Source: Hyphomicrobium sp. (GTDB taxonomy: Bacteria; Pseudomonadota; Alphaproteobacteria; Rhizobiales; Hyphomicrobiaceae). Taken from it: a stretch of DNA of 62,157 bases. Under the pieces are notes generated by a model. That model did no database searches, was not told the origin of the DNA, and saw only the letters and a list, made by a program, of their open reading frames with translations. Location: the NCBI GenBank assembly GCA_013141015.1, contig JABFRT010000020.1, forward strand, positions 1-62,157, written 5' to 3'. Positions 1-62,157 of this stretch are shown here, one piece after another; the stretch's first letter is position 1, and every line of letters begins with the position of its first letter. A program made the translations under genes and the position numbers.

Positions 1-543
1 TTTGGCATACGTCACGCAGCGATCAAGCAGCCAAGCGTTCAACTCCTCGTACGTTTTGAACTTCAGCCTCGGCGTGAACAACCGTTCGCGGATGTTGCCG
101 ACCTGGTTCTCGACTTGGCCTTTCTCCCAGCCGGCCGCCGGCTTGCACGCTACAGGTTCCACAACATGATGGCTCATCATCTGCAGAAAGCGCCGGTTGA
201 ATGTCCGCTCCTTGCCCGCGAACACGGCATCGACCGCCGTCTTCATGTTGTCGTAGATGCCGCGCTGGCAGGCGCCCTTGAAGAACGCAAAAGCCTTCTC
301 GTGGGCATCGAACACCATCTCTTGGGCTTCGCGCGGGTAAGCCCGCACAAAAGGCATCCGGCTGTGGCACAGCCGCATGTGTGCGACCTTGGCCATCGTC
401 GTCACGCCGTCGATGACCACGTACTCGTGGCTCCAATCGAACTGGTAGGCTTCACGGGTATACCGGCACGTGCCGCACGCGATTGGATGATCATCGGGAT
501 TGCGCTCCAGGCGATAGGCGTTTGCCGAGTGGACGAGCTTCAT
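1..543 (-). pseudogene. istA: IS21-family transposase IstA remnant
   Basis: The reverse strand from about 470 to the left edge reads as the catalytic and C-terminal part of an IS21-type DDE transposase. Recognisable pieces are a FDWSHEY block, an HSRMPFVRAYPREAQEMVFDAH-like block, YDNMKTAVD (second catalytic Asp) and GWEKGQVENQVGNIRERLF (catalytic Glu). The expected N-terminal helix-turn-helix half is missing. Upstream of the ATG at 543 there is an in-frame TAG, and the first ~35 codons do not resemble IstA. The gene runs off the window, and no IstB is visible. I read it as a 5'-truncated, inactive insertion-sequence scar lying 3' of the restriction-modification gene. Confidence 0.8.
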
Positions 544-605
544 CCACTAGCGCCGCCGGAAGGGCCGTGTCTTTCGGCTTCTTTCTGAACAACACGGCCG
601 CACCT

Positions 606-1370
606 CTACTGGATTGCTGTTGCGGCGCGGCGAAGCGCGAAGGTGTCGCCGTTGTCGTTGGAGGCGATGTGGCCAAGGCGGGCGAGGGCGAGGATAGACA
701 TAGCGACGCGCTTTTCCACTTTCAGACCTTGCGAGAAGTGGCGCGAGATGTCGGCAATGGTGAGGGCTGAGGATGTGGTTGCAAGAACGCTCATCACAGC
801 CGTCGTTTCTGCCAGTTCATCATCGGTTGGGAACTTGGGCTTTGCATCGGCTTCGCTGTCATCATCAAGGTCCAGCGTTGGTGCTTGGTTCTTGAGCTTT
901 TCAGCGTCTCGCTCTGCTTTAGCAGCGGCTTTGTCCGCTTCCGATCCGAAGCGCTCGCGCTGATATTCCGGCCTTAGCCAGCGAATGAGGCCCTTCTTTT
1001 CTTCCGCCGCGCGCTCTTTGTTGAGGGCGACAAGGCGCGCGATGATATCTTCGTCGGATAGCGTCGCTGGCCAGCCGTAGGCTTCGAAAACAAGTGCATC
1101 CAGCTTGTCGTGCAATTCCTTGAGGATCAGCACCAAGCCTTCGCGCTTAATCCTTTCGTCGTCTTCGTCCAACGGCTCGCCAGCGCGCACCGCTTCGAGC
1201 ACGTTGTACATTTGGGTGAGTGTGAGTTTCGGTTGCTCGGCTTGGCGGGCTTTGCGGTGCGCATCCATCTCTTCGGCAACTGCGCGGATTTTGTCTTTCA
1301 GCGCGTCGGAGCAATCCGGGAACGGGAATGGGTCGAAGCAGCGGGATTTTACATAGACAGCATCCTCTTT
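606..1370 (-). pseudogene. C-terminal part of type IIL restriction-modification enzyme, cut off by an in-frame stop
   Basis: This stretch is in the same frame as the 944-codon ORF upstream and separated from it only by a TAA at 1373-1371. Reading on gives CFDPFPFPD, then TQMYNVLEAVRAGEPL, VFEAYGWP, and ALNKERAAEEKKGLIRWLRPEYQ. These are the usual end of MmeI-like enzymes (C-terminal part of the target-recognition domain). The tail (about 100 residues) is acidic and helical. Translation could restart at the ATG at 1268, giving 220 residues. It is not a separate gene by origin. Whether the TAA is a true nonsense mutation or a base error cannot be told from the sequence. Confidence 0.8.
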
Positions 1371-4205
1371 TTAAACGCCCAATTTTCCCGCATTCGCAAA
1401 GTACCACTGACGGTGGACTGAGGAGGACAAAACGCCGAGATCAAACGCATCGTCGGCTGCGATAACGATCAGCTTATTGTCCGCAAGAATGTCGGCATTG
1501 AAGAATACAAACACTCGATGCTTTGCCGTTTCGACAGTGGCGATATATCGGGTAAGACCAATAAGTGCAGGACGAAGTTGTTCTCTCGGTTTTCCGAATA
1601 TCCACCAACGGGCGAGGTATTCGCCCGCGTCGCGGGTCGGTGACCGATCAAACTGCTCTTTGCGGCTTGTTCTAACCGTCTCGCTGAGGTGTTGGTATAC
1701 TTCTGGGTACTTTGAGCGCACGCTGTCGGCATCAAGTCCGAACAGATCGATGACCATGACGCCCCTTGGAGTGGCCATCAGGTCTCTGCCATTGCGATAG
1801 TTCCGAATGTGCTTCTCAAGTCCGGGGCGTTTGCCCAACCCGAGAACAGCGGCTTCGCTTGGCGTGACGATGAAACCATCGCCATGCAGTTTTACGCCCG
1901 GCGACGAAAGGCCCTCATTGGCCAGCAGCGACAATGCCGACGTTACATCCGCACCTACGGACAAATCGGCGTTGATGCGTCCTTCTTTGGCAGAAAGTGC
2001 GATGTTGGGCTCGTCGGTGTTCAGTCCGGCTTCGCGCGTCACTTCTCGCAATACGCCGTCGCGCCGTCCGGCAACAGCCACCGTCATTGCAATGCGAACG
2101 CTCGCATAGTCATCAGTTGCTTTGGTCCACGGATGATCGGGAATGGCCATCAGAAGTGAAATGGGCTTCTTGGCTTCGAGATGTTTGGACACGGTGCGGC
2201 GGCTGAAGACTTGCGTAATTGAGTTCGTCGTCACAAAGCCAAAGCGCTGGAGCTTGGTGCCCTTGGCAGTCAGAAGGCCCGCCGCGCGGTCCCACCAATA
2301 CATCACGAAGTCGGCGCTATCGTTGATGTCCTTGTGGACCGCCCAAAGCGTTTCCGCATAGGCGTCGCCCAATTCGGCGCGCACGTCCTTCCCGCCAATA
2401 AACGGCGGGTTGCCGACAATATATTCCGCATCCGGCCATTTTGGCTTGCGCGCGTTCGGATACGTCTCGATGCGCACGCTATCTTTCGTTTCAACTTTCG
2501 TGACGGGATAGTCATCCCAATCTAGCACGGCGTCACGGCACTGAATGTTTTGGAAGTCGCGCAAGATCGGTTCGTTCGGCACGCCCTTTTGCGTGCGGTA
2601 GTACCATTGAAGATAGCCCAACCAGATCACCAGCTCTGCGATGGCAGCGGCGCGCGGGTTGAGTTCTATCCCTAGAAACTGATGCGGATCGACGGATTGC
2701 TTTTCGAGTGCGAGTGCTTCTTGGCCGCCAAGGTCTAGCAGCGAGTCCAATATTTCGCCTTCAAGCCGCTTCATCATTTCCATGGCGACGTAGAGGAAGT
2801 TGCCGGTGCCGCACGCTGGGTCAAGCACGCGCGTCTCGCACAGCTTCTTGTGGAACGTGCGTAGAGTTTCGACGCCTTGTTCGCGCGTCCGCTTGGCTTC
2901 ATTGCGGAGTGCGGCAAGCCTATCGAGCTTGCTTTGATCTTTCGACTTCAGTGCTTCGGCTGCGCGCTCATTGGCTTGCGCTTCAAGCGCATCAGCTTCA
3001 TAGCGATAGCGCTCAGCGGTGGCCTGTACGCTTGCCCACTCTTGGCGGAGCGGTTCCATGATCGTCACGACAACGAGCCGTTCGACGTAGGCGCGCGGAG
3101 TATAATGCGCCCCAAGTTTCGCCCGCTCTTTGGGGTCAAGCGCTTGCTCTAGGAGCGTGCCGAAGATGGCTGGATCAACTTCCTTCCAATCGGACTTAGC
3201 CGCTTCCCAGAGTTCCCCGATTTCTTCGCGGCCTAGATCAAAGACGGTGGCCTTCTTGAAAAACGATCCGTTGAAACGCTTCACCTTGTCTTGGGCAATC
3301 GTGGCGTAGTCGCCCTTGTCCATTGCCTGCCAAAGCTGTGCAAGCTCATGCTTGAACATCGTCGTATTGTTGCGGGCGCGTTCCAGCCAATTGCGGAAAC
3401 AATCTTCAGGAAGCAGCTTCACGTCTTCGGCGAACATCGTGAACAGGCAGCGCATCAGGAAGTGCGACACGTCTTCGGCGTTCGGCTTGTCGGGACGTTG
3501 TTCGAGTGCCTTGGAAACCTTGGCGAGCCGTGCCGCAATAGCGCGCGTGACCTTGGCGGATTGCCGCGTTGGGTCGAGCTTTAGCGGCTCTTGCCAGATC
3601 AGCCGCAAGCGCTCGCGGATTTTATCGTCGCGCAAGTCTTCAAGGTAGATGCGGTAGCCGGTGCGGTCTGGGAATTGTGCGTAGTTTTTGCCCTGCCCTG
3701 TGAAGTCGGCATAAATCTCGAAGCAGTGGCCAACGTCGCAAACGATGATGAAGGGCGGCCAGCCATCGGATGTGGGCAGCGCGCGGGCGTAATCTTCGGC
3801 CTGCTGCTTGGCGTTCATCATCAGAACGTCCCAGGCGCGGTCTGCGCTACGCTTGCCTTGCGGCTTGGCGTCCGGCACGAACAGGTCCGGCTGGTTCTTG
3901 AACTTGAGTTCCTTTTTACCGCCCTTCTGCAAGCTCTGCTTGGCTTCGAGCACGAAGCTGCCGCGCTTATACAAGTCTATGCGGCCTGGACTGGTTGAAC
4001 CGTCATCGCCTTTAAAGCGGACGGCGCGCTCGAAGGCGTAGGGGTTCTGATCCGCGTCATTGACCGACGGAATGGGGCGCGGGACGCCCAATAGATCGCA
4101 GAGTTCATAGGCGAACCCTTGGAAGTTGGCGCGCTCAGCCCCAGCGGACGCACTCCAGCGGGCGATGAAATCTTCGATTGTTCTGTCTGCGGTTAATGTG
4201 GTCAT
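1371..4205 (-). CDS. Type IIL restriction-modification enzyme (MmeI-like), main part
   Basis: This is a 944-residue bifunctional restriction endonuclease and adenine methyltransferase. The nuclease motif D77-x9-E87-A-K89 (in GRIDLYKRGSFVLEAK) has the same spacing as the MmeI catalytic site. A helical linker follows, then HYTPRAYVERLV, methyltransferase motif I DPACGTG (about residue 463) and motif IV NPPF (about 599), typical of N6-adenine enzymes. The C-terminal part should be the target-recognition domain, but it stops at GKLGV with TAA. The missing ~254 codons continue in the same frame to 606, so the intact protein would be about 1,199 residues. The start at 4205 gives a normal family N-terminus. 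It probably acts alone, as no separate S or R gene is near. Activity without the C-terminus is doubtful. Confidence 0.9.
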   Translation of the reverse strand: MTTLTADRTIEDFIARWSASAGAERANFQGFAYELCDLLGVPRPIPSVNDADQNPYAFERAVRFKGDDGSTSPGRIDLYKRGSFVLEAKQSLQKGGKKELKFKNQPDLFVPDAKPQGKRSADRAWDVLMMNAKQQAEDYARALPTSDGWPPFIIVCDVGHCFEIYADFTGQGKNYAQFPDRTGYRIYLEDLRDDKIRERLRLIWQEPLKLDPTRQSAKVTRAIAARLAKVSKALEQRPDKPNAEDVSHFLMRCLFTMFAEDVKLLPEDCFRNWLERARNNTTMFKHELAQLWQAMDKGDYATIAQDKVKRFNGSFFKKATVFDLGREEIGELWEAAKSDWKEVDPAIFGTLLEQALDPKERAKLGAHYTPRAYVERLVVVTIMEPLRQEWASVQATAERYRYEADALEAQANERAAEALKSKDQSKLDRLAALRNEAKRTREQGVETLRTFHKKLCETRVLDPACGTGNFLYVAMEMMKRLEGEILDSLLDLGGQEALALEKQSVDPHQFLGIELNPRAAAIAELVIWLGYLQWYYRTQKGVPNEPILRDFQNIQCRDAVLDWDDYPVTKVETKDSVRIETYPNARKPKWPDAEYIVGNPPFIGGKDVRAELGDAYAETLWAVHKDINDSADFVMYWWDRAAGLLTAKGTKLQRFGFVTTNSITQVFSRRTVSKHLEAKKPISLLMAIPDHPWTKATDDYASVRIAMTVAVAGRRDGVLREVTREAGLNTDEPNIALSAKEGRINADLSVGADVTSALSLLANEGLSSPGVKLHGDGFIVTPSEAAVLGLGKRPGLEKHIRNYRNGRDLMATPRGVMVIDLFGLDADSVRSKYPEVYQHLSETVRTSRKEQFDRSPTRDAGEYLARWWIFGKPREQLRPALIGLTRYIATVETAKHRVFVFFNADILADNKLIVIAADDAFDLGVLSSSVHRQWYFANAGKLGV

Positions 4206-4358
4206 GGGGCGGCACCCTACGGCAACTCAGGGAGGCTTGGGAAGGGTGGAAGTTCGTCCAATTTTTGCCGTGCTCAGTTGCCGGAAGGTGCCATGATCTT
4301 GCCGTAGCTTCTTGCCGTTGCCCGGCGCTGGGCAACAGTCGGCGAGGGAGCTTCGAGA

Positions 4359-5264
4359 ATGGGCGGAACGTCGGAAGAGCAACGAATGAAGGACGAATTG
4401 TTCGACGCAGTGCATCGCGGCGAGCTGACTCCGGATGAAGCTGAGCGGAAAGCGCTGTCCGCCGGTTTAGGGGTGCTGCGCGACATTCCGGATCCGCAGC
4501 AGTTCGACCCTGAGCGGGAAGCCTGGTGGACGCTGCCGATGGTGATGGCGTGGATCGTGTGGCGCACAATAGATCGCGTTCGTGGCCAATACGATCCTTA
4601 TCGAATTGCATCATACTATTGGGTTTACCAGCCGATCTCAGGACATGGCACGGCCGATGAGCGTGGGGGTCATTGGCTGAAGCAACAAGAGCAGGCTTCA
4701 GCTATGGATCTCTCACTCATCGAAGCGTTCGGTCTATTCGATGAAGGCGACAAGGAACGCCGCGAAGCGACCGTGCGCGAGGCCCGCGAGGACTTGTGGA
4801 ACAAGGCGAGCATTGGGGAAGTTCAGTGCATTGCAGTGCGCTTGAGCGATCAAGAAGTTGTTGCCGTTCCAGAAATTGAATGGAGCTATCTTGATTTGCA
4901 CCAAAACCACGGTCGCGATGAATTGTGCTTCCAGCACAGCAGTACGCCACGCTATCGAGCGGTGAAGTTCCGGAAATCGGAGGTGCTGCAAATTTGGAAA
5001 GCAGCGAAAGCGAGTGTTCGGGCGAGACGAGATGCGCAAGAGCGTTGCAAGCAATGGCTGATCCGCGAAATGTCGCTGCATCGCGAATCACAGACCATGT
5101 CTAAGGCGGAGGCCGCCAAGTTTGCGCGGACGCGATTTGGGATTGCGAGGGATCCGTTTAGGGCGATTTGGACGGCCGCTATAAAGCAAGCCGATGCACG
5201 AACCTGGGCTCTTGGCGGGAGGCGTCCGGACAAACAGGCGGAGAAAAACAGGCGGACAAAATAA
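4359..5264 (+). CDS. Hypothetical island protein
   Basis: I do not recognise the family. The protein has 301 residues and is soluble. It has an N-terminal acidic/basic helix (DELTPDEAERKALSAG-like), aromatic-rich segments, and a basic helical C-terminus (KAEAAKFARTRFGIARDPFRAIW) that could be a small DNA-binding helix bundle. Two starts are plausible: ATG 4359 (GGGAG eight bases upstream) and ATG 4386 (GGAAGAG six bases upstream). It is divergent from the restriction-modification gene across about 150 bp, which should hold both promoters. It leads into the AlpA/RepA-like genes, so a role in island maintenance is possible but only inferred. Confidence 0.6.
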   Translation: MGGTSEEQRMKDELFDAVHRGELTPDEAERKALSAGLGVLRDIPDPQQFDPEREAWWTLPMVMAWIVWRTIDRVRGQYDPYRIASYYWVYQPISGHGTADERGGHWLKQQEQASAMDLSLIEAFGLFDEGDKERREATVREAREDLWNKASIGEVQCIAVRLSDQEVVAVPEIEWSYLDLHQNHGRDELCFQHSSTPRYRAVKFRKSEVLQIWKAAKASVRARRDAQERCKQWLIREMSLHRESQTMSKAEAAKFARTRFGIARDPFRAIWTAAIKQADARTWALGGRRPDKQAEKNRRTK

Positions 5265-5352
5265 TTAGGCGGTATCTTTTCTGACCGCCGAAAATAGCGA
5301 TCTTGCCACCACCTGCCGGAGGTATTCCGGCGTAACAGTGGACGGCGAGAAA

Positions 5353-5574
5353 ATGCCGATTGTCAGCGATAACCAACGGCGCATCATGCGCACTGCGGAA
5401 GCGGCCGAATATTGCGGATCGGCCGCTTCGACTTTTGAAAAACTCAGACTAACAGGCGGCGGCCCAATCTATTCCAAGATCGGCCGCCGCGTCGTCTACC
5501 GTGTCGAAGACTTGGACGCGTGGCTTGCCGTCAATCGCAGGCGTTCGACTTCTGATGCTCGGCCGATCCTATGA
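5353..5574 (+). CDS. AlpA/excisionase-like helix-turn-helix protein
   Basis: This small DNA-binding protein of about 73 residues has the pattern RTAEAAEYCG-x3-STFEKLRLTGGGP-x2-SKIGRRVVYRVEDLDAWL. That is the standard winged helix-turn-helix of the AlpA/MerR-like family. Such proteins act as excisionases or transcription regulators in integrated elements. A GTG at 5338 in the same frame would add five residues, but ATG 5353 gives the more usual N-terminus. The stop overlaps the start of the downstream RepA-like gene in an ATGA, so the two are probably co-translated. The pairing supports an integrative-element origin. Confidence 0.8.
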   Translation: MPIVSDNQRRIMRTAEAAEYCGSAASTFEKLRLTGGGPIYSKIGRRVVYRVEDLDAWLAVNRRRSTSDARPIL

Positions 5575-6847
5575 TGCGTGAGTCAAAGCCTATCATTGCG
5601 ACTGGTTCGGCGCGCCAATCGTATTCGTCAAGGTGTCTCGCAGACATTGAGCCGTTGCCGGTGAATTGGCTTTGGCCGATGCGCATGGCGCTTGGAAAGC
5701 TCAACTTAATTGCGGGGCATCCGGGGCGAGGAAAATCGACACTCTCGCTCCACATGGCGGCACTTGTCAGTACCGGAGGGGAATGGCCCGATGGCACGCA
5801 ATGTCCGCAGGGCAATGTGGCATTCATCACATGCGAAGACGATCCAGCGGATACACTTGTTCCGCGATTGTTAGCCGCAAACGCTGACCTGTCCCGATGC
5901 CACCTTTTAGATGCCGTGGATGACGAGAAGGGCGGCGAGCGGCCGTTCAATCTCAAAACTGATGTGGCGAAGATCGAAGAATTGGCACGCGACAAAGGTG
6001 GACTGTCGCTCATCATCATCGATCCTATCAGCGCCTACCTCAACGGCATCGATTCACACAATGTCGCTGAGGTCCGGAGCGCACTTGTGCCACTTCAACA
6101 AATGGCTGAGCGCCTGGCGGCTGCCGTCGTGATCGTCTCTCACTTTAACAAGGGAACGCCCGATGGCAGCGCGTTGTCGCGCGTCGCCGGATCGGGAGCG
6201 TTTGTTGCCGTGTGCCGCTCAGCTTGGGCCGTCGAGCGCGATCCCGAGCATCCAGAAGGCGGCCGCCGCATACTTGCACCAATGAAAAACAATATCGGAG
6301 ATGATCGAACTGGGTTCGCTTTTATTGTAGAGCAATGCAAACTTGGCGATGGCATTGAGGGGAGCCGCGCGCGTTTCGAACTTGGCACCTTCCAAATTAA
6401 TGCCGACGATCTAGTGCGAGGGCAAACTGGAAACGTCAATAGAAGCTCAGCAAAGTCGGAGGTAACCGCTTTCCTCATCGATTTTCTGACATCTGGTGCG
6501 CAACCTCAAGCAGATATCCAAAAAGCCGCCGAGTATGCAGGTCATAGTTCGCGCACGCTTCAGAGAGCCAAAAGCGCCCTAGGCATCAAGTCGCGCAAGC
6601 GTGCGGATGGTTGTGGTGGGAGTTGCCACAGAAGAAAAAAACGGCGCCGGGGCTGTTTGGTTTGCAAGAAAGCCAAGGGCGACAAGAACGCCAAGATGCC
6701 AAGGTGTTGAATATTGGCAAGCATGACCAACTTGCCAGCGATCAATTTGAAGACTGCCAAGAAATGCATGCCGATAGCATTGGCGATCTTGGCAAGGTTG
6801 GCGATGTTGAAGCGTGCCCCGGCGGGAACGGATCTTTGCTAGAATGA
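5571..6847 (+). pseudogene. RepA-like AAA/RecA-fold ATPase with 3' frameshift
   Basis: Residues 1-350 form a RepA/DnaB-like RecA-fold ATPase. Walker A is GHPGRGKST, Walker B is LIIIDPISAYL, and a sensor-like SHFNK follows. Such proteins are common in plasmids and integrated elements of alphaproteobacteria. After SRKRADG (about 6608) the frame gives an odd Cys/Arg-rich tail ending at 6710. The +1 frame instead gives LWWELPQ, RQERQDAK and GDLGKVGDV up to the TGA at 6847, which looks like the normal C-terminus of the family. A one-base loss near 6610 (GGTTGTGGTGGGAG) explains this. The change is mild, so the truncated protein may still fold. A sequencing error is also possible. Confidence 0.75.
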
Positions 6848-6880
6848 CCGTGCTGAAATTCTAACGGGGGCCGTCGTTGA

Positions 6881-7657
6881 ATGTCTCGGAAACGCAAGGC
6901 AACGAAAGCGCCGGAAATACCAAGGCATCCGCCTGGCCGCGATGAGGCGTTGGCAATCGAGCATGCCAAGCAATGCGTGACGGCGCGGTCGCCGCGCGTG
7001 ACGGTAGATTGCAAGCAAACAAGCGCTGGGCAGATCGATGTGTTTGGCGCTGGACACAACGATCACAACGGATGGCTCGCCAGAATTGAAAACGCCTTCG
7101 GTACGCGAGGGTCAGCGTTCGCGCTGTCGCAACTCAACCGGTTGATTGCTGTTTGCCGCGACGATAGCAGGAAGATCGACGTGGCGCGCTTGAATGGCCT
7201 TCTAGCCCTCGTAGAAGGCGCTGGGCCGCAAAATGAAGTTCAGGCGGCCTTGGCTGTCCAAATGGCGCTAACGCACCACGTGGCGCAAACTGTGCTGCTG
7301 AGAGCCGCACGCGTTGACCAGATCCCGCAATTCGACAGTGCCAGCAATTCGGCGGTGAAGTTGCTGCGCACGTTCGCTCTACAAGCTGAAGTGCTGGCCA
7401 AGCTGCAACGCGGTGGTGAGCAGATCGTCAAGGTCGTGCATGTACATCCGGGCGCGCAAGCGATTGTTGGCAATGTCGTCAGCAGTGCCGCCAGTGGCGC
7501 CAGCGGGGGAGGGGTCGCAGATGACAAATGGAACCAACCCCATGCACCCGAGAGATTGCTGCCTTCAACGGGACGTAGTGAGGCTGAACCGGTCTCCACG
7601 CTGCTGTGCCAAGACGCGGAGCGGCAGCCCGTGCCGGTCGCCATCGGTCAGCGGTAA
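6881..7657 (+). CDS. Hypothetical island protein upstream of HGG-motif protein
   Basis: This 258-residue protein has a basic start (MSRKRKATKAPEIPR) and an Ala/Leu-rich helical middle containing NEVQAALAVQMALTHHVAQTVL. A VKVVHVHPGAQAIVGNV segment lies near residue 190. I recall similar proteins paired with small HGG-motif proteins in alphaproteobacterial prophages and islands, but I can name no function. A GTCGTTG run precedes the ATG; no strong ribosome-binding site is seen. The last 137 bases overlap the next gene in another frame. The true C-terminus could be shorter in the ancestor, since the segment after QPHAP looks less conserved in character. Confidence 0.6.
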   Translation: MSRKRKATKAPEIPRHPPGRDEALAIEHAKQCVTARSPRVTVDCKQTSAGQIDVFGAGHNDHNGWLARIENAFGTRGSAFALSQLNRLIAVCRDDSRKIDVARLNGLLALVEGAGPQNEVQAALAVQMALTHHVAQTVLLRAARVDQIPQFDSASNSAVKLLRTFALQAEVLAKLQRGGEQIVKVVHVHPGAQAIVGNVVSSAASGASGGGVADDKWNQPHAPERLLPSTGRSEAEPVSTLLCQDAERQPVPVAIGQR

Positions 7658-7829
7658 AGTACGTTGCCGGATGCATGGCGGCGCGAAGGGCAGCGGTGCA
7701 CCCTCTGGAAAGCGGAATGGTGGCTATCGAGCGGGGGCGTTCACGCGCGAAGCGATAGCTGACCGCAAGATGATATCGGCACTGGTTGCAGAGTGCCGGG
7801 CGCTTGCAAGGTCGATCACACAGAATTGA
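7521..7829 (+). CDS. Small zinc-knuckle/HGG-motif island protein
   Basis: This 102-residue basic protein contains C-x3-TRSGSPCRSPSVSGKVRCRMHGG followed by GSGAPSGKRNGGYRAGAFTREA. The two Cys/His groups look like a small zinc knuckle. The HGG-x4-GAP-x-G-x-RNG signature is one I associate with short proteins found in integrated elements of Rhizobiales. ATG 7521 is chosen because GGGGGAGGGG lies a few bases upstream; the frame is open further left, inside the upstream gene. Function is unknown. It is the last gene before the tRNA-Thr that marks the island edge. Confidence 0.7.
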   Translation: MTNGTNPMHPRDCCLQRDVVRLNRSPRCCAKTRSGSPCRSPSVSGKVRCRMHGGAKGSGAPSGKRNGGYRAGAFTREAIADRKMISALVAECRALARSITQN

Positions 7830-7852
7830 AAAAGTACGTGAGTGGCATTGTC

Positions 7853-7874
7853 GTGGCGCCCCGGTGGCGCCCCG
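7853..7874. repeat. Two perfect 11-bp tandem repeats near the island edge
   Basis: The unit GTGGCGCCCCG occurs twice head to tail. It lies between the last island gene and the 3' end of the tRNA-Thr. It could be part of an attachment region or simply a slipped GC-rich stretch; nothing in the sequence decides this. Confidence 0.6.
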
Positions 7875-7919
7875 GCTGGATTTGACCAAGCCAATCTACT
7901 GCTAAGTTATTGATAGAAT

Positions 7920-7994
7920 TGGTGCCGACTGTAGGATTTGAACCTACGACCCCCTGATTACAAATCAGGTGCACTACCACTGTGCTAAGTCGGC
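7920..7994 (-). tRNA. tRNA-Thr (anticodon TGT)
   Basis: The reverse strand gives a complete cloverleaf. The acceptor stem pairs GCCGACT with AGTCGGC, the D-arm is AGCACAGTGGTAGTGC, and the anticodon stem CCTGA/TCAGG carries loop TTTGTAA. The T-arm is GTAGG-TTCAAAT-CCTAC, and the CCA end is encoded. The loop centre TGT reads the Thr codon ACA. The 3' end points towards the island genes on its left. That is the orientation expected if an integrase had used the tRNA 3' end as attachment site. No integrase is in view. Confidence 0.95.
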
Positions 7995-8212
7995 GAAGCA
8001 ATGCGTTGAGCCGAGCAAATAACGATAAACTGAGTGCGCTGCCAGCTCTTTTTTGGTGTCACGCCTGCAACGCGCACGCCGTTGCCCGCGACAGACAGCC
8101 CTACATAGCTGGACATGGCCAAAAGCGCAAATTTGCGGCTCGCGAGGATGCTGACGCTGGCACCGCGTGACAGGCCGCCGGTCTGGCCGCTGACCATTTT
8201 GTGGAGTTGGAC

Positions 8213-9742
8213 TTAGAGTATGCCCGGCGAGCGCAACCCGGCCTTGTAGGCCGCGCGGATCGCGCTGGGGCGGGCGTACAGGTCGATCACTTCAATGCCC
8301 GCGGCGCGGCTGATGGTGTGGGGGCCAAACAGATGCTGGCCCGGCGGGAAGGCCAGTCCGCCCATCATCTCCTCGGCGAACGTTTCGCGGGTTAGCGTGT
8401 CTATCCGCAAAATCGTGACGCTGGCGCCGAACCCGCTGCTGCAATCCTGCGCCGGGCGGTACAAATCTGGCCCTGTTCGCCACAACGCACCTGCCGGGCG
8501 GGCCGCGTGCGCATCGACGATGACTGGGTTCAGCGCATGAGCGTGCCAGGGCCCGGTCAGGTTTTCAGCCCAAAACAGCGACAGCCCGTCGGAGGATGAA
8601 CTCTGGAAGGCCTCGCTACCGGCCGCAATCCACAGCAAGCCGTCGTGCTCGAAGAGGGTTGCATCATGGATGCGCGCGTCGATCAGCCGAGTTTCGTGCA
8701 CCCATGTACCTGGAAAATTGGTGCAGCGGTAGAGATCGAGGCCGCCAGCAGATGTCTGTTCGGGCAGCATCCAAGTTACGCCGTCTCGTTCGAATACAAA
8801 CGGATGGGCCAGTTGCGCGCTGGTCTGCAGAACGGGCTCGGGCGTGCCGGCTTTGCCATCGCGGATCGCGACGTGTGAGATCACGCTCTGGCCCGTCGAC
8901 TCCTGCAATTCGGCAACGAACACATGAGCTGTTGACGGGCGCTCAAGAACGAACGGATCAGCGTAGCAGCGTGCGCCGTCCTCGGCGAGGATCTGGTAAT
9001 CGGCTAAGTTGAGCACGCCGGGCGCTATAGCGGCATCGCCGCTGAAGGTACGCCAGGCCGTGTGCCAGCGCGGTGCGTCGCCTGAAAACGTGTCGGTCAG
9101 ACGGCGCACTTTGCGCAGCGTGCGGGCCGAGAGGAAACCGCCGGCGGACTTGAGGATCGAGGCATTGGGATCGCGCGGTTCAGGGGCGTTCGCAATCACG
9201 GCAAGCGCCGGGTGTGCTACGCCTCCGTCGAAATAGCGCAGCAGTCCCTCAACCAGTCGCGAGGTAACTTGGTCCATTGACGTTGCCAGCCGCGATGGCA
9301 CTTCGAGGGCTGGCAAACCAATGTCGACCAAGTGCGGGAATTCGCTATGCCACAGCGTCAGGTGCGGCGCGCGCCGCTCCAGCAGCGCATGAAAGAGTGC
9401 GTAGTCCTTCGGTGATCCGTCATAGAAGGGCCGGACGACCACACCGGCCGAGCGCTGAATGGTGCTGGCGGAAGACAGATCAAGCGTGAGGTCAGATGGC
9501 GGACCGGTCCGTTCGCTGTAGGCGTCGAAATCGCGAGGTTTCAGATGCGTTGAGAAGCGTTCGCTGGTGGCGTGGTCGCGCGCATGGTCGAAATCGAGAA
9601 TGGCGGTCAGCGTGGTCGGCAACGGGTCTGACGTTTCGCGAAAGCGGACAACGGCCGTGTGGCGATTTTGGCCGAGCGCTTCGATCAACGCCAAATGCCA
9701 GCGGAAAAGCCGTGCACGATCGAGAAGTACGGCAATCCGCAT
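8213..9742 (-). CDS. GINT1_N-like propeller protein of the exopolysaccharide locus
   Basis: The protein has 509 residues. The C-terminal half (about 220-490) has repeated blade-like motifs: YADPFVLER, AHPFVFERDGVTWMLPE, LYRCTNFPGTWVHE, IHDATLFEHDGLLWI and HALNPVIVD-x5-RPAGALW. This is the pattern of the domain found at the N-terminus of plant glucosamine inositolphosphorylceramide transferase (GINT1_N), which resembles GH43/propeller folds. The N-terminal half begins MRIAVLLDRARLFRWHLALIEAL and looks like a substrate-binding or formyltransferase-like Rossmann part. In bacteria such proteins occur in polysaccharide gene clusters; the reaction is not established. It is the last gene of a leftward run of exopolysaccharide genes. 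Confidence 0.65.
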   Translation of the reverse strand: MRIAVLLDRARLFRWHLALIEALGQNRHTAVVRFRETSDPLPTTLTAILDFDHARDHATSERFSTHLKPRDFDAYSERTGPPSDLTLDLSSASTIQRSAGVVVRPFYDGSPKDYALFHALLERRAPHLTLWHSEFPHLVDIGLPALEVPSRLATSMDQVTSRLVEGLLRYFDGGVAHPALAVIANAPEPRDPNASILKSAGGFLSARTLRKVRRLTDTFSGDAPRWHTAWRTFSGDAAIAPGVLNLADYQILAEDGARCYADPFVLERPSTAHVFVAELQESTGQSVISHVAIRDGKAGTPEPVLQTSAQLAHPFVFERDGVTWMLPEQTSAGGLDLYRCTNFPGTWVHETRLIDARIHDATLFEHDGLLWIAAGSEAFQSSSSDGLSLFWAENLTGPWHAHALNPVIVDAHAARPAGALWRTGPDLYRPAQDCSSGFGASVTILRIDTLTRETFAEEMMGGLAFPPGQHLFGPHTISRAAGIEVIDLYARPSAIRAAYKAGLRSPGIL

Positions 9743-9891
9743 GATGTGTCGCTTTCAGTTTTGAACGCGGTGGTGCAAGGCTCGCACATTTGCCGGGCGG
9801 CGGCTAGTGACGCCAATACCGCCGCAATGGATGATGATACAAGTTATGCAGCGGCAGCTGATCAGCATTGCGCCAAGCGGCCATGCTGGTG

Positions 9892-10983
9892 CTACGGTTT
9901 CGAGCGCGCACGTTTTGACAACAGTTTCATTTGCGGCGGCACAATTCCGTTGCGGCTTGGCGACAGACGCAGCGGATCGTCATCGGGCCACCACGGGCCG
10001 GCAGCCCATGCCGTCCAGCCGATCCAGACGTCGCGGTTGTTTTCAACTTCGCTGACAATCGCCGCCAATGCTTTGAGGCTCACGGCATCTTGTCCAGCGC
10101 CAAATTCGCCAAGGAAGGCTTTTAAGTTGTGGCCGCGCGCCCAGCTCTGGAAGGCTTGCAGGCGTTCAACGCCGATAGTTCCAGAAACGGTGGCGCCCGA
10201 GCGGCCCGATGAATCGGCGTCCAGATATTGATGTACTTCGATGGCGAAATTATCAGCAGGGTCACGGATCGCCTCGAGTGCGGTGTTTCCCGCTTCGATC
10301 CAGGAGTGTGCGCCGGTGTAGGCTGTGCCCGGGACGATTACGAGATTGGTGGCGCCGGTGTCACGGATCGCGGCCAATGTTGCGTTGGCGATGTCGCGCC
10401 AGGCTTCAGCCCCGATATCCGCGGGCTCGTTCATCAGGCCATAAATGAGGTGATTGTGCTGTTTGGTGCGCCGCGCGAGTTCGCGCCAGAATGCGATAAA
10501 TGCGGACGCGGGCACGCGGTCTGATCCGATCAGGTGATCGATGGTAAAATCATCATCACGGACGCGGCGGTGGGCATAATTGTGCGGATCGAGGATCAGC
10601 GCCAGCCGCGCGCGCTTGGTGTGTTTGATCGCTTGCGTGATAAAACGCCATTCTTCCTCGGCAAATGCGCCGCCAAGGTCTGGTTGCAAACGGTCCCATT
10701 TGAACGGCAGGCGGACCACGTTGAAGCCCTGGGCCGCGCAGCGGGCATATTCGGCGGCGCCCGGATAAATGTAGTCGCGGCCATGTTGGCCGGGGATGAG
10801 CTGGCCGAATTCAGCGCCAGCCAGTGCAACGCCGCGCAGCATTTTCTTGCGGCCTTTGAATGGTTCTGCGGCGTGTGCAGCAAAAGGTATGAGTGCCGCG
10901 CCACTTGCTCTGGCGGCAAGCCACGCTAAAAATTCGCGGCGGTTGCACGATGATGCGCGGCCGGGGCCGGATGAATCCGCCAA
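9892..10983 (-). CDS. Secreted GH5-family glycoside hydrolase with Tat-type signal
   Basis: A twin-arginine type leader (NRREFLAWLAARASGAALIPFAAHAAEP) opens this 363-residue protein. The rest follows glycoside hydrolase family 5: RLPFKWDRLQP early, LMNEP with the acid/base Glu near residue 205, IEVHQYLD, and FLGEFG with the nucleophile Glu near residue 290. GH5 enzymes cleave beta-glucans and related chains. Within an exopolysaccharide operon, a periplasmic or exported glycanase usually trims or releases the polymer. It is separated by only 7 bp from the polymerase gene upstream, so it is almost certainly co-transcribed. Confidence 0.85.
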   Translation of the reverse strand: MADSSGPGRASSCNRREFLAWLAARASGAALIPFAAHAAEPFKGRKKMLRGVALAGAEFGQLIPGQHGRDYIYPGAAEYARCAAQGFNVVRLPFKWDRLQPDLGGAFAEEEWRFITQAIKHTKRARLALILDPHNYAHRRVRDDDFTIDHLIGSDRVPASAFIAFWRELARRTKQHNHLIYGLMNEPADIGAEAWRDIANATLAAIRDTGATNLVIVPGTAYTGAHSWIEAGNTALEAIRDPADNFAIEVHQYLDADSSGRSGATVSGTIGVERLQAFQSWARGHNLKAFLGEFGAGQDAVSLKALAAIVSEVENNRDVWIGWTAWAAGPWWPDDDPLRLSPSRNGIVPPQMKLLSKRARSKP

Positions 10984-10990
10984 GACATCC

Positions 10991-12262
10991 TCACGTGCGC
11001 GCTGTGATGCGCTTTACCGGTTGCTGGGTGTCATTGCCGTTGGCGCGGCTCAGCAACACACCGAAGACAAACCAGATCGGCGCCGCCGTCTTGATGCTAA
11101 GAAATGAGTAGCTGACGATCATGGTCAGGGCCAAGTAGAGCAGAATGCCGTTCTTGTAGATCTTCTGTTCGCGCGTCGCCTCATCGGCCGATAGCGTGAT
11201 GAAGCCCCACAGTAGCGCCAGCCCAAGGAACGATTGGGTGATCGTCAAGTAGACGACGCCTGCATCGACCGATTGTTCGAGAAGGCGGTCTGACAGTCCG
11301 GCAAAATCGTCGAGTGACACGCTCCGGATGAGTTCTGCCGTATAGGCAATGCGGCCCGTAAGATCATCTACACCAGGCTTCAGGTCAGCCGCATAGGTCA
11401 TGAACAGCGCCAAGCCCGTGACGGTGGGTACGAACAGCAACGCGGCGTGGCGCGGCACCAGACGGTAGGCAATCGAGATTGCCAGGATTGCGACGGAGGC
11501 CAGGGCAGCCAAGCGGCCATCGCAGGCAAGCAGCATCAGCATCATCGACGCCACACAAAAGACCCGCAGCGCGCTCCCCAACCGGTGCCAGAAGGCCGCC
11601 GTAAAGGCGACCGTGACGATCATGAAATTGCCGAGCGACACCGGCTCCAGAAAAACCGAAGACAAGCGATGGAGGTCGAAGAATGGCAGGAAGCGTGCTT
11701 CCGGCCGTGTGGCGCTGACATAGAGGTCAGACAAAAGGTTGGTGAATTCTTCTTCGCCAAGGCCTCGGGTGTTGATGTAGAATTCTTTGACAGCGAACAA
11801 ATCCGTGAAGCAATCGAGACATATTGCTTCAAGCGCAATGCCGGCAAGCACGGCAATTTGCAGCGCTACCATCATTTGAATGGCGCGGCTCTGGTTACTC
11901 GTCATGCCGAGCAGGATGAAGGTCACGATCAAAAAAATGTCGCGGAAATACTTGGCGTCTGCATTGCCCGTAGCAGCGATCCGCAACAGTGCAAAAACGG
12001 CAAATGCAACAATCAGGAAGTACCACTTCAACATGTCTCCGTTGAACATGCGCAGAATATAGAGGTGCGACGCTGCCACGATCAGCACTTCGGCCAGAAT
12101 GATCATGTTGCCGGAAAGCGGCATGATGCGCGCGTTGACGATAGCGAGCGCCGCATTAAAAAGTGCGGCCATCAATACCAGCGCGACGGGTGCCAGCCCG
12201 GCCCGGTCACCGGCTGTAACATGCGCCGCTGTCTGTTCCGATAAATGAGTGGCAGCCCGCAT
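10991..12262 (-). CDS. Wzy-like polysaccharide polymerase, integral membrane
   Basis: This 423-residue protein has about ten to twelve hydrophobic segments and a large polar loop in the middle (residues ~165-205, YINTRGLGEEEFTNLLSDLYV). A second loop lies near residues 290-330 (DLKPGVDDLTGRIAYTAELI). This topology is that of O-antigen/exopolysaccharide polymerases, which join repeat units at the periplasmic face. These proteins share almost no sequence motifs, so the call rests on topology and context between Wzx, glycosyltransferase and hydrolase genes. The start overlaps the stop of the deacetylase gene by a base or so, indicating one transcript. Confidence 0.75.
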   Translation of the reverse strand: MRAATHLSEQTAAHVTAGDRAGLAPVALVLMAALFNAALAIVNARIMPLSGNMIILAEVLIVAASHLYILRMFNGDMLKWYFLIVAFAVFALLRIAATGNADAKYFRDIFLIVTFILLGMTSNQSRAIQMMVALQIAVLAGIALEAICLDCFTDLFAVKEFYINTRGLGEEEFTNLLSDLYVSATRPEARFLPFFDLHRLSSVFLEPVSLGNFMIVTVAFTAAFWHRLGSALRVFCVASMMLMLLACDGRLAALASVAILAISIAYRLVPRHAALLFVPTVTGLALFMTYAADLKPGVDDLTGRIAYTAELIRSVSLDDFAGLSDRLLEQSVDAGVVYLTITQSFLGLALLWGFITLSADEATREQKIYKNGILLYLALTMIVSYSFLSIKTAAPIWFVFGVLLSRANGNDTQQPVKRITART

Positions 12263-13071
12263 CAGGCGATCCTTCCGGAGGCTGCATCGGGCGTGCCGGG
12301 GCGCACCAGGTGACGATCAATGAACGGCTGCGCATTGCGGCGGAAATCGGCGTAGCTGTAAAGCTTCCAGATCTCGTAAAGCATCGGCGGCGCATTTGGT
12401 TCATCAGCCGCGCGCGCGATTGATATGGGTTGCAGTTTTTGCGCGCCAACCATCACATAGTCATGCACGATGTGCGGCAGCAGTTTCAAAATCACCCGCG
12501 CTTGAGAGCGGTAATTGGCGAGCAGCCGCAAATAGGCAAGGCGTCTTGCCAACGGAACGGCCAGTTTTTCGACCGCTCCATTCGCCTCAAGTGGCGCCGC
12601 AAAGGACATCGACCACCTGTCTTTGGGACGGCGGTAGAGCGGGAACTGGCGGCTCTGATTGATCAGGCCGTAGCGGGCGGCCAGTGCCGTGCCCAGCAGA
12701 TAGACGGCGTCGTGGTCATGATGGCCACCTTCAAAGGCATGCATGATGATGCGTTGAATGCCCTGACCATCCGCCCGGCGCTGCTCCATCAATTGGACCA
12801 GGCCATCAAAAGCGCGCTCGAGATTTTCAACTAGGCGGCCATCGGGAATGGCGAGGTTGGTCCCCAGCAGTGACACGTTGGATGCAGCCACGCCGAGTAG
12901 GGCGAGAGTTTTCAAGCTTTCCGAGTTGCGCCGTTCGCTCGTCACGCCCGCCCATGCGCCGTTGGTGAGATAGGCGCAGACAACGGCTTCACCACGGCGT
13001 GTTGCCTCGGCGAGCGCATGGAATACGCCGATTTCGTCATCCTGATGGGCGAACAGATACAGCGTGGTCAC
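12262..13071 (-). CDS. PIG-L/LmbE family deacetylase
   Basis: The protein has 269 residues. The first metal-binding motif is FAHQDDEIG (usual form AHPDDE), and the second is EGGHHDHDAV near residue 115. PIG-L enzymes are zinc-dependent N-acetylglucosamine deacetylases. Here it would deacetylate a GlcNAc-containing precursor or repeat unit of the exopolysaccharide; the exact substrate is unknown. There is no signal peptide, so it should act in the cytoplasm. It overlaps the GT4 gene upstream by 4 bp and abuts the polymerase downstream. Confidence 0.85.
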   Translation of the reverse strand: MTTLYLFAHQDDEIGVFHALAEATRRGEAVVCAYLTNGAWAGVTSERRNSESLKTLALLGVAASNVSLLGTNLAIPDGRLVENLERAFDGLVQLMEQRRADGQGIQRIIMHAFEGGHHDHDAVYLLGTALAARYGLINQSRQFPLYRRPKDRWSMSFAAPLEANGAVEKLAVPLARRLAYLRLLANYRSQARVILKLLPHIVHDYVMVGAQKLQPISIARAADEPNAPPMLYEIWKLYSYADFRRNAQPFIDRHLVRPGTPDAASGRIA

Positions 13072-14150
13072 GGGAACAACTCCGCGTAGAGGGCCTCATA
13101 GCCCTCAATCATCCGCCGCTCACTATACTTGTCTTGGATTTGAATGGCGAATGCTTCCGCGCGCGGCCGCAGCGTTGCGTCTGCCAGGCTTTCGGAGATC
13201 GCGCGCGCCCAGTCTTCCGCGTTGCGGTCGGCGACAAATCGCGCGGTCGTCTTTCCGTCACACGTTAGAACCTCGTGCAGCGCCGGGATATTGGAGGCGA
13301 TGACCGGCAGCCCCGTCATTGCGGCTTCAACGGCAGCCAAACCGAACGTCTCCCATACCGATGGGAAAACCAGAAGCGTCGCTGCCCGGTACAGGTCTGT
13401 CAGGTCCTGGCGTCCAACGTGCCCAAGAAAATGCAGGCGGTCTTCAACGCCAAGCGATTTCGCCAGTGCAATGAGATTGTCCTTGTTGGGGCCAGTTCCG
13501 GCCATGACCAGCCGCGCCCCTGGCAGTTTGGGGAGCGCGGATACGATGACGCATTGCCCTTTTTGCTGATCGAGCCGGGCGGCCATCAGCAACAACGGCA
13601 CGCCGCACGGGATCGCGAATTTTGCAAGAACGTCACGCGGACTGAGCACAAACGACGGTGGTGGAATGCCGTGTTCGATCAACCGGATCTTGTCGCGGTA
13701 GGTTCGTGGATAGGTGTCGAATTCGTGCATCGTTGCACGCGAATTGGCAATCGAAACGGTGTAGGCACCAGCAGTTCCCAGCAGCTTGTCCAGGCGGCGC
13801 ACAAGTGCGTGCGATTTGACCGGGCTGTTCGATTGATGGGCGATGACAAATTTGCATCCACCAAGCCGGCCGGCAACGGCGGCGATGGCTGATGCGGTTG
13901 GCTGGAAGGTGATGATCACATCGGGCGCTGCTTTGGCAACGGCGACGGCTTTGCGGACAATCTGGCGGAGCTTGGCGGCGCCCGTGTACAAAGTTTCAGG
14001 ATAGATGATGCGCGTCGAGCAAAGCGCTCCCCGGCGCTTCAGGTCGCTGCCGAGCACTCCGGCGAGGTATTCGACACCGCCGCCGAGATCCTGATTGATC
14101 AGAAACAGCACTGATTTGCCTGTCATGGGTGAAGGTGTGCTGGCTGTCAT
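13068..14150 (-). CDS. Glycosyltransferase family 4
   Basis: This 360-residue GT-B glycosyltransferase opens with VLFLINQDLGGGVEYLAGVL, the usual N-terminal nucleotide-sugar fold with a glycine-rich loop. The C-terminal donor-binding half contains LLMAARLDQQKGQ, LVMAGTGPNKDNL and VFPSVWETFGLAAVEAAMTG, the E-x7-E motif of family 4. It would add a sugar to the lipid-linked repeat unit on the cytoplasmic side. A second possible start, MTGKSVLFLIN, lies eight codons in. It overlaps both the deacetylase and the flippase genes by 4 bp, so the four genes are tightly coupled. Confidence 0.9.
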   Translation of the reverse strand: MTASTPSPMTGKSVLFLINQDLGGGVEYLAGVLGSDLKRRGALCSTRIIYPETLYTGAAKLRQIVRKAVAVAKAAPDVIITFQPTASAIAAVAGRLGGCKFVIAHQSNSPVKSHALVRRLDKLLGTAGAYTVSIANSRATMHEFDTYPRTYRDKIRLIEHGIPPPSFVLSPRDVLAKFAIPCGVPLLLMAARLDQQKGQCVIVSALPKLPGARLVMAGTGPNKDNLIALAKSLGVEDRLHFLGHVGRQDLTDLYRAATLLVFPSVWETFGLAAVEAAMTGLPVIASNIPALHEVLTCDGKTTARFVADRNAEDWARAISESLADATLRPRAEAFAIQIQDKYSERRMIEGYEALYAELFP

Positions 14151-15586
14151 GTTGCAGACCTTTCCCGCCGCTGCGCCAAATAGCGCAATACCGGCTTGGC
14201 CAATTCGTTGATCGACAAAATGCGGAACCTCCAGGCGATGGCAAAGGCGATGCCCAAGAACAAAGTGACGCCGATTGCGTGGGACGGCAAACCGCGTCCC
14301 ATCAAAGCATCAAGCCCTTGCATGGCGGCGTAAGCGGCGCCAGCGCTCAACGCGATGATGGCCGCGTCTTTGTAGGGCAGATCGGTGACGTAGCGGCCGC
14401 GCCACGCCCACGCGTAACAGCCAAGCGCCACGAGGTGGCCCATCATCAGCGATAGGGCGGCACCCGCCGCGCCGTAAACCGGAATGAGCGTCAGGCTCAA
14501 GATGGCCGCGACAATCGCATGACAGACGTTGGCGATGAGCAGCAGCTTAGAGCCGTTGTCCATGAACAGGATTTGCGCGAAATAATAGGCGCGGAACACC
14601 ATGATGGTGTTGGTTGCAAGAATGATCGCCAGAATTGGTTGAACCGCGGTGGCGATGCTTGCACCAAAGACAAGGGTCAACAGCGGTCCGGCGAAATGCA
14701 TCACGAACGCAATCGCGAAGGCCGTCAGCATGGCATAGGCGCGGAACGCCTGGCCGAGCAATTGGCGCGCGGCTTCTTCACGGCCGTTGACGGCGTCGGC
14801 GCGGGCCAGCGCCATGTAGGCGCCGGAAATTGCCTCCGACCCGACGATCATGATCTGGCGGATGAAGTCTGACACTGCGCCGTAGGGGCCGACGTCGGCA
14901 AGTCCCGCGTGGCGGGCAAGCTGCAACCGGTCAAATTGCAGGCCAAAGGAATCAACAGCGAAGGCCGGAATAAGCGGACGCCCGGAGCGCAGCAGACGCC
15001 GCGCGGCGTCATGTGACCAGGGCGCGCGGATCACGTCAGAAACACTATGGACCAATGCCAGTGCGCCACCCCAATGCGCCGCACCGAAGGCAAGCGCCAG
15101 CGTCAGGGCTGACGGGTGGAGCGTGAGCGCCGCGATGCCGAAGACGAGAATAAGCACGGAGCGCGTAATCACGCCGATAGCCACGGTGCGCGCCATTAGG
15201 CGCGTGCGCGCCGTTTCATGCATCGCGTCATATGCGGCCAGTCCGGAGACAATCACGTAGACGGCGACCGCTGTGTTTGCAGAGACCAGCTTCAGGGCAA
15301 CACCCGCGCCGGTCAGAATTGCAAATGCTATCATCCCTGCCGCAAGCACGCGCAAGTACGTGGCAATCTGCGCGCCACTGGTCTCGTCGCGGTAGGATGC
15401 AAAAAAGGCAAAGCGCAACCATTGCAATGATAAGCTATAGGCGATGGCAGCCCAAGCCATTGCGACGATGTAGCCGCCGTAAATTTCGTGTCCTGCAAGG
15501 CGCACGAACAGTGCCATCGACACCAGGTTGAGGATGGCGGCGAACAGTTTCGAAGCGAAGTAGTAGCCGACATGCTTGCCGATCAT
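14147..15586 (-). CDS. Wzx-like oligosaccharide flippase
   Basis: The protein has 479 residues with about 12-14 hydrophobic helices. It begins MIGKHVGYYFASKLFAAILNLVSMALFVRLAGHEIYGGY, the usual MATE/MOP-type entry of polysaccharide flippases, where the aligned polar residues of helix 1 line the cavity. The family moves undecaprenyl-linked repeat units across the inner membrane. It overlaps the GT4 gene by 4 bp downstream. Upstream, its ATG overlaps the stop of a short ORF (15583-15972) in an ATGA. GAGGGG lies about 10 bases before the ATG. Confidence 0.85.
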   Translation of the reverse strand: MIGKHVGYYFASKLFAAILNLVSMALFVRLAGHEIYGGYIVAMAWAAIAYSLSLQWLRFAFFASYRDETSGAQIATYLRVLAAGMIAFAILTGAGVALKLVSANTAVAVYVIVSGLAAYDAMHETARTRLMARTVAIGVITRSVLILVFGIAALTLHPSALTLALAFGAAHWGGALALVHSVSDVIRAPWSHDAARRLLRSGRPLIPAFAVDSFGLQFDRLQLARHAGLADVGPYGAVSDFIRQIMIVGSEAISGAYMALARADAVNGREEAARQLLGQAFRAYAMLTAFAIAFVMHFAGPLLTLVFGASIATAVQPILAIILATNTIMVFRAYYFAQILFMDNGSKLLLIANVCHAIVAAILSLTLIPVYGAAGAALSLMMGHLVALGCYAWAWRGRYVTDLPYKDAAIIALSAGAAYAAMQGLDALMGRGLPSHAIGVTLFLGIAFAIAWRFRILSINELAKPVLRYLAQRRERSAT

Positions 15587-15972
15587 CGCAGCGCGTCCCC
15601 TCGGGGGCTATGCGGCCCGCCTCCGGCAAGGTAGGTGGCCGGAACAGGCCCCGCCATAGAGTTGAGATCAATCGGATTTGTGACCGATCGCCTCACAGGC
15701 AGGATTGGGACATGATTCACAGGGCGAATGCTTTCAATTCTCGGCCATTTAAACCCGCTGGCCAGCGCCAACGCAAACTCACCCAATGCCGTTGTAGAGG
15801 CACTTGGCCAGCATGCTCCGGCCGCAGAGCGCTTCTTCTTGCGCCAGCCGTGCAAAGGATGCGCCAAGGCTGTGCAGAGGTATAGACCGGGCAACCCGCC
15901 CAGCAACCGCTCTAGCGTCGCGCGTTCCGATTGCGGCACGACGTCCAGATACCCGGCCGGTACGCGCGCCAC
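15583..15972 (-). CDS. Possible small hypothetical protein upstream of the flippase
   Basis: A 129-codon open frame starts at GTG 15972 and ends in an ATGA overlap with the flippase start. The first half has mostly G or C at third codon positions, as real genes here do. I recognise no family. The region contains PQSERATLERLLGGLPGLY and PVNHVPILPV. The overlap and codon pattern favour a real or recently decayed gene; the lack of a clear ribosome-binding site and of any known domain argue against it. Confidence 0.35.
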   Translation of the reverse strand: MARVPAGYLDVVPQSERATLERLLGGLPGLYLCTALAHPLHGWRKKKRSAAGACWPSASTTALGEFALALASGFKWPRIESIRPVNHVPILPVRRSVTNPIDLNSMAGPVPATYLAGGGPHSPRGDALR

Positions 15973-16313
15973 ATTGTTGCGAAATGAAACAGTTGCAGCT
16001 GACGCGCGTCAACGGGCGGCAAAGTCGCGCATTCCGGTTGCCCGGAGCAGCCGTAGACTGGCGATGCAATCTTGAGTGCCGCCCGGTCACTCGCATGCTC
16101 TCTGGCCTGCTCTCTGGGCTACGTGTGATTGGTGAATGGATCGTCTGCAATTTGATGGAAACTTTACCAGCCGGGCAGGCGGCGATGTCGAGGTGCAGGT
16201 CTGTGTGCTATCCAATGTTGTGAAAATCCATTGGCATTGCATTCGATTTCACAGTGGCCCGTGCCGCACGTGAAAAGTTGAAGTGCCGGACAGTTAAGTC
16301 AGCGAGGACGGCC
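15973..16313. other. Intergenic region between flippase side and cupin gene
   Basis: About 340 bp separate the leftward exopolysaccharide genes from the rightward cupin gene. I see no convincing gene on either strand. It should hold the two divergent promoters, but I cannot point to clear -35/-10 boxes. The only solid signal is GAGGA at about 16303, the ribosome-binding site of the cupin gene. Confidence 0.5.
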
Positions 16314-17258
16314 GTGAGCGAACCTATCATCTCGGAGTGGACACCGCACCATATCCAGGCTTTTGGCAGTGAGCCGTTGCGCTTCCAGCACACCGCGCAT
16401 CTCTCGCCTCTATTCAGTGATGAGACACTCGCGGAATTGATAGAGCGGACGCCGCGCGAAAACTATTACGTCAATACCATGAAGCGTGGCGCCAAGGATC
16501 GCTCGAGCCGCCGCGAAGGCGAAATCCGTGGCCTCAGCGGCCGCGAAGTGCTCGACGCCGTGGCCAAAGGCCATATCTGGGTGATGTTGCTTTACCCTGA
16601 AAAAGTCAATCCGGGTTATGGCCGGTTGCTTGATCAGATCTACAACGAGTTCAAAGAGAAGGTGCCGGGCCTGCGCGTCTCCAAGAAGAAGATTTCGATC
16701 CTGATATCGTCGCCAAATATTCCGGTGTTCTATCATTGCGATCTTGCTGGCCAGACGTTGTGGCAGGTGCGTGGTGAAAAGACGGTCTATGTCTATCCAA
16801 ACCATGAGCCGTATCTGCCGCAGCCCAATCTCGAAAAGATCGTTCTCAACGAAGCGCACGAAATCTCGCTGCCCTTCGATCCGGCTTGGGACAACATCGC
16901 GTCCTCCTTTACGATCAAGCCCGGCGATATGCTGCATTGGCAGCTCTATGCGCCGCATCGCATTCAAAACGGCAATTGCGTCAACGTATCGTTCACGACC
17001 GAGCACGTGACGCCGACGGTGCGGCGGAACTTCGTGGTCAATTTCGCCAATGGCATTTTGCGCCGCACATTGAACCCTGGCAAGCTCACGCAAACGACGA
17101 CAGGCCCGCGCTACTGGACAAAACTTGCAACGCTTGGTGCGGCGAAAATTCTCAAGCTGCAAAAGGGCCGGGAGCAAACGTTCAAAGTGGACTTCACTGT
17201 TGATCCTGCGGCGCCGGATTGTGTTCGCGACATTCCAGCCTATCAATTCAGCAAGTAA
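16314..17258 (+). CDS. Cupin_8/JmjC-like oxygenase-fold protein
   Basis: The protein has about 314 residues from GTG 16314, which has GAGGA six bases upstream; an ATG at 16254 would add 20 unlikely residues. It shows a double-stranded beta-helix pattern with FYHCDLAGQTLWQVRGEKTVYVYP (His-x-Asp metal ligands) and, about 90 residues later, WQLYAPHRIQNG, which supplies the distal His and a basic residue. This is the pattern of JmjC/cupin_8 2-oxoglutarate Fe(II) hydroxylases. Substrate is unknown. It is followed 30 bp later by a GNAT gene and lies inside the exopolysaccharide locus, so modification of a glycan, lipid or locus protein is possible. Confidence 0.7.
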   Translation: MSEPIISEWTPHHIQAFGSEPLRFQHTAHLSPLFSDETLAELIERTPRENYYVNTMKRGAKDRSSRREGEIRGLSGREVLDAVAKGHIWVMLLYPEKVNPGYGRLLDQIYNEFKEKVPGLRVSKKKISILISSPNIPVFYHCDLAGQTLWQVRGEKTVYVYPNHEPYLPQPNLEKIVLNEAHEISLPFDPAWDNIASSFTIKPGDMLHWQLYAPHRIQNGNCVNVSFTTEHVTPTVRRNFVVNFANGILRRTLNPGKLTQTTTGPRYWTKLATLGAAKILKLQKGREQTFKVDFTVDPAAPDCVRDIPAYQFSK

Positions 17259-17288
17259 GTAACGCTCAAAGCAAGGGCGGAAATCCGC

Positions 17289-18458
17289 GTGACAACCGTT
17301 CGACCGGACACCGTGCAAGTTCTCTTGCTCGAAGATGCCGCGCAATTTCCGGCCTACAAGGATGCGTGGCAAGCACTTGAGCGTGAGACCCATCAACCGT
17401 GTTTCTTTGAATCGTACGCTTGGTGTGGTCATACAGCCGAGGTGCTTTCACGTACGAGCCCCGGTCAGTATGCGCCGCTGGTTGCTGTGGCTTTGAGAGA
17501 CGGTGCGCCGGTTGCTATCTGGCCGCTGTCCCGGCAAAGACGCTCCGGCGTTTGGCAGTTGCGTGCGCTCGATGATCCGTTTGGCCAGTTCGCCGGCATG
17601 CTCTACTCAGATGCGGATACGGCGCACACCCTGGTGACCCAAACGCTTGATTTGGTGCGTCAGCGGCGCTTGGCCGATGTGTTGCACATTGACCGGGTAC
17701 TCAGCGGCACGCCGCTCGAAGCAGCGCTGCTTGGCCGGGGCGCGCAAATCCGTGGCGAGGTGGGCGCGCCGGTCATCGACACACTGCAATGGCCAAGCAT
17801 CGAGGCGCTCAAATCGAGCCGCAATAAAAAGACCATGAAGAACCTGCGCAACTCGATGAACCGGTTGAGCAAGGCCGGCCACCATGAGCATCGCGTCGAA
17901 ACCGGCGGGGCGGGGGTTAATTCGATTGTCGCCGAGACGCTGCGCCTGCGATCGGCGTGGCTCGATACGCGCGGTTTAACAGCACCACAATTCCGCTCTG
18001 CCGCGCATGAGCCAATATTGTTTGGCGGCGACGCCTGGCAGCTCGACAGCTTGCGTGCCGCATTTGAATTGCGCTGCGGTGATAAGCCGATTGCCTACCA
18101 GTGGGGCTTTGTCCACCAGAACCGCTATTACGCCTACATGTCTGCAACAGAACCCGGCGCAATGCTGCTGAGCCCTGGGCGGTTGCACTTGGCATTTGTG
18201 GTTGAGGAAGCCATGAAACTTGGCGTCGAGGGTATCGAGATGCTTACCCCCGCAAGCGACTACAAAATGGTGTGGACCGACACCGCGCGTCGGCTTGTCA
18301 ATCTTGTGCTGCCCTTGTCAGCCAAGGGCCGCGTTCATGATGGGGTCTGGGAGGGCGCGGTGCGGCCGGCACTTAAGGCGTTGTTTTATGCACTGCCTGT
18401 TGGCTGGCGCCGCCGCGCTGTACCGATGGACGCGGCAGGGGCAGGCGATCAAGAGTGA
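17289..18458 (+). CDS. GNAT-fold acyltransferase, CelD/BcsL (FemAB-like) family
   Basis: This 389-residue protein starts at GTG 17289 after GGCGGAAA. It has the layout of CelD/BcsL proteins: an N-terminal WQALERETHQPCFFESYAWC, the middle phrase SSRNKKTMKNLRNSMNRLSKAG, and a C-terminal GNAT half with PIAYQWGFVHQNRYYAYMSA and LSPGRLHLAFVVEEAMKLGVEGIEM. Members sit in cellulose and exopolysaccharide clusters and are thought to acylate sugars or attach amino acids. The exact acyl donor and acceptor are not known. It is co-directional with the cupin gene and convergent with wecG. Confidence 0.8.
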   Translation: MTTVRPDTVQVLLLEDAAQFPAYKDAWQALERETHQPCFFESYAWCGHTAEVLSRTSPGQYAPLVAVALRDGAPVAIWPLSRQRRSGVWQLRALDDPFGQFAGMLYSDADTAHTLVTQTLDLVRQRRLADVLHIDRVLSGTPLEAALLGRGAQIRGEVGAPVIDTLQWPSIEALKSSRNKKTMKNLRNSMNRLSKAGHHEHRVETGGAGVNSIVAETLRLRSAWLDTRGLTAPQFRSAAHEPILFGGDAWQLDSLRAAFELRCGDKPIAYQWGFVHQNRYYAYMSATEPGAMLLSPGRLHLAFVVEEAMKLGVEGIEMLTPASDYKMVWTDTARRLVNLVLPLSAKGRVHDGVWEGAVRPALKALFYALPVGWRRRAVPMDAAGAGDQE

Positions 18459-18549
18459 CGTTTCGACGGCGAGCAGTTCGCCCACAGACCGGTATCACTT
18501 GGCCGGTATTATTGGGCCAGTGTTATTGGGCCAGTGTTATCGGCCGCGT

Positions 18550-19341
18550 TTAAGCGGCATCGCGAGACTTGGCGACGCGATGGCGCAGCGGCTCGGTCGC
18601 CAGCAGATAAGCGAACATGATTGCGCTTTCGGCATAGCGCTTGGCCAAACGGCGCGGGTTGGTTGCTAAGCGCCACGCCCATTCCATGCCGTTGTCGCGC
18701 ATGACTTTCGGCGCGCGGATCTGTTCGCCTGCCACAAAGTCGAGCGCCGCGCCGATGCAAACCATGCAGCAGGCCAATCCCTGCTTGCGGGCATACATCG
18801 CAAACACTTCCTGCTTCGGCGCCCCAAGCGCAACAAAACAGAACTTCGCGCCGGTGCGGCGGATCTTTTCGATAGCTGCATCTGCTTCCGGCCCTTGCGG
18901 ATCGAAGTTGAGTGACGGAGACAGCGTGCCTGCAATATCGATCGTGCCTTCGGTTCTCAGGCTCAATTCATCGCCGACGCGGGCCATCACGCCCGGCGAC
19001 GTACCAAACAGGAAAATCGGCAAATGATTTTCGGCGGCGGCATCAACCAGCGGCAGAAAAAGGTCGGCGCCGGTGGCGCGTTTCACCTGTGGGTCCTGCA
19101 TGCGCGCAATCCAAGCGATCGGCCAACCATCGGCGGTGACGACATCTGCGTGATTATAGGCATCGCGAAATCCGGCGTCGCGCTGCAGCTTGACGACGTG
19201 ATCGAGGTTGAGCGTGAAAACGGCAGATGGCGTGCCGGACTTGGCGAGCGCCAGCGCATCGCCAATCGCCGCGTGCAGTGTTGGTGAGGTGATTGCCACA
19301 CCGCAGACACTGGCATACTCGCTTTTAGACGCACTCGACAT
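18550..19341 (-). CDS. WecG/TagA/CpsF family glycosyltransferase
   Basis: This protein of about 263 residues starts at ATG 19341 (GGAG six bases upstream); an upstream in-frame start would add six residues. Family 26 marks are FTLNLDHVVKLQRD, DVVTADGWPIAWIAR (usual T-x-DG), and FVALGAPKQEVF (G-x-PKQE). These enzymes transfer ManNAc-type or related sugars onto undecaprenyl-PP-GlcNAc. Here it probably adds the second or third sugar of the repeat unit. It lies about 160 bp downstream of the Wzc-like gene on the same strand. Confidence 0.9.
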   Translation of the reverse strand: MSSASKSEYASVCGVAITSPTLHAAIGDALALAKSGTPSAVFTLNLDHVVKLQRDAGFRDAYNHADVVTADGWPIAWIARMQDPQVKRATGADLFLPLVDAAAENHLPIFLFGTSPGVMARVGDELSLRTEGTIDIAGTLSPSLNFDPQGPEADAAIEKIRRTGAKFCFVALGAPKQEVFAMYARKQGLACCMVCIGAALDFVAGEQIRAPKVMRDNGMEWAWRLATNPRRLAKRYAESAIMFAYLLATEPLRHRVAKSRDAA

Positions 19342-19498
19342 GATAACTCCGGAACCCAAACTCTGTACTGTGGCGACGGCTTATGACTGCATGTCATAGG
19401 CCAAGTTACAATTTTCGACAAATGCGAGATATGCGGCATGCAGGCATTGAAAAGTTAATCCCGCCGGACGCGCCGGTTGCCGGCCGTGGTTGTTGGAA

Positions 19499-21736
19499 TT
19501 AGCTCCGCCCGGAGAGTGGGGCGAAGGTCAGTACAGCGCCCGCGATCCGGTCGCGGACCGGCTGCAGGATCTCCATCACCTCGTCGATATCGGTGCGGCT
19601 TGTCGCGCCGGCCCGGGCCAGCACGAACACTTGGTTCGCCGCCGGTAGCAGCGTGGTCGATGCTTCATCATCCAGCAGCGCGCCAGCATCGATGAAAATC
19701 CAGTCGTAATCCTGGCTGATCAGGTTCAGGCCTGCCACCAAGCGGCGGCGCTGCTGGGTTTTCAGAGTTCTGAGATCAGCAAGCGCGATCGGCAGGAACG
19801 ACAAACCGGAGCGGGCGTCGCGGGTGGTGATCTTGGTCAGGTGTTCCTTGCTGTCGAGGATCACGGTCGTCGATTTGCCGAGGTTTGCGGCGAAGACTTC
19901 CGACAACTCAGGATTGATCGATGTGGCATCGACGAGCAGCACGCGTTCGCCGGCCATTGCGGCACTGTAGGCGACGGCTAGAACCGAGGCCGAGTTGCCC
20001 GCATTGGCACGGGGCGAGGCAAACATAACCGTATTGGGACGGCCGGCCCGGCCCTGCGCTTTGATCTTGGACAGAAGCCGCAACACCGCCTGATGGAACG
20101 CGGCTGCGTCGCGATCTTTGCGCGAGCCGAGTGCGGCCAGCAAATCGCTGAACTGCACGCCATAGGGCAACGTTTCGCCGCTGGCGGCCGGTGTGCCGGT
20201 CTTGAGTTCCGGGAGAACGGAAACGGCAGCCAGCCCGGTCTGATCGGAAAATTCGCCGGGGGATTGAATGGACGTGCTTTCGCTTTCTCCCTTCAGCGCC
20301 CAGGCGCTGCCAATGCCAAGTCCTGACAACAGGCTCAGCGCCAGCACCAGGAAGGGCAAGGGCTTGGATGGCGATGACGGCGCCACCGGCGGGCTGATCA
20401 CGCGGGCGTCAGGCGTCGAAATATTTTCTTGCTGCTGCGCTTCTTTGGCGCGGGCCAAGAATGTCTTCAACAGTTCACGGCTGGCCGCGACATCCTGGTC
20501 GAGTTCACGGGCCCGGATCTGTGCGGTGTTCAGCGTTGAAACTTCCTGCTTGGACTTTTCGATCTGAGCGGCAAGTTCCTTTTCGCGGTTTGTTGCGATC
20601 TGGAATTCGCTTTCGGCTGCGGACGCCACCCGCTTCAATTCGGCTGCGATCTGGGTCTTAACGGCATTCAACTGCGAGCGGACATCGGCCATCACCGGAT
20701 GGCCCGGTTGCAGCTGACTGGAAAGAGAGGCTTCGCGGCGTGCAACCTGCGCATACTGTTCGCGCAGTTTGGCCATCAGGCCGGAGCGGCCGGCTTCACC
20801 GAGTACGTCCGGTTCGGCGCCCATTTTTAGCGCCGCCTGGACCTGATCGCGCCGGGCTTTGGCTTCGGCGGCGGCCGTGCGCGAGGCGACGAGCTCGGCA
20901 TTCATTCGGGTGAGCTGCTGTTCGTTAACCACGCCGCCTTCGGATGTCAGGATTTTATTGGCCCGTTTGTAATCGTCGGCGCGCGTTTCAGCGAGGCGGA
21001 CTTGGTCGCGCAATTCATCAAGCCGGGAATCGATTAATTGGCTGGCGCGCTGGGCGTCTGTGCGCTTGGTCCCGGTCTGATCGTCGAAATATGCGTCCAC
21101 GACCGCTTGCGCGATCGCTGCAGCCGTCACCGGCGACGTCGCGGTCGCGGCAATATCAAGAACATAGGTCTTTTGCGCGCGGTTGACCTTGAGTGCCTTT
21201 TTCAGTGCCGCCAATGTGCGGTCTTCCACGCTCGCGTCGGTGTTTCCACGAACCAGTAGCGCACTCAGCGTCCGCATCAGCGGCGATTTGGGAGACGAGA
21301 ATTCGGGATTGTTGGTGAGGTCGAGTTTGCCGATCGCATTTTTGAGAACGCCGTCGGATGTAATAATCGCAACCTGGCTCTCAAGGAGCGTCGTGTCTGA
21401 TCCAATGCCGCCCGGCACCGCTTCATCGATTTTGCGTGAACGCGGATCAACAAACAGCGAGCCTGTTGCCGTGTACATTGGCGTTGCCAGCCACAGGTAG
21501 GTCAGCCCAAGCAGCAGCGAGGCTAAAGTCGCCAATAACAACCTGCGCTTGTTGAGAAGTAGCTTTTCCACAATTCGCCCGATTTCACTGCCGCCCGCCG
21601 GATGAAGATTTGAAAGACCGGCCGCCGTGCTGAAACGGCGCGCACCAAATTGAGGCAAGACGATGCTCGGACGCCAGCGTGCGGCATCCGGCGTTGTCCC
21701 GGACAGGCGATGGAGGCGTGGCGCCGACTGTGTCAT
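19499..21736 (-). CDS. Wzc/ExoP-like polysaccharide co-polymerase with degenerate kinase site
   Basis: The protein has 745 residues. A first membrane helix at about residue 68-88 (LLLATLASLLLGLTYLWLA) precedes a Wzz domain, and a long coiled coil spans residues ~230-420. A second helix at about 455-475 leads into a BY-kinase-like domain. The Walker A place reads ASPRANAGNSAS, without the Gly-Lys-Ser/Thr core; Walker A' is VLLVDATS and Walker B is WIFIDAGALLDD. There is no C-terminal tyrosine cluster. Wzz/Wzc proteins control chain length and couple to the outer-membrane exporter. I infer that the regulatory kinase activity is lost or altered. No Wza-type exporter gene is in the window. Confidence 0.85.
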   Translation of the reverse strand: MTQSAPRLHRLSGTTPDAARWRPSIVLPQFGARRFSTAAGLSNLHPAGGSEIGRIVEKLLLNKRRLLLATLASLLLGLTYLWLATPMYTATGSLFVDPRSRKIDEAVPGGIGSDTTLLESQVAIITSDGVLKNAIGKLDLTNNPEFSSPKSPLMRTLSALLVRGNTDASVEDRTLAALKKALKVNRAQKTYVLDIAATATSPVTAAAIAQAVVDAYFDDQTGTKRTDAQRASQLIDSRLDELRDQVRLAETRADDYKRANKILTSEGGVVNEQQLTRMNAELVASRTAAAEAKARRDQVQAALKMGAEPDVLGEAGRSGLMAKLREQYAQVARREASLSSQLQPGHPVMADVRSQLNAVKTQIAAELKRVASAAESEFQIATNREKELAAQIEKSKQEVSTLNTAQIRARELDQDVAASRELLKTFLARAKEAQQQENISTPDARVISPPVAPSSPSKPLPFLVLALSLLSGLGIGSAWALKGESESTSIQSPGEFSDQTGLAAVSVLPELKTGTPAASGETLPYGVQFSDLLAALGSRKDRDAAAFHQAVLRLLSKIKAQGRAGRPNTVMFASPRANAGNSASVLAVAYSAAMAGERVLLVDATSINPELSEVFAANLGKSTTVILDSKEHLTKITTRDARSGLSFLPIALADLRTLKTQQRRRLVAGLNLISQDYDWIFIDAGALLDDEASTTLLPAANQVFVLARAGATSRTDIDEVMEILQPVRDRIAGAVLTFAPLSGRS

Positions 21737-22155
21737 TTTGCAACCTTACCGGATTGAATTTGCGCAGATTTTGCTGATGTTCACGATTGAATGCGCCAGT
21801 GGCGGCGGCGGTCAAACGCGGCACATCAGTCCGCTAACGGCTGGACTGCAATCCCCGTGCCTGAGATAAATCAATTGGTGAATTGCATAGCTGGGCTACA
21901 ACTATTGGCCATTGACCTTCATATCCTAGTGTCGCAATCCGTCTGTAGGGAATGGGACCGGCAATGGACCTCAAAACGGCGCTCAGGGGCGTTGGAATAA
22001 CAGTTATCGTCAGGGTGCGCTTTTAACTGACTGGTGAAGTCTTCATCTCCTGCGGCGAACAGTAGGCTAGACTTGAAGGGCATCACGGCGCGATTAAGTG
22101 GTTGCAATGTCTGATCAGGCGCGGCGGGGATCAGTGGAATTTGGCGGGTAATAAC
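21737..22155. promoter_or_regulatory. Divergent intergenic region, Wzc-like gene and WcaJ-type gene
   Basis: About 420 bp lie between two divergent exopolysaccharide genes. No gene is supported on either strand. It must carry both promoters; I see AT-richer stretches near 21745-21800 but cannot define boxes or operators. Confidence 0.45.
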
Positions 22156-23598
22156 GTGTTTGGAAGTGTTGAGCGGACCAGAGTACCGGTGGCGGCAGGA
22201 GCGTCGCGTTTTGCGTTGTCGAGCACCGCATTCGCTGCCGCCGCATTCATCGTAGAGCTTGTCTTTATCGTTGCGACGGCCATCGTCACAGGCATCGCCT
22301 ATCACTCCTTCGCGTACGGCTATCCCGGATCCATCGAACAATATGCCAATATCGGCGGCCTCGCCGGCTTCGTCTACGGGCTGACGTTTCTCATCCGTGA
22401 CGAATACAGCGTCGAGAGTTTGCTTGAGGGACATCGCGTCAACACCCGCCTGTTTCTCGTTTGGAGCTTGGCTTTCGTCACGCTTGCGGCGATCGGCTTT
22501 CTGACCAAGAGCACAGCCGAGTTTTCGCGCGGTTGGCTGGTGCTGTTCTATGGCGCCGGACTGGTCGTGGTCGTGGCCCTCAATGCGGGCGTGCAGCGCA
22601 GCCTTGCAGCTTTGATTGATCGCGGTATCGTGCGCCGCCGCAAGTTGATGATTGTCGGCACGGAAGACGACGTCGCAAAACTGGAACGCGAAATTTCGGA
22701 CGGTGCCGCGAGCGTCTATGTTGCCGCGCGTGCCATTGTTCCGGGCACCTATTGCGATCAGGCGTCGATCTCAGAGGTGCTTGAAAAGGCCGCCGCCAAC
22801 GCCCGCGTTCTCGGGATTGAAGACGTGGTCATCTCAAGCGGGCTGTCGCGCCCTGATTTTCTCGACAGTTCCGTTGCCGCGTTCAGCTTGCTTCCTGTTG
22901 CCATCCATGTTGGCGCCGGCGGGTTGCTCAGCCGCTTCAAAGATGCCGAGGTCGCGCGGTTCGGCCGGGCGACCACGCTGTCGTTGACGCGCGAACCGCT
23001 CGGGCCGTTTGAAGCCATGACCAAGCGGGCTTTCGACGTGGCATCGTCGAGCATCGCACTGGTACTGTTAAGCCCGCTGTTCCTGGTCATTGCTGCACTC
23101 ATCAAACTCGATACGCCCGGTCCGGTGTTCTTCCGGCAGCGCCGCCGCGGCTACAACCTGATTGAGTTCGGGATCTGGAAATTCCGCACCATGACGGTGC
23201 AGGATGACGGAGATGTTGTGGTTCAAGCCACGCGGAACGATGCGCGTGTGACGCGGCTCGGCCGGTTCTTGCGCAAGTCGTCGCTGGATGAGCTGCCGCA
23301 ACTCTTCAATGTGCTGCGTGGGGAGATGTCTCTGGTTGGACCGCGCCCGCACGCAGTGGCTCACGACCGCTTCTTTGAAAAGCGCATCGCGCTCTATCCG
23401 CGCCGCCTCAATATGAAGCCAGGGATCACCGGCTGGGCGCAAGTCAACGGTTTCCGCGGCGCGACCGAAACTGACGAAGCCATGAGCAACCGCGTGGATC
23501 ATGATCTCTACTACATCGACAACTGGTCGGTCGCCTTCGACATCTATATCGTCATGCTGACGGTCTTGTCGCGCAAGGCACAGCAGAACGCTCACTAG
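22156..23598 (+). CDS. WcaJ/ExoY-type undecaprenyl-phosphate sugar phosphotransferase
   Basis: This protein of about 480 residues starts the repeat unit by moving a hexose-1-phosphate onto undecaprenyl phosphate. The N-terminal part has four to five membrane helices and a CoA-binding-like Rossmann segment (RRRKLMIVGTEDDVAKLE). The C-terminal polyisoprenyl-phosphate hexose-1-phosphate transferase domain begins TKRAFDVASSSIALVLLSPLF. It continues PGPVFFRQRRRGYN, IWKFRTM, LRKSSLDELPQLFNVLRGEMSLVGPRP and PGITGWAQVNG. GTG 22156 is the likely start; an in-frame TTG at 22102 would add 18 poorly structured residues. Confidence 0.9.
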   Translation: MFGSVERTRVPVAAGASRFALSSTAFAAAAFIVELVFIVATAIVTGIAYHSFAYGYPGSIEQYANIGGLAGFVYGLTFLIRDEYSVESLLEGHRVNTRLFLVWSLAFVTLAAIGFLTKSTAEFSRGWLVLFYGAGLVVVVALNAGVQRSLAALIDRGIVRRRKLMIVGTEDDVAKLEREISDGAASVYVAARAIVPGTYCDQASISEVLEKAAANARVLGIEDVVISSGLSRPDFLDSSVAAFSLLPVAIHVGAGGLLSRFKDAEVARFGRATTLSLTREPLGPFEAMTKRAFDVASSSIALVLLSPLFLVIAALIKLDTPGPVFFRQRRRGYNLIEFGIWKFRTMTVQDDGDVVVQATRNDARVTRLGRFLRKSSLDELPQLFNVLRGEMSLVGPRPHAVAHDRFFEKRIALYPRRLNMKPGITGWAQVNGFRGATETDEAMSNRVDHDLYYIDNWSVAFDIYIVMLTVLSRKAQQNAH

Positions 23599-23630
23599 GG
23601 CCGCCAGTGTTACTTCCTGCGATAACCGTT

Positions 23631-24965
23631 TCAGTGCTCGCGGAATGTCCGCGCCAGCATATCCGTCAACGGCTTGAGGAAGTACGACAGGATCGAACGC
23701 GATTGCGTCTCCAAATAGACTTCCGCCGGCATGCCCGGCACGAGGCGGTGGCCGGTTTGCAGCTTCAAAAGTTCTGACGGTGGCACTTCCACTTGCGTCG
23801 TAAAGAACGCCTTGCCGTCCTTGTCGACAATTTCAGCTGCTGATACCGATTTCACCGTACCGCTGAGCCGTGGTGTGGTGTGGCTGTCAAACGATGAAAA
23901 ACGCACGCTTGCCGGCTGGCCGGTGCGCACCTTGTCGATGTCTTGCGGCGTGATCTTGGCTTCGACCAGCAGCTTGCGGTCTTCAGGTATGATCTGCAAA
24001 AGCGTGCTGCCGGGCGGGATAACGCCGCCTTCGGTATGCACTGCGAGCGCGTGCACGATGCCGCCCGAAGGCGCGCGGATATCGGTCCGCGCCAGCTTGT
24101 CGGATATGGCTTTGCGAGTCTCAGTCTGCTCGGCAAGTGCCGCCTGGACTTTTTGCAGTTCTTCAGCGGCTTGCTGCGTATATTCCTTATCAACTTGCGC
24201 CAGGCGGGCTTCCGCTTCGGTGTGCGCCGATTTCAACTTCGCGAGTTGCGCCTTGAGATTGATCAGGTCGCCGCGGATGCGGACGTTCTCGCGCTGCAGC
24301 GGTCCGATCCGCTGCATGTTGACGAAGCCTTTGTCGAACAGCGGCTTGACGTTGGAGAGTTCAAGTTCGTTCAGCCCCAATTCCTTGGTGCGGGATTCGT
24401 GCTGGCCGAGCGCGCCGCTCATCTCGCTTTCGGTTTGCGTAATGCGCTGGTTCAAAACCTTTTGCTGGCCGATGTAGGCAGTGCGCCGTGCATCAAATAG
24501 TGCTTTTTGTGCGGAAAGGAGCTTCACGGTTTCTGGCGCCGTCAGGTCGATCGACGCTGGCGGTTCGAATGCCTCCTTGCGGTCGCGCTCGGCAACGAGG
24601 CGGGCTTCCTGGATGGCGTATTCGGAAAATTTGGCGTTCGTGGCCGCCATGCTGGCGCGCGCCTGCGTATCGTCGAGATGGACGAGCACGTCACCGTCTT
24701 TGACGCGGTCGCCGTTGTGGACCAGAATTTTTGAAACGATGCCGCCTTCCAAGTGCTGCACGGTTTTGTATTCGCCTTCGACCGAGACGGTGCCGCCCGT
24801 GACGACCGCGCCCGACACCGAGAACAGCAGCGAACCCAGCAGCATACCGCCGCACAGATAGGTGACGGTGCGCATGCCGTAGCGCACCCAGGGCTCGGTG
24901 GCGTGCCAATCGGTGTTGACGTCGGCGGGCGTTGCTGCGGCGCTGAAGAAGGACAAGAGTTTCAT
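23631..24965 (-). CDS. Type I secretion membrane-fusion protein, HlyD/PrsE family
   Basis: This 444-residue protein has a single membrane helix near residues 30-52 (TYLCGGMLLGSLLFSVSGAVV). A split lipoyl/barrel-sandwich domain follows (TVQHLEGGIVSKILVHNGDRVKDGDVLVHLDD), then a long coiled coil (about 120-290) and a second half with IRAPSGGIVHALAVHTEGGVIPPG. It bridges the inner-membrane ABC exporter and an outer-membrane TolC-like channel, which is not in this window. Its ATG overlaps the stop of the ABC transporter gene (TAATG), so the two are coupled. The secreted cargo is unknown. Confidence 0.9.
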   Translation of the reverse strand: MKLLSFFSAAATPADVNTDWHATEPWVRYGMRTVTYLCGGMLLGSLLFSVSGAVVTGGTVSVEGEYKTVQHLEGGIVSKILVHNGDRVKDGDVLVHLDDTQARASMAATNAKFSEYAIQEARLVAERDRKEAFEPPASIDLTAPETVKLLSAQKALFDARRTAYIGQQKVLNQRITQTESEMSGALGQHESRTKELGLNELELSNVKPLFDKGFVNMQRIGPLQRENVRIRGDLINLKAQLAKLKSAHTEAEARLAQVDKEYTQQAAEELQKVQAALAEQTETRKAISDKLARTDIRAPSGGIVHALAVHTEGGVIPPGSTLLQIIPEDRKLLVEAKITPQDIDKVRTGQPASVRFSSFDSHTTPRLSGTVKSVSAAEIVDKDGKAFFTTQVEVPPSELLKLQTGHRLVPGMPAEVYLETQSRSILSYFLKPLTDMLARTFREH

Positions 24966-27250
24966 TATGCGGCGCTCCCGGCGGCGCGCACGGCCACGGC
25001 TTCAGCAGCGGTATCGGCAGCTTCGGCCGGTGTCGCGGTCCCGGCCGTCTGCTCGGCCGGCTTGTCGGTGGCGCGGCGGGCGGGCGTTGGGTTTTGGCCC
25101 TGGAACAATTTCATAACTTCGTTGCGTGGACCAAAGGCGCGTTGCTGGCCCTTTTCGAGCAGCAACAGCAGATCGGCTTTGCCGATGGCCTGCACGCGGT
25201 GAGACACAAGAATGACAGTCTGGCCGCGGGCGCGCATGCCATCGATCGCCGCTGACAAGGCTTCGTCGCCGAGACGGTCGAGGTTGGAATTGGGCTCGTC
25301 CAGAACGACCAGCGGCGGCGTGCTGAACAATGCCCGCGCCAGTGCGATGCGCTGGCGTTGACCGCCCGAAAGGTAAGTTGCGTAGTTGCCAAGCTCCGTC
25401 TCGTAGCCTTTGGGAAGGCCGAGGATCAGCTCATGGGCGTGGGCCTGCTTGGCGGCTTCGATGATTTGATCGTCGGTCGCATCCTCACGGAAACGGGCGA
25501 TGTTTTGTTTCACGGTGCCGGAAAACAGCTCGACGCTTTGCGGCAGGTAGCCAATGTGCTTGCCTAGATCTTCCGGGTGCCATTGATCAAGCCGCGCACC
25601 ATCCAGCAAAACCCCGCCACCGAAAGAAGGCCACAGACCGATGATGGCCCGGACAAGAGTTGATTTGCCTGACGCGCTTGGGCCGATGATCGCCAGCATC
25701 TGGCCGGGATTGGCGCGGAATGAAATGCCGTTGAGAATGATGTTGCGAGTTTCGGGCGCTGCGACGCGGATGTTTTGTACCTCCAGCACGCCCTTGGGGC
25801 GTGGCAGTTCGGTGCGGCTGCGCTCGGGCGGCGCGAAAGTCAGCACTTCCTCAAGTTTGTAATAGCTCTCACGCGCTTTGATGAAGCCGCGCCAATGGCC
25901 AATCACCTGTTCGACGGGGGCAAGTGCGCGGCCGAAAATGATGGTCGCGGCGATAATTGCGCCCGGAGAAATGGCACCTTGGATGGCAAGTCCTGCGGCA
26001 ATTGCCAGCATCAAAGATTGCAGCAGCAAGCGCATGGCCTTCGTCACCGCAGACATGCCGCCGAGACGGTCTGACGCCAACAGCTGCCAACCGAGGCCTT
26101 CGCCGTTAAGCGTCTGCCAGCGGGCGCGATAGGCGCCAAGCATGCCCATGGCGGTGATCGCTTCAGCATTGCGCTGGCCGGTTTCTGCCATTTCCAAGCT
26201 TTTGCCGACCGCGTATCCCGCATGTTGAAGGGGGACGCGGCCGCGCTGTTCGCTCATCCAGGCAAGGCTGAGAAGGATGACGGTGCCGATGATCGCTGCA
26301 ACACCCAGCATCCAGTGGGTCAGGAAGATCACGAACAGATAGACCGGCGTCCACGGCGTATCGAAAAAGGTGATCGGCGCAGGACCGGAAATGAACTGGC
26401 GGAAGCTATCGAGTTCACGCAGAGCAGGGCCAGCTGCACCTTGGGTCGCCAAACTTTTGCGAAGCGCCGCTTCAAAAATCCGGTCGCTTAAGCGTTGATC
26501 GATTTCGGCGCCGACGCGGCCGATGATGCGCGAGCGGGCCAACTCAAGCATGCCGATGATGCAATAGAGACCGGCGGTGATGGCCGAAAGCGCGATCAGC
26601 GTCGGGAACGAGCCGGACGACAAGACGCGGTCATAGACCTGCAACATGAAGAGAGGACCAGCCATCATCAGAATGTTGATGACGGCTGAGAAAAGGAACG
26701 TTGCATTCAACGCGCGCCGGCTGGCGGCAACCGCGTCTTTGACTTCGCTTTCGCGCGGGCTGAGCAACCAGGACAGAAAGATGCCGAACAATCCGCCTGA
26801 CGACGCCGATGGCTTGGAGATCCTGCTGCGGGACGCGGATTTTTTTTGCGCCGGTGCTGCAATCTTTGGTGCGCGTGCAGGCGGCGTCTCTGGACCGCTG
26901 CCGAGCCTTGCCGCCAATGCGGCTTGGTTGGACCGGCTTTGAGGTGCAGGCTCTGCGGCCATGCGTGGCGCTATAGCTGCAACGGCTTCAGGCGTGGTCT
27001 TGGCGGCGGCAGCCTGATCGAGAGGATCACCGGCTGGGGCTGGATTTTCGTCAATCGATAACGAGGCGCCGTCATCACTGTCGCGTGCCGGCTCCTCGCC
27101 GTCGCGCTTGAAGCGTTCACCTGCCGGCGAGACGGTGATACCGGGACCGGGGTTCTGCAACAGGTCTTCGAGCCGCCGCATCGCTGCGGTCATGCGTTCG
27201 TTGTCCTGGTCCTGCTTGTCTTTGCGGCGCGCCACTGAACTGCCCTGCAT
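24965..27250 (-). CDS. Type I secretion ABC transporter, PrtD/PrsD family
   Basis: From ATG 27250 the protein has about 761 residues. An ATG at 27193 with AGGACA nearby is an alternative start, and the open frame extends further but looks non-coding. The first ~190 residues are low-complexity and Ala/Pro-rich. Six membrane helices follow, starting SRRALNATFLFSAVINILMMAGPLFMLQVYDRVL, which is the PrtD signature. The nucleotide-binding domain has GPSASGKST, LSGGQRQRIALARAL and LVVLDEPNSNLD. In rhizobia the related PrsDE pair exports glycanases and adhesins linked to exopolysaccharide. The ~280 bp upstream to 27533 has no gene and should hold promoters for this operon and the rightward small protein gene. 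Confidence 0.9.
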   Translation of the reverse strand: MQGSSVARRKDKQDQDNERMTAAMRRLEDLLQNPGPGITVSPAGERFKRDGEEPARDSDDGASLSIDENPAPAGDPLDQAAAAKTTPEAVAAIAPRMAAEPAPQSRSNQAALAARLGSGPETPPARAPKIAAPAQKKSASRSRISKPSASSGGLFGIFLSWLLSPRESEVKDAVAASRRALNATFLFSAVINILMMAGPLFMLQVYDRVLSSGSFPTLIALSAITAGLYCIIGMLELARSRIIGRVGAEIDQRLSDRIFEAALRKSLATQGAAGPALRELDSFRQFISGPAPITFFDTPWTPVYLFVIFLTHWMLGVAAIIGTVILLSLAWMSEQRGRVPLQHAGYAVGKSLEMAETGQRNAEAITAMGMLGAYRARWQTLNGEGLGWQLLASDRLGGMSAVTKAMRLLLQSLMLAIAAGLAIQGAISPGAIIAATIIFGRALAPVEQVIGHWRGFIKARESYYKLEEVLTFAPPERSRTELPRPKGVLEVQNIRVAAPETRNIILNGISFRANPGQMLAIIGPSASGKSTLVRAIIGLWPSFGGGVLLDGARLDQWHPEDLGKHIGYLPQSVELFSGTVKQNIARFREDATDDQIIEAAKQAHAHELILGLPKGYETELGNYATYLSGGQRQRIALARALFSTPPLVVLDEPNSNLDRLGDEALSAAIDGMRARGQTVILVSHRVQAIGKADLLLLLEKGQQRAFGPRNEVMKLFQGQNPTPARRATDKPAEQTAGTATPAEAADTAAEAVAVRAAGSAA

Positions 27251-27533
27251 GTATTGGTCCGGCAAAGCGTGGTTCTGACACAGCCCTGCCGTCCGGCTGT
27301 TCCGCCGGCCGAATCGAATGATCTCAGTTTCGGGCCGAGACTGTGAGGAATTGTTTAACCAGCGCCACTCGGGCGGCTGGCGTGGTCGCTGAGCAACGCA
27401 TGAAATTGCGCGTTGTGTACCTGCAATGCGGCTGGATATTAACGCCGCGTTAGCTATTCTCAGCAAATATTAGCGGATCGTTTACCGGGAGCTTGGCTGG
27501 CTTCACCAGTCCCGGATGTTGAGGAGTAGAGTA

Positions 27534-27923
27534 ATGCGTTTGAAATGCCTCTTGGCTGTCGTCCTGGCGATCTTGTCGCTTGGGTCTATTGCCGCCCCCC
27601 AATCCGCGTCCGCCTTCCATTGGGACCGCCCCGATCAGCCGGCCGGCTGGGGACGTCTGCGCACGGTTCGCCACTGGGTCTACCGTCCGGCCTACAACCA
27701 CGTCTATCTCAAGCATGGTGTGACCGATCCTTACGCCTACCGTTATGTGCCGCGCGGGTATTACCCCTACTACAACTCCAATTATTGGGGCGCGCGCCGC
27801 GTCAAGCGCTTCAAGGGTGTGCTGCCGCCGTACTACGCGGCTTGGGGTTCTCCGCGCCGTCATTACCGGCACGTTGAATGGCACAACCGCCACTATGGTG
27901 GCCATCGCCGCGGCAACTGGTAA
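27534..27923 (+). CDS. Small secreted Tyr/His/Arg-rich protein
   Basis: From ATG 27534 (GAGGAG seven bases upstream) the protein has 129 residues. A clear signal peptide (MRLKCLLAVVLAILSLGSIAAPQSASA) is followed by a mature part very rich in Tyr, His, Arg and Trp, for example RYVPRGYYPYYNSNYWGARR. No catalytic motif is seen. Short proteins of this kind are common in Hyphomicrobiales and are of unknown function; envelope or matrix roles are guesses. It is divergent from the type I secretion operon. Confidence 0.75.
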   Translation: MRLKCLLAVVLAILSLGSIAAPQSASAFHWDRPDQPAGWGRLRTVRHWVYRPAYNHVYLKHGVTDPYAYRYVPRGYYPYYNSNYWGARRVKRFKGVLPPYYAAWGSPRRHYRHVEWHNRHYGGHRRGNW

Positions 27924-27959
27924 TCGGGCGGTTTGAGCAGAATCCGTTTTCTTGAATGT

Positions 27960-27993
27960 GGCATGAATATCGCGAAAAACGCGTGTTCATGCC
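27960..27993. other. Nested inverted repeat (hairpin) without T-run
   Basis: GGCATGAA pairs with TTCATGCC, and an inner CGCG/CGCG pair flanks a five-A loop. It lies about 40 bp after the stop of the small secreted protein gene. It may be a transcript-stabilising hairpin or weak terminator, or an operator for the next gene, whose start is 118 bp downstream. There is no following T-tract. Confidence 0.5.
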
Positions 27994-28110
27994 GCATTCA
28001 TGTGGTGTCGGTGACTATCAAGACATTCGATGATGCGGAGGCGTCGTCACTGGATTTGACTGTCAACCGCTGCGCGATGCGCGGCCCCTAGACTGGAGGG
28101 AGAGACACCC

Positions 28111-28440
28111 ATGTTCAAGAAACTCACGCACGCATTGATGGCACTCACCATGATGTTTGGACTTGCCGTCACATCGGCACCGCAGGCGGAAGCGCGCCGC
28201 GGTCATGGCCTTGGTGTCGGTATTGCTGCCGGTATTATCGGTCTTGGAATTCTTGGCGCTGCTGCCAATGCACGCGGATATCCGCATCGCTCATATTCGG
28301 CCTATGATGATGGCGGCGAATGCTACCGGGGCCAGCGCGAATGCCACTGGTCGGGCCGCCGCTGCTTTGAAAACCGTTGGGGCGATACGGTCTGCCGCGG
28401 TGGACGTTACGTCTGCGAACGGCCACTGATTTGCGAATAA
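28111..28440 (+). CDS. Small secreted glycine-zipper, Cys-containing protein
   Basis: This 109-residue protein has a signal peptide (MFKKLTHALMALTMMFGLAVTSAPQAEA) and a short hydrophobic glycine-zipper stretch (GLGVGIAAGIIGLGILGAAANA). Five cysteines follow in the last 40 residues (GGECYRGQRECHWSGRRCFENRWGDTVC-type spacing), suggesting disulphides in the periplasm. GGAGGGAGAG lies just upstream of the ATG. Function is unknown. A strong terminator follows the gene. Confidence 0.75.
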   Translation: MFKKLTHALMALTMMFGLAVTSAPQAEARRGHGLGVGIAAGIIGLGILGAAANARGYPHRSYSAYDDGGECYRGQRECHWSGRRCFENRWGDTVCRGGRYVCERPLICE

Positions 28441-28469
28441 GCGTTGCGTTGCCCCTGATGCGATCTTGA

Positions 28470-28498
28470 ACGCCGGAGAACCGCTCCGGCGTTTTTTT
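28470..28498 (+). terminator. Rho-independent terminator
   Basis: A 9-bp perfect stem (ACGCCGGAG with CTCCGGCGT) and five-base loop are followed by seven T. It ends the small secreted protein gene and lies just before the 3' end of the convergent methyltransferase gene. Confidence 0.9.
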
Positions 28499-28514
28499 AT
28501 GTGCGGTTTGCCGG

Positions 28515-29384
28515 CTATTTGCGCGCGATCCGCGCCAGAGCTGCGGTGTGCAGCGCGACTGCCGCCGCATTCGAGACGTTGAGGCTCGCAATCGGCCCAT
28601 CGGTGGTGATGCGGGCCAGCACATCGCAAGTCTTCTGCGTCAGTTCACGTAAGCCCTTGCCTTCAGCCCCCATGACCAGCGCCACCGGCCGCGAGGTCCA
28701 GTCGGTGTCCTCGATCGCTGTCTCAGCTGTGCCGTCGAGCCCGATCAGTGTGAAGCCCGCATCTTTGAGTTCGCGCAGCGTGTTCGATAGATTCTGCACA
28801 AGCGCCACGGGCACGAGTTCGAGCGCACCCGACGCCGACTTGGCGAGAACGCCGTTGAGCGGTGGACTGTGCCGCCGCGTCATCACAATACCGGCCGCAC
28901 CGAAAACGGCGGCGGAACGCAAAATGGCGCCGACGTTGTGCGGATCGGTGACTTGATCGAGAACCAGCAGCGGGCGGCCATTGGCATTCTCGGCAAGATC
29001 GACAAACTCCGGTTCCGGCAGTTCTTCAGTTTCGAGCATTGCTCCTTGATGGACGGTGTCAGCCCCAAGGATCCGGTCGAGATCGCGCGGCGACGTGTAC
29101 TCAATCGGATGCGTCAAAGGCCCCATCGCTTCAATCAGGCGGCGTTCGGCGTTTTCGGTTAGCACCAGCCGCTTGATTTTGCGCGCCGGGTTGCGCAGCG
29201 CCGCTTCGACGGCGTGCATGCCAAACAGCCGCAACGGGCCGTCGTCGCCAGCGCCGGCGTTTGCCATTTCCGGTTTGCCGCGGCCGTGGTGACGGGTGCG
29301 GTCGAATCGCTGGCCTTCAGCGCCGGTTGCGCGATTGCCGCCAGGCTTTCCGCGCCACGGCTTCTTAGACGGTTCTTTGCTCAG
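28515..29384 (-). CDS. rlmB: RlmB-type 23S rRNA 2'-O-methyltransferase (SPOUT)
   Basis: The catalytic part is clear. A substrate-binding start LRLFGMHAVEAALRNPARKIKRL leads to LLVLDQVTDPHNVGAILRSAA (motif 1), ALVMGAEGKGLRELT (motif 2) and DGPIASLNVSNAAAVALH (motif 3) of TrmH/SpoU methyltransferases. The best match is RlmB, which methylates G2251 of 23S rRNA. The start is uncertain. The frame is open to ATG 29567; a basic extension beginning SKEPSKKPWRGKPGG would need a CTG at 29384, and the first downstream ATG is 29267. I placed the start at 29384 because the basic tail is typical of the family in this order. Confidence 0.85.
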   Translation of the reverse strand: MSKEPSKKPWRGKPGGNRATGAEGQRFDRTRHHGRGKPEMANAGAGDDGPLRLFGMHAVEAALRNPARKIKRLVLTENAERRLIEAMGPLTHPIEYTSPRDLDRILGADTVHQGAMLETEELPEPEFVDLAENANGRPLLVLDQVTDPHNVGAILRSAAVFGAAGIVMTRRHSPPLNGVLAKSASGALELVPVALVQNLSNTLRELKDAGFTLIGLDGTAETAIEDTDWTSRPVALVMGAEGKGLRELTQKTCDVLARITTDGPIASLNVSNAAAVALHTAALARIARK

Positions 29385-29589
29385 GGCAGGCCTCAAAAAA
29401 TGCTGAAAAGCGCGATTCCGCCAGCTTCCTCGCCGGCACTGTCGCAGGGAGGCGGACCTTGCCGCTTTTCTGATTGACAGGGAAGGGCTTCCCCGAACAT
29501 AAACCGGCCAGGGCCCCGCCTCGACTGGCGGGGCACTTTCGTTTGGACTTGGCCTGCCCGTTGTCATGGGTGGCCGGTCTTGGCGGTAC

Positions 29590-29674
29590 GGAGAGGTGCC
29601 CGAGTGGTTAAAGGGGACGGACTGTAAATCCGTTGGCTACGCCTACGCTGGTTCGAAACCAGCCCTCTCCACCA
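29590..29674 (+). tRNA. tRNA-Tyr (anticodon GTA)
   Basis: The 85-base cloverleaf has acceptor stem GGAGAGG/CCTCTCC, anticodon stem ACGGA/TCCGT with loop CTGTAAA (GTA), and a long class II variable arm. The T-arm is GCTGG-TTCGAAA-CCAGC, and the CCA end is encoded. The long variable arm and GTA anticodon identify tRNA-Tyr. Confidence 0.96.
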
Positions 29675-30006
29675 CCGTCCTCGCTGGCAGCCAATGGGCG
29701 TTGCCGCTTGGGACAGGTGGCCAGCGGACCGGATGACCGGCCGCAATACCTGCAATTCTAAACAGATCGTCTGGCAGATCGTTTCGTTTTGCAGATCGTC
29801 CGGCGCGCCGCGCTGCTCGTCCGTCTAATTTTCGCACATGCTGCTTCTTGTGTCTGCTGCCATACGCGCGCGCTGTGGCCGTGGCCTGTCTGACGCGTGC
29901 GCGGCAAAAGGTGCCACACAAGAAAAAATGTTTCCTCACAGTTGATTTTCGTTGGCGTCTCGATTAGCGTTCTTGAAACGCACTTCAACGGCGAGGCAGG
30001 CAACGC
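29675..30006. promoter_or_regulatory. Leader region of the N-methylglutamate operon
   Basis: This ~330-bp stretch between tRNA-Tyr and mgsA has no supported gene. It must hold the promoter of the methylamine operon. I cannot assign -35/-10 or sigma-54 boxes with confidence. The end, GGCGAGGCAGGCAACGC, contains a weak ribosome-binding site for mgsA. Confidence 0.5.
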
Positions 30007-30903
30007 ATGTGTGGGATCGTCGGTCTTTTTCTCAAGGACAAGGCGCTTGAGCCGCAGCTTGGCGCAATGCTGTCGACCATGCTCGGCACGATGTGCGAGC
30101 GCGGTCCGGACTCGGCCGGCTTCGCAGTCTATGGCGCGCCAAGTTCCGGCAAGACCAAGATCACTTTGCAGTCGGCGGCGCCCGATAAGGATTTTGCTGG
30201 TGTCGTCGCGGCGGTTCGCCAGTCATGCGGCGTAGATGCCAGCCTCACCGTCAAATCCACGCACGCGGTGCTGACCGTGCCGTCAGATAAAGCCGATGTG
30301 ATCGCGGCAATGCTGCGCGCCGATCATCCGTCGCTGCGCATCATGGGGATCGGAGAAACAATCGAGATCTACAAAGAGGTGGGATACCCGACCACCGTTG
30401 CCCGCCAGTTCGATCTTTCCACTATGTCCGGAACGCACGCTATTGGCCACACCCGGATGGCAACGGAATCCGCCGTGACGACGCTCGGTGCCCACCCGTT
30501 TTCGACAGGGCCCGATCAATGCCTCGTGCATAACGGATCGCTTTCCAACCACAATAGTCTGCGCCGCCAGTTGAAGCGCGACGGCATGACCTTTGAGACC
30601 GAGAACGATAGCGAGGTCGCCGCCGCCTATTTGACGTGGCGCATGACGCAAGGGCTGAATCTCGGCGAAGCGCTTCACAAAAGTCTCGATGATCTCGACG
30701 GATTTTTCAATTTCGTTGTCGGCACCAAGAACGGCTTCGGCGTGATCCGCGATCCGATTGCTTGCAAGCCGGCGGTGATGGCCGAAACCGGTGATTACGT
30801 GGCGTTCGGCTCGGAATACCGGGCGCTCGTCAACCTGCCGGGCATCGACAAAGCGCGGGTGTGGGAGCCCGAACCCGCGACCGTCTATTTCTGGGAACGC
30901 TGA
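30007..30903 (+). CDS. mgsA: N-methylglutamate synthase subunit A (class II glutamine amidotransferase domain)
   Basis: This 298-residue class II amidotransferase (GlxB-like) starts MCGIVG, giving the N-terminal nucleophile Cys2. GTHAIGHTRMATES and CLVHNGSLSNH bind the glutamine-like substrate. N-methylglutamate synthase makes N-methylglutamate from gamma-glutamylmethylamide and 2-oxoglutarate, using three subunits that match the three parts of glutamate synthase. This is the first gene of an eight-gene run whose content and order identify the N-methylglutamate pathway. The next gene starts 20 bp after its stop. Alone, the family could also be annotated as glxB. Confidence 0.9.
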   Translation: MCGIVGLFLKDKALEPQLGAMLSTMLGTMCERGPDSAGFAVYGAPSSGKTKITLQSAAPDKDFAGVVAAVRQSCGVDASLTVKSTHAVLTVPSDKADVIAAMLRADHPSLRIMGIGETIEIYKEVGYPTTVARQFDLSTMSGTHAIGHTRMATESAVTTLGAHPFSTGPDQCLVHNGSLSNHNSLRRQLKRDGMTFETENDSEVAAAYLTWRMTQGLNLGEALHKSLDDLDGFFNFVVGTKNGFGVIRDPIACKPAVMAETGDYVAFGSEYRALVNLPGIDKARVWEPEPATVYFWER

Positions 30904-30923
30904 GCGAGGTGAGAGACAGAATT

Positions 30924-31610
30924 ATGAGAACCATCGATCTCGCAACCACGCCGCTGCGTGAGTTAAATTCAGAGCTGCATCGCCAATCGGACGGCAGCAA
31001 TGAGCCGGCCTTTGAAGTCTTGAATCCGCGCGGCGCACACGCGATTGCGGTTGGCGTCGATGCGCCGATAGCCATCAATGTCAAAGGCAGCGTAGGATAT
31101 TATTGCGCCGGCATGAATAAGAAGGCGGCGATTACCGTGCATGGCTCGGCGGGGCCCGGCGTTGCCGAGAACATGATGTCCGGCAAAGTCGTGATCAAAG
31201 GCGACGCCAGCCAATATGCGGGCGCAACCGGACGCGGCGGATTGCTGGTGATCGAAGGTAACGCGTCGTCGCGCTGCGGCATTTCGATGAAAGGCATCGA
31301 CATCGTCGTCAAGGGCAATATCGGCCATATGTCGGCATTCATGGCGCAATCGGGAAGTCTTGTTGTGCTTGGCGACGCGGGTGATGCGCTCGGTGACTCG
31401 ATCTATGAGGCCAAGCTGTTCGTGCGCGGCAGCGTTAAAAGCTTAGGCGCCGATTGCATCGAAAAAGACATGCGTCCCGAGCATCATGAAGCGCTGGAAA
31501 AGCTTCTCAAATCCGCCGGTCTCGGCGATGTCAAACCCGGCGAGTTCAAGCGCTATGGTTCAGCGCGCAAGCTCTACAACTTCAACGTCGACAACGCGGA
31601 TGCCTATTGA
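30924..31610 (+). CDS. mgsB: N-methylglutamate synthase subunit B (GltB alpha-3-like/GXGXG domain)
   Basis: This 228-residue right-handed beta-helix protein resembles the GXGXG domain of glutamate synthase. The repeat-like phrases are GSVGYYCAGMNKKAAITVHG, GSAGPGVAENMMSGKVVIKG, GRGGLLVIEGNASSRCG and GSLVVLGDAGDALGDSIYEA. In the complex it supports channelling between the amidotransferase and FMN subunits. ATG 30924 is preceded by GAGAGA. The stop overlaps the next start (TGATG). Confidence 0.9.
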   Translation: MRTIDLATTPLRELNSELHRQSDGSNEPAFEVLNPRGAHAIAVGVDAPIAINVKGSVGYYCAGMNKKAAITVHGSAGPGVAENMMSGKVVIKGDASQYAGATGRGGLLVIEGNASSRCGISMKGIDIVVKGNIGHMSAFMAQSGSLVVLGDAGDALGDSIYEAKLFVRGSVKSLGADCIEKDMRPEHHEALEKLLKSAGLGDVKPGEFKRYGSARKLYNFNVDNADAY

Positions 31611-32947
31611 TGAGCTATCAAAACCCGCCGACCACTCCGCGCACGTCGTGGACGTTTGATGACTATACGCTGTCGGAAATCCGCCGTGCGGCTGCAACCG
31701 GCATTTACGATATCCGTGGCGGTGGCGCAAAACGCCGGGTGCCGCACTTCGATGATCTGTTGTTTCTTGGTGCATCGATCTCGCGCTATCCGCTGGAAGG
31801 GTATCGCGAGAAGTGCTCGACGTCGGTCACGCTCGGCACGCGTTTTGCGAAAAAGCCGATTGAACTGAAAATCCCGATCACGATTGCGGGCATGAGCTTT
31901 GGTGCGCTCTCAGCGCAAGCCAAAGAAGCGCTCGGCCGCGGCGCGTCGATTGCCGGCACGTCAACGACAACCGGGGACGGCGGAATGACGCCGGAAGAAC
32001 GCGGCCAGTCAAAGACGCTCGTCTATCAATACTTGCCGTCGCGCTACGGCATGAACCCCGACGATCTTCGCAAAGCTGACGCGATTGAAGTTGTCGTCGG
32101 TCAAGGCGCCAAGCCCGGCGGCGGCGGCATGTTGTTGGGGCAAAAAATCTCCGACCGCGTCGCCGAAATGCGCAACCTGCCGAAGGGTATCGATCAGCGT
32201 TCCGCTTGCCGTCATCCCGATTGGACCGGGCCCGACGATCTCGAAATCAAAATTCTCGAACTGCGCGAAATCACCAATTGGGAAAAGCCGATCTACATCA
32301 AGATCGGCGGCACGCGGCCATACTATGACGTGGCGCTTGCCGTCAAAGCGGGCGCTGATGTTGTGGTGTTGGATGGGATGCAGGGCGGCACCGCGGCAAC
32401 GCAGGAAGTGTTCATTGAGCATGTTGGACTGCCAACGCTCGCGTGCATCCGCCCGGCGGTGCAAGCGCTGCAGGATTTAGGCATGCATCGCAAGGTGCAG
32501 TTGATCGTGTCGGGTGGCATCCGCACCGGCGCGGACGCAGCCAAAGCACTGGCGCTTGGAGCCGACGCGGTTTCGATTGGCATCGCAGCGCTGGCGGCGT
32601 TGGGCGATAACGATCCGGCACATGAGGATGAGTATCGCAAGCTCAATACGACGGCTGGCAGTTATGATGATTGGCACGAGGGGCGTGATCCGGCAGGCAT
32701 CACAACGCAAGATCCAGATTTGGCGATGCGCCTTGATCCGGTGCGCGCGGGCCGCCGTCTCGCCAACTATTTAAAGGTCATGACGCTCGAAATCCAAACC
32801 GTTGCGCGAGCGGCGGGGCACAACAACATCCACAACCTCGAACCGGAAGATCTTTGTGCGCTGACGATGGAAGCGGCCGCCATGGCGCGCGTGCCGCTCG
32901 CAGGCACCAGCTGGATCCCAGGCTTTCAGCAGGGCGGCGGATTCTAA
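31610..32947 (+). CDS. mgsC: N-methylglutamate synthase subunit C (FMN-dependent glutamate synthase domain)
   Basis: The protein has 445 residues and matches the FMN/2-oxoglutarate domain of glutamate synthase (GlxD-like). Marks are PITIAGMSFGALSAQAKEALGRGA, STTTGDGGMTPEERG, QGAKPGGGGMLLGQKIS, VVLDGMQGGTAATQ and VSGGIRTGADAAKALALGADAVSIG. This subunit carries out the reductive transfer that yields N-methylglutamate. ATG 31610 overlaps the mgsB stop; a TTG one codon before is less likely. Confidence 0.92.
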   Translation: MSYQNPPTTPRTSWTFDDYTLSEIRRAAATGIYDIRGGGAKRRVPHFDDLLFLGASISRYPLEGYREKCSTSVTLGTRFAKKPIELKIPITIAGMSFGALSAQAKEALGRGASIAGTSTTTGDGGMTPEERGQSKTLVYQYLPSRYGMNPDDLRKADAIEVVVGQGAKPGGGGMLLGQKISDRVAEMRNLPKGIDQRSACRHPDWTGPDDLEIKILELREITNWEKPIYIKIGGTRPYYDVALAVKAGADVVVLDGMQGGTAATQEVFIEHVGLPTLACIRPAVQALQDLGMHRKVQLIVSGGIRTGADAAKALALGADAVSIGIAALAALGDNDPAHEDEYRKLNTTAGSYDDWHEGRDPAGITTQDPDLAMRLDPVRAGRRLANYLKVMTLEIQTVARAAGHNNIHNLEPEDLCALTMEAAAMARVPLAGTSWIPGFQQGGGF

Positions 32948-33001
32948 TCCCGCTCTGGACCGCAATAGACGGATATCATTTTGAACGGCAAGGACACGCG
33001 C

Positions 33002-34309
33002 ATGACCCAGGATCTGGCTTCACTTGCCCGCGAACGCGGCGTTCGATACTTCATGATCTCATACACCGATCTGTTCGGCTATCAACGCGCCAAACTGGTG
33101 CCAACGCAAGCCATCGCCGATATGCAAAAGGACGGCGCGGGCTTCGCGGGCTTTGCGACCTGGCTGGATTTGACGCCGGCGCATCCCGATCTTTTCGCGA
33201 TGCCGGATCCATCGTCCTTCATTCAATTGCCGTGGAAGCGCGACGTGGCTTGGGTCGCGGCTGATCTGGTGATGGAGGAAAAGCCGGTCGCACAAGCGCC
33301 GCGCGTCGTCTTGAAAAAAGTCATGAGTGACGCGGCTAAAGAAGGCCTTTTCGTCAAGACCGGCGTAGAGTGCGAATTCTTTTTGACCAAGCCGTGCGGC
33401 TCGATGATTTCGGATGATGCGGACCGCGCAACCAAGTCGTGCTACGATCAGCAAGCCTTGATGCGCCGCTATGATGTAATTGCTGAAATCTGCGATGCGA
33501 TGCTCGAACTCGGCTGGGGCCCCTATCAAAACGATCACGAAGATGCCAACGGCCAGTTTGAAATGAACTGGAACTTCGACGACAGCCTGATCACGGCGGA
33601 CCGTCACGCATTCTTCAAGTTCATGGCCAAGTCGATTGCCGAAAAGCACGGCCTGCGCGCAACGTTTATGCCCAAACCCTTCATGGGCCTGACGGGCACA
33701 GGTTGCCACGCTCATATCTCGGTCTGGGACCAGGCGGGCAAGGTCAATATGTTTTACGACCCGACTGAGGAACTGGGCCTCTCGAGCCAGGGCTACAATT
33801 TCCTTGGCGGTATCATGCGCCACGCCGAAAGTTTGTCGGCCATCACCAACCCGACGGTCAACTCGTACAAGCGCATCAACGCGCCGCGCACGGTGTCGGG
33901 TGCAACGTGGGCGCCGAACACGGTCACGTGGACCGGCAACAACCGCACGCACATGGTGCGCGTGCCGGGCAAGGGCCGGTTTGAACTGCGCTTACCCGAC
34001 GGCGCGGCCAACCCATACCTGTTGCAAGCCGTGATCATCGCGGCCGGTCTCAACGGCATTCACAAGAACGCCGATCCGGGTAAGCGGCTCGATATCGACA
34101 TGTACCAGCTCGGCCATACCGTGAAGGACGCGCCGAGGCTGCCGCTTAATCTGCTCGACGCTCTGCGCAACTTTGAGAAGGATGTGGAATTGAAGCAGAT
34201 GCTGGGCGAGGAATTTGCATCAGCCTACATCAAGCTCAAGACCACTGAGTGGAATGCCTATACCTCGCACTTGACCGAATGGGAACGCGAGAACACCCTC
34301 GATATTTGA
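33002..34309 (+). CDS. gmaS: Gamma-glutamylmethylamide synthetase
   Basis: This 435-residue member of the glutamine synthetase superfamily (GlnT/GS type III-like) ligates methylamine to glutamate with ATP. That is the entry step of the pathway. Marks are SYTDLFGYQRAKLVP, VKTGVECEFFL, ENDHEDANGQFEMNWN-like (here QNDHEDANGQFEMNWN), PKPFMGLTGTGCHAHISVW, and the late NNRTHMVRVPGKGRFELRLPDGAANPYL. ATG 33002 has AAGGA about eight bases upstream; an earlier TTG at 32981 is less likely. Its position between mgsC and mgdA is what separates this operon from ordinary sarcosine oxidase clusters. Confidence 0.93.
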   Translation: MTQDLASLARERGVRYFMISYTDLFGYQRAKLVPTQAIADMQKDGAGFAGFATWLDLTPAHPDLFAMPDPSSFIQLPWKRDVAWVAADLVMEEKPVAQAPRVVLKKVMSDAAKEGLFVKTGVECEFFLTKPCGSMISDDADRATKSCYDQQALMRRYDVIAEICDAMLELGWGPYQNDHEDANGQFEMNWNFDDSLITADRHAFFKFMAKSIAEKHGLRATFMPKPFMGLTGTGCHAHISVWDQAGKVNMFYDPTEELGLSSQGYNFLGGIMRHAESLSAITNPTVNSYKRINAPRTVSGATWAPNTVTWTGNNRTHMVRVPGKGRFELRLPDGAANPYLLQAVIIAAGLNGIHKNADPGKRLDIDMYQLGHTVKDAPRLPLNLLDALRNFEKDVELKQMLGEEFASAYIKLKTTEWNAYTSHLTEWERENTLDI

Positions 34310-34335
34310 AACGGCTTTAAGGTTCGGATCGCGAT

Positions 34336-35595
34336 ATGGCGGCGGGCGGTTATTCGATTTTCTCGGTTCTGCGCGAAGCGCTGCGCGGCCACACCGGATG
34401 GGGTCCTGCGTGGCGAGATGCAGCGCCCAAGCCTGCCTACGACATCGTCATCATTGGCGGCGGCGGGCATGGCTTGGCAACCGCTTACTATCTGGCCAAG
34501 GAATACGGCGAAGCGCGCATTGCGGTTGTCGAGAAGGGCTGGATTGGCGGTGGCAACGTCGGCCGCAATACAACAATCGTGCGCTCCAACTATCTGCTGC
34601 CCGGCAACATCCCGTTCTATGAATTGTCGATGAAGCTCTGGGAAGGCCTGGAGCAGGACATCAATTACAACGCGATGGTCAGCCAGCGCGGCATTCTCAA
34701 TCTCTATCATTCGGATGCGCAGCGCGATGCCTATGCGCGGCGTGGCAACGCGATGCGGCTGCATGGCGTCGATAGCGAATTGCTGGATCAGAGCGCGGTG
34801 CGGCGCATGTATCCATTCCTCGATTTCGAGAACGCGCGCTTCCCCATCCAAGGCGGACTGATCCAGCGCCGCGGCGGCACGGTGCGCCACGATGCGGTTG
34901 CCTGGGGATACGCGCGCGCCGCTGACCGGCGTGGGGTCGATATCATTCAAAATTGCGAAGTGACTGGCTTTCGCACGGACGGTAATCGCGTCAGCGGCGT
35001 TGAGACGACGCGCGGTTTTATTCAAGCGGGCAAGGTTGGATTGGCGGTTGCTGGCAATTCGTCACGCGTGGCGGCGATGGCCGGAATGCGCCTGCCCATC
35101 GAAAGCCACGTGCTGCAAGCCTTTGTCAGTGAATCGATCAAGCCGTTTATCGATGGAGTCGTGACGTTTGGCGCCGGCCATTTCTACATCAGCCAGTCTG
35201 ACAAGGGCGGTCTCGTATTCGGCGGCGACCTCGACGGCTATAACAGCTATGCGCAGCGTGGAAATATGCCGGTGGTTGAAGATGTTTGTGAGGGCGGCAT
35301 GGCATTGATGCCGCGCATCGGCCGTGTGCGGCTGTTGCGCTCGTGGGGCGGCATCATGGATATGTCGATGGACGGCAGCCCCATCATCGACCGCACCGGT
35401 ATCGAGGGTCTCTATCTGAATGCCGGTTGGTGTTATGGCGGCTTCAAGGCGACGCCCGCGTCGGGCTTGTGCTTTGCCCATTTGATTGCGCGCGGCGAAG
35501 CGCACGCCGTCGCCAAGGCCTACAGGCTTGACCGCTTTGCAACCGGCCACGCCATCGATGAAAAGGGGATGGGCCCTTATCCGCACCTGCACTAG
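34336..35595 (+). CDS. mgdA: N-methylglutamate dehydrogenase subunit A (SoxB-like beta subunit)
   Basis: This 419-residue flavoprotein is of the DadA/sarcosine oxidase beta family. A Rossmann FAD site YDIVIIGGGGHGLATAYYLA begins at residue 34, followed by AVVEKGWIGGGNVGRNTTIVRSNY. The late part has RSWGGIMDMSMDGSPIIDRT and LNAGWCYGGFKATPASG, typical of SoxB. With mgdB-D it oxidises N-methylglutamate, releasing glutamate and passing the methyl carbon to tetrahydrofolate or as formaldehyde. The N-terminal 33 residues (FSVLREALRGHTGWGPAWRD) match the usual SoxB lead. Confidence 0.92.
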   Translation: MAAGGYSIFSVLREALRGHTGWGPAWRDAAPKPAYDIVIIGGGGHGLATAYYLAKEYGEARIAVVEKGWIGGGNVGRNTTIVRSNYLLPGNIPFYELSMKLWEGLEQDINYNAMVSQRGILNLYHSDAQRDAYARRGNAMRLHGVDSELLDQSAVRRMYPFLDFENARFPIQGGLIQRRGGTVRHDAVAWGYARAADRRGVDIIQNCEVTGFRTDGNRVSGVETTRGFIQAGKVGLAVAGNSSRVAAMAGMRLPIESHVLQAFVSESIKPFIDGVVTFGAGHFYISQSDKGGLVFGGDLDGYNSYAQRGNMPVVEDVCEGGMALMPRIGRVRLLRSWGGIMDMSMDGSPIIDRTGIEGLYLNAGWCYGGFKATPASGLCFAHLIARGEAHAVAKAYRLDRFATGHAIDEKGMGPYPHLH

Positions 35596-35622
35596 TGACG
35601 TTTCGCAATTGAGGAATAGCCT

Positions 35623-35937
35623 ATGCGGTTCAACTGTCCCTGTTGCGGTGAGCGCGGCGCCGAGGAGTTCGTCTATCATGGCGATGCAGCCGCGACGCGG
35701 CCTGATGCAAATTCGCCGACCGCAATGGCCGACTTTATTGCCTACACGTATGAGCGGACGAATGCCGCCGGTGTTCACCGCGAACTCTGGTATCACGCCG
35801 CCGGATGCCATCTTTGGCTGGTCGTCGCGCGCAACGTCATGAACCACCAGATCATCTCTGTTGCGCGTGCGCGCGATGTGGCGCTGGCACAGACTGCGCA
35901 AGCTACCTGCGGCGCCCAATCGAACGGAGGCACATGA
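35623..35937 (+). CDS. mgdB: N-methylglutamate dehydrogenase subunit B (SoxD-like delta subunit)
   Basis: This 104-residue protein starts MRFNCPCCGERGAEEF, a Cys cluster as in the zinc-binding delta subunit of heterotetrameric sarcosine oxidase. It continues with HRELWYHAAGCHLWLVVARNVMNHQI, which supplies further His and Cys residues. It has a structural role in the four-subunit dehydrogenase. AGGAA lies before the ATG. The stop overlaps the start of mgdC. Confidence 0.9.
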   Translation: MRFNCPCCGERGAEEFVYHGDAAATRPDANSPTAMADFIAYTYERTNAAGVHRELWYHAAGCHLWLVVARNVMNHQIISVARARDVALAQTAQATCGAQSNGGT

Positions 35938-38918
35938 TGCCGTTTCAACGTCATCGCATGCCGGTGGGTGGCTTGATCGACCGCAGCCGCAAGATCCGCT
36001 TCGCCTTCGACGGCGTGAACTATGCGGGCTATGCCGGCGATACGCTGGCGTCGGCTTTGCTCGCCAACGGCGTCAAGCTGACCGGGCGCTCGTTCAAGTA
36101 TCACCGTCCGCGCGGCATTATGAGTGCCGGGTCGGAAGAGCCCAATGCGCTGGTTGAACTGCGTACCGGCGCGTATCGCGAGGCCAACACAAAAGCGACG
36201 ACAATTGAAATTTTTGAAGGCCTGAAAGCGTCGAGCCAGAACCGCTGGCCATCATTGGCGTTCGATGTGATGGCCATCAACTCGCTTCTGTCGCCAGTGT
36301 TTGTGGCGGGATTTTACTACAAGACCTTCATGTGGCCGGCGGCATTGTGGGAGAAATTATACGAGCCGCTGATCCGCCGCGCCGCAGGGCTTGGCCGCGC
36401 ATCTGCACAGTCTGATCCGGATACTTACGAAAAGGCCACGGCTTTTTGTGATGTGCTGGTGATCGGCGGGGGCCCAGCCGGTTTATCAGCCGCGTTGCAG
36501 GCCGGCCGGTCCGGCGCGCGCGTTCTGCTGGCCGATGAAAATGCAACGCTTGGCGGGCGCGCCATTGATGACGGCGCGGATATCGATGGTCTGCCGGCCG
36601 CGCAATGGGTTTCATCCGCGATCACTGAACTGGCGTCGTTGAAAAACGTGCGGGTATTCAAGCGCACGACGGTCTTTGGTGCCTACGATGGCGGAACGTT
36701 TGGCGCCGTAGAGCGCGTCAGCGATCACTTGGCAAAAGCGCCAACCGGCCAACCCCGGCAGCGGCTCTGGCATGTCGTCGCCAAACAGTCGATTGTTGCA
36801 GCGGGAGCAACAGAACGGCCGATTGTATTTGCGAATAACGATCGCCCTGGTGTGATGCTGGCAGGAGCCGTGCGCACATATATCAATCGTTATGGCGTAC
36901 GCCCCGGACAGCGCGCGGTGGTGTTTGCCAACAACGATTATGCGGCCAGCACCGTTGCGTCTCTGAACAAGGCGGGCGTTGATGTCGTGGCGCTGGTCGA
37001 TAGCCGCGAAACGCCGAGTGAGGGTGTCCGCGCAATTCTCAATGCCCGGGGCACGCGTCTGATTTCTAGCGCGGTGATCTCCAGCGTTTCAGGAAAGCTG
37101 CGCGTTAAAGGCGTTACCGTGCGCACCGCGGACGGGCGCACCGAAACGCTCGCCTGCGATCTGGTTGCGATGTCGGGTGGATGGACTCCCAATATTCAAC
37201 TGACAACCCACCTTGGCGGCAAGCCGGTTTGGTTGGATGCTATCGGCTCGTTTGTGCCGGGCAAGCTACCACCCGGTATGTCGGCCGCGGGCGCTGCATC
37301 GGGGGCCATGGGTTTGCGGGACGCGCTTGAGAGCGGGCTGGCGAGCGGCAGCGCTGCGGCACGCGCCGCAGGTTTCACGCCCGCCGCTTCAGTAGTACCG
37401 CGTGTTGAAAACGACAGCTCAGCTTTCGCGCCGTTGTGGCGCGTTGATGGTGGACGCGGCAAGGCGTTTGTCGACATGCAGAATGACGTGGCGGTGGGCG
37501 ATATCGAACTCGCCAACCGCGAGGGCTTCCGTTCGGTTGAACACTTGAAGCGCTACACGACGCTTGGCATGGCAACCGATCAGGGACGGACTGCCAACGT
37601 CAACGCGCTTGCGATCATGGCCGGATTGACGGGCAAGCCGATTCCAGAGACCGGAATGACGATGGCTCGCCCGCCGTACACGCCGGTGGCGATTGGTGCG
37701 TTTGCCGGTCATCATCGCGGCAAAGCCTTCAAAGCCACCCGGCGTCCGCCATCATATGCGTGGTCGAAAGAGCAGGGCGCGGTTTTTGTCGAAACCGGTT
37801 TGTGGCTGCGGCCGGGTTTTTTTCCGCGCGCCGGCGAGACCGATTGGCTGCAGACCGTGACGCGCGAGGTCAATACCGTGCGCAACGCGGTTGGCGTTTG
37901 CGATGTGTCGACGCTCGGCAAAATCGACGTGCAGGGGCGCGACGCGGCGGCGTTTCTCGACAAGCTCTATATGAACGGCATGAAGTCGCTGGCCATTGGC
38001 CGGGCGCGCTATGGCTGCATGTTGCGCGAAGACGGTATGCTGATGGACGATGGCACCGTCGCGCGGCTTGGCGAAAACCACTACGTCGTGACCACAACGA
38101 CCGCCAACGCCGTCAAGGTCTCGCAGCACATGGAGCTTTGCCAGCAGTGGCTCTGGCCGGAACTCGATGTGCAGATGATTTCGGCAACCGAACAGTGGGC
38201 GCAATATGCGGTTGCCGGGCCGAAGTCGCGCGGGCTTCTACAGCGCGTCGCCGACCCGGCCTTCGATATTTCAGATGCTGCATTCCCCTATATGCAATCC
38301 GGCGTGATCAGTGTGCTCGGCGGAATCAAGGCGCGATTGTTCCGCCTGTCGTTCTCCGGCGAGCGCGCCTATGAGATCGCGGTTCCAGCACGCTTTGGCG
38401 ACGCGCTGATCCGCCGTTTGATGGAGGCCGGCAAAGACCTCGGCGTTTGCGCTTACGGCACCGAAGCGCTCGGCGTGATGCGCATCGAAAAGGGTCATAT
38501 CAGCGGGCCTGAATTGAACGGCACGACCACTCCGCACGATGTTGGCCTTAGCGGTATGGTCTCGACAAAGAAAGATTTCATCGGCCGTGTTTTGGGCGGG
38601 CGTCCCGGGTTGATTGATCCGGATCGTCCAGCGCTTGTTGGGCTGCGGCCCGTGGATCGCACGGAGCGGCTCCGCTCAGGCGCGCACTTTCTGGGGCGGC
38701 ATGCCAGCGCAACGGCTGGCAACGATGAAGGCCATATGACGTCGGTCGCGTATTCGCCGTCGCTCGGCCATTGGATCGGATTGGGCCTGTTGAAGCGCGG
38801 TCCGCAACGGACGGGCGAGATTGTCCGGGCTTATGACCCGGTGCGCAGTGGCGACACGCTGGTTGAAGTGGTTGCGCCGTGCTTCATCGATACGGCAGGG
38901 GAGAGATTGCGTGGCTGA
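35934..38918 (+). CDS. mgdC: N-methylglutamate dehydrogenase subunit C (SoxA-like alpha subunit)
   Basis: This protein of about 994 residues starts at ATG 35934 with GGAGG just upstream and an ATGA overlap with mgdB. An N-terminal ferredoxin-like part contains IRFAFDGVNYAGYAGDTLASALLANG. An NAD-binding Rossmann fold CDVLVIGGGPAGLSAALQAGRSGARVL lies near residue 165. The C-terminal ~400 residues are an aminomethyltransferase (GcvT-like) tetrahydrofolate-binding domain with VCDVSTLGKIDVQGRDAAAFLDKLY and GHISGPELNGTTTPHDVGL. This gives the route from the N-methyl group to methylene-tetrahydrofolate. The open frame begins earlier, inside mgdB, but no start there is likely. Confidence 0.92.
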   Translation: MMPFQRHRMPVGGLIDRSRKIRFAFDGVNYAGYAGDTLASALLANGVKLTGRSFKYHRPRGIMSAGSEEPNALVELRTGAYREANTKATTIEIFEGLKASSQNRWPSLAFDVMAINSLLSPVFVAGFYYKTFMWPAALWEKLYEPLIRRAAGLGRASAQSDPDTYEKATAFCDVLVIGGGPAGLSAALQAGRSGARVLLADENATLGGRAIDDGADIDGLPAAQWVSSAITELASLKNVRVFKRTTVFGAYDGGTFGAVERVSDHLAKAPTGQPRQRLWHVVAKQSIVAAGATERPIVFANNDRPGVMLAGAVRTYINRYGVRPGQRAVVFANNDYAASTVASLNKAGVDVVALVDSRETPSEGVRAILNARGTRLISSAVISSVSGKLRVKGVTVRTADGRTETLACDLVAMSGGWTPNIQLTTHLGGKPVWLDAIGSFVPGKLPPGMSAAGAASGAMGLRDALESGLASGSAAARAAGFTPAASVVPRVENDSSAFAPLWRVDGGRGKAFVDMQNDVAVGDIELANREGFRSVEHLKRYTTLGMATDQGRTANVNALAIMAGLTGKPIPETGMTMARPPYTPVAIGAFAGHHRGKAFKATRRPPSYAWSKEQGAVFVETGLWLRPGFFPRAGETDWLQTVTREVNTVRNAVGVCDVSTLGKIDVQGRDAAAFLDKLYMNGMKSLAIGRARYGCMLREDGMLMDDGTVARLGENHYVVTTTTANAVKVSQHMELCQQWLWPELDVQMISATEQWAQYAVAGPKSRGLLQRVADPAFDISDAAFPYMQSGVISVLGGIKARLFRLSFSGERAYEIAVPARFGDALIRRLMEAGKDLGVCAYGTEALGVMRIEKGHISGPELNGTTTPHDVGLSGMVSTKKDFIGRVLGGRPGLIDPDRPALVGLRPVDRTERLRSGAHFLGRHASATAGNDEGHMTSVAYSPSLGHWIGLGLLKRGPQRTGEIVRAYDPVRSGDTLVEVVAPCFIDTAGERLRG

Positions 38919-39492
38919 CCAGGCTTTGGCGGCGCAGTCCGCGTTTTCTGAATTAAAGCCTGTGCAAAGTGCGGCGCTCAGCATTGAGGTGCGCGACGGC
39001 TTGACGATTGCCAGCATTGCGGCGGGGAAGGGCAAAGCGGCAGACGTACGCGCGGTGATGCAAAAAGCTTTCGGCATCGATCTTCCGGATAGGCCGCTGC
39101 GCGTTGAAGGCGGCGGCATCTCTGTGATCTGGCATGGGCCTGATCAATGGCTGGCGATTGCACCACGCGGCGCCGGAGACCGGGATCTCGAAAGCGAGTT
39201 GGCGGCTCTGCTCGATGGCATTGCCGCTGTCACCGATCAGTCGGATGGGCGCGCGGTCGTGCGTCTATCGGGTAGCTGCGTGCGCGACGTGCTCGCCAAG
39301 GGCGTGCCGGTTGATTTGCATGCCAGCGCGTTTGCCAGCAACGGCGTGGCAATTACGCATGCCAGCCACATTGGCATCGTGCTCTGGCAAATCGATGAAA
39401 CACCAACTTTTGAAATCGCTCTGTTCCGGTCGTTCGCCGATAGCTTTGCCCATTGGCTGGCGCATGCGTCGGTTGAGTTTACGGCCGGGTGA
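38911..39492 (+). CDS. mgdD: N-methylglutamate dehydrogenase subunit D (SoxG-like gamma subunit)
   Basis: From GTG 38911 the protein has 193 residues. It overlaps the end of mgdC by 8 bp and has GGGGAGAG just upstream. It has the SoxG pattern: ISVIWHGPDQWLAIAPRGAGD in the middle, DQSDGRAVVRLSGSCVRDVLAKG, and LWQIDETPTFEIALFRSFADSFAHWL near the end. It completes the four-subunit dehydrogenase and ends the operon, which then meets the convergent regulator gene 15 bp on. Confidence 0.9.
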   Translation: MADQALAAQSAFSELKPVQSAALSIEVRDGLTIASIAAGKGKAADVRAVMQKAFGIDLPDRPLRVEGGGISVIWHGPDQWLAIAPRGAGDRDLESELAALLDGIAAVTDQSDGRAVVRLSGSCVRDVLAKGVPVDLHASAFASNGVAITHASHIGIVLWQIDETPTFEIALFRSFADSFAHWLAHASVEFTAG

Positions 39493-39507
39493 GCCGCCGT
39501 GAACTTA

Positions 39508-40155
39508 TCAGCGCCGCTGATAGATGATGATTGATAGGTACGTGGCCGGCAGTTTGACCAAACGCTCGGGGCCATGCAACTCGGCTGAATCGAACATGAT
39601 CGAGTCGCCGGGTGTGAGGAGATAGCTGCGCTCACCGTGGGCGTAAGATACTTCGCCGCTCAGCATGTAAATGTACTCAATGCCTTCGTGGCGGAATTCG
39701 GTATAAGCCTCGGCGTCGGTGTTCAGCGTGATGATGTAGGGCTCGACGGCGATGTTGCCACTCAGCGATTGACCGAGCAGTTGGTAGTTGTGGCCAACCT
39801 TGGTGCCGCGGCGGCGGATTGCAACGCCTTCAGTCTTGCGCACATAGGAACATCCGCGTCCGCCTTCGAACGCGGCCAGCAGCATTGTCAGCGGCAAATT
39901 CAATGCGGATGCCAGGTACTGCAGGGTCGAGAGCGACGGCGAGATCTGGCCGTTCTCGATTTTCGACAACATGCCGGGTGATATTTCCGCCGCGGTTGCC
40001 AGTTCGGCGACGGTCAACCCTGCGCGCTTTCTGTAATCGCGCACCTGTGTGCCGATGGCATCTTCGAGTGTGCGCGCTACGATGTCGGGCGCGCCGGAGC
40101 CGGTGGTCAGGGATTTCGGCATCGAGACGCCGCGCGGCTTTTTAGGCAGGGCCAT
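39508..40155 (-). CDS. XRE-cupin transcriptional regulator next to the methylamine operon
   Basis: From ATG 40155 the protein has 215 residues; the frame is open further but the extra part is unlike coding sequence. An HTH_3/XRE domain lies at about residues 30-90 (VRDYRKRAGLTVAELATAAEISPGMLSKIENGQISPSLSTLQYLASAL). A cupin domain follows at about 125-210 (HEGIEYIYMLSGEVSYAHGERSYLLTPGDSIMFDSAELHG). Such regulators sense small molecules through the cupin part. It faces the mgs-gma-mgd operon tail to tail, so control by methylamine, N-methylglutamate or nitrogen status is a reasonable inference. An inverted repeat TATCAGC/GCTGATA at 39506-39522 overlaps its stop and could act as a weak two-way terminator. 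Confidence 0.85.
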   Translation of the reverse strand: MALPKKPRGVSMPKSLTTGSGAPDIVARTLEDAIGTQVRDYRKRAGLTVAELATAAEISPGMLSKIENGQISPSLSTLQYLASALNLPLTMLLAAFEGGRGCSYVRKTEGVAIRRRGTKVGHNYQLLGQSLSGNIAVEPYIITLNTDAEAYTEFRHEGIEYIYMLSGEVSYAHGERSYLLTPGDSIMFDSAELHGPERLVKLPATYLSIIIYQRR

Positions 40156-40623
40156 AGTGGTCCTCGTGACAATCGGTGGTGCAGTCGCGCGAATTACAGG
40201 GCCATCTGTGTGGGGACGGATTGGCCGCAGTCTAAGAGACCAATCAGGCGGAGCGCATCCGGTCAATCGCGTTTTGTAGTGGTGGTGCGCGGGTAGGTTG
40301 CCCGCCGGAATTCCCAACAGAGCCATAGTTGGGGCAATCGGCGTCAAGTGGCGAGAGAAATTGGCGAAGCCGTTCAAAATAGTGCATGCAAAACAATGTG
40401 CTAGAGGAATGCGGAGCCCAAACAAGTCCGGCGCCTACAAGCCGGGCGGGTGGAAGCGGGCAGGACATCGCAGCATGTGGGCTCAGGCGGCGGTAAATGC
40501 CGGTGAATTTAACCTCGCCCGCCACTCGCCTCTATTCTCCGGCACAGTCGCCGGGTTAAAGGTCATCGTGCTGACACCTGCTTCGCTGAATCGGGTGGAG
40601 ATGCAACGTCCGGAGACGCTTCT
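40156..40623. other. Intergenic region between regulator and nuo-side membrane protein
   Basis: About 470 bp with no supported gene; the open frames here lack normal codon use and ribosome-binding sites. It should contain the promoters of the regulator (leftward) and of the membrane protein gene (rightward). I can define neither. Confidence 0.45.
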
Positions 40624-41100
40624 ATGGTTGATAATCTGTTCCTTCTTGCTGTTGCCGCATTGGGATTTGGCCTGTCGCTGGCGACGTACCGGCTGTTTGC
40701 CCGCTCGAATGGCTGGCCGATGGGCGCCCTGCAGTCGGATTTGCCGGTTGTGCCGGTGGCGATCGGCATTGCGGGCCTGCTGGCCGGCTTGGCGTTCGCG
40801 TCGGCGCGCGGTTATGAAGACGGCGGTCTGGTCATTATCGGGTTTGGCATTGTGCTGGCGGCGGTCTGGACCGGGTTCCTGCGCGTTGGCTCGCAGATTG
40901 GCCTGTTCATTGTACCGGTTGTCACATTTCTTTTGCTGCTCGGCTGGCTGTCAGTGCCGCTTGGTTATGCCGAACGCAAATGGGCGACCGAACAGCCGTC
41001 AGAAACTTTGAAACGGCGCGGCCTCATAAAGCCCGACTCGCTGCCAGCTCCGGGTGCGGGCACTGATTCTAGTCAGCCCGCCGGGTCCCCGGTCCGCTAA
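40624..41100 (+). CDS. Hypothetical membrane protein upstream of nuoE
   Basis: This 158-residue protein has four hydrophobic helices (LFLLAVAALGFGLSLATY, VPVAIGIAGLLAGLAFA, GLVIIGFGIVLAAVWTGFL, IGLFIVPVVTFLLLLGWL) and a Pro/Ser-rich tail. I recognise no family. It is rightward like nuoE but separated from it by 267 bp with no gene. That gap ends in a clear GAGGAG ribosome-binding site and may carry a promoter for the nuo genes. Confidence 0.65.
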   Translation: MVDNLFLLAVAALGFGLSLATYRLFARSNGWPMGALQSDLPVVPVAIGIAGLLAGLAFASARGYEDGGLVIIGFGIVLAAVWTGFLRVGSQIGLFIVPVVTFLLLLGWLSVPLGYAERKWATEQPSETLKRRGLIKPDSLPAPGAGTDSSQPAGSPVR

Positions 41101-41367
41101 CCGCCTTGGTCTAAGGTCGCCCTCAGTTGGTCAGGATTTTTGTCGCACCCCGCTTGGCTTCATGCCTGGCGGGGTGAATTACTTGCGCGCCCTGCGTCAA
41201 CGCTTGCGTGGTCAGACTTATCCTCGTACTGGACCGGGTGAATGCTGGAGGGTTAATGTCGCCCGCGCCTTGAGATTCTCGCCGTCACGATCGTGAAACT
41301 TATCCCCGCCCCGGGTAGGCCACGGTACACTCCATGCGTCCTGAGTACTCGAATTGAGGAGCCTCTT

Positions 41368-42603
41368 ATGGCCGTTCGCCGCCTGCACCCGGAACAACCG
41401 GCACATTTCGCCTTTACGGCTGAAAATGAAGCGTGGGCGCGGGCGCGGATTGCCAAGTATCCCGAGGGTAAGCAGGCAGCCGCCATCATTCCGCTGTTGT
41501 GGCGGGCCCAGGAGCAGGCAGGCTGGTTGCCTGAACCGGCCATCCGCTATGTCACTGATATGCTGGGCATGGCCCACATCCGCGGCCTCGAAGTGGCGAC
41601 ATTCTATACAATGTTCCAGCTGTCGCCGGTCGGCAGCAAGGCGCACGTGCAGGTCTGCGGCACCACACCCTGCATGCTGCGCGGATCGAATGATCTGGTC
41701 GACGTCTGCAAGAACCGCATCGCCCACCACCAGCATGAGCTGAACGGCGACGGCACGTTGTCGTGGGAAGAGGTCGAGTGCCTCGGCAATTGCGCCAACG
41801 CACCGATGGTGCAGATCGGCAAAGATACCTTCGAAGATTTGACGCCGTCGTTGCTCGAAGCGGTGATCGATGGGTTCGTCAGGGGCCAGCCGCCGGTTCC
41901 GGGCTCGCAGACCGGGCGCACCGCGTCTTGCCCCGAAGGTGGCGCGACCACGCTTACCGACGCTACGCTGTATGACGGCTCAGGCATCGGCGCTTGGAAG
42001 AAGCGGTTTGAAGACGCTGGCCCGCCGCCGTCCGTGTTGCCGTTGGACGTCGCGACCGGCGCTACACCTCCCGCAGCCGCTGTGACAGCCGCCGCTGCAA
42101 CTGTGGCGGCTGTAGCAGCTGCGGCTCCGGGGGCACCCGCAGCGCCGGCCATTCATCCCGCCGCCCTGACAGCGATGGCCAACGCCGGTCTTGTTAAAGA
42201 GTTGAACGAGCGCGGCGGCGGCAAAGCATTGTCCGCTGACGAGCTTGAAAAAATGAAATCGTCCACTGTGCTGCAGGCGCCGCAGTTTTTGAGCGCTGCA
42301 GGAGCAGCGGCAACGACGAGCGATGCCAAGCCGGAACTTTTGTCGGCACCGCGCGACGGCAAGGGTGATGATCTTGGTCTGATCTGGGGCGTCGCCGAAA
42401 AGCTCGCCGAGAAACTGAACGGCATGGGCATCTGGCATTTCGATCAGATCGCCAAGTGGACGCCGGCCAACGTCGCATGGTTCGAAAGCCAGATGGATGG
42501 CTTCAAGGGCCGCATCGACCGCGACAAATGGATCGAGCAGTGCCAAAAGTTGGCGTCGGGCTGGCGGCCGGACGGCAACGTCGGCGAACGGCCAAAGGGG
42601 TGA
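41368..42603 (+). CDS. nuoE: NADH-quinone oxidoreductase subunit E with C-terminal extension
   Basis: From ATG 41368 (GAGGAG upstream) the protein has 411 residues, against about 160-220 for a plain NuoE. The first ~200 residues are a thioredoxin-like [2Fe-2S] domain with [11 protein letters not shown] (C-x4-C) and CLGNCANAP (C-x3-C), which hold cluster N1a. An Ala/Pro-rich linker (~230-265) leads to a C-terminal helix-hairpin-helix-like part, [47 protein letters not shown] have seen this extension in other Hyphomicrobiales NuoE proteins. It works with NuoF and NuoG in the NADH-oxidising arm. No nuoA-D genes precede it. Confidence 0.93.
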
Positions 42604-42606
42604 GCG

Positions 42607-43017
42607 ATGAGTGATATGCCTCCAGCCCCGGCGAAGACCGGCGGCAAAATCAAGCAGACGATTTCAAGCGCGCCCTGGGTGCGCGTGATGCGTCTGATCA
42701 TTGCAGCGGTGGCGGGCGTTTTGCTGTATCACGCGGCGACGCGGTTTATGGCGGGCCACCTGTCGCCAACCGATAGCTGGCTTGTGGGCATGATCGGCAC
42801 GCTCGGCTTGTCGGCGCTGATCGAAGCAATCTGGCCGGAAGGCGATCACGCGCTGTTGCAGTTCTGGTGCCTGACGACGCTCTCCGCATCCGCGCTCGTC
42901 TCGTGGGCAGCTGGTGGCGAAAAGTGGATTGGAATTCTGGGCGCGGTTCTCCTCGCCATCAGTTTCCTGATTGCAGCCGGAGTTTCGGCGGGAAGGCGTG
43001 CTGACGATGCTGCATGA
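42607..43017 (+). CDS. Hypothetical membrane protein between nuoE and nuoF
   Basis: This 136-residue protein has four hydrophobic segments ([74 protein letters not shown]). It starts 3 bp after nuoE stops and overlaps nuoF by 11 bp, so it is clearly part of the operon. Function is unknown; small membrane proteins occupy this place in other alphaproteobacterial nuo operons. Confidence 0.75.
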
Positions 43018-44293
43018 TCACGACCGTATTTTCCGCAATCTCTATGGCTTCCATGATGCGGGCCTCAAGGGCGCGATCCGGCGTGGCGCGTGGGATGGCA
43101 CGAAGCTGTTCATCGATAAGGGTCACGACTACATCATTGATGAGGTGAAGAAGTCAGGGCTGCGCGGACGCGGCGGCGCCGGATTTCCGACGGGCCTGAA
43201 GTGGTCGTTCATGCCGAAGAACGATCCGCGCCCAAGCTATCTGGTGATCAACGCCGACGAGTCTGAACCCGGCTCGTGCAAAGACCGCGAAATTCTGCGC
43301 CATGATGCGCATCTGCTGGTCGAAGGCGCACTGCTCGCCTCGTTCGCGATGCGCGCCCACACCGCCATTTGCTACGTGCGCGGCGAATACATCCGCGAAC
43401 GAGAAGCCCTGCAGCGCGCGGTCGATGAAGCTTATTCCGCAAACCTGATCGGCAAGAATAACGTCCACGGCTGGGATTTCGAATTCGTCGTGCATCACGG
43501 CGCGGGCGCCTACATTTGCGGCGAAGAAACCGCGATGCTCGAATCCATCGAAGGCAAGAAGGGCCAGCCGCGCTTGAAGCCGCCGTTCCCGGCGAACGTC
43601 GGGCTATGGGGCGCGCCAACCACCATCAACAACGTCGAAAGCATCGCGGTTACCGGTGAAATCCTGCGGCGCGGCGCGACGTGGTTTGCCGACCTCGGCA
43701 TTCCGAACAACACCGGCACCAAGCTGTTCCAGATTTCGGGCCACGTGAATAAGCCGTGCGTCGTCGAAGAAGAGATGGGTATTCCTCTTAAAGAGCTGAT
43801 CGAAACCCATTGCGGCGGCGTGCGCGGCGGATGGGACAATCTGCTGGCCGTCATTCCCGGCGGCTCATCGGTCCGCTGCATCACGGCTGAGCAGGCGACC
43901 GGCGTCACCATGGATTTCGACGCGCTCGGCAAGCTCGGCTCGGGACTCGGCACGGCGGCCGTCATCGTGATGGACAAGTCGACCGACATCATCGCCGCCA
44001 TCCGGCGTCTGGCATATTTCTACAAGCATGAAAGCTGCGGCCAGTGCACGCCGTGCCGCGAAGGCACCGGGTGGATGTGGCGCGTGCTGGAACGCATGGA
44101 GCGCGGCGAAGCGGCCAAGAGCGAGATCGATTTGTTGTGGGATGTGACCAAGCAGGTCGAAGGCCACACCATTTGCGCGCTGGGCGATGCCGCTGCGTGG
44201 CCAGTGCAGGGGCTGATCAAGAATTTCCGCCCGGTCATTGAAGCGCGGATTGACGACTATACCAAGAAGCATTCGCGCCAGGCGGCGGAGTAG
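43007..44293 (+). CDS. nuoF: NADH-quinone oxidoreductase subunit F
   Basis: From ATG 43007 the protein has 428 residues and is the NADH- and FMN-binding subunit. [17 protein letters not shown] binds [26 protein letters not shown] follows, and cluster N3 is held by [15 protein letters not shown] and the Cys in [13 protein letters not shown]. The length is standard. It ends TAG three bases before an ATG that used to be the nuoG start but now opens a 26-bp partial copy of it (see 44297). Confidence 0.95.
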
Positions 44294-44296
44294 CGC

Positions 44297-44322
44297 ATGA
44301 CCAAGAAACGCATCATCGACGG
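44297..44322 (+). repeat. Left copy of the 26-bp direct repeat (duplicated nuoG start)
   Basis: Positions 44297-44322 and 44821-44846 are identical except for one base (G against T at the 14th position). The right copy is the true nuoG start. The pair flanks the DUF559 element, as a target duplication would. Confidence 0.9.
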
Positions 44323-44386
44323 GGGCGCTGTCTCCCTCTCCCCTTGGGGAGAGGGTCGGGGTGAGGGGGCGTGCTCTGATGCGTAG
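44297..44386 (+). CDS. Leader ORF made of duplicated nuoG start fused to the repeat element
   Basis: This 29-codon frame begins with the first codons of nuoG (ATGACCAAGAAAC...) and runs through the left palindrome as [12 protein letters not shown]. It stops at a TAG that overlaps the ATG of the DUF559 gene by 8 bp. It starts 3 bp after the nuoF stop, where the ancestral nuoG start should have been. It probably encodes no function but keeps ribosomes moving from nuoF into the inserted gene. Expression is inferred. Confidence 0.5.
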   Translation: MTKKRIIDGGAVSLSPWGEGRGEGACSDA

Positions 44387-44820
44387 TGGTCTCGTTGAAA
44401 TTGCGCGCGGTCTTCGTCGCAGCAACACGGCGGCGGAAGAGAAATTGTGGGCTGCACTTCGCAACCGGCAAATGGATGGTTGGAAGTTCAAGCGGCAAGT
44501 CCCGTTTGGAAACTACGTGATCGATTTCTTTTGCTACGACGCACGTCTCGCTGTCGAAGTCGATGGAGCAACGCATTCGTCGGAGCAAGAGTTGGCGAAG
44601 GATGCCGAGCGGGCGGAATTCTTGCGATCCAACGGTGTCCACGTCGTGCGGTATACGAACTCGGAAATCGAAGAGAATTTGGATGGCGTGCTCGAAATGA
44701 TCTATTTACATTTGGGCCAGCAGTCCGCCCCCTCACCCGTCACCCCAAGATTTGGCGCTATCGCGCCGGGGTGCCGACCTCTCCCCAAGGGGAGAGGTGA
44801 AGCCGGAGCGCAGTGAGCAA
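44323..44820 (+). mobile_element. DUF559-encoding palindromic element inserted between nuoF and nuoG
   Basis: The insert is 498 bp. Its left end has a perfect 22-bp palindrome (44334-44355, arms CCCTCTCCCC/GGGGAGAGGG) and then CGGGGTGAGGGGGCG. Its right end has a near inverted copy of that (CGCCCCCTCACCCG at 44727) and a second 20-bp palindrome (44778-44797). A DUF559 nuclease gene fills the middle. It is flanked by the 26-bp direct repeat. A shorter element with the same ends lies at 50049-50208. I infer a mobile or duplicating unit; no known transposase is inside. Confidence 0.75.
44379..44816 (+). CDS. DUF559 domain protein (Vsr-like PD-(D/E)XK nuclease)
   Basis: This 145-residue protein starts at ATG 44379. 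Residues 1-115 are a DUF559 domain: SNTAAEEKLWAALRNRQMDGWKFKRQVPFGNYVIDFFCYDARLAVEVDGATH, with Asp and EVD as likely metal ligands, and VVRYTNSEIEENLDGVLEMI near the end. The family shares the fold of the Vsr mismatch endonuclease. The last ~30 residues ([28 protein letters not shown]) are encoded by the right-hand repeat, not by the conserved domain. The stop lies 4 bp before the nuoG ATG. Its lone position inside a complex I operon, between palindromes, suggests it is the cargo or mover of the element. Activity is untested. Confidence 0.85.
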   Translation: MRSGLVEIARGLRRSNTAAEEKLWAALRNRQMDGWKFKRQVPFGNYVIDFFCYDARLAVEVDGATHSSEQELAKDAERAEFLRSNGVHVVRYTNSEIEENLDGVLEMIYLHLGQQSAPSPVTPRFGAIAPGCRPLPKGRGEAGAQ

Positions 44821-46914
44821 ATGACCAAGAAACTCATCATCGACGGCACGGAGATTGAGGTCGAGGACGGCACCACGCTGATGCATGCGTGCGAGGCTGC
44901 CGGTTCGGAAATTCCGCGCTTTTGCTATCACGAGCGGCTGTCGATTGCCGGCAACTGCCGCATGTGTCTGGTCGATGTTCAAGGCTCGCCCAAGCCGATC
45001 GCGAGTTGCGCGATGCTGGTTGGCGATTTGCCGCCGAACCGCGACGGCAGCCCCAAAGTCGTCAGCACCAATTCGCCGCTCGTTAAAAAAGCGCGTGAAG
45101 GCGTGATGGAATTCCTGCTGATCAATCACCCGCTCGATTGCCCAATCTGCGATCAGGGCGGCGAGTGCGATCTGCAAGACCAAGCGATGGCGTTCGGCAT
45201 TGGCGGCTCGCGCTATTGCGAGAACAAGCGCGCAGTCGAAGAAAAGCACATCGGCCCGCTGATCAAAACGATGATGACGCGCTGCATCCACTGCACGCGC
45301 TGCGTCCGCTACATGACGGAAGTCGCGGGCGTCGAGGAATTGGGTCTGATCTCGCGCGGCGAAGATGCCGAGATCACCACGTACCTCGAAAACGGCATCA
45401 TGTCGGAGATGAGTGCCAACGTGGTGGACCTCTGCCCGGTAGGCGCGCTGACGCACCGGCCGTGGGCGTTCAACGCGCGGCCCTGGGAAATGGACGGCAC
45501 CGAGTCCATCGATGTGATGGATGCGGTCGGGTCCGCGATCCGCATCGATACACGCGGTGGTGCTGTCATGCGCATCCTGCCGCGCAACAACGACGCCGTG
45601 AACGAAGAATGGATTTCCGACAAGACGCGCCACGTGGCCGACGGCTTGAAGGCGCAGCGTCTGGATACGCCTTACATCCGCAAGGACGGCAAGCTGCAAC
45701 CGGCAAGCTGGGATGACGCGCTCGGCCTCGTTGCCGCGAAGTTGAAAGCCGCTAACCCGGACCGCATCGGCGCAATCGCCGGCGATCTCGCGGGCGCTGA
45801 AGAAATGTTCGCGCTCAAGGATCTGCTGACGCGCGGCAGCGTGAAAAGCCTCGATTGCCGGCAAGCCGGCGACAAGCTCGACCCGAAACTCGGCCGCGCC
45901 AGCTACGTGTTCAATTCGTCGATCGACGGCATCGAACAGGCCGACGTGATTTTGATCATCGGGTCAAACCCGCGCATCGAAGCGCCCGTGTTGAATGCGC
46001 GCATCCGCAAGCGCTGGCGCACCGGCGCGTTGAAAGTAGGTCTCGTCGGCGTCAATGTTCCGCTGACCTATCCGGCGGAATATTTGGGCGCTGGTCCCGA
46101 TACGCTGGTCCACATTTCAAGCGGCGAACATCCATTTGCCGCGACGCTGAAAGCCGCGAAGAACCCGATGGTGATCATCGGGCAAGGTGCGTTTGCGCGT
46201 GCCGATGGTTTGGCGGTTCTGTCAGCGGCTGCCCGCATTTTGTTGAGCGTGAGCGCTGGCAAAGATCCAGCCTGGAACGGCTTCAATGTGCTGCATACGG
46301 CGGCGTCGCGCGTTGCAGGCCTCGACCTCGGTTTCGTGCCGGCAACTGGCGGCAAGGACACCGCGGCCATGCTCGCGGGCGGCGTTGACTTCCTCTATTT
46401 GCTCGGTGCGGACGAATGCGATCTGTCACGGCTCGGCGGCGCGTTCGTCGTCTATCAGGGCAGCCACGGCGACCGCGGCGCTGAACGCGCCGACGTGATT
46501 TTGCCGGGCGCGGCCTACACCGAAAAGAGTGCGACTTTCGTCAACACCGAAGGCCGCGCGCAACAAACTGGGAAAGCCGCGTTCGCGCCGGGTCACGCCA
46601 AGGAAGACTGGACGATCATCCGTGCGTTGTCGGAGCGTGCCGGTGCGAAACTCCCTTATGATAGTCTGAGCGAATTGCGGGCCGCTATGTACAAGCCGGC
46701 GCCGCAGCTCGCAGCGCTCGATAGCGTCGAGACGCGCAGTGTTTCGGGCCTTGAAACGCTTGCCAAGTTGACGAGCGCGACATCGTCGGAAGCCTTTGCT
46801 CTTGCGATCCAAGACTTCTATCTCACGAACCCGATTGCCCGCGCGTCCGCGGTGATGGCGGGCCTCAGTCAATTGCGCGCAAGCCGCGACAACAAACTCA
46901 GCGCGGCGGAGTAG
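44821..46914 (+). CDS. nuoG: NADH-quinone oxidoreductase subunit G
   Basis: This 697-residue subunit carries several iron-sulphur clusters. Marks are [19 protein letters not shown] ([2Fe-2S]), [18 protein letters not shown] with its His and Cys ligands, [16 protein letters not shown] with LCPVGALT ([4Fe-4S]), and then a molybdopterin-oxidoreductase-like domain to the end. The true start is ATG 44821, seen from the family N-terminus [17 protein letters not shown]. An upstream in-frame ATG at 44752 lies in the repeat and is not used. The gene follows the inserted DUF559 gene by 4 bp and precedes nuoH by 7 bp. Confidence 0.95.
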
Positions 46915-46921
46915 GCGGGAT

Positions 46922-47944
46922 ATGAGCGACTTTCTTGCATTGATCACAAGCTGGGTGTTGTGGATCTGGTCGTTCACAGCGGTGCAGAGCGTTGCGCTGC
47001 TGGTCGGCCTTCTGGTCATCATCGCGTTCCTGCTGCTGATGGACCGCAAGGTCTGGGCAGCGGTGCAGATGCGGCGCGGCCCGAACGTGGTCGGCCCATT
47101 CGGTTTGCTGCAATCGTTCGCGGACTTGCTGAAGTTCGTATTCAAGGAACCCGTCATTCCAGCGGGCTCGGATAAGATCGTCTTCCTGCTGGCGCCGTTG
47201 GCCACCGCTACGTTTGCTCTTGCCTCGTGGGCGGTGATCCCGGTCAACGAGAACAGCTGGGGCAAGTGGGTGATCTCCGACATGAACGTCGGTATTTTGT
47301 ACCTGCTGGCGATCTCGTCGCTCGGCGTCTACGGCATCATCATGGGCGGCTGGGCATCGAACTCCAAATATCCGTTCATGGGCGCGTTGCGCTCGGCGGC
47401 GCAGATGGTGTCGTATGAAGTCTCCATCGGCTTGGTCATCATTTGCGTGCTGCTGTGCGTTGGCTCGCTGAACGTAACGGCAGTCGTCAACGCGCAAAAG
47501 AACGGCCTTGGCACGCAGATGGGCATGACCAACTCGTTCCTCGATTGGCACTGGTTGACGCTGCTGCCGATGTTCGTGGTGTTCTTCATTTCAGCACTCG
47601 CTGAAACCAACCGCCCTCCGTTCGATCTCGTCGAAGCGGAGTCGGAACTGGTCGCGGGCTTCATGGTCGAATACGGCTCGACGCCGTACCTGCTCTACAT
47701 GCTCGGCGAGTACGTCGCGATCGTCACGATGTGCGCGATGACGACGATCCTGTTTCTCGGCGGCTGGCTGCCGCCGGTCGATGTGGCACCCTTCAACTGG
47801 GTGCCGGGCATCTTCTGGTTCCTCGCCAAGCTGGTCATGGTGTTCTTCATGTTCTCGATGGTGAAGGCGTTCGTGCCGCGCTACCGCTATGACCAGTTGA
47901 TGCGGCTTGGCTGGAAGGTGTTCCTGCCGCTGTCGCTCGTGTGA
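46922..47944 (+). CDS. nuoH: NADH-quinone oxidoreductase subunit H
   Basis: This 340-residue integral membrane subunit has about eight helices and forms the quinone entry site. The most conserved phrases are [36 protein letters not shown] and [31 protein letters not shown]. Length and ends are normal. GCGGGAT precedes the ATG. Confidence 0.96.
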
Positions 47945-47993
47945 TGGTTGTCGCCACCGCCAGCGTCCTGCATTTTTTCGGAGGCTTCGCGCC

Positions 47994-48482
47994 ATGAGCA
48001 TCGCACGCGGTATCAAATCGCTGTTTCTCGTGGAGTTCATCTCCGCGTTCTTCCTGTCGATGCGCTACTTTTTTGCACCGAAGAAGACGCTGAACTACCC
48101 GTACGAGAAGGGCCCGCTCAGTCCGCGCTTCCGTGGCGAACATGTGTTGCGCCGCTATCCGAACGGCGAAGAGCGCTGCATCGCCTGCAAGCTGTGCGAA
48201 GCAATCTGCCCGGCGCAGGCGATCACCATTGAGGCCGGTCCGCGCCGCAACGACGGCACGCGCCGCACCACGCGCTACGACATCGACATGACGAAGTGCA
48301 TCTATTGCGGTTTGTGCCAGGAAGCCTGCCCGGTGGACGCCATCGTCGAAGGCCCGAACTTCGAGTTCGCGACCGAGACGCGCGAGGAACTTTTCTACGA
48401 CAAGGCGCGGTTGCTTGCGAACGGCGACCGCTGGGAACGCGAGATCGCGAAGAACCTCGCACTCGATGCGAAGTACAGGTGA
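47994..48482 (+). CDS. nuoI: NADH-quinone oxidoreductase subunit I
   Basis: From ATG 47994 (GGAGG about 8 bases upstream) the protein has 162 residues. It contains two [4Fe-4S] motifs: [12 protein letters not shown] and [12 protein letters not shown]. These hold clusters N6a and N6b in the electron chain to quinone. The frame is open upstream but this start gives the family N-terminus. A 49-bp gap separates it from nuoH. After its stop, a 220-bp repeat-containing stretch precedes nuoJ. Confidence 0.95.
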
Positions 48483-48489
48483 GGGAACA

Positions 48490-48705
48490 GTGGCACACTT
48501 GAATAAAGCCAACCGCTGTCATCCTCGGCCGTGTGCCGGGGATCCATCGTGCCGCGCATTTAGGAGTACGCCGTTGAATTTCGTGCAAGCTGCCGAATGG
48601 ATCCTAGGGACAAGCCCTAGGATGACAGTTGTGGGGCGGAAGCACGTCCCCTTATCCCTTAGCGGAGAGGGCATGGAAGCCGGTGAAGGCGAGGGGGCTT
48701 TCTGA
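48490..48705 (+). CDS. Bridging ORF through the repeat between nuoI and nuoJ
   Basis: A 71-codon frame starts at GTG 48490, seven bases after the nuoI stop with GAGGGA nearby. It ends in a TGATG overlap with the nuoJ start. Most of it is repeat sequence read as HPRPCAGDPSCR and EWILGTSPRMTVV. The last part crosses a half-palindrome related to the DUF559 element (48652-48671). I do not think the peptide has a function; the point is that the inserted DNA stays open and coupled. Confidence 0.35.
   Translation: MAHLNKANRCHPRPCAGDPSCRAFRSTPLNFVQAAEWILGTSPRMTVVGRKHVPLSLSGEGMEAGEGEGAF
48517..48627. repeat. Palindromic repeat (second family), copy 1
   Basis: This 111-bp unit has ends TGTCATCCT and AGGATGACA. 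Each end holds its own smaller palindrome, on the right GGATCCTAGGG-acaag-CCCTAGGAT. The right ~38 bases match copy 2 at 49389-49480 almost exactly, including a shared AGTTGTGGG beyond the end. Intergenic repeats of this kind are widespread in Hyphomicrobiales. Confidence 0.85.
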
Positions 48706-49361
48706 TGGTGACGGCAATTTTTTTCTATCTGTTCTCGACGCTGGCGATTGCCTCCGCCGCGTTCGTGGTTCTCGCCAAGAACCCGGTCCACGCGGTGCTG
48801 TTCCTGATCCTGACGTTCTTTAACGCGGCCGGACTGTTCGTGCTGCTCAACGCCGAATTCCTGGCCATGCTGCTGATCGTCGTCTACGTCGGCGCGGTTG
48901 CGGTGTTGTTCCTGTTCGTCGTGATGATGCTCGACGTCGACTTCGCGGAATTGAAAGCCGGCTTCATCAAAAACGCGCCGATTGGTATGCTGGTGGGCGG
49001 TGTTGTGCTCGCGGAACTCGTGGCGCTGTTCGCCTTCAAAGGCTTAGCCATTGCACCGGGCAAGATCGCGGCTGCTGCCGTGCCCTCGGGGCTCTCCAAC
49101 ACGGAAGCCTTGGGCCAGATCATTTATACGAAATACGTCTACTTCTTCCAATCGGCCGGCATGGTGCTGCTGGTCGCAATGATCGGCGCGATTGTGTTGA
49201 CGCTGCGCCACCGCGCCGGCGTCAAGCGCCAGTCGATCCCCGATCAGGTTGCGCGCACCACGACCGGCATGGACGTGATCAAGGTTCCGTCAGGCGGATA
49301 CACCATTCCCGCCGCCGTCAAAGCCGCCACCGTTATTGCAAAGCCGGAGCCTGCGGAATGA
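48705..49361 (+). CDS. nuoJ: NADH-quinone oxidoreductase subunit J
   Basis: This 218-residue subunit has five helices, starting TAIFFYLFSTLAIASAAFVVLAKNPVHAVLFLILTFFNAAGLFVLLNAEF. The NPVHAVLFLIL phrase and the next two helices (LLIVVYVGAVAVLFLFVVMML) are the conserved core. It is flanked on both sides by copies of the second palindromic repeat. Both its start and stop overlap bridging ORFs by TGATG. Confidence 0.95.
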   Translation: MVTAIFFYLFSTLAIASAAFVVLAKNPVHAVLFLILTFFNAAGLFVLLNAEFLAMLLIVVYVGAVAVLFLFVVMMLDVDFAELKAGFIKNAPIGMLVGGVVLAELVALFAFKGLAIAPGKIAAAAVPSGLSNTEALGQIIYTKYVYFFQSAGMVLLVAMIGAIVLTLRHRAGVKRQSIPDQVARTTTGMDVIKVPSGGYTIPAAVKAATVIAKPEPAE

Positions 49362-49531
49362 TGGCTCAGGGCTCGCAACGTCCAACAGTGTCATCCTGGG
49401 CCTCGTGCCCAGGATCCATCGCGCCGCTTGGTTCGGAGCGTGTGGATGAATGGATCCTAGGGACAAGCCCTAGGATGACAGTTGTGGGTGGGCAGCGTTT
49501 GGAGAATAGCGTACTGGAGCCAGCGCAATGA
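49361..49531 (+). CDS. Bridging ORF through the repeat after nuoJ
   Basis: A 56-codon frame starts at ATG 49361, overlapping the nuoJ stop (TGATG). It reads through the repeat as SWASCPGSIAP and DEWILGTSPRMTVVGG, and ends overlapping the next ATG at 49528 (ATGA). Its right half uses the same frame of the repeat as the nuoI-nuoJ bridge. Function of the peptide is doubtful. Confidence 0.35.
   Translation: MAQGSQRPTVSSWASCPGSIAPLGSERVDEWILGTSPRMTVVGGQRLENSVLEPAQ
49389..49480. repeat. Palindromic repeat (second family), copy 2
   Basis: This 92-bp unit has ends TGTCATCCT and AGGATGACA and inner palindromes CCTGGGC-ctcgt-GCCCAGG and CCTAGGG-acaag-CCCTAGG. The right part matches copy 1 near nuoI; the middle differs in length. 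Confidence 0.85.
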
Positions 49532-49782
49532 GCAACGGCGCGTCTCTACTTTGGCTTGCGGTTCCGGTTGCCCTCGGGGGGATAGCTGCGGCTGTCGACC
49601 GCGCAATGAAAGGCCGCTGGCTGGCATTGCTCATTGCGCTCGGAGGCATCGCATTTGGGCTCTACGTTGGCTCGATGGGATACATGCAAGGCGTGTGGGC
49701 GTGGCTGCTCATGGTTGGTCTGCTTGGTGCTGGCTACGCGGCTACCGAAATGCTGATCTTTGGCAGGAGGCGTATGAGCTGA
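49528..49782 (+). CDS. Small membrane protein between nuoJ and nuoK
   Basis: This 84-residue protein has three hydrophobic segments (LLWLAVPVALGGIAAAVD, WLALLIALGGIAFGLYVG, WAWLLMVGLLGAGYAATEMLIF). GGAG lies just upstream of the ATG. It overlaps the bridging ORF before it (ATGA) and the next gene (TGATG). I recognise no family. Its place suggests a small accessory of complex I, which is only inference. Confidence 0.6.
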   Translation: MSNGASLLWLAVPVALGGIAAAVDRAMKGRWLALLIALGGIAFGLYVGSMGYMQGVWAWLLMVGLLGAGYAATEMLIFGRRRMS

Positions 49783-50009
49783 TGGCCGAAGGCAATGGAC
49801 ACGACAAGCCGAACGTGACGTCGCTGGATGACGCACGCCGGCGCGCGGCGGAAAAGGCGAAGGCCGAGAAGCGTGGCACGGCGCCTGTCCGCGGACCGCG
49901 TACGGCTCGAGACTGGCTGATCGGCGGCGTGACGATTGCTTTTGCTGTGGGGTTCGTCGCCTGGATGTTGATGAGGCTCGCAAACGCTGTGAGCGGGGGA
50001 GCTGCATGA
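49782..50009 (+). CDS. Small single-helix membrane protein before nuoK
   Basis: This 75-residue protein has a charged N-terminal half (NVTSLDDARRRAAEKAKAEKRG) and one membrane helix (WLIGGVTIAFAVGFVAWMLM). GGAGG lies 12 bases before the ATG, and the start overlaps the previous stop. Its TGA overlaps the ATG at 50006, which is the left, duplicated copy of the nuoK start. That suggests this gene was originally coupled directly to nuoK. Confidence 0.6.
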   Translation: MAEGNGHDKPNVTSLDDARRRAAEKAKAEKRGTAPVRGPRTARDWLIGGVTIAFAVGFVAWMLMRLANAVSGGAA

Positions 50010-50048
50010 CCATTACACTCGGCCATTATCTGACGGTTGCGGCGTGCC
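50006..50048 (+). repeat. Left copy of the 43-bp direct repeat (duplicated nuoK start)
   Basis: Positions 50006-50048 and 50209-50251 are identical except for one base (C against T at the sixth position). They encode the first ~14 residues of NuoK ([14 protein letters not shown]). The right copy continues as functional nuoK; the left one runs into the inserted element. Confidence 0.95.
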
Positions 50049-50212
50049 ACTGCTCCCTCTCCCCTTGGGGAGAGGGTCGGGGTGAGGGGGGTGTCTCTTT
50101 CATCATCGACCAAAAATCCGCCCCCTCACCCGGCACCCTGCGACTTGGCGCTGCCGCGCCGGGGTGCCGACCTCTCCCCAAGGGGAGAGGTGAAACCGGA
50201 GCACGCGCATGA
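50006..50212 (+). CDS. Bridging ORF: duplicated nuoK start fused through the short element
   Basis: This 68-codon frame begins as NuoK ([14 protein letters not shown]) and continues through the inserted element as [12 protein letters not shown] and [18 protein letters not shown]. Its TGA overlaps the real nuoK ATG at 50209 (ATGA). It reads the left and right repeat ends in the same frames as the leader ORF and DUF559 tail at nuoF-nuoG. So the coupling seen at the ancestral nuoK start is kept on both sides of the insertion. The peptide itself is probably non-functional. Confidence 0.4.
50049..50208 (+). mobile_element. 160-bp gene-less version of the DUF559 palindromic element
   Basis: The left palindrome (50055-50076) and the right palindrome (50171-50190) match those of the element at 44323-44820 base for base. 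The adjoining stretches (GGTCGGGGTGAGGGGG on the left; CCGCCCCCTCACCCG, CGCGCCGGGGTGCCGACC on the right) also match closely. The DUF559 gene is absent and replaced by about 20 unrelated bases. It is flanked by the 43-bp direct repeat. It looks like a MITE-like derivative moved in trans. Confidence 0.8.
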
Positions 50213-50517
50213 CTATTACACTCGGCCATTATCTGACGGTTGCGGCGTGCCTGTTCACGCTCGGCATCTTCGGCATCTTCCTGAACCGCAAGAACGTCAT
50301 CGTGATTTTGATGTCGGTTGAGCTGATGCTGCTCGCCGTCAACATCAACCTCGTGGCGTTCGCGAACTTCAATGGCGATCTCGTCGGCCAAGTGTTTGCA
50401 TTGTTCATTCTGACGGTGGCGGCGGCGGAAGCGGCCATCGGGCTTGCAATCATCGTCGTGTACTACCGCAACCGCGGCTCCATCGCAGTCGACGACATCA
50501 ACATGATGAAGGGTTGA
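50209..50517 (+). CDS. nuoK: NADH-quinone oxidoreductase subunit K
   Basis: This 102-residue membrane subunit has three helices. It starts [51 protein letters not shown], with the conserved Glu in [11 protein letters not shown], and ends in the family [22 protein letters not shown]. It is a proton-channel antiporter-like subunit. The start is set by the right copy of the direct repeat; GGAG lies 9 bases upstream within the inserted element, so its ribosome-binding site is now supplied by the element. Confidence 0.96.
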
Positions 50518-50536
50518 AAGGAGAGGGCGTGGGCAA

Positions 50537-50972
50537 TAGGGAGTTGGGAGTAGCAGGATTTGGGCGAGGCTATTCGATCATACAGAGATCTGGTGGTCTG
50601 GCAGCAAGCGATGGCGCTGGCGGCATCCTGCTACAAAGCGACAAAGGCTTTTCCAGCCTCCGAAGCTTACGGAATGACATCGCAGATTAGAAGGGCGGCA
50701 GTGTCCATCCCGGCAAACATTGCCGAGGGCAACGGCCGGGAGAATACGGGTTCTTATATTCACTCTTTGCGAATTGCTCAGGGATCGCTGAAAGAACTCG
50801 AAACGCACGTACTGCTGGCGGAGACAGTTGAGTTGATGAACAAGGTAGACTCGGAAAAATTGTTGGAAGCTTGCGACGCTGTAGGCCGCTTGCTGCGCGG
50901 CTTAATCCGGTCGCTGCAAGCAAAGGACATCTCATGACCGCCATTGCTCAACTCCCAACTCCCAACTCCCTA
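50537..50972 (+). mobile_element. Four-helix-bundle gene cassette with 15-bp terminal inverted repeats
   Basis: A perfect 15-bp inverted repeat (TAGGGAGTTGGGAGT at 50537-50551; its complement at 50958-50972) encloses a four-helix-bundle gene. Seven bases, CAATAGG, occur at both edges (50534-50540 and 50977-50983) and might be a target duplication partly overlapping the repeat. The cassette sits between nuoK and nuoL. No transposase is present. Confidence 0.7.
50560..50937 (+). CDS. Four-helix-bundle protein (S23/IVS, Avd-like)
   Basis: This 125-residue protein starts at TTG 50560, after an in-frame TAG inside the left inverted repeat. The pattern [52 protein letters not shown], and [28 protein letters not shown] is that of the 23S rRNA intervening-sequence protein family. 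This family is a basic four-helix bundle that forms pentamers and includes Avd of diversity-generating retroelements. No reverse transcriptase or variable repeat is nearby, so a DGR role is not supported. Function in this setting is unknown. Its stop overlaps a 20-codon bridging frame. Confidence 0.88.
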
Positions 50973-50992
50973 CCTCCAATAGGCAACGCCTC

Positions 50993-50996
<4 letters not shown>
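50934..50996 (+). CDS. 20-codon bridging ORF to nuoL
   Basis: ATG 50934 overlaps the stop of the four-helix-bundle gene (ATGA), and its TGA at 50994 overlaps the nuoL ATG at 50993 (ATGA). The frame [20 protein letters not shown] passes through the right inverted repeat. It has the form of a translational coupling bridge rather than a functional peptide. Confidence 0.4.
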
Positions 50997-52361
<1,365 letters not shown>

Positions 52362-52378
<17 letters not shown>

Positions 52379-53036
52379 TCACGCTGTCCATGCCAAGGAT
52401 GATCACAAGCACGATGATCACGCCCACGGGCATGACGATCACGGCCATGCCCATGAACCGCATGAAAGCCCGGCGTCGATGCTGATCCCGCTCGGCGTGC
52501 TGTCGCTTGGAGCGCTGTTCGCGGGCGTCGTGTTCACCGGGTACTTTATCGGCCACCACGAAGCCGGGTTCTGGGGCGCGTCGATCTTCAAGGGCGAGCA
52601 CAACCACATCCTGCACGCCATGCATGAGATCCCGGCATGGGTCGGGTTTGCGCCGTTCGTTGCGATGCTGGCGGGCCTCGCGCTGGCATACCTCTATTAC
52701 ATTGCTGTGCCTTCTCTACCGGCGGCCACCGCGCGCGCTTTCCGTCCACTCTACTTGTTCTTCTTGAACAAGTGGTACATCGACGAACTGTACGACGCGG
52801 TGTTCGTGCGGCCTGCCTTCGCGATTGGCCGCTTCTTCTGGAAGGGTGGCGATGGCGCCATCATCGACGGCACAATCGACGGGACCGCGGCGGGCGTCGC
52901 CGCTGTCACCGGCCGGGTCGTCAAATTGCAGACGGGCTATATGTATCACTACGCCTTCGCGATGCTGATCGGCGTCGCGGCGCTGCTGACGTGGCTCACC
53001 TATAACGCCGGTTTGATGGGGGGCGCGGGCCAATGA
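52362..53036 (+). pseudogene. nuoL: NuoL C-terminal part after the frameshift
   Basis: The frame has a His/Asp-rich loop ([28 protein letters not shown]) followed by ASMLIPLGVLSLGALFAGVVF and FLLNKWYIDELYDAVF-like text (FFLNKWYIDELYDAVFVRPAF). The terminal helix is [17 protein letters not shown]. This is the usual C-terminus of NuoL, including the piston-helix region. GTG 52362 could start it separately, but it has no clear ribosome-binding site and no independent function. Its TGA overlaps the nuoM start (ATGA). Confidence 0.85.
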
Positions 53037-54520
53037 GCAACCTTCTCTCGGTCGTCACCTTCCTGCCGCTTGTTGGCGCTCTGCTGATCGCGTTCCTGAA
53101 CAAGGATGCCAATGGCAACGCCCGCTGGATTGCGCTTTGGACGACGATCATCACGTTCCTGATCTCGACGTTGATCTGGTGGAATTTCGATAAGTCGACG
53201 GCGGGCTTCCAGTTCGTCGAGGAATACGCCTGGCTTGGGCCGCTCAAATACAAGATGGGCGTTGACGGCATCTCAATGCTGTTCGTGATCCTGACGACGT
53301 TCCTGATGCCGATAACAATTCTCGCCAGCTGGGAAAGCGTTGAGCACCGCATCAAGGAATACATGATAGCGTTTCTGGTGCTGGAAACGCTGATGCTCGG
53401 CGTGTTCTGCGCGCTCGATATCGTTCTGTTCTACCTGTTCTTCGAAGCAGGCCTCATTCCGATGTTCCTGATCATCGGTGTTTGGGGCGGCAAGCGACGC
53501 GTGTACGCGAGCTTCAAGTTCTTCCTCTATACGCTGCTCGGATCCGTTCTGATGCTGCTCGCCATGATGGCGATGTACTGGCACGCCGGCACGACCGACA
53601 TTCCAACGCTGCTGGCGACCAAGTTCCCGGCAGACATGCAGTGGTGGTTGTGGCTGGCGTTCTTTGCGTCGTTCGCGGTCAAGATGCCGATGTGGCCGGT
53701 GCACACCTGGCTGCCGGACGCGCACGTTGAAGCACCAACTGGCGGATCCGTGATCCTGGCGGCGATCCTGTTGAAGATGGGCGGCTACGGCTTCCTGCGC
53801 TTCTCGCTGCCGATGTTCCCGATAGCGTCTGAACAGCTGGCGCCGCTGGTGTTCACGCTGTCGATTGTCGCGATCATCTATACGTCGCTGGTCGCGTTGG
53901 TGCAGGAGGATATCAAGAAGCTGATAGCCTACTCATCGATTGCGCACATGGGCTACGTGACGATGGGCATCTTTACCGCCAGCCAGCAAGGCGTTGATGG
54001 CGCCATCTTCCAGATGCTGTCGCACGGCATTGTGTCGGCCGCGCTGTTCCTGTGCGTCGGCGTTGTCTACGACCGCATGCATACGCGCGAAATTTCAGCG
54101 TATGGCGGAATCGTTGAGCGGATGCCGAAATACGCGTTCGCATTCATGATCTTCACGATGGCCAATGTCGGCCTTCCCGGAACCAGCGGGTTCATCGGCG
54201 AATTCCTGACGCTGCTGGCGGCCTTCAAGGCCAACACCTGGGTGGCAATTTTTGCGACGCTCGGCGTGATCCTATCGGCGGCCTACGCACTCTATCTCTA
54301 CCGCCGCGTCGTATTCGGTGAATTGGTCAAGCCAAGCCTTAAAGCACTGCTCGATCTGTCACCGCGCGAAGTCGCGATCCTGGCGCCGCTTGTCATTCTG
54401 ACCATCTTCTACGGTGTTTATCCGGCGCCCGTGCTCGACGTGACGGCGGCGTCGGTCAAAAATCTCGTGCAGAACTACGAAGCTGCGGTGAAGCCTGCCG
54501 CAGCCCTATTGGCGCCGTGA
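53033..54520 (+). CDS. nuoM: NADH-quinone oxidoreductase subunit M
   Basis: This 495-residue antiporter-like subunit has about 14 helices. Marks are [75 protein letters not shown] and [22 protein letters not shown] 53033 overlaps the upstream stop. Length and ends are normal. Confidence 0.96.
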
Positions 54521-54528
54521 GGAGCGAC

Positions 54529-55986
54529 ATGATGGACTTTTCACTTTTCGCTCCCGTAGTGCCTGAACTGATCCTGGCGCTTGGCGCACTGGCGCTGCTG
54601 ATGGTCGGCGCGTTCAGCCGCGATGGTGTGGTGGCGGGCCGCGTCACGGCATGGCTGGCCATTGCCGTTCTGCTGACAGCGGCCGTTTATGCCGCGTCCT
54701 CGGCGTCGGGGCTCGTGTTTGAAGGCGCGTTTGTGTCGGACGGCCTGACGCGCTTTCTCAAGGTTCTGGTGTTGATCGCAGCGGCGCTGACCTTGCTGCT
54801 GACATTCGACGACTTCGGCCGCGCGCGTGTCATGCTGTTTGAATATCCGGTGCTGGTGCTGCTCGCCACGCTTGGCATGATGATGATGATCTCAGCCAAT
54901 GATCTGATTGCGCTGTACCTGGGTCTCGAATTGCAATCGCTGGCGCTGTACGTGATCGCGGCCTTCAAGCGCGATGATGTGAAGTCGAGCGAAGCGGGCT
55001 TGAAATATTTTGTGCTCGGCGCACTGTCGTCGGGCATGCTGCTGTACGGCGCATCAATGCTGTACGGCGTCACTGGTTCGACCGGTTATGGCGCCATCGC
55101 TACCGCCATGAAGACTGCCGGCATGACCGCCAACATCGGTTTGATTGTTGGTCTGGTGTTTGTGCTGGTTGGCTTGGCGTTCAAGATTTCGGCGGTGCCT
55201 TTCCATATGTGGACGCCGGATGTGTACGAAGGCGCGCCGACGCCGGTGACGGCATTCTTTGCCGGCGCACCGAAAGTGGCGGCCATGGCCCTGCTGCTGC
55301 GTTTCACCCAGGGCGCGCTGCCGGACGCAAGTGTGCAGTGGCAGCAGATCATTATCTTCCTGTCTATCGCCTCAATGGTGCTCGGCGCGTTCGCGGCGAT
55401 CGGTCAAACCAACATCAAGCGGCTGATGGCGTTCTCGTCCATCGGTCATGTCGGCTTTGCGCTGGTCGGGCTTGCCGCCAACAACGCCGAAGGTACGGCG
55501 GGCGTGCTGATCTATCTGTCTATCTACGTTGCGATGACGCTCGGCACGTTCGCGTGCATCCTGTCGATGCGCCGCGGCGACAAAAACATCGAGGATATTT
55601 CGGAACTCGCGGGCCTCGCAAAAACCGATTTGCGGCTGGCGGCCATTCTGGCGCTGCTGATGTTCTCGCTGGCTGGCATTCCGCCGCTCGCTGGGTTCTG
55701 GGCCAAGTGGTACGCGTTCCTGCCCGCCATCAAAGCCGGGCTCTATCCTTTGGCCATCATCGGCGTGGTCGCAAGCGTGATCGGCGCGTTCTACTATTTG
55801 CGCATCATCAAAGTGATGTTCTTCGATGAGGCGGCGGCACCCTTCGAACCGGTAGAGGCCAAAGCCTTGGTGGTCATGGCGTTGTCGGCGGTGTTTGTAT
55901 TGCTGTTCGTGCTGCCGTTTATCGGCGGCGCGCTGACAGATGCGGCAACGGCTGCGGCGGCTTCTCTTGCGCCCGCGGTCCGCTGA
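54529..55986 (+). CDS. nuoN: NADH-quinone oxidoreductase subunit N
   Basis: This 485-residue antiporter-like subunit starts at ATG 54529 (or 54532) after GAGGAG. Marks are [83 protein letters not shown] and [18 protein letters not shown]. It is the last complex I gene here and is followed 6 bp later by birA. Confidence 0.96.
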
Positions 55987-55992
55987 GCGTTC

Positions 55993-56784
55993 ATGACCCC
56001 GTCGCGGCACCGCATTGTCCGGCTGACGGAGACGGGGTCGACCAACGCCGACGCTATGCGTTTGGCGCTCACAGGCGAGGAATTGCCGCTCTGGGTGACC
56101 GCCGGACGGCAGACAGGCGGGCGCGGCCGGTCCGGGCGGACGTGGGTCTCCGACCCTGAAAATTTGCAGGCAAGTCTCGCCTTTGCCGCATCCGCGCCAC
56201 TGCAAAAGGCGGGAGAACTGTCGCTTTTGGCGGGAATTGCCGTGATTGAGGCCATCCGGGCCACTTCGCCCCTTGCGGACAGAACCGGTCTTCGTCTCAA
56301 ATGGCCCAATGATCTGCTGATTGGCCCTGCGAAAGCCGGAGGGATTTTGGTCGAGACGACGACGGCGCGCATGATGGCGCACAGGGAGCCTCACTTCAAG
56401 GGCGGCTTCCTGGCGGTCATAGGTGTTGGTTTGAACGTCGCAACGTGCCCAGAGGACACTGGGCGCGCCGTGACGTCACTTGCGCTCAACGGCTTGGCCG
56501 TCACACCGGCTGACGTTCTCTACGCGCTTGCCGATCAGTGCGATGCGTGGATCGCGCGCTGGGACGAAGGCCGCGGTTTCGAGCAGATCCGCGACGCTTG
56601 GATGGCGCGGGCGGGCGCGTTTGGCGAAGCAATTTCTGTGCAGACAGACACCGGTCTATTGACCGGGACGTATCAAGGACTAGCGCCGTCAGGCGCGCTG
56701 CTGGCCGAGGTTGCAGGCCGGATCGAAACAATCACGTATGGCGATGTCGCACTCATTGCCCCAACAGATAAGGGCAGTGGGTGA
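55993..56784 (+). CDS. birA: Biotin--[acetyl-CoA-carboxylase] ligase
   Basis: This 263-residue biotin protein ligase loads biotin onto carboxylase carrier proteins. The biotinyl-AMP loop is GGRGRSGRTW near residue 45, KWPNDLLIG follows at about 103, then KAGGILVE and VIGVGLNV. There is no N-terminal DNA-binding domain, so it is the non-regulatory type. It lies in the conserved nuoN-birA-rnj order of alphaproteobacteria; its stop overlaps the rnj start (TGATG). Confidence 0.93.
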   Translation: MTPSRHRIVRLTETGSTNADAMRLALTGEELPLWVTAGRQTGGRGRSGRTWVSDPENLQASLAFAASAPLQKAGELSLLAGIAVIEAIRATSPLADRTGLRLKWPNDLLIGPAKAGGILVETTTARMMAHREPHFKGGFLAVIGVGLNVATCPEDTGRAVTSLALNGLAVTPADVLYALADQCDAWIARWDEGRGFEQIRDAWMARAGAFGEAISVQTDTGLLTGTYQGLAPSGALLAEVAGRIETITYGDVALIAPTDKGSG

Positions 56785-58496
56785 TGAACGTGAAGAGCAA
56801 GCGGCCGGCGCGCGGTCCCAAGGGTGGCGACGAACTGGTGTTTCTGGCGCTCGGCGGTCTCGGCGAGATTGGCATGAACGTCTATCTCTATGGCTTCGGG
56901 CCGGAGCGGTCGCGCCAATGGTTGATGGTCGATCTGGGCATCACGTTCCCGCATGAAGCTGAGCCTGGCGCTGACGTGGTGCTGCCGGATCTGCGTTTTA
57001 TCGCTGCAGAAAAGCAATCACTGATGGGGCTCGTTCTCACGCACGCCCACGAAGACCACATCGGGGCGGTGATCGACCTTTGGCCGTCGCTCGGCTGCCC
57101 GATTTATGCGACGCCGTTTACGGCCGGAATGCTCAAAACAAAAGTCGGCGAGTATGGCCGCAACATGAAGATGCCGATCACCGAGGTGCCGCTTGGCGGC
57201 CGCTTCAAAACCGGGCCGTTTGACGTTGAATTTGTAACGCTGGCGCACTCTATTCCCGAGCCGAGCGGTCTCGCGATCCGCACGCCGGCGGGCCTCGTGT
57301 TCCACACCGGCGACTGGAAGCTCGACAAGGAGCCGCTGGTTGGCGATCCGCCGGATGAAGCAAAGCTGAAGGCGCTCGGCGACGAGGGCGTGATGGCGAT
57401 GGTCTGCGATTCGACCAATGCGATGCGCGAAGGCCGCTCGCCGTCTGAGACAGCGGTGGCAGCCTCTATTGCCAAAATTATAGCAGCGGCGCCGCGCCGC
57501 GTTGCCGTCACCACGTTTGCGTCCAACGTGGCGCGCGTCAAAGCGGTTGCCGACGCAGCCCACGCCTGCGGCCGCACGCTGGTGGTCGCGGGCCGCGCGT
57601 TGCACCGCATTATTCAAGTAGCCATTGAAACCGGCTATTTGCCGCAAAATTTCAAGTATCTCGATCAACAGCGCTTTGGCGACATCGCCGCCGACAAAGT
57701 GGTGGTTCTGTGTACCGGCAGCCAGGGCGAACCGCGCGCGGCCATCGCACGTATCGCCGAGGATCAGCATCCGGAAATCTCGCTCGATAAGGGCGATCTG
57801 GCGATTTTTTCGTCGCGGACCATCCCCGGCAATGAAAAATCGGTCAGCCGGATTCACAACCTGCTGGCGCGGCGCGGCGTCGATATCATCACCGACAACG
57901 AGGCGCTGGTGCACGTGACTGGCCATCCACGCCGCGATGAGTTGCGTGAGATGTATGGCTGGATGCGCCCAAAGATCGTGGTGCCGATGCACGGTGAAGC
58001 GCGCCATCTGAAGGAGCATGCAAAGCTCGCCGGTGAATGCGGCGCCGGCGAAACGCACATCATCGTGGACGGCGAAATTCTGCGGCTGTGGCCGGGCGAC
58101 CGCGGCGTGATTGATGAAGCGCCTGTTGGGCGGCTGTTCCGTGATGGCAATCTGATTGTGCCGGATGCCGATGGACCTGTGAAGGCGCGGCGCAAGCTGT
58201 CGTTTGCCGGCATCGCGGTCGTGTCGATGGTCATGTCGCGGCGCGGAGACGTGCTGGCGGAGCCAGACGTTGTGCTGGAAGGTGTGCCGCTGGTGGACGC
58301 CGAGGGCGATGACATGGGCGAGATCGTACTGGACGCGATCGACGGCACGCTGCGTTCGATCCCGCCCAAGCGGCGCGGCGATCTCGATATGGTCAAGGAA
58401 GCGGTGTTCCGCTCGGTGCGCGGCGCCATTAACGAAGCCTGGGGCAAGAAGCCTATTGTCAAGGTGCTGATGACCGTGGTGGATGGCCGGGGTTGA
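56784..58496 (+). CDS. rnj: Ribonuclease J family exo/endonuclease
   Basis: From ATG 56784 the protein has 570 residues. It is a metallo-beta-lactamase/beta-CASP nuclease with the zinc motif LTHAHEDHIGAV (HxHxDH) near residue 78. FHTGDWKLDKEPLVGD and VMVCDSTNA-like (MAMVCDSTNAMREG) follow, then VTTFASNVARVKAVADAA, VTGHPRRDELREMY and VVPMHGEARHL. It processes and degrades RNA, including rRNA ends. Its link to birA and nuoN is conserved in the order. Confidence 0.93.
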   Translation: MNVKSKRPARGPKGGDELVFLALGGLGEIGMNVYLYGFGPERSRQWLMVDLGITFPHEAEPGADVVLPDLRFIAAEKQSLMGLVLTHAHEDHIGAVIDLWPSLGCPIYATPFTAGMLKTKVGEYGRNMKMPITEVPLGGRFKTGPFDVEFVTLAHSIPEPSGLAIRTPAGLVFHTGDWKLDKEPLVGDPPDEAKLKALGDEGVMAMVCDSTNAMREGRSPSETAVAASIAKIIAAAPRRVAVTTFASNVARVKAVADAAHACGRTLVVAGRALHRIIQVAIETGYLPQNFKYLDQQRFGDIAADKVVVLCTGSQGEPRAAIARIAEDQHPEISLDKGDLAIFSSRTIPGNEKSVSRIHNLLARRGVDIITDNEALVHVTGHPRRDELREMYGWMRPKIVVPMHGEARHLKEHAKLAGECGAGETHIIVDGEILRLWPGDRGVIDEAPVGRLFRDGNLIVPDADGPVKARRKLSFAGIAVVSMVMSRRGDVLAEPDVVLEGVPLVDAEGDDMGEIVLDAIDGTLRSIPPKRRGDLDMVKEAVFRSVRGAINEAWGKKPIVKVLMTVVDGRG

Positions 58497-58570
58497 GCGC
58501 GCTAAGGCGTGGCGGATTTAAATTGTGCACGCGCGGTACGAATCGGCGGCAGAATTCACGGAGACGGATA

Positions 58571-58975
58571 ATGATCGGACGTTTGAATCATGTGGCGATT
58601 GCGGTCAAGGATATTGCGAAGGCGACCGCGATCTATCGCGATACGCTCGGCGCCAAGGTGACGCCAGCAACGCCGCAACCTGAGCACGGCGTAACGGTTG
58701 TATTCGTTGAGCTGCCGAACACCAAGATCGAATTCCTGGAACCGCTTGGCGAAAATTCTCCGATTGCAAAGTTCGTCGAAAAGAACCCAGACGGCGGCAT
58801 CCATCATGTGTGTTATGAAGTTGATGATATCATCGCAGCCCGCGATCAATTGAAGGCGCAGGGCGCCCGCGTTCTTGGCGACGGTAATCCGAAAATCGGC
58901 GCGCACGGTAAGCCGGTGTTGTTTTTGCACCCCAAAGATTTCCTCGGCACGTTGACCGAACTCGAACAAGTCTGA
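58571..58975 (+). CDS. mce: Methylmalonyl-CoA epimerase
   Basis: From ATG 58571 the protein has 134 residues and a glyoxalase/vicinal-oxygen-chelate fold. Marks are LNHVAIAVKDIAKATAIYRDTLGA, FVELPNTKIEFLEPLGENSPIAKFVEKNPDGGIHHVCYEVDD and GKPVLFLHPKDFLGTLTELEQ, with the two His and Glu metal ligands. It interconverts the methylmalonyl-CoA epimers in propionyl-CoA or ethylmalonyl-CoA metabolism. GGAGACGG precedes the ATG. Confidence 0.93.
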   Translation: MIGRLNHVAIAVKDIAKATAIYRDTLGAKVTPATPQPEHGVTVVFVELPNTKIEFLEPLGENSPIAKFVEKNPDGGIHHVCYEVDDIIAARDQLKAQGARVLGDGNPKIGAHGKPVLFLHPKDFLGTLTELEQV

Positions 58976-59001
58976 ACCCTCTGCAGCGATAAGGACACGC
59001 A

Positions 59002-59226
59002 ATGCGCACCTCGGTCGCTCTCGCTACGTTTTTCTGTCTGTGGTTCATCACGCTGTTCGTGGTACTGCCGTTTTTTGCCCGCACCCAGGATGAAGCTGGC
59101 GACGTCGTGCCGGGGACGCCCGGCAGCGCGCCGTCCAAAATCAACATGCCTAAGGTCTTTGCTGTCAACACCGCGGTGGCTTCTGTTGCGTTCATGGGCG
59201 TCTATGCCGTGATCGCGAATCTATAG
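59002..59226 (+). CDS. DUF1467 family small membrane protein
   Basis: This 74-residue protein has two helices (VALATFFCLWFITLFVVLPFF and FAVNTAVASVAFMGVYAVIA) with the short polar link RTQDEAGDVVPGTPGSAPS between them. This is the DUF1467 pattern. In Hyphomicrobiales it sits between mce and proS, as here. Function is unknown. Confidence 0.88.
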   Translation: MRTSVALATFFCLWFITLFVVLPFFARTQDEAGDVVPGTPGSAPSKINMPKVFAVNTAVASVAFMGVYAVIANL

Positions 59227-59459
59227 CGCTGTCCGTAACTTGTGGCCTTTGTGACGGCGTGACTGCCGCACCTCTCGGGTTCGAGGCGTGCATCGTCCAC
59301 GGCCGCGCTACGTGGAAGCATTGCACCCCCCTTCCGAAAGCGCTATTCGGCTCGGGGGCTTTCGCCCGATTTCGACACGCAACAAGAGAATGCTGTGCCC
59401 ATGCGCCTGACCTGCACAATCCCGGATACGGTCTGCTTCGCACTTGTGGAGGCCGGCCA

Positions 59460-60986
59460 ATGAGCAAGCGCGCGCTGCCGATCACCCGCGAACAGAACTT
59501 CCCCGATTGGTATCAGGCGGTCGTGCGCGATGGCGACATGGCTGAGACCAGTCCGGTGCGCGGCTGCATGATCATCAAGCCGTGGGGCTGGGGCGTGTGG
59601 GAACGCATCCAGGCCGAGCTTGATACGCGCATCAAAGATACCGGTCACGACAACTGCTACTTCCCGCTGTTCATTCCGCTGAGCTTTATCGCCAAGGAAG
59701 CCGAGCACGTCGAAGGCTTCGCCAAGGAAATGGCGGTCGTGACACACCACCGGTTGATGAACAAGGACGGCAAGCTGGTCGTTGATCCCGACGCCAAGCT
59801 CGAAGAACCTCTGATCGTGCGCCCGACGTCGGAAACGATTATCGGTGACGCGTTCCAGCGCTGGATCAAGAGTTATCGCGACTTGCCGCTGCTGATCAAC
59901 CAGTGGGCTAACGTGGTGCGCTGGGAAATGCGCACGCGACTTTTCCTGCGCACGGCCGAGTTCCTTTGGCAGGAAGGCCACACCGCGCACGCAGACCGCG
60001 ATGACGCGATGGCCGAGACGCTCAAGATGCTCGAAGTCTATCGCGAGTTTTCAGAAAACATCTTGGCGATGCCGGTAATTGCCGGTGAAAAGCCGGCCAA
60101 CGAGCGCTTCCCCGGGGCTGACAACACCTATTCGATTGAAGCGATGATGCAGGACGGCAAGGCGCTGCAAGCTGGCACCTCGCACTATCTCGGCACGCAC
60201 TTTGCGCAAGCGCAGAACATCCAGTTTCAGAACCAGCAGGGTCAGTTGACCCATTGCCACACGACCAGCTGGGGTGTGTCGACACGGCTGATCGGCGGCG
60301 TGATCATGACCCACGGCGATGACGACGGATTGCGTCTGCCGCCGAAAATCGCGCCGCGCCAGATCGTGATTGTGCCGATGCTGCGCGATAAGCCGGAAGA
60401 CAAAGAGCTGCTCGACTATTGCGGCGGTATTGAAAAAGAACTGAAGGCCGCCGGCATTCGCGTGCTGGTCGATGCGAAACCAACCAAGTCGGCGGAGAAG
60501 CGCTGGAATTGGGTGCGCCGCGGAGCGCCTGTGATCGTCGAAGTCGGCGGGCGTGACGCGAGCGGCGGCAACGTTACCTACATGCGCCGCGACGCGCTGC
60601 GCGACGGCGACAAGATTGCGTCCCACACCAGCCCGCGCGACGCGTTTGTGGCGGGCGCTGCGGCCTTGTTGGACGAAATCCAGGCGCGTCTCTATGCAGA
60701 AGCGAAGGCGCGGCTCGACGGTAATATCATCTCGAACATCACGACGTTTTCCGGCCTCGAAGACTATTTCGGCGCGGCGGCTGGCGACGACGAAGGCGGC
60801 GTGTTCAAAGGGTGGGCGCGGGTCGCTTGGTCGAAGCCGGAAGGCGAAAAACTGGAGGCGATTGCCGACCGGTTGAAAGCGCTGACGATCCGCAATGCGC
60901 CAATGGTGCAGGACAAGGTTCAGGGTGCGTGCCTGTTCACCCGGAGAACCCGCAAAGAATATGTTTTGATCGCACGGGCGTACTAG
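59460..60986 (+). CDS. proS: Prolyl-tRNA synthetase, type 3 (archaeal/eukaryotic-like)
   Basis: From ATG 59460 (GGAGG upstream) the protein has 508 residues. It is class II: motif 2 region WANVVRWEMRTRLFLRTAEFLWQEGHTAHA, RPTSETIIGDAFQRWIKSYRDLPLLINQ, and HTTSWGVSTRLIGGVIMTHGDDDGLRLPPKIAP (motif 3 area). Then an anticodon-binding domain with VIVEVGGRDASGGNVTYMRRD follows. The start NFPDWYQAVVRDGDMAETSPVRGCMIIKPWGWGVWERIQ and the C-terminal extension ending in Tyr mark the archaeal/eukaryotic-like type, not the short bacterial type 2. The ~230 bp before it has no gene. Confidence 0.94.
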   Translation: MSKRALPITREQNFPDWYQAVVRDGDMAETSPVRGCMIIKPWGWGVWERIQAELDTRIKDTGHDNCYFPLFIPLSFIAKEAEHVEGFAKEMAVVTHHRLMNKDGKLVVDPDAKLEEPLIVRPTSETIIGDAFQRWIKSYRDLPLLINQWANVVRWEMRTRLFLRTAEFLWQEGHTAHADRDDAMAETLKMLEVYREFSENILAMPVIAGEKPANERFPGADNTYSIEAMMQDGKALQAGTSHYLGTHFAQAQNIQFQNQQGQLTHCHTTSWGVSTRLIGGVIMTHGDDDGLRLPPKIAPRQIVIVPMLRDKPEDKELLDYCGGIEKELKAAGIRVLVDAKPTKSAEKRWNWVRRGAPVIVEVGGRDASGGNVTYMRRDALRDGDKIASHTSPRDAFVAGAAALLDEIQARLYAEAKARLDGNIISNITTFSGLEDYFGAAAGDDEGGVFKGWARVAWSKPEGEKLEAIADRLKALTIRNAPMVQDKVQGACLFTRRTRKEYVLIARAY

Positions 60987-61023
60987 GCCGTAGACGCTCG
61001 AAAGGTCGCAGTAAAAGTTTTTT

Positions 61024-61162
61024 CCTTCTCCCTTAGGGAGAAGGTGCCGCGAAGGGGCGGATGAGGGGCTAACACTGGCAGTGGTGTTTGCGAAAGTCCC
61101 TCACCTGTCCCACTTATACTTGGCGCTTCGCGCCTGGGTGACATCCTCTCATATTGGGAGAG
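61024..61162. repeat. Diverged copy of the DUF559-element ends after proS
   Basis: A perfect inverted repeat CCTTCTCCC-tta-GGGAGAAGG (61024-61044) is followed by GGATGAGGGG. About 45 bp later come CCCTCACCTGTCCCA, TTGGCGCTTCGCGCCTGGGTG and a decayed right palindrome (CTCTC...GAGAG, 61146-61162). The order matches the left and right ends of the elements in the nuo operon. No DUF559 gene is left. The left hairpin may also end proS transcription. Confidence 0.65.
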
Positions 61163-61294
61163 TCAAGTGCATTCTGGCCTGATTGCAGACGTAGCAATGC
61201 TTCGCCGATGATCAGGAATTAGGGAGGCTGGCAGAGATGGTGTACGAGGTCCGGAGGGGTAAGCGCGGAAATAGAACTGCGCTTGCTACGCACC

Positions 61295-61762
61295 ATGCTC
61301 ACATTATCGACCTGGATGCTCACTTTCGTGCTTGCTACATTGTTTTCGGGTGGTCCTGCAAGCGCATCGTGTGACGAGATAATGCAAGTTGTTCGCGCTT
61401 CTATTGATGGTGAAGTCCAAAGAACAGAGCGATTTCGTATGGGGAACCGCTCGGTCTTTAAAGAGATTCATCAATTGAGAGAAAAGTATGGAGCAAGTAA
61501 TCCTACTGATGATGCTTTATTGATTAAAGAACTCATGTTGCGAATGAATGGCGTCCACGCTGGCTTGCAAAAGCAAAACGATGCGATGTCTAAATTTAGA
61601 GCCGACGGAGAATCAGCTCTCAAGCGTGGCGATTGTGAAGCGGTCAAAGCTGCGTTTTCCATTTGGCAATCGCAGTCGAAAATACGCGTGCTTGAGTATG
61701 ATGAGTATTTTGCGTTCTTGGACGGTGTTATCGTCCGGGAAAAAGCGCGCGCGGGGAAATGA
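61295..61762 (+). CDS. Small secreted hypothetical protein, lower GC
   Basis: From ATG 61295 the protein has 155 residues; a TTG at 61283 and an ATG at 61316 are alternatives and no clear ribosome-binding site decides. A signal peptide (TWMLTFVLATLFSGGPASAS) precedes a helical, charged mature part with two Cys (SCDEIMQVV and RGDCEAV). Its base composition is visibly more AT-rich than the neighbours, and it separates proS from lolC, which are usually adjacent. I recognise no family. Recent acquisition is likely. Confidence 0.6.
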   Translation: MLTLSTWMLTFVLATLFSGGPASASCDEIMQVVRASIDGEVQRTERFRMGNRSVFKEIHQLREKYGASNPTDDALLIKELMLRMNGVHAGLQKQNDAMSKFRADGESALKRGDCEAVKAAFSIWQSQSKIRVLEYDEYFAFLDGVIVREKARAGK

Positions 61763-61800
61763 ATAGTGAATCGCCTCGGTTCTGCGCGGGCACACAATCA

Positions 61801-62157
61801 ATGCAGGTGACCAAGACTATGGCTGTTATTGACGCAAAGCGTTCTCGCCCTTCAGTGGATGCTGGCCGGGCGCTATTTGCGCGCGCGCCGCAAAGGAAGG
61901 CTTCATTTCGGTGATCGCCGGATTTTCCTTTCTCGGCATCATGCTCGGCGTCGCAACGCGATCTGTGATGGCGGTGATGAACGGGTTTCGCAAAGATCTG
62001 TTCTCAAGATCATGGGGCTGAAGCCCGTCATCGTCCACAAAATCGGAGAGCCATTTGAAGACTACGCCGATATGGCGGCGAAATTGCCAAGTTGCCAGGC
62101 GTCAAAGTGCGCTGCCGCTGATCGAAGGCCAGGTGATGGTGTCGTCAAACGTACAGG
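61801..62157 (+). pseudogene. lolC: Start of lolC/lolE lipoprotein-releasing permease, with many apparent indels
   Basis: Pieces in all three frames together spell the LolC/E N-terminus: AFSPF, WMLAGRYLRAR, EGFISVIAGFSFLGIMLGVAT, VMAVMNGFRKDLFS, KIMGLKPVIVHKIGEPFEDYADMAAK, KLPG, and LPLIEGQVMVSSN. LolCDE moves lipoproteins out of the inner membrane. At least seven single-base changes of frame occur within about 280 bases. The likely start is ATG 61801 or ATG 61819. The proS-lolC order is normal for the group. The density of lesions at the very end of the window points to poor sequence quality rather than gene decay. Confidence 0.75.

Follow-up and report, generated by a model that had tools for sequence, protein, structure and literature searches.

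Palindromic elements with a DUF559 nuclease between duplicated gene starts in the nuo operon of a Hyphomicrobium sp.

Inserts and open frames between nuoF and nuoL

The stretch of DNA analysed here (the window; 62,157 nucleotides of a Hyphomicrobium sp. contig) carries a nuo operon in which small palindromic elements and small genes lie between nuoF and nuoL, all described below on the forward strand. Upstream of nuoG (44821–46914) stands a gene for a DUF559 protein (44379–44816), a relative of the Vsr/EDxHD-type nucleases, accompanied by a left (44332–44369) and a right palindromic arm (44724–44809), the latter with a GGAG motif at its end. A gene-less, MITE-like derivative (50052–50202), with a predicted hairpin of −96.8 kcal/mol, precedes nuoK (50209–50517); it shares both ends with the putatively autonomous element at nuoG, identity being 100% across the 38 bp of the left arm and 91% across 86 bp of the right, as is expected of a MITE. 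A second palindromic repeat family is present in two copies (48517–48635 and 49389–49488), followed by two small genes, one membrane-like by eye (49528–49782) and one at 49782–50009. The four-helix-bundle ORF already remarked upon before nuoL (50560–50937) could be assigned to the 23S rRNA IVP family (PF05635, 5.1e-36) and has CTCCCAACTCCC-type arms outside the ORF; genes of this family lie between nuoK and nuoL also in the relatives G050, G096 and G090. At E ≤ 0.01 Pfam gave no match for either small gene or for two of the bridging frames.

The original prediction described five open frames running through these inserts into the next starts of the operon, and direct reading of the nuoF–nuoL stretch confirmed all of them. 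The first (44297–44386) joins a duplicated nuoG start to the left arm of the DUF559 element, and its last 8 nt contain the DUF559 ATG (44379), while 4 bp separate the DUF559 stop (44816) from the nuoG start (44821). The second (48490–48705) leads from the end of nuoI to nuoJ by TGATG; the third (49361–49531) begins within the nuoJ stop (TGATG) and reaches the gene at 49528 by ATGA; the fourth (50006–50212) passes from a duplicated nuoK start through the gene-less element and joins nuoK (50209) by ATGA; the fifth (50934–50996) connects the stop of the IVP-family gene to nuoL (50993), with ATGA at both ends. Coupling of the type known from mycobacterial interspersed repetitive units (MIRUs), by ATGA or TGATG in four frames and by the 8-nt overlap in the first, is therefore present throughout. 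The ATGA at 50934 was considered as a copied nuoL start and rejected, being the stop of the IVP-family gene, where ATGA is found in all four IVP-bearing gaps.

One further amendment concerns the gene at 49782–50009, which ends in an ATGA overlap with the duplicated start of nuoK. Because look-alikes precede nuoK in G050, G051, G055 and G057 (similarity by eye), this gene is probably old and outside any insertion. It had also been overlooked that the frames into nuoG and nuoK, the first and the fourth, open with duplicated host gene starts.

Frequency of bridging at nuo junctions

Dinucleotide shuffles of four window gaps gave a coupled ORF chain by chance in 38%, 25.5%, 48% and 25% of cases, or about 1% jointly, a value to be read in the knowledge that the window case was picked after the fact. 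Among relatives, a single ORF spanned 70 of 130 wide nuo junctions, where shuffles led one to expect 17.5, and 24 of the 47 repeat-bearing gaps (4.8 expected). Bridging likewise exceeded the reverse-complement control (17.95 observed vs. 4.25, of 30 de-duplicated repeat clusters) and the phase-shift control (14.0 vs. 4.7, of 18 short repeat clusters). Across relatives, in-frame bridging of the nuo gaps is thus much commoner than in shuffled, reversed or phase-shifted sequence. Reversal of the interior only, after which 10.5 of these 18 short clusters stayed bridged, tells in the other direction. Between nuoK and nuoL an ORF ending in the ATGA of nuoL bridged 14 of 18 gaps vs. 3.3 expected, a count that omits a 19th gap (G101) whose nuoL start is not ATGA; four of these 14 bridges resemble one real small gene and two cross the IVP gene in another frame.

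In view of the excess over shuffled sequence, both at wide junctions and in repeat-bearing gaps, inserts in the nuo operon tend to keep translation continuous. This partly supports the proposal that only inserts preserving coupling survive, or else elements built to be frame-open; the second part was rejected, since the repeats are no more open than their dinucleotide shuffles. Open frames per repeat, of six, numbered 2.62 vs. 3.23 (n = 8) and 2.13 vs. 2.18 (n = 15) in the strain's own genome and 2.82 vs. 3.25 (n = 11) in G051, the openness of the repeats being attributable to their G+C content of 64–68%. Such figures, together with the bridging of 46 of the 83 wide junctions that lack palindromic motifs, some of them by apparent real small genes, are consistent with ordinary survivorship, in which random GC-rich inserts arrive, those that break the operon are lost, open frames reflect composition and purifying selection, and the duplications described below are incidental and merely made room. 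We consider this explanation unlikely on account of the placement of those duplications.

At nuoH–nuoI gaps no excess was seen by the stop/start-overlap measure (3/25 vs. 6/25 reversed). Nor was there an excess of run-through outside nuo: in a crude comparison of copies of the nuoK element's family, for which genes were called roughly in G000 and G051, run-through occurred at 2 of 8 codirectional gene ends vs. 9 of 22 others. One of these two codirectional ends is the nuoK copy itself. Hairpin strength and start accessibility did not differ between the 70 bridged and 60 unbridged junctions (p = 0.91 and 0.18, respectively), which counts against burial of the start as a general reason for bridging.

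The DUF559 element and the duplicated gene ends

The DUF559 protein at nuoG matched DUF559 (PF04480, 121 bits), MTES_1575 and, weakly, DUF2726 in Pfam, and its PDB profile matches comprised 3hrl (3.6e-34) and the homing-endonuclease domain 3r3p (2.3e-5), the latter also retrieved by Foldseek with the structure model (1.4e-4). Its invariant residues D48, E59, D61, H65 and D74 reproduce the E/D/x/H/D pattern of the EDxHD homing endonucleases, whose fold the model shares. The association with the arms is recurrent, as arm words flanked DUF559 on both sides in 35 of 56 loci, whereas four shifted positions each gave 0 of 56. Gene-less copies of the repeat, whose core was censused in the own genome with 50 of 59 sites listed, also interrupt MnmE, Nnr, IleS and a BchE-like protein without loss of frame, in the manner of Rickettsia palindromic elements (RPEs), the scan within proteins being one that detects in-frame copies only. 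The MnmE insert was absent from all 18 other MnmE of the genus that were compared; this young-looking copy has no flanking duplication.

Both elements that precede nuoG and nuoK sit between direct copies of the gene's own start, with one mismatch each and the intact gene downstream. At nuoG the left, truncated copy (44297–44322, from the ATG to +26) is identical in 25 of 26 positions to the right, functional one (44821–44846); at nuoK the left copy (50004–50048) agrees with the functional one (50207–50251) in 44 of 45. The upstream copies read in frame into the elements and therefore constitute two of the five bridging frames. Direct repeats 60–2000 bp apart with a score of at least 18 are only four in the whole window, and two of them are precisely these gene starts, which argues against duplications that were incidental; of the others, one is a repeat pair and one reflects nuoL/nuoM homology.

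Duplication of the downstream gene start was found at 5 of 130 wide nuo junctions of relatives (scores 23–42; control anchors ≤ 15). Duplicates of the nuoG start occur in G051, G090 and G055, and in these as in the window the copied stretch ends at +26, although in G055 the next base fits too; an end point common to four genomes speaks against survivorship of random inserts. In G055 the duplicate encloses a gene-less copy, and an adjacent DUF559 element has no clear left copy. A strict pattern of nuoG start plus arm, which misses the window's own copy, retrieved G051 only from 397 genomes of the order. Gene 3′ ends can be duplicated as well, over 36 nt around the DUF559 element of G026 and over 80 nt with 12 mismatches in G078 (locus L075). 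The G078 gene carries internal repeats, and its duplicate could predate the element. At wide nuo junctions, the upstream gene's end was repeated only twice and weakly, with scores of 15 and 13, and these instances carry no weight in the argument.

Most copies, on the other hand, are without duplication, as survivorship would have it: host-derived flanking repeats were seen at 5 of 71 DUF559 loci (representing 72 of the 84 matches listed), scanning of loci L003 and L072 gave no host-derived repeat, and none of 17 other copies in the own genome had a flanking repeat scoring at least 14 within 300 bp.

The nucleases at the nuoG site form one clade whose tree is discordant with that of the hosts: the window pairs with G055 in the nuclease tree (FastTree support 0.987) and with G051 in the NuoG tree. 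An empty site is seen in G091, which the NuoG tree places as sister to G090, with a 17-bp junction and no element, and G057, whose NuoG is 97.3% identical to that of G055, also has no element there. That four genomes, belonging to two genera, are occupied at one and the same site and that the trees are discordant indicates horizontal spread to that site. Homing rather than transposition could produce this pattern, if an element resembling a homing endonuclease gene cut nuoG near codon 9 and was copied by recombination of the flanks, so that the duplication arose once and has travelled along; the homology to EDxHD homing endonucleases and a second conserved DUF559 site, between a dnaN-like gene and recF, fit such a process. 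Left and right copies of the nuoG start, however, agree within genomes (1, 1, 0 and 0 differences of 26 in the four) and not across them (1–5 between right copies), suggesting that, barring conversion, the duplication was made anew in every instance, and the duplications at nuoK and in G026 and G078 are at other sites. Homing in place of transposition seems to us fairly unlikely.

Proposed mechanism and known systems

The reading that we favor, at a probability of roughly 0.55, combines mobile palindromic elements in the nuo operon, insertion that duplicates the target, and selection for the passage of ribosomes. The operon hosts elements with a DUF559 nuclease, a gene-less derivative of these and unrelated palindromic repeats; insertion may be accompanied by offset nicks or repair synthesis that duplicate the target, over 26–45 bp where the case is clear and over about 80 bp in a single diverged instance, with the nuclease as the putative initiator. 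Inserts that ribosomes can traverse would then be retained by selection, since a hairpin left untranslated within the operon would mask the following start and lay the RNA open to Rho (polarity). As the hairpin predicted on the nuoK side pairs the GGAG motifs preceding the start, nuoK probably needs a ribosome arriving through the duplicated start. More tentatively, and at somewhat less than even odds, DUF559 with palindromic arms may form a distinct, homing-like class of element, in which an EDxHD/Vsr-type nuclease drives insertion at fixed points just inside host genes of important operons, duplicated DNA, from 26 to about 80 bp long, restores the start or end and keeps the host viable without splicing, and from which gene-less derivatives spread to neighboring genes and in frame into proteins.

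If this account is correct, parasitic DNA can enter a compact and important operon by copying the start or end of a host gene, leaving both neighbors whole and ribosomes moving. DUF559, a domain of unknown function, would gain a role in the movement of repeats, and elements of the MIRU, RPE and homing types would become linked; the limits on insertions inside operons become testable by simple reporter constructs.

Insertion of MIRUs follows a DTGA target rule and duplicates a stop/start target of about 4 bp. No such short target is seen here, the duplicates at nuoG and nuoK measuring 26 and 45 bp. MIRUs are nevertheless the nearest precedent for the coupling, by description rather than by sequence, being presented in a review as small mobile repeats at start codons, each with an ORF that couples at −4 spacing to the gene that follows, an arrangement believed to make insertion less harmful (PMC12548453), so that in both systems a repeat ORF is coupled at the start codon of the next gene. 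They differ from the present elements in that here 26–45 bp of the host gene start are copied, a nuclease is encoded within the element family, unrelated repeats are coupled alike and the host phylum is another. An equivalent system, with an ORF of the repeat itself coupling to the next gene and a short target rule at overlapping stop and start codons, would be in line with the mycobacterial precedent, the four ATGA or TGATG couplings of the window and the prevalence of ATGA-ending bridges before nuoL; the length of the duplications, the similar behavior of several unrelated repeat families and an open frame that is not a conserved element peptide make it highly improbable.

Rickettsial palindromic elements, named in the original prediction as the nearest parallel, retain this place for the copies inside proteins and cede it to MIRUs for coupling. 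Like further MITEs that insert in frame (ERIC, Correia, YPAL), RPEs are characterized as palindromes of about 100–150 bp, some in frame inside conserved proteins (PMC10969869, PMC2229807), a likeness again of description; target duplication of RPEs is entered as "?" in the table of PMC2229807. Here the host is a Hyphomicrobium relative and not Rickettsia, a DUF559 nuclease is associated, and the duplications of starts or ends are long.

With the EDxHD/Vsr-like homing endonuclease I-Bth0305I the DUF559 protein shares a similar nuclease fold, the pattern of catalytic residues and site-conserved lineages. In contrast to EDxHD homing endonucleases, no intron is indicated, as no intron family of Rfam was matched at E ≤ 1 in window positions 43800–51400, palindromic arms enclose the DUF559 gene, and a duplicated start, not splicing, preserves the host gene; an intein family was likewise absent from the Pfam matches of the window protein. 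DUF559 has been named EDxHD before, in a cyanobacterial genome paper (PMC9403480), and Caulobacter VsrA is given as a DUF559 protein in a different report (PMC12907096). Among alphaproteobacteria, the Br-REP of Bradyrhizobium are also palindromic repeats, similar as far as described and placed in intergenic regions and 3′-UTRs in their report (PMC5082802).

Copied gene starts around inserted elements

The window corresponds to contig C14 of the genome G000 (3.94 Mb). The start of nuoG is present twice in it (44297-44322 and 44821-44846, one mismatch), and so is that of nuoK (50004-50048 and 50207-50251, one mismatch). Only four direct repeats lying 60-2000 bp apart with a score of at least 18 occur in the whole window, namely these two, the two copies of the second palindromic repeat and the nuoL/nuoM homology. 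Between the two nuoK copies lies an element whose arms match those of the DUF559 element 5' of nuoG (100% over 38 bp on the left, 91% over 86 bp on the right), without the nuclease gene of its counterpart.

NuoH had a match in 94 of the 103 family genomes, and nuo stretches were taken from 59 of the 93 others bearing it (60 stretches, genome G090 being in two). Many junctions in the genus are tight (nuoF-nuoG 12-19 bp; nuoH-nuoI and nuoJ-nuoK -4; nuoK-nuoL 6-7), and 130 gaps of at least 60 bp were found at the measured junctions. A duplicated downstream start was detected in five of them (score 23-42; control anchors at most 15): at nuoG in the window and in the relatives G051, G055 and G090, and at nuoK in the window. 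The duplication stops at +26 in each of the four nuoG cases, and left and right copies within each genome differ at 1, 1, 0 and 0 of 26 positions. In G055 the copies flank a gene-less element, while the adjoining DUF559 element has no clear left copy. The G051 nuoF-nuoG gap (locus L128) holds three serial inserts; each follows a nuoG-start copy or remnant, judged by eye at 9, 15 and 26 nt, a pattern that looks like repeated entry at this site.

In a tree of 63 DUF559 copies the four nuoG-site nucleases group together (FastTree support 0.867, ultrafast bootstrap 99), the window joining G055 (FastTree support 0.987), whereas the NuoG tree pairs the window with G051. In the NuoG tree G091 is sister to G090; its nuoF-nuoG junction is 17 bp long and lacks the element. 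G057, whose NuoG is 97.3% identical to that of G055, carries a different insert at nuoG. The discordance between the trees, the sisters lacking this element and the near-identical left and right copies together point to recent movement to one site.

Predicted translational coupling across the insertions

The original prediction described five open frames crossing inserted DNA between nuoF and nuoL to meet the next start, and direct reading of the window sequence confirmed each of them. The first overlaps the DUF559 start by 8 nt, and DUF559 is followed after 4 bp by nuoG; nuoJ is reached as TGATG, and the gene at 49528, nuoK and nuoL are each reached as ATGA. The frames do run through inserted DNA, but those at nuoG and nuoK open with a copied host gene start and are not simple pass-through. 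Two overlapping frames, 50993-52378 and 52362-53036, make up nuoL itself; the split falls at a His/Asp-rich stretch (52362-52378) and reflects either a frameshift or an assembly error.

We infer that a stretch of target DNA is copied on insertion, and that insertions in operons would persist where ribosomes can pass; polarity via Rho on untranslated RNA is an established effect (PMC12548453). The hairpin inserted at nuoK is predicted at -96.8 kcal/mol (z = -7.1), with the GGAG motifs ahead of nuoK predicted to be mostly paired, so a ribosome arriving from the copied start would unfold it and finish at ATGA. For MIRUs, the same paper (PMC12548453) describes how the ORF of the mobile repeat is coupled to the gene where the repeat has inserted.

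That inserts keep coupled frames beyond chance was borne out in the nuo gaps, where a single ORF bridges 70 of 130 (17.5 expected from dinucleotide shuffles) and a chain of ORFs 100 (50.6 expected), gaps in related genomes not being independent. Bridging was found in 24 of 47 gaps with palindromic motifs (4.8 expected) and in 46 of 83 without them (12.6 expected), some of the latter holding apparent real small genes. After similar gaps were merged into 85 clusters, 17.95 of 30 repeat-bearing clusters were bridged, against 4.25 when reverse-complemented. With both edges kept and the interior alone altered, 18 short repeat clusters gave 14.0 (6.6 shuffled, 10.5 reversed, 4.7 phase-shifted) and all 68 clusters 37.3 (16.4, 18.8 and 10.4, respectively). 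Stop/start overlaps counted alone occur in 38 of 130 gaps (15 reversed) and in 29 of the 109 gaps longer than 110 bp (7.5 phase-shifted), with no excess at nuoH-nuoI (3 of 25 vs. 6 reversed). At nuoK-nuoL, 14 of 18 gaps end in nuoL's ATGA (3.3 expected); four of these bridges resemble one real small gene, and two cross the IVP gene, a four-helix ORF of the 23S-rRNA-IVP family, in another frame. Three results tell against this reading: the repeats are no more open than their shuffles, which leaves the alternative of elements built frame-open without support; hairpin strength did not predict bridging; and a crude test of repeat copies outside nuo gave no excess.

Four genomes from three genera have an IVP-family gene in the nuoK-nuoL gap (window 50560-50937; loci L172, L171 and L186), with ATGA-to-ATGA distances of 59, 56, 50 and 50 nt and the same phase in all.

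Copies inside proteins

In the window's own genome, gene-less copies of the family sit in frame within four proteins: MnmE, an Nnr-type enzyme, a BchE-like radical-SAM protein and IleS. They make up four of 23 two-core copies examined by a scan that detects in-frame cases only. Palindromes lying in frame within proteins have been described as RPEs and other MITEs (PMC10969869 and PMC2229807). The MnmE copy adds ~37 residues to a linker that is short in 18 of 18 other genus members compared, and the G051 IleS carries an insert at the position of the own-genome copy (by eye). The BchE-like protein matches the anaerobic cyclase family TIGR02026 (509 bits, over cut-off), with the repeat at G000:C30:31790-31919 (L009). 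Elsewhere in this genome (G000 contig C17, about 76.0-79.0 kb; L044), tandem units of ~368 bp enclose the second palindromic repeat.

The DUF559 nuclease and its other sites

Of the 103 family genomes, 48 have a PF04480 match. A profile built from 28 DUF559 proteins matched in the PDB a gonococcal endonuclease-like protein (3.6e-34) and the homing endonuclease I-Bth0305I domain (2.3e-5), the same two that Foldseek placed first for the predicted structure (pLDDT 83). DUF559 is termed EDxHD in passing in PMC9403480 and Vsr-like in Caulobacter in PMC12907096; a tie to palindromic repeats or duplicated gene starts was not found in the open-licence literature searched.

Of the 56 loci long enough to test, 35 have arm words flanking DUF559 on both sides, a count that falls to 0 at each of four shifted positions; 16 have them on one side only (3, 5, 18 and 4 of 56 at the shifted positions). 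Host-derived repeats, assigned by eye, surround five of 71 DUF559 loci (72 of the 84 matches listed), other strong flanking repeats being palindromic arms. Three are the nuoG sites of the window, G051 and G090. In G026 the element is flanked by two copies of 36 nt from a gene's 3' end, with 2 mismatches (partial frame; best match CckA kinase, 680 bits, under the 1000-bit cut-off), and in G078 a stretch of 80 nt close to the 3' end of the gene for a repeat-containing protein recurs beyond the element with 12 mismatches. The G078 repeat (L075, 437-516 and 993-1072) takes in most of the gene's last 30 codons.

The right arms of both window elements (44729-44800 and 50122-50193, minus strand) score 22.9 and 24.3 bits against the Rfam whalefall-1 RNA (RF01762), short of its gathering threshold of 37, so this RNA family, too, may be a repeat of this kind. 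A second conserved site has a dnaN-like gene (by eye) on one side and recF (confirmed for G041) on the other; it is occupied in G041, G042, G045 (broken), G054 and G059, and in G060 in the other orientation. At these loci (L068, L074, L118, L065, L092 and L081) the recF frame in most cases opens inside the element arm.
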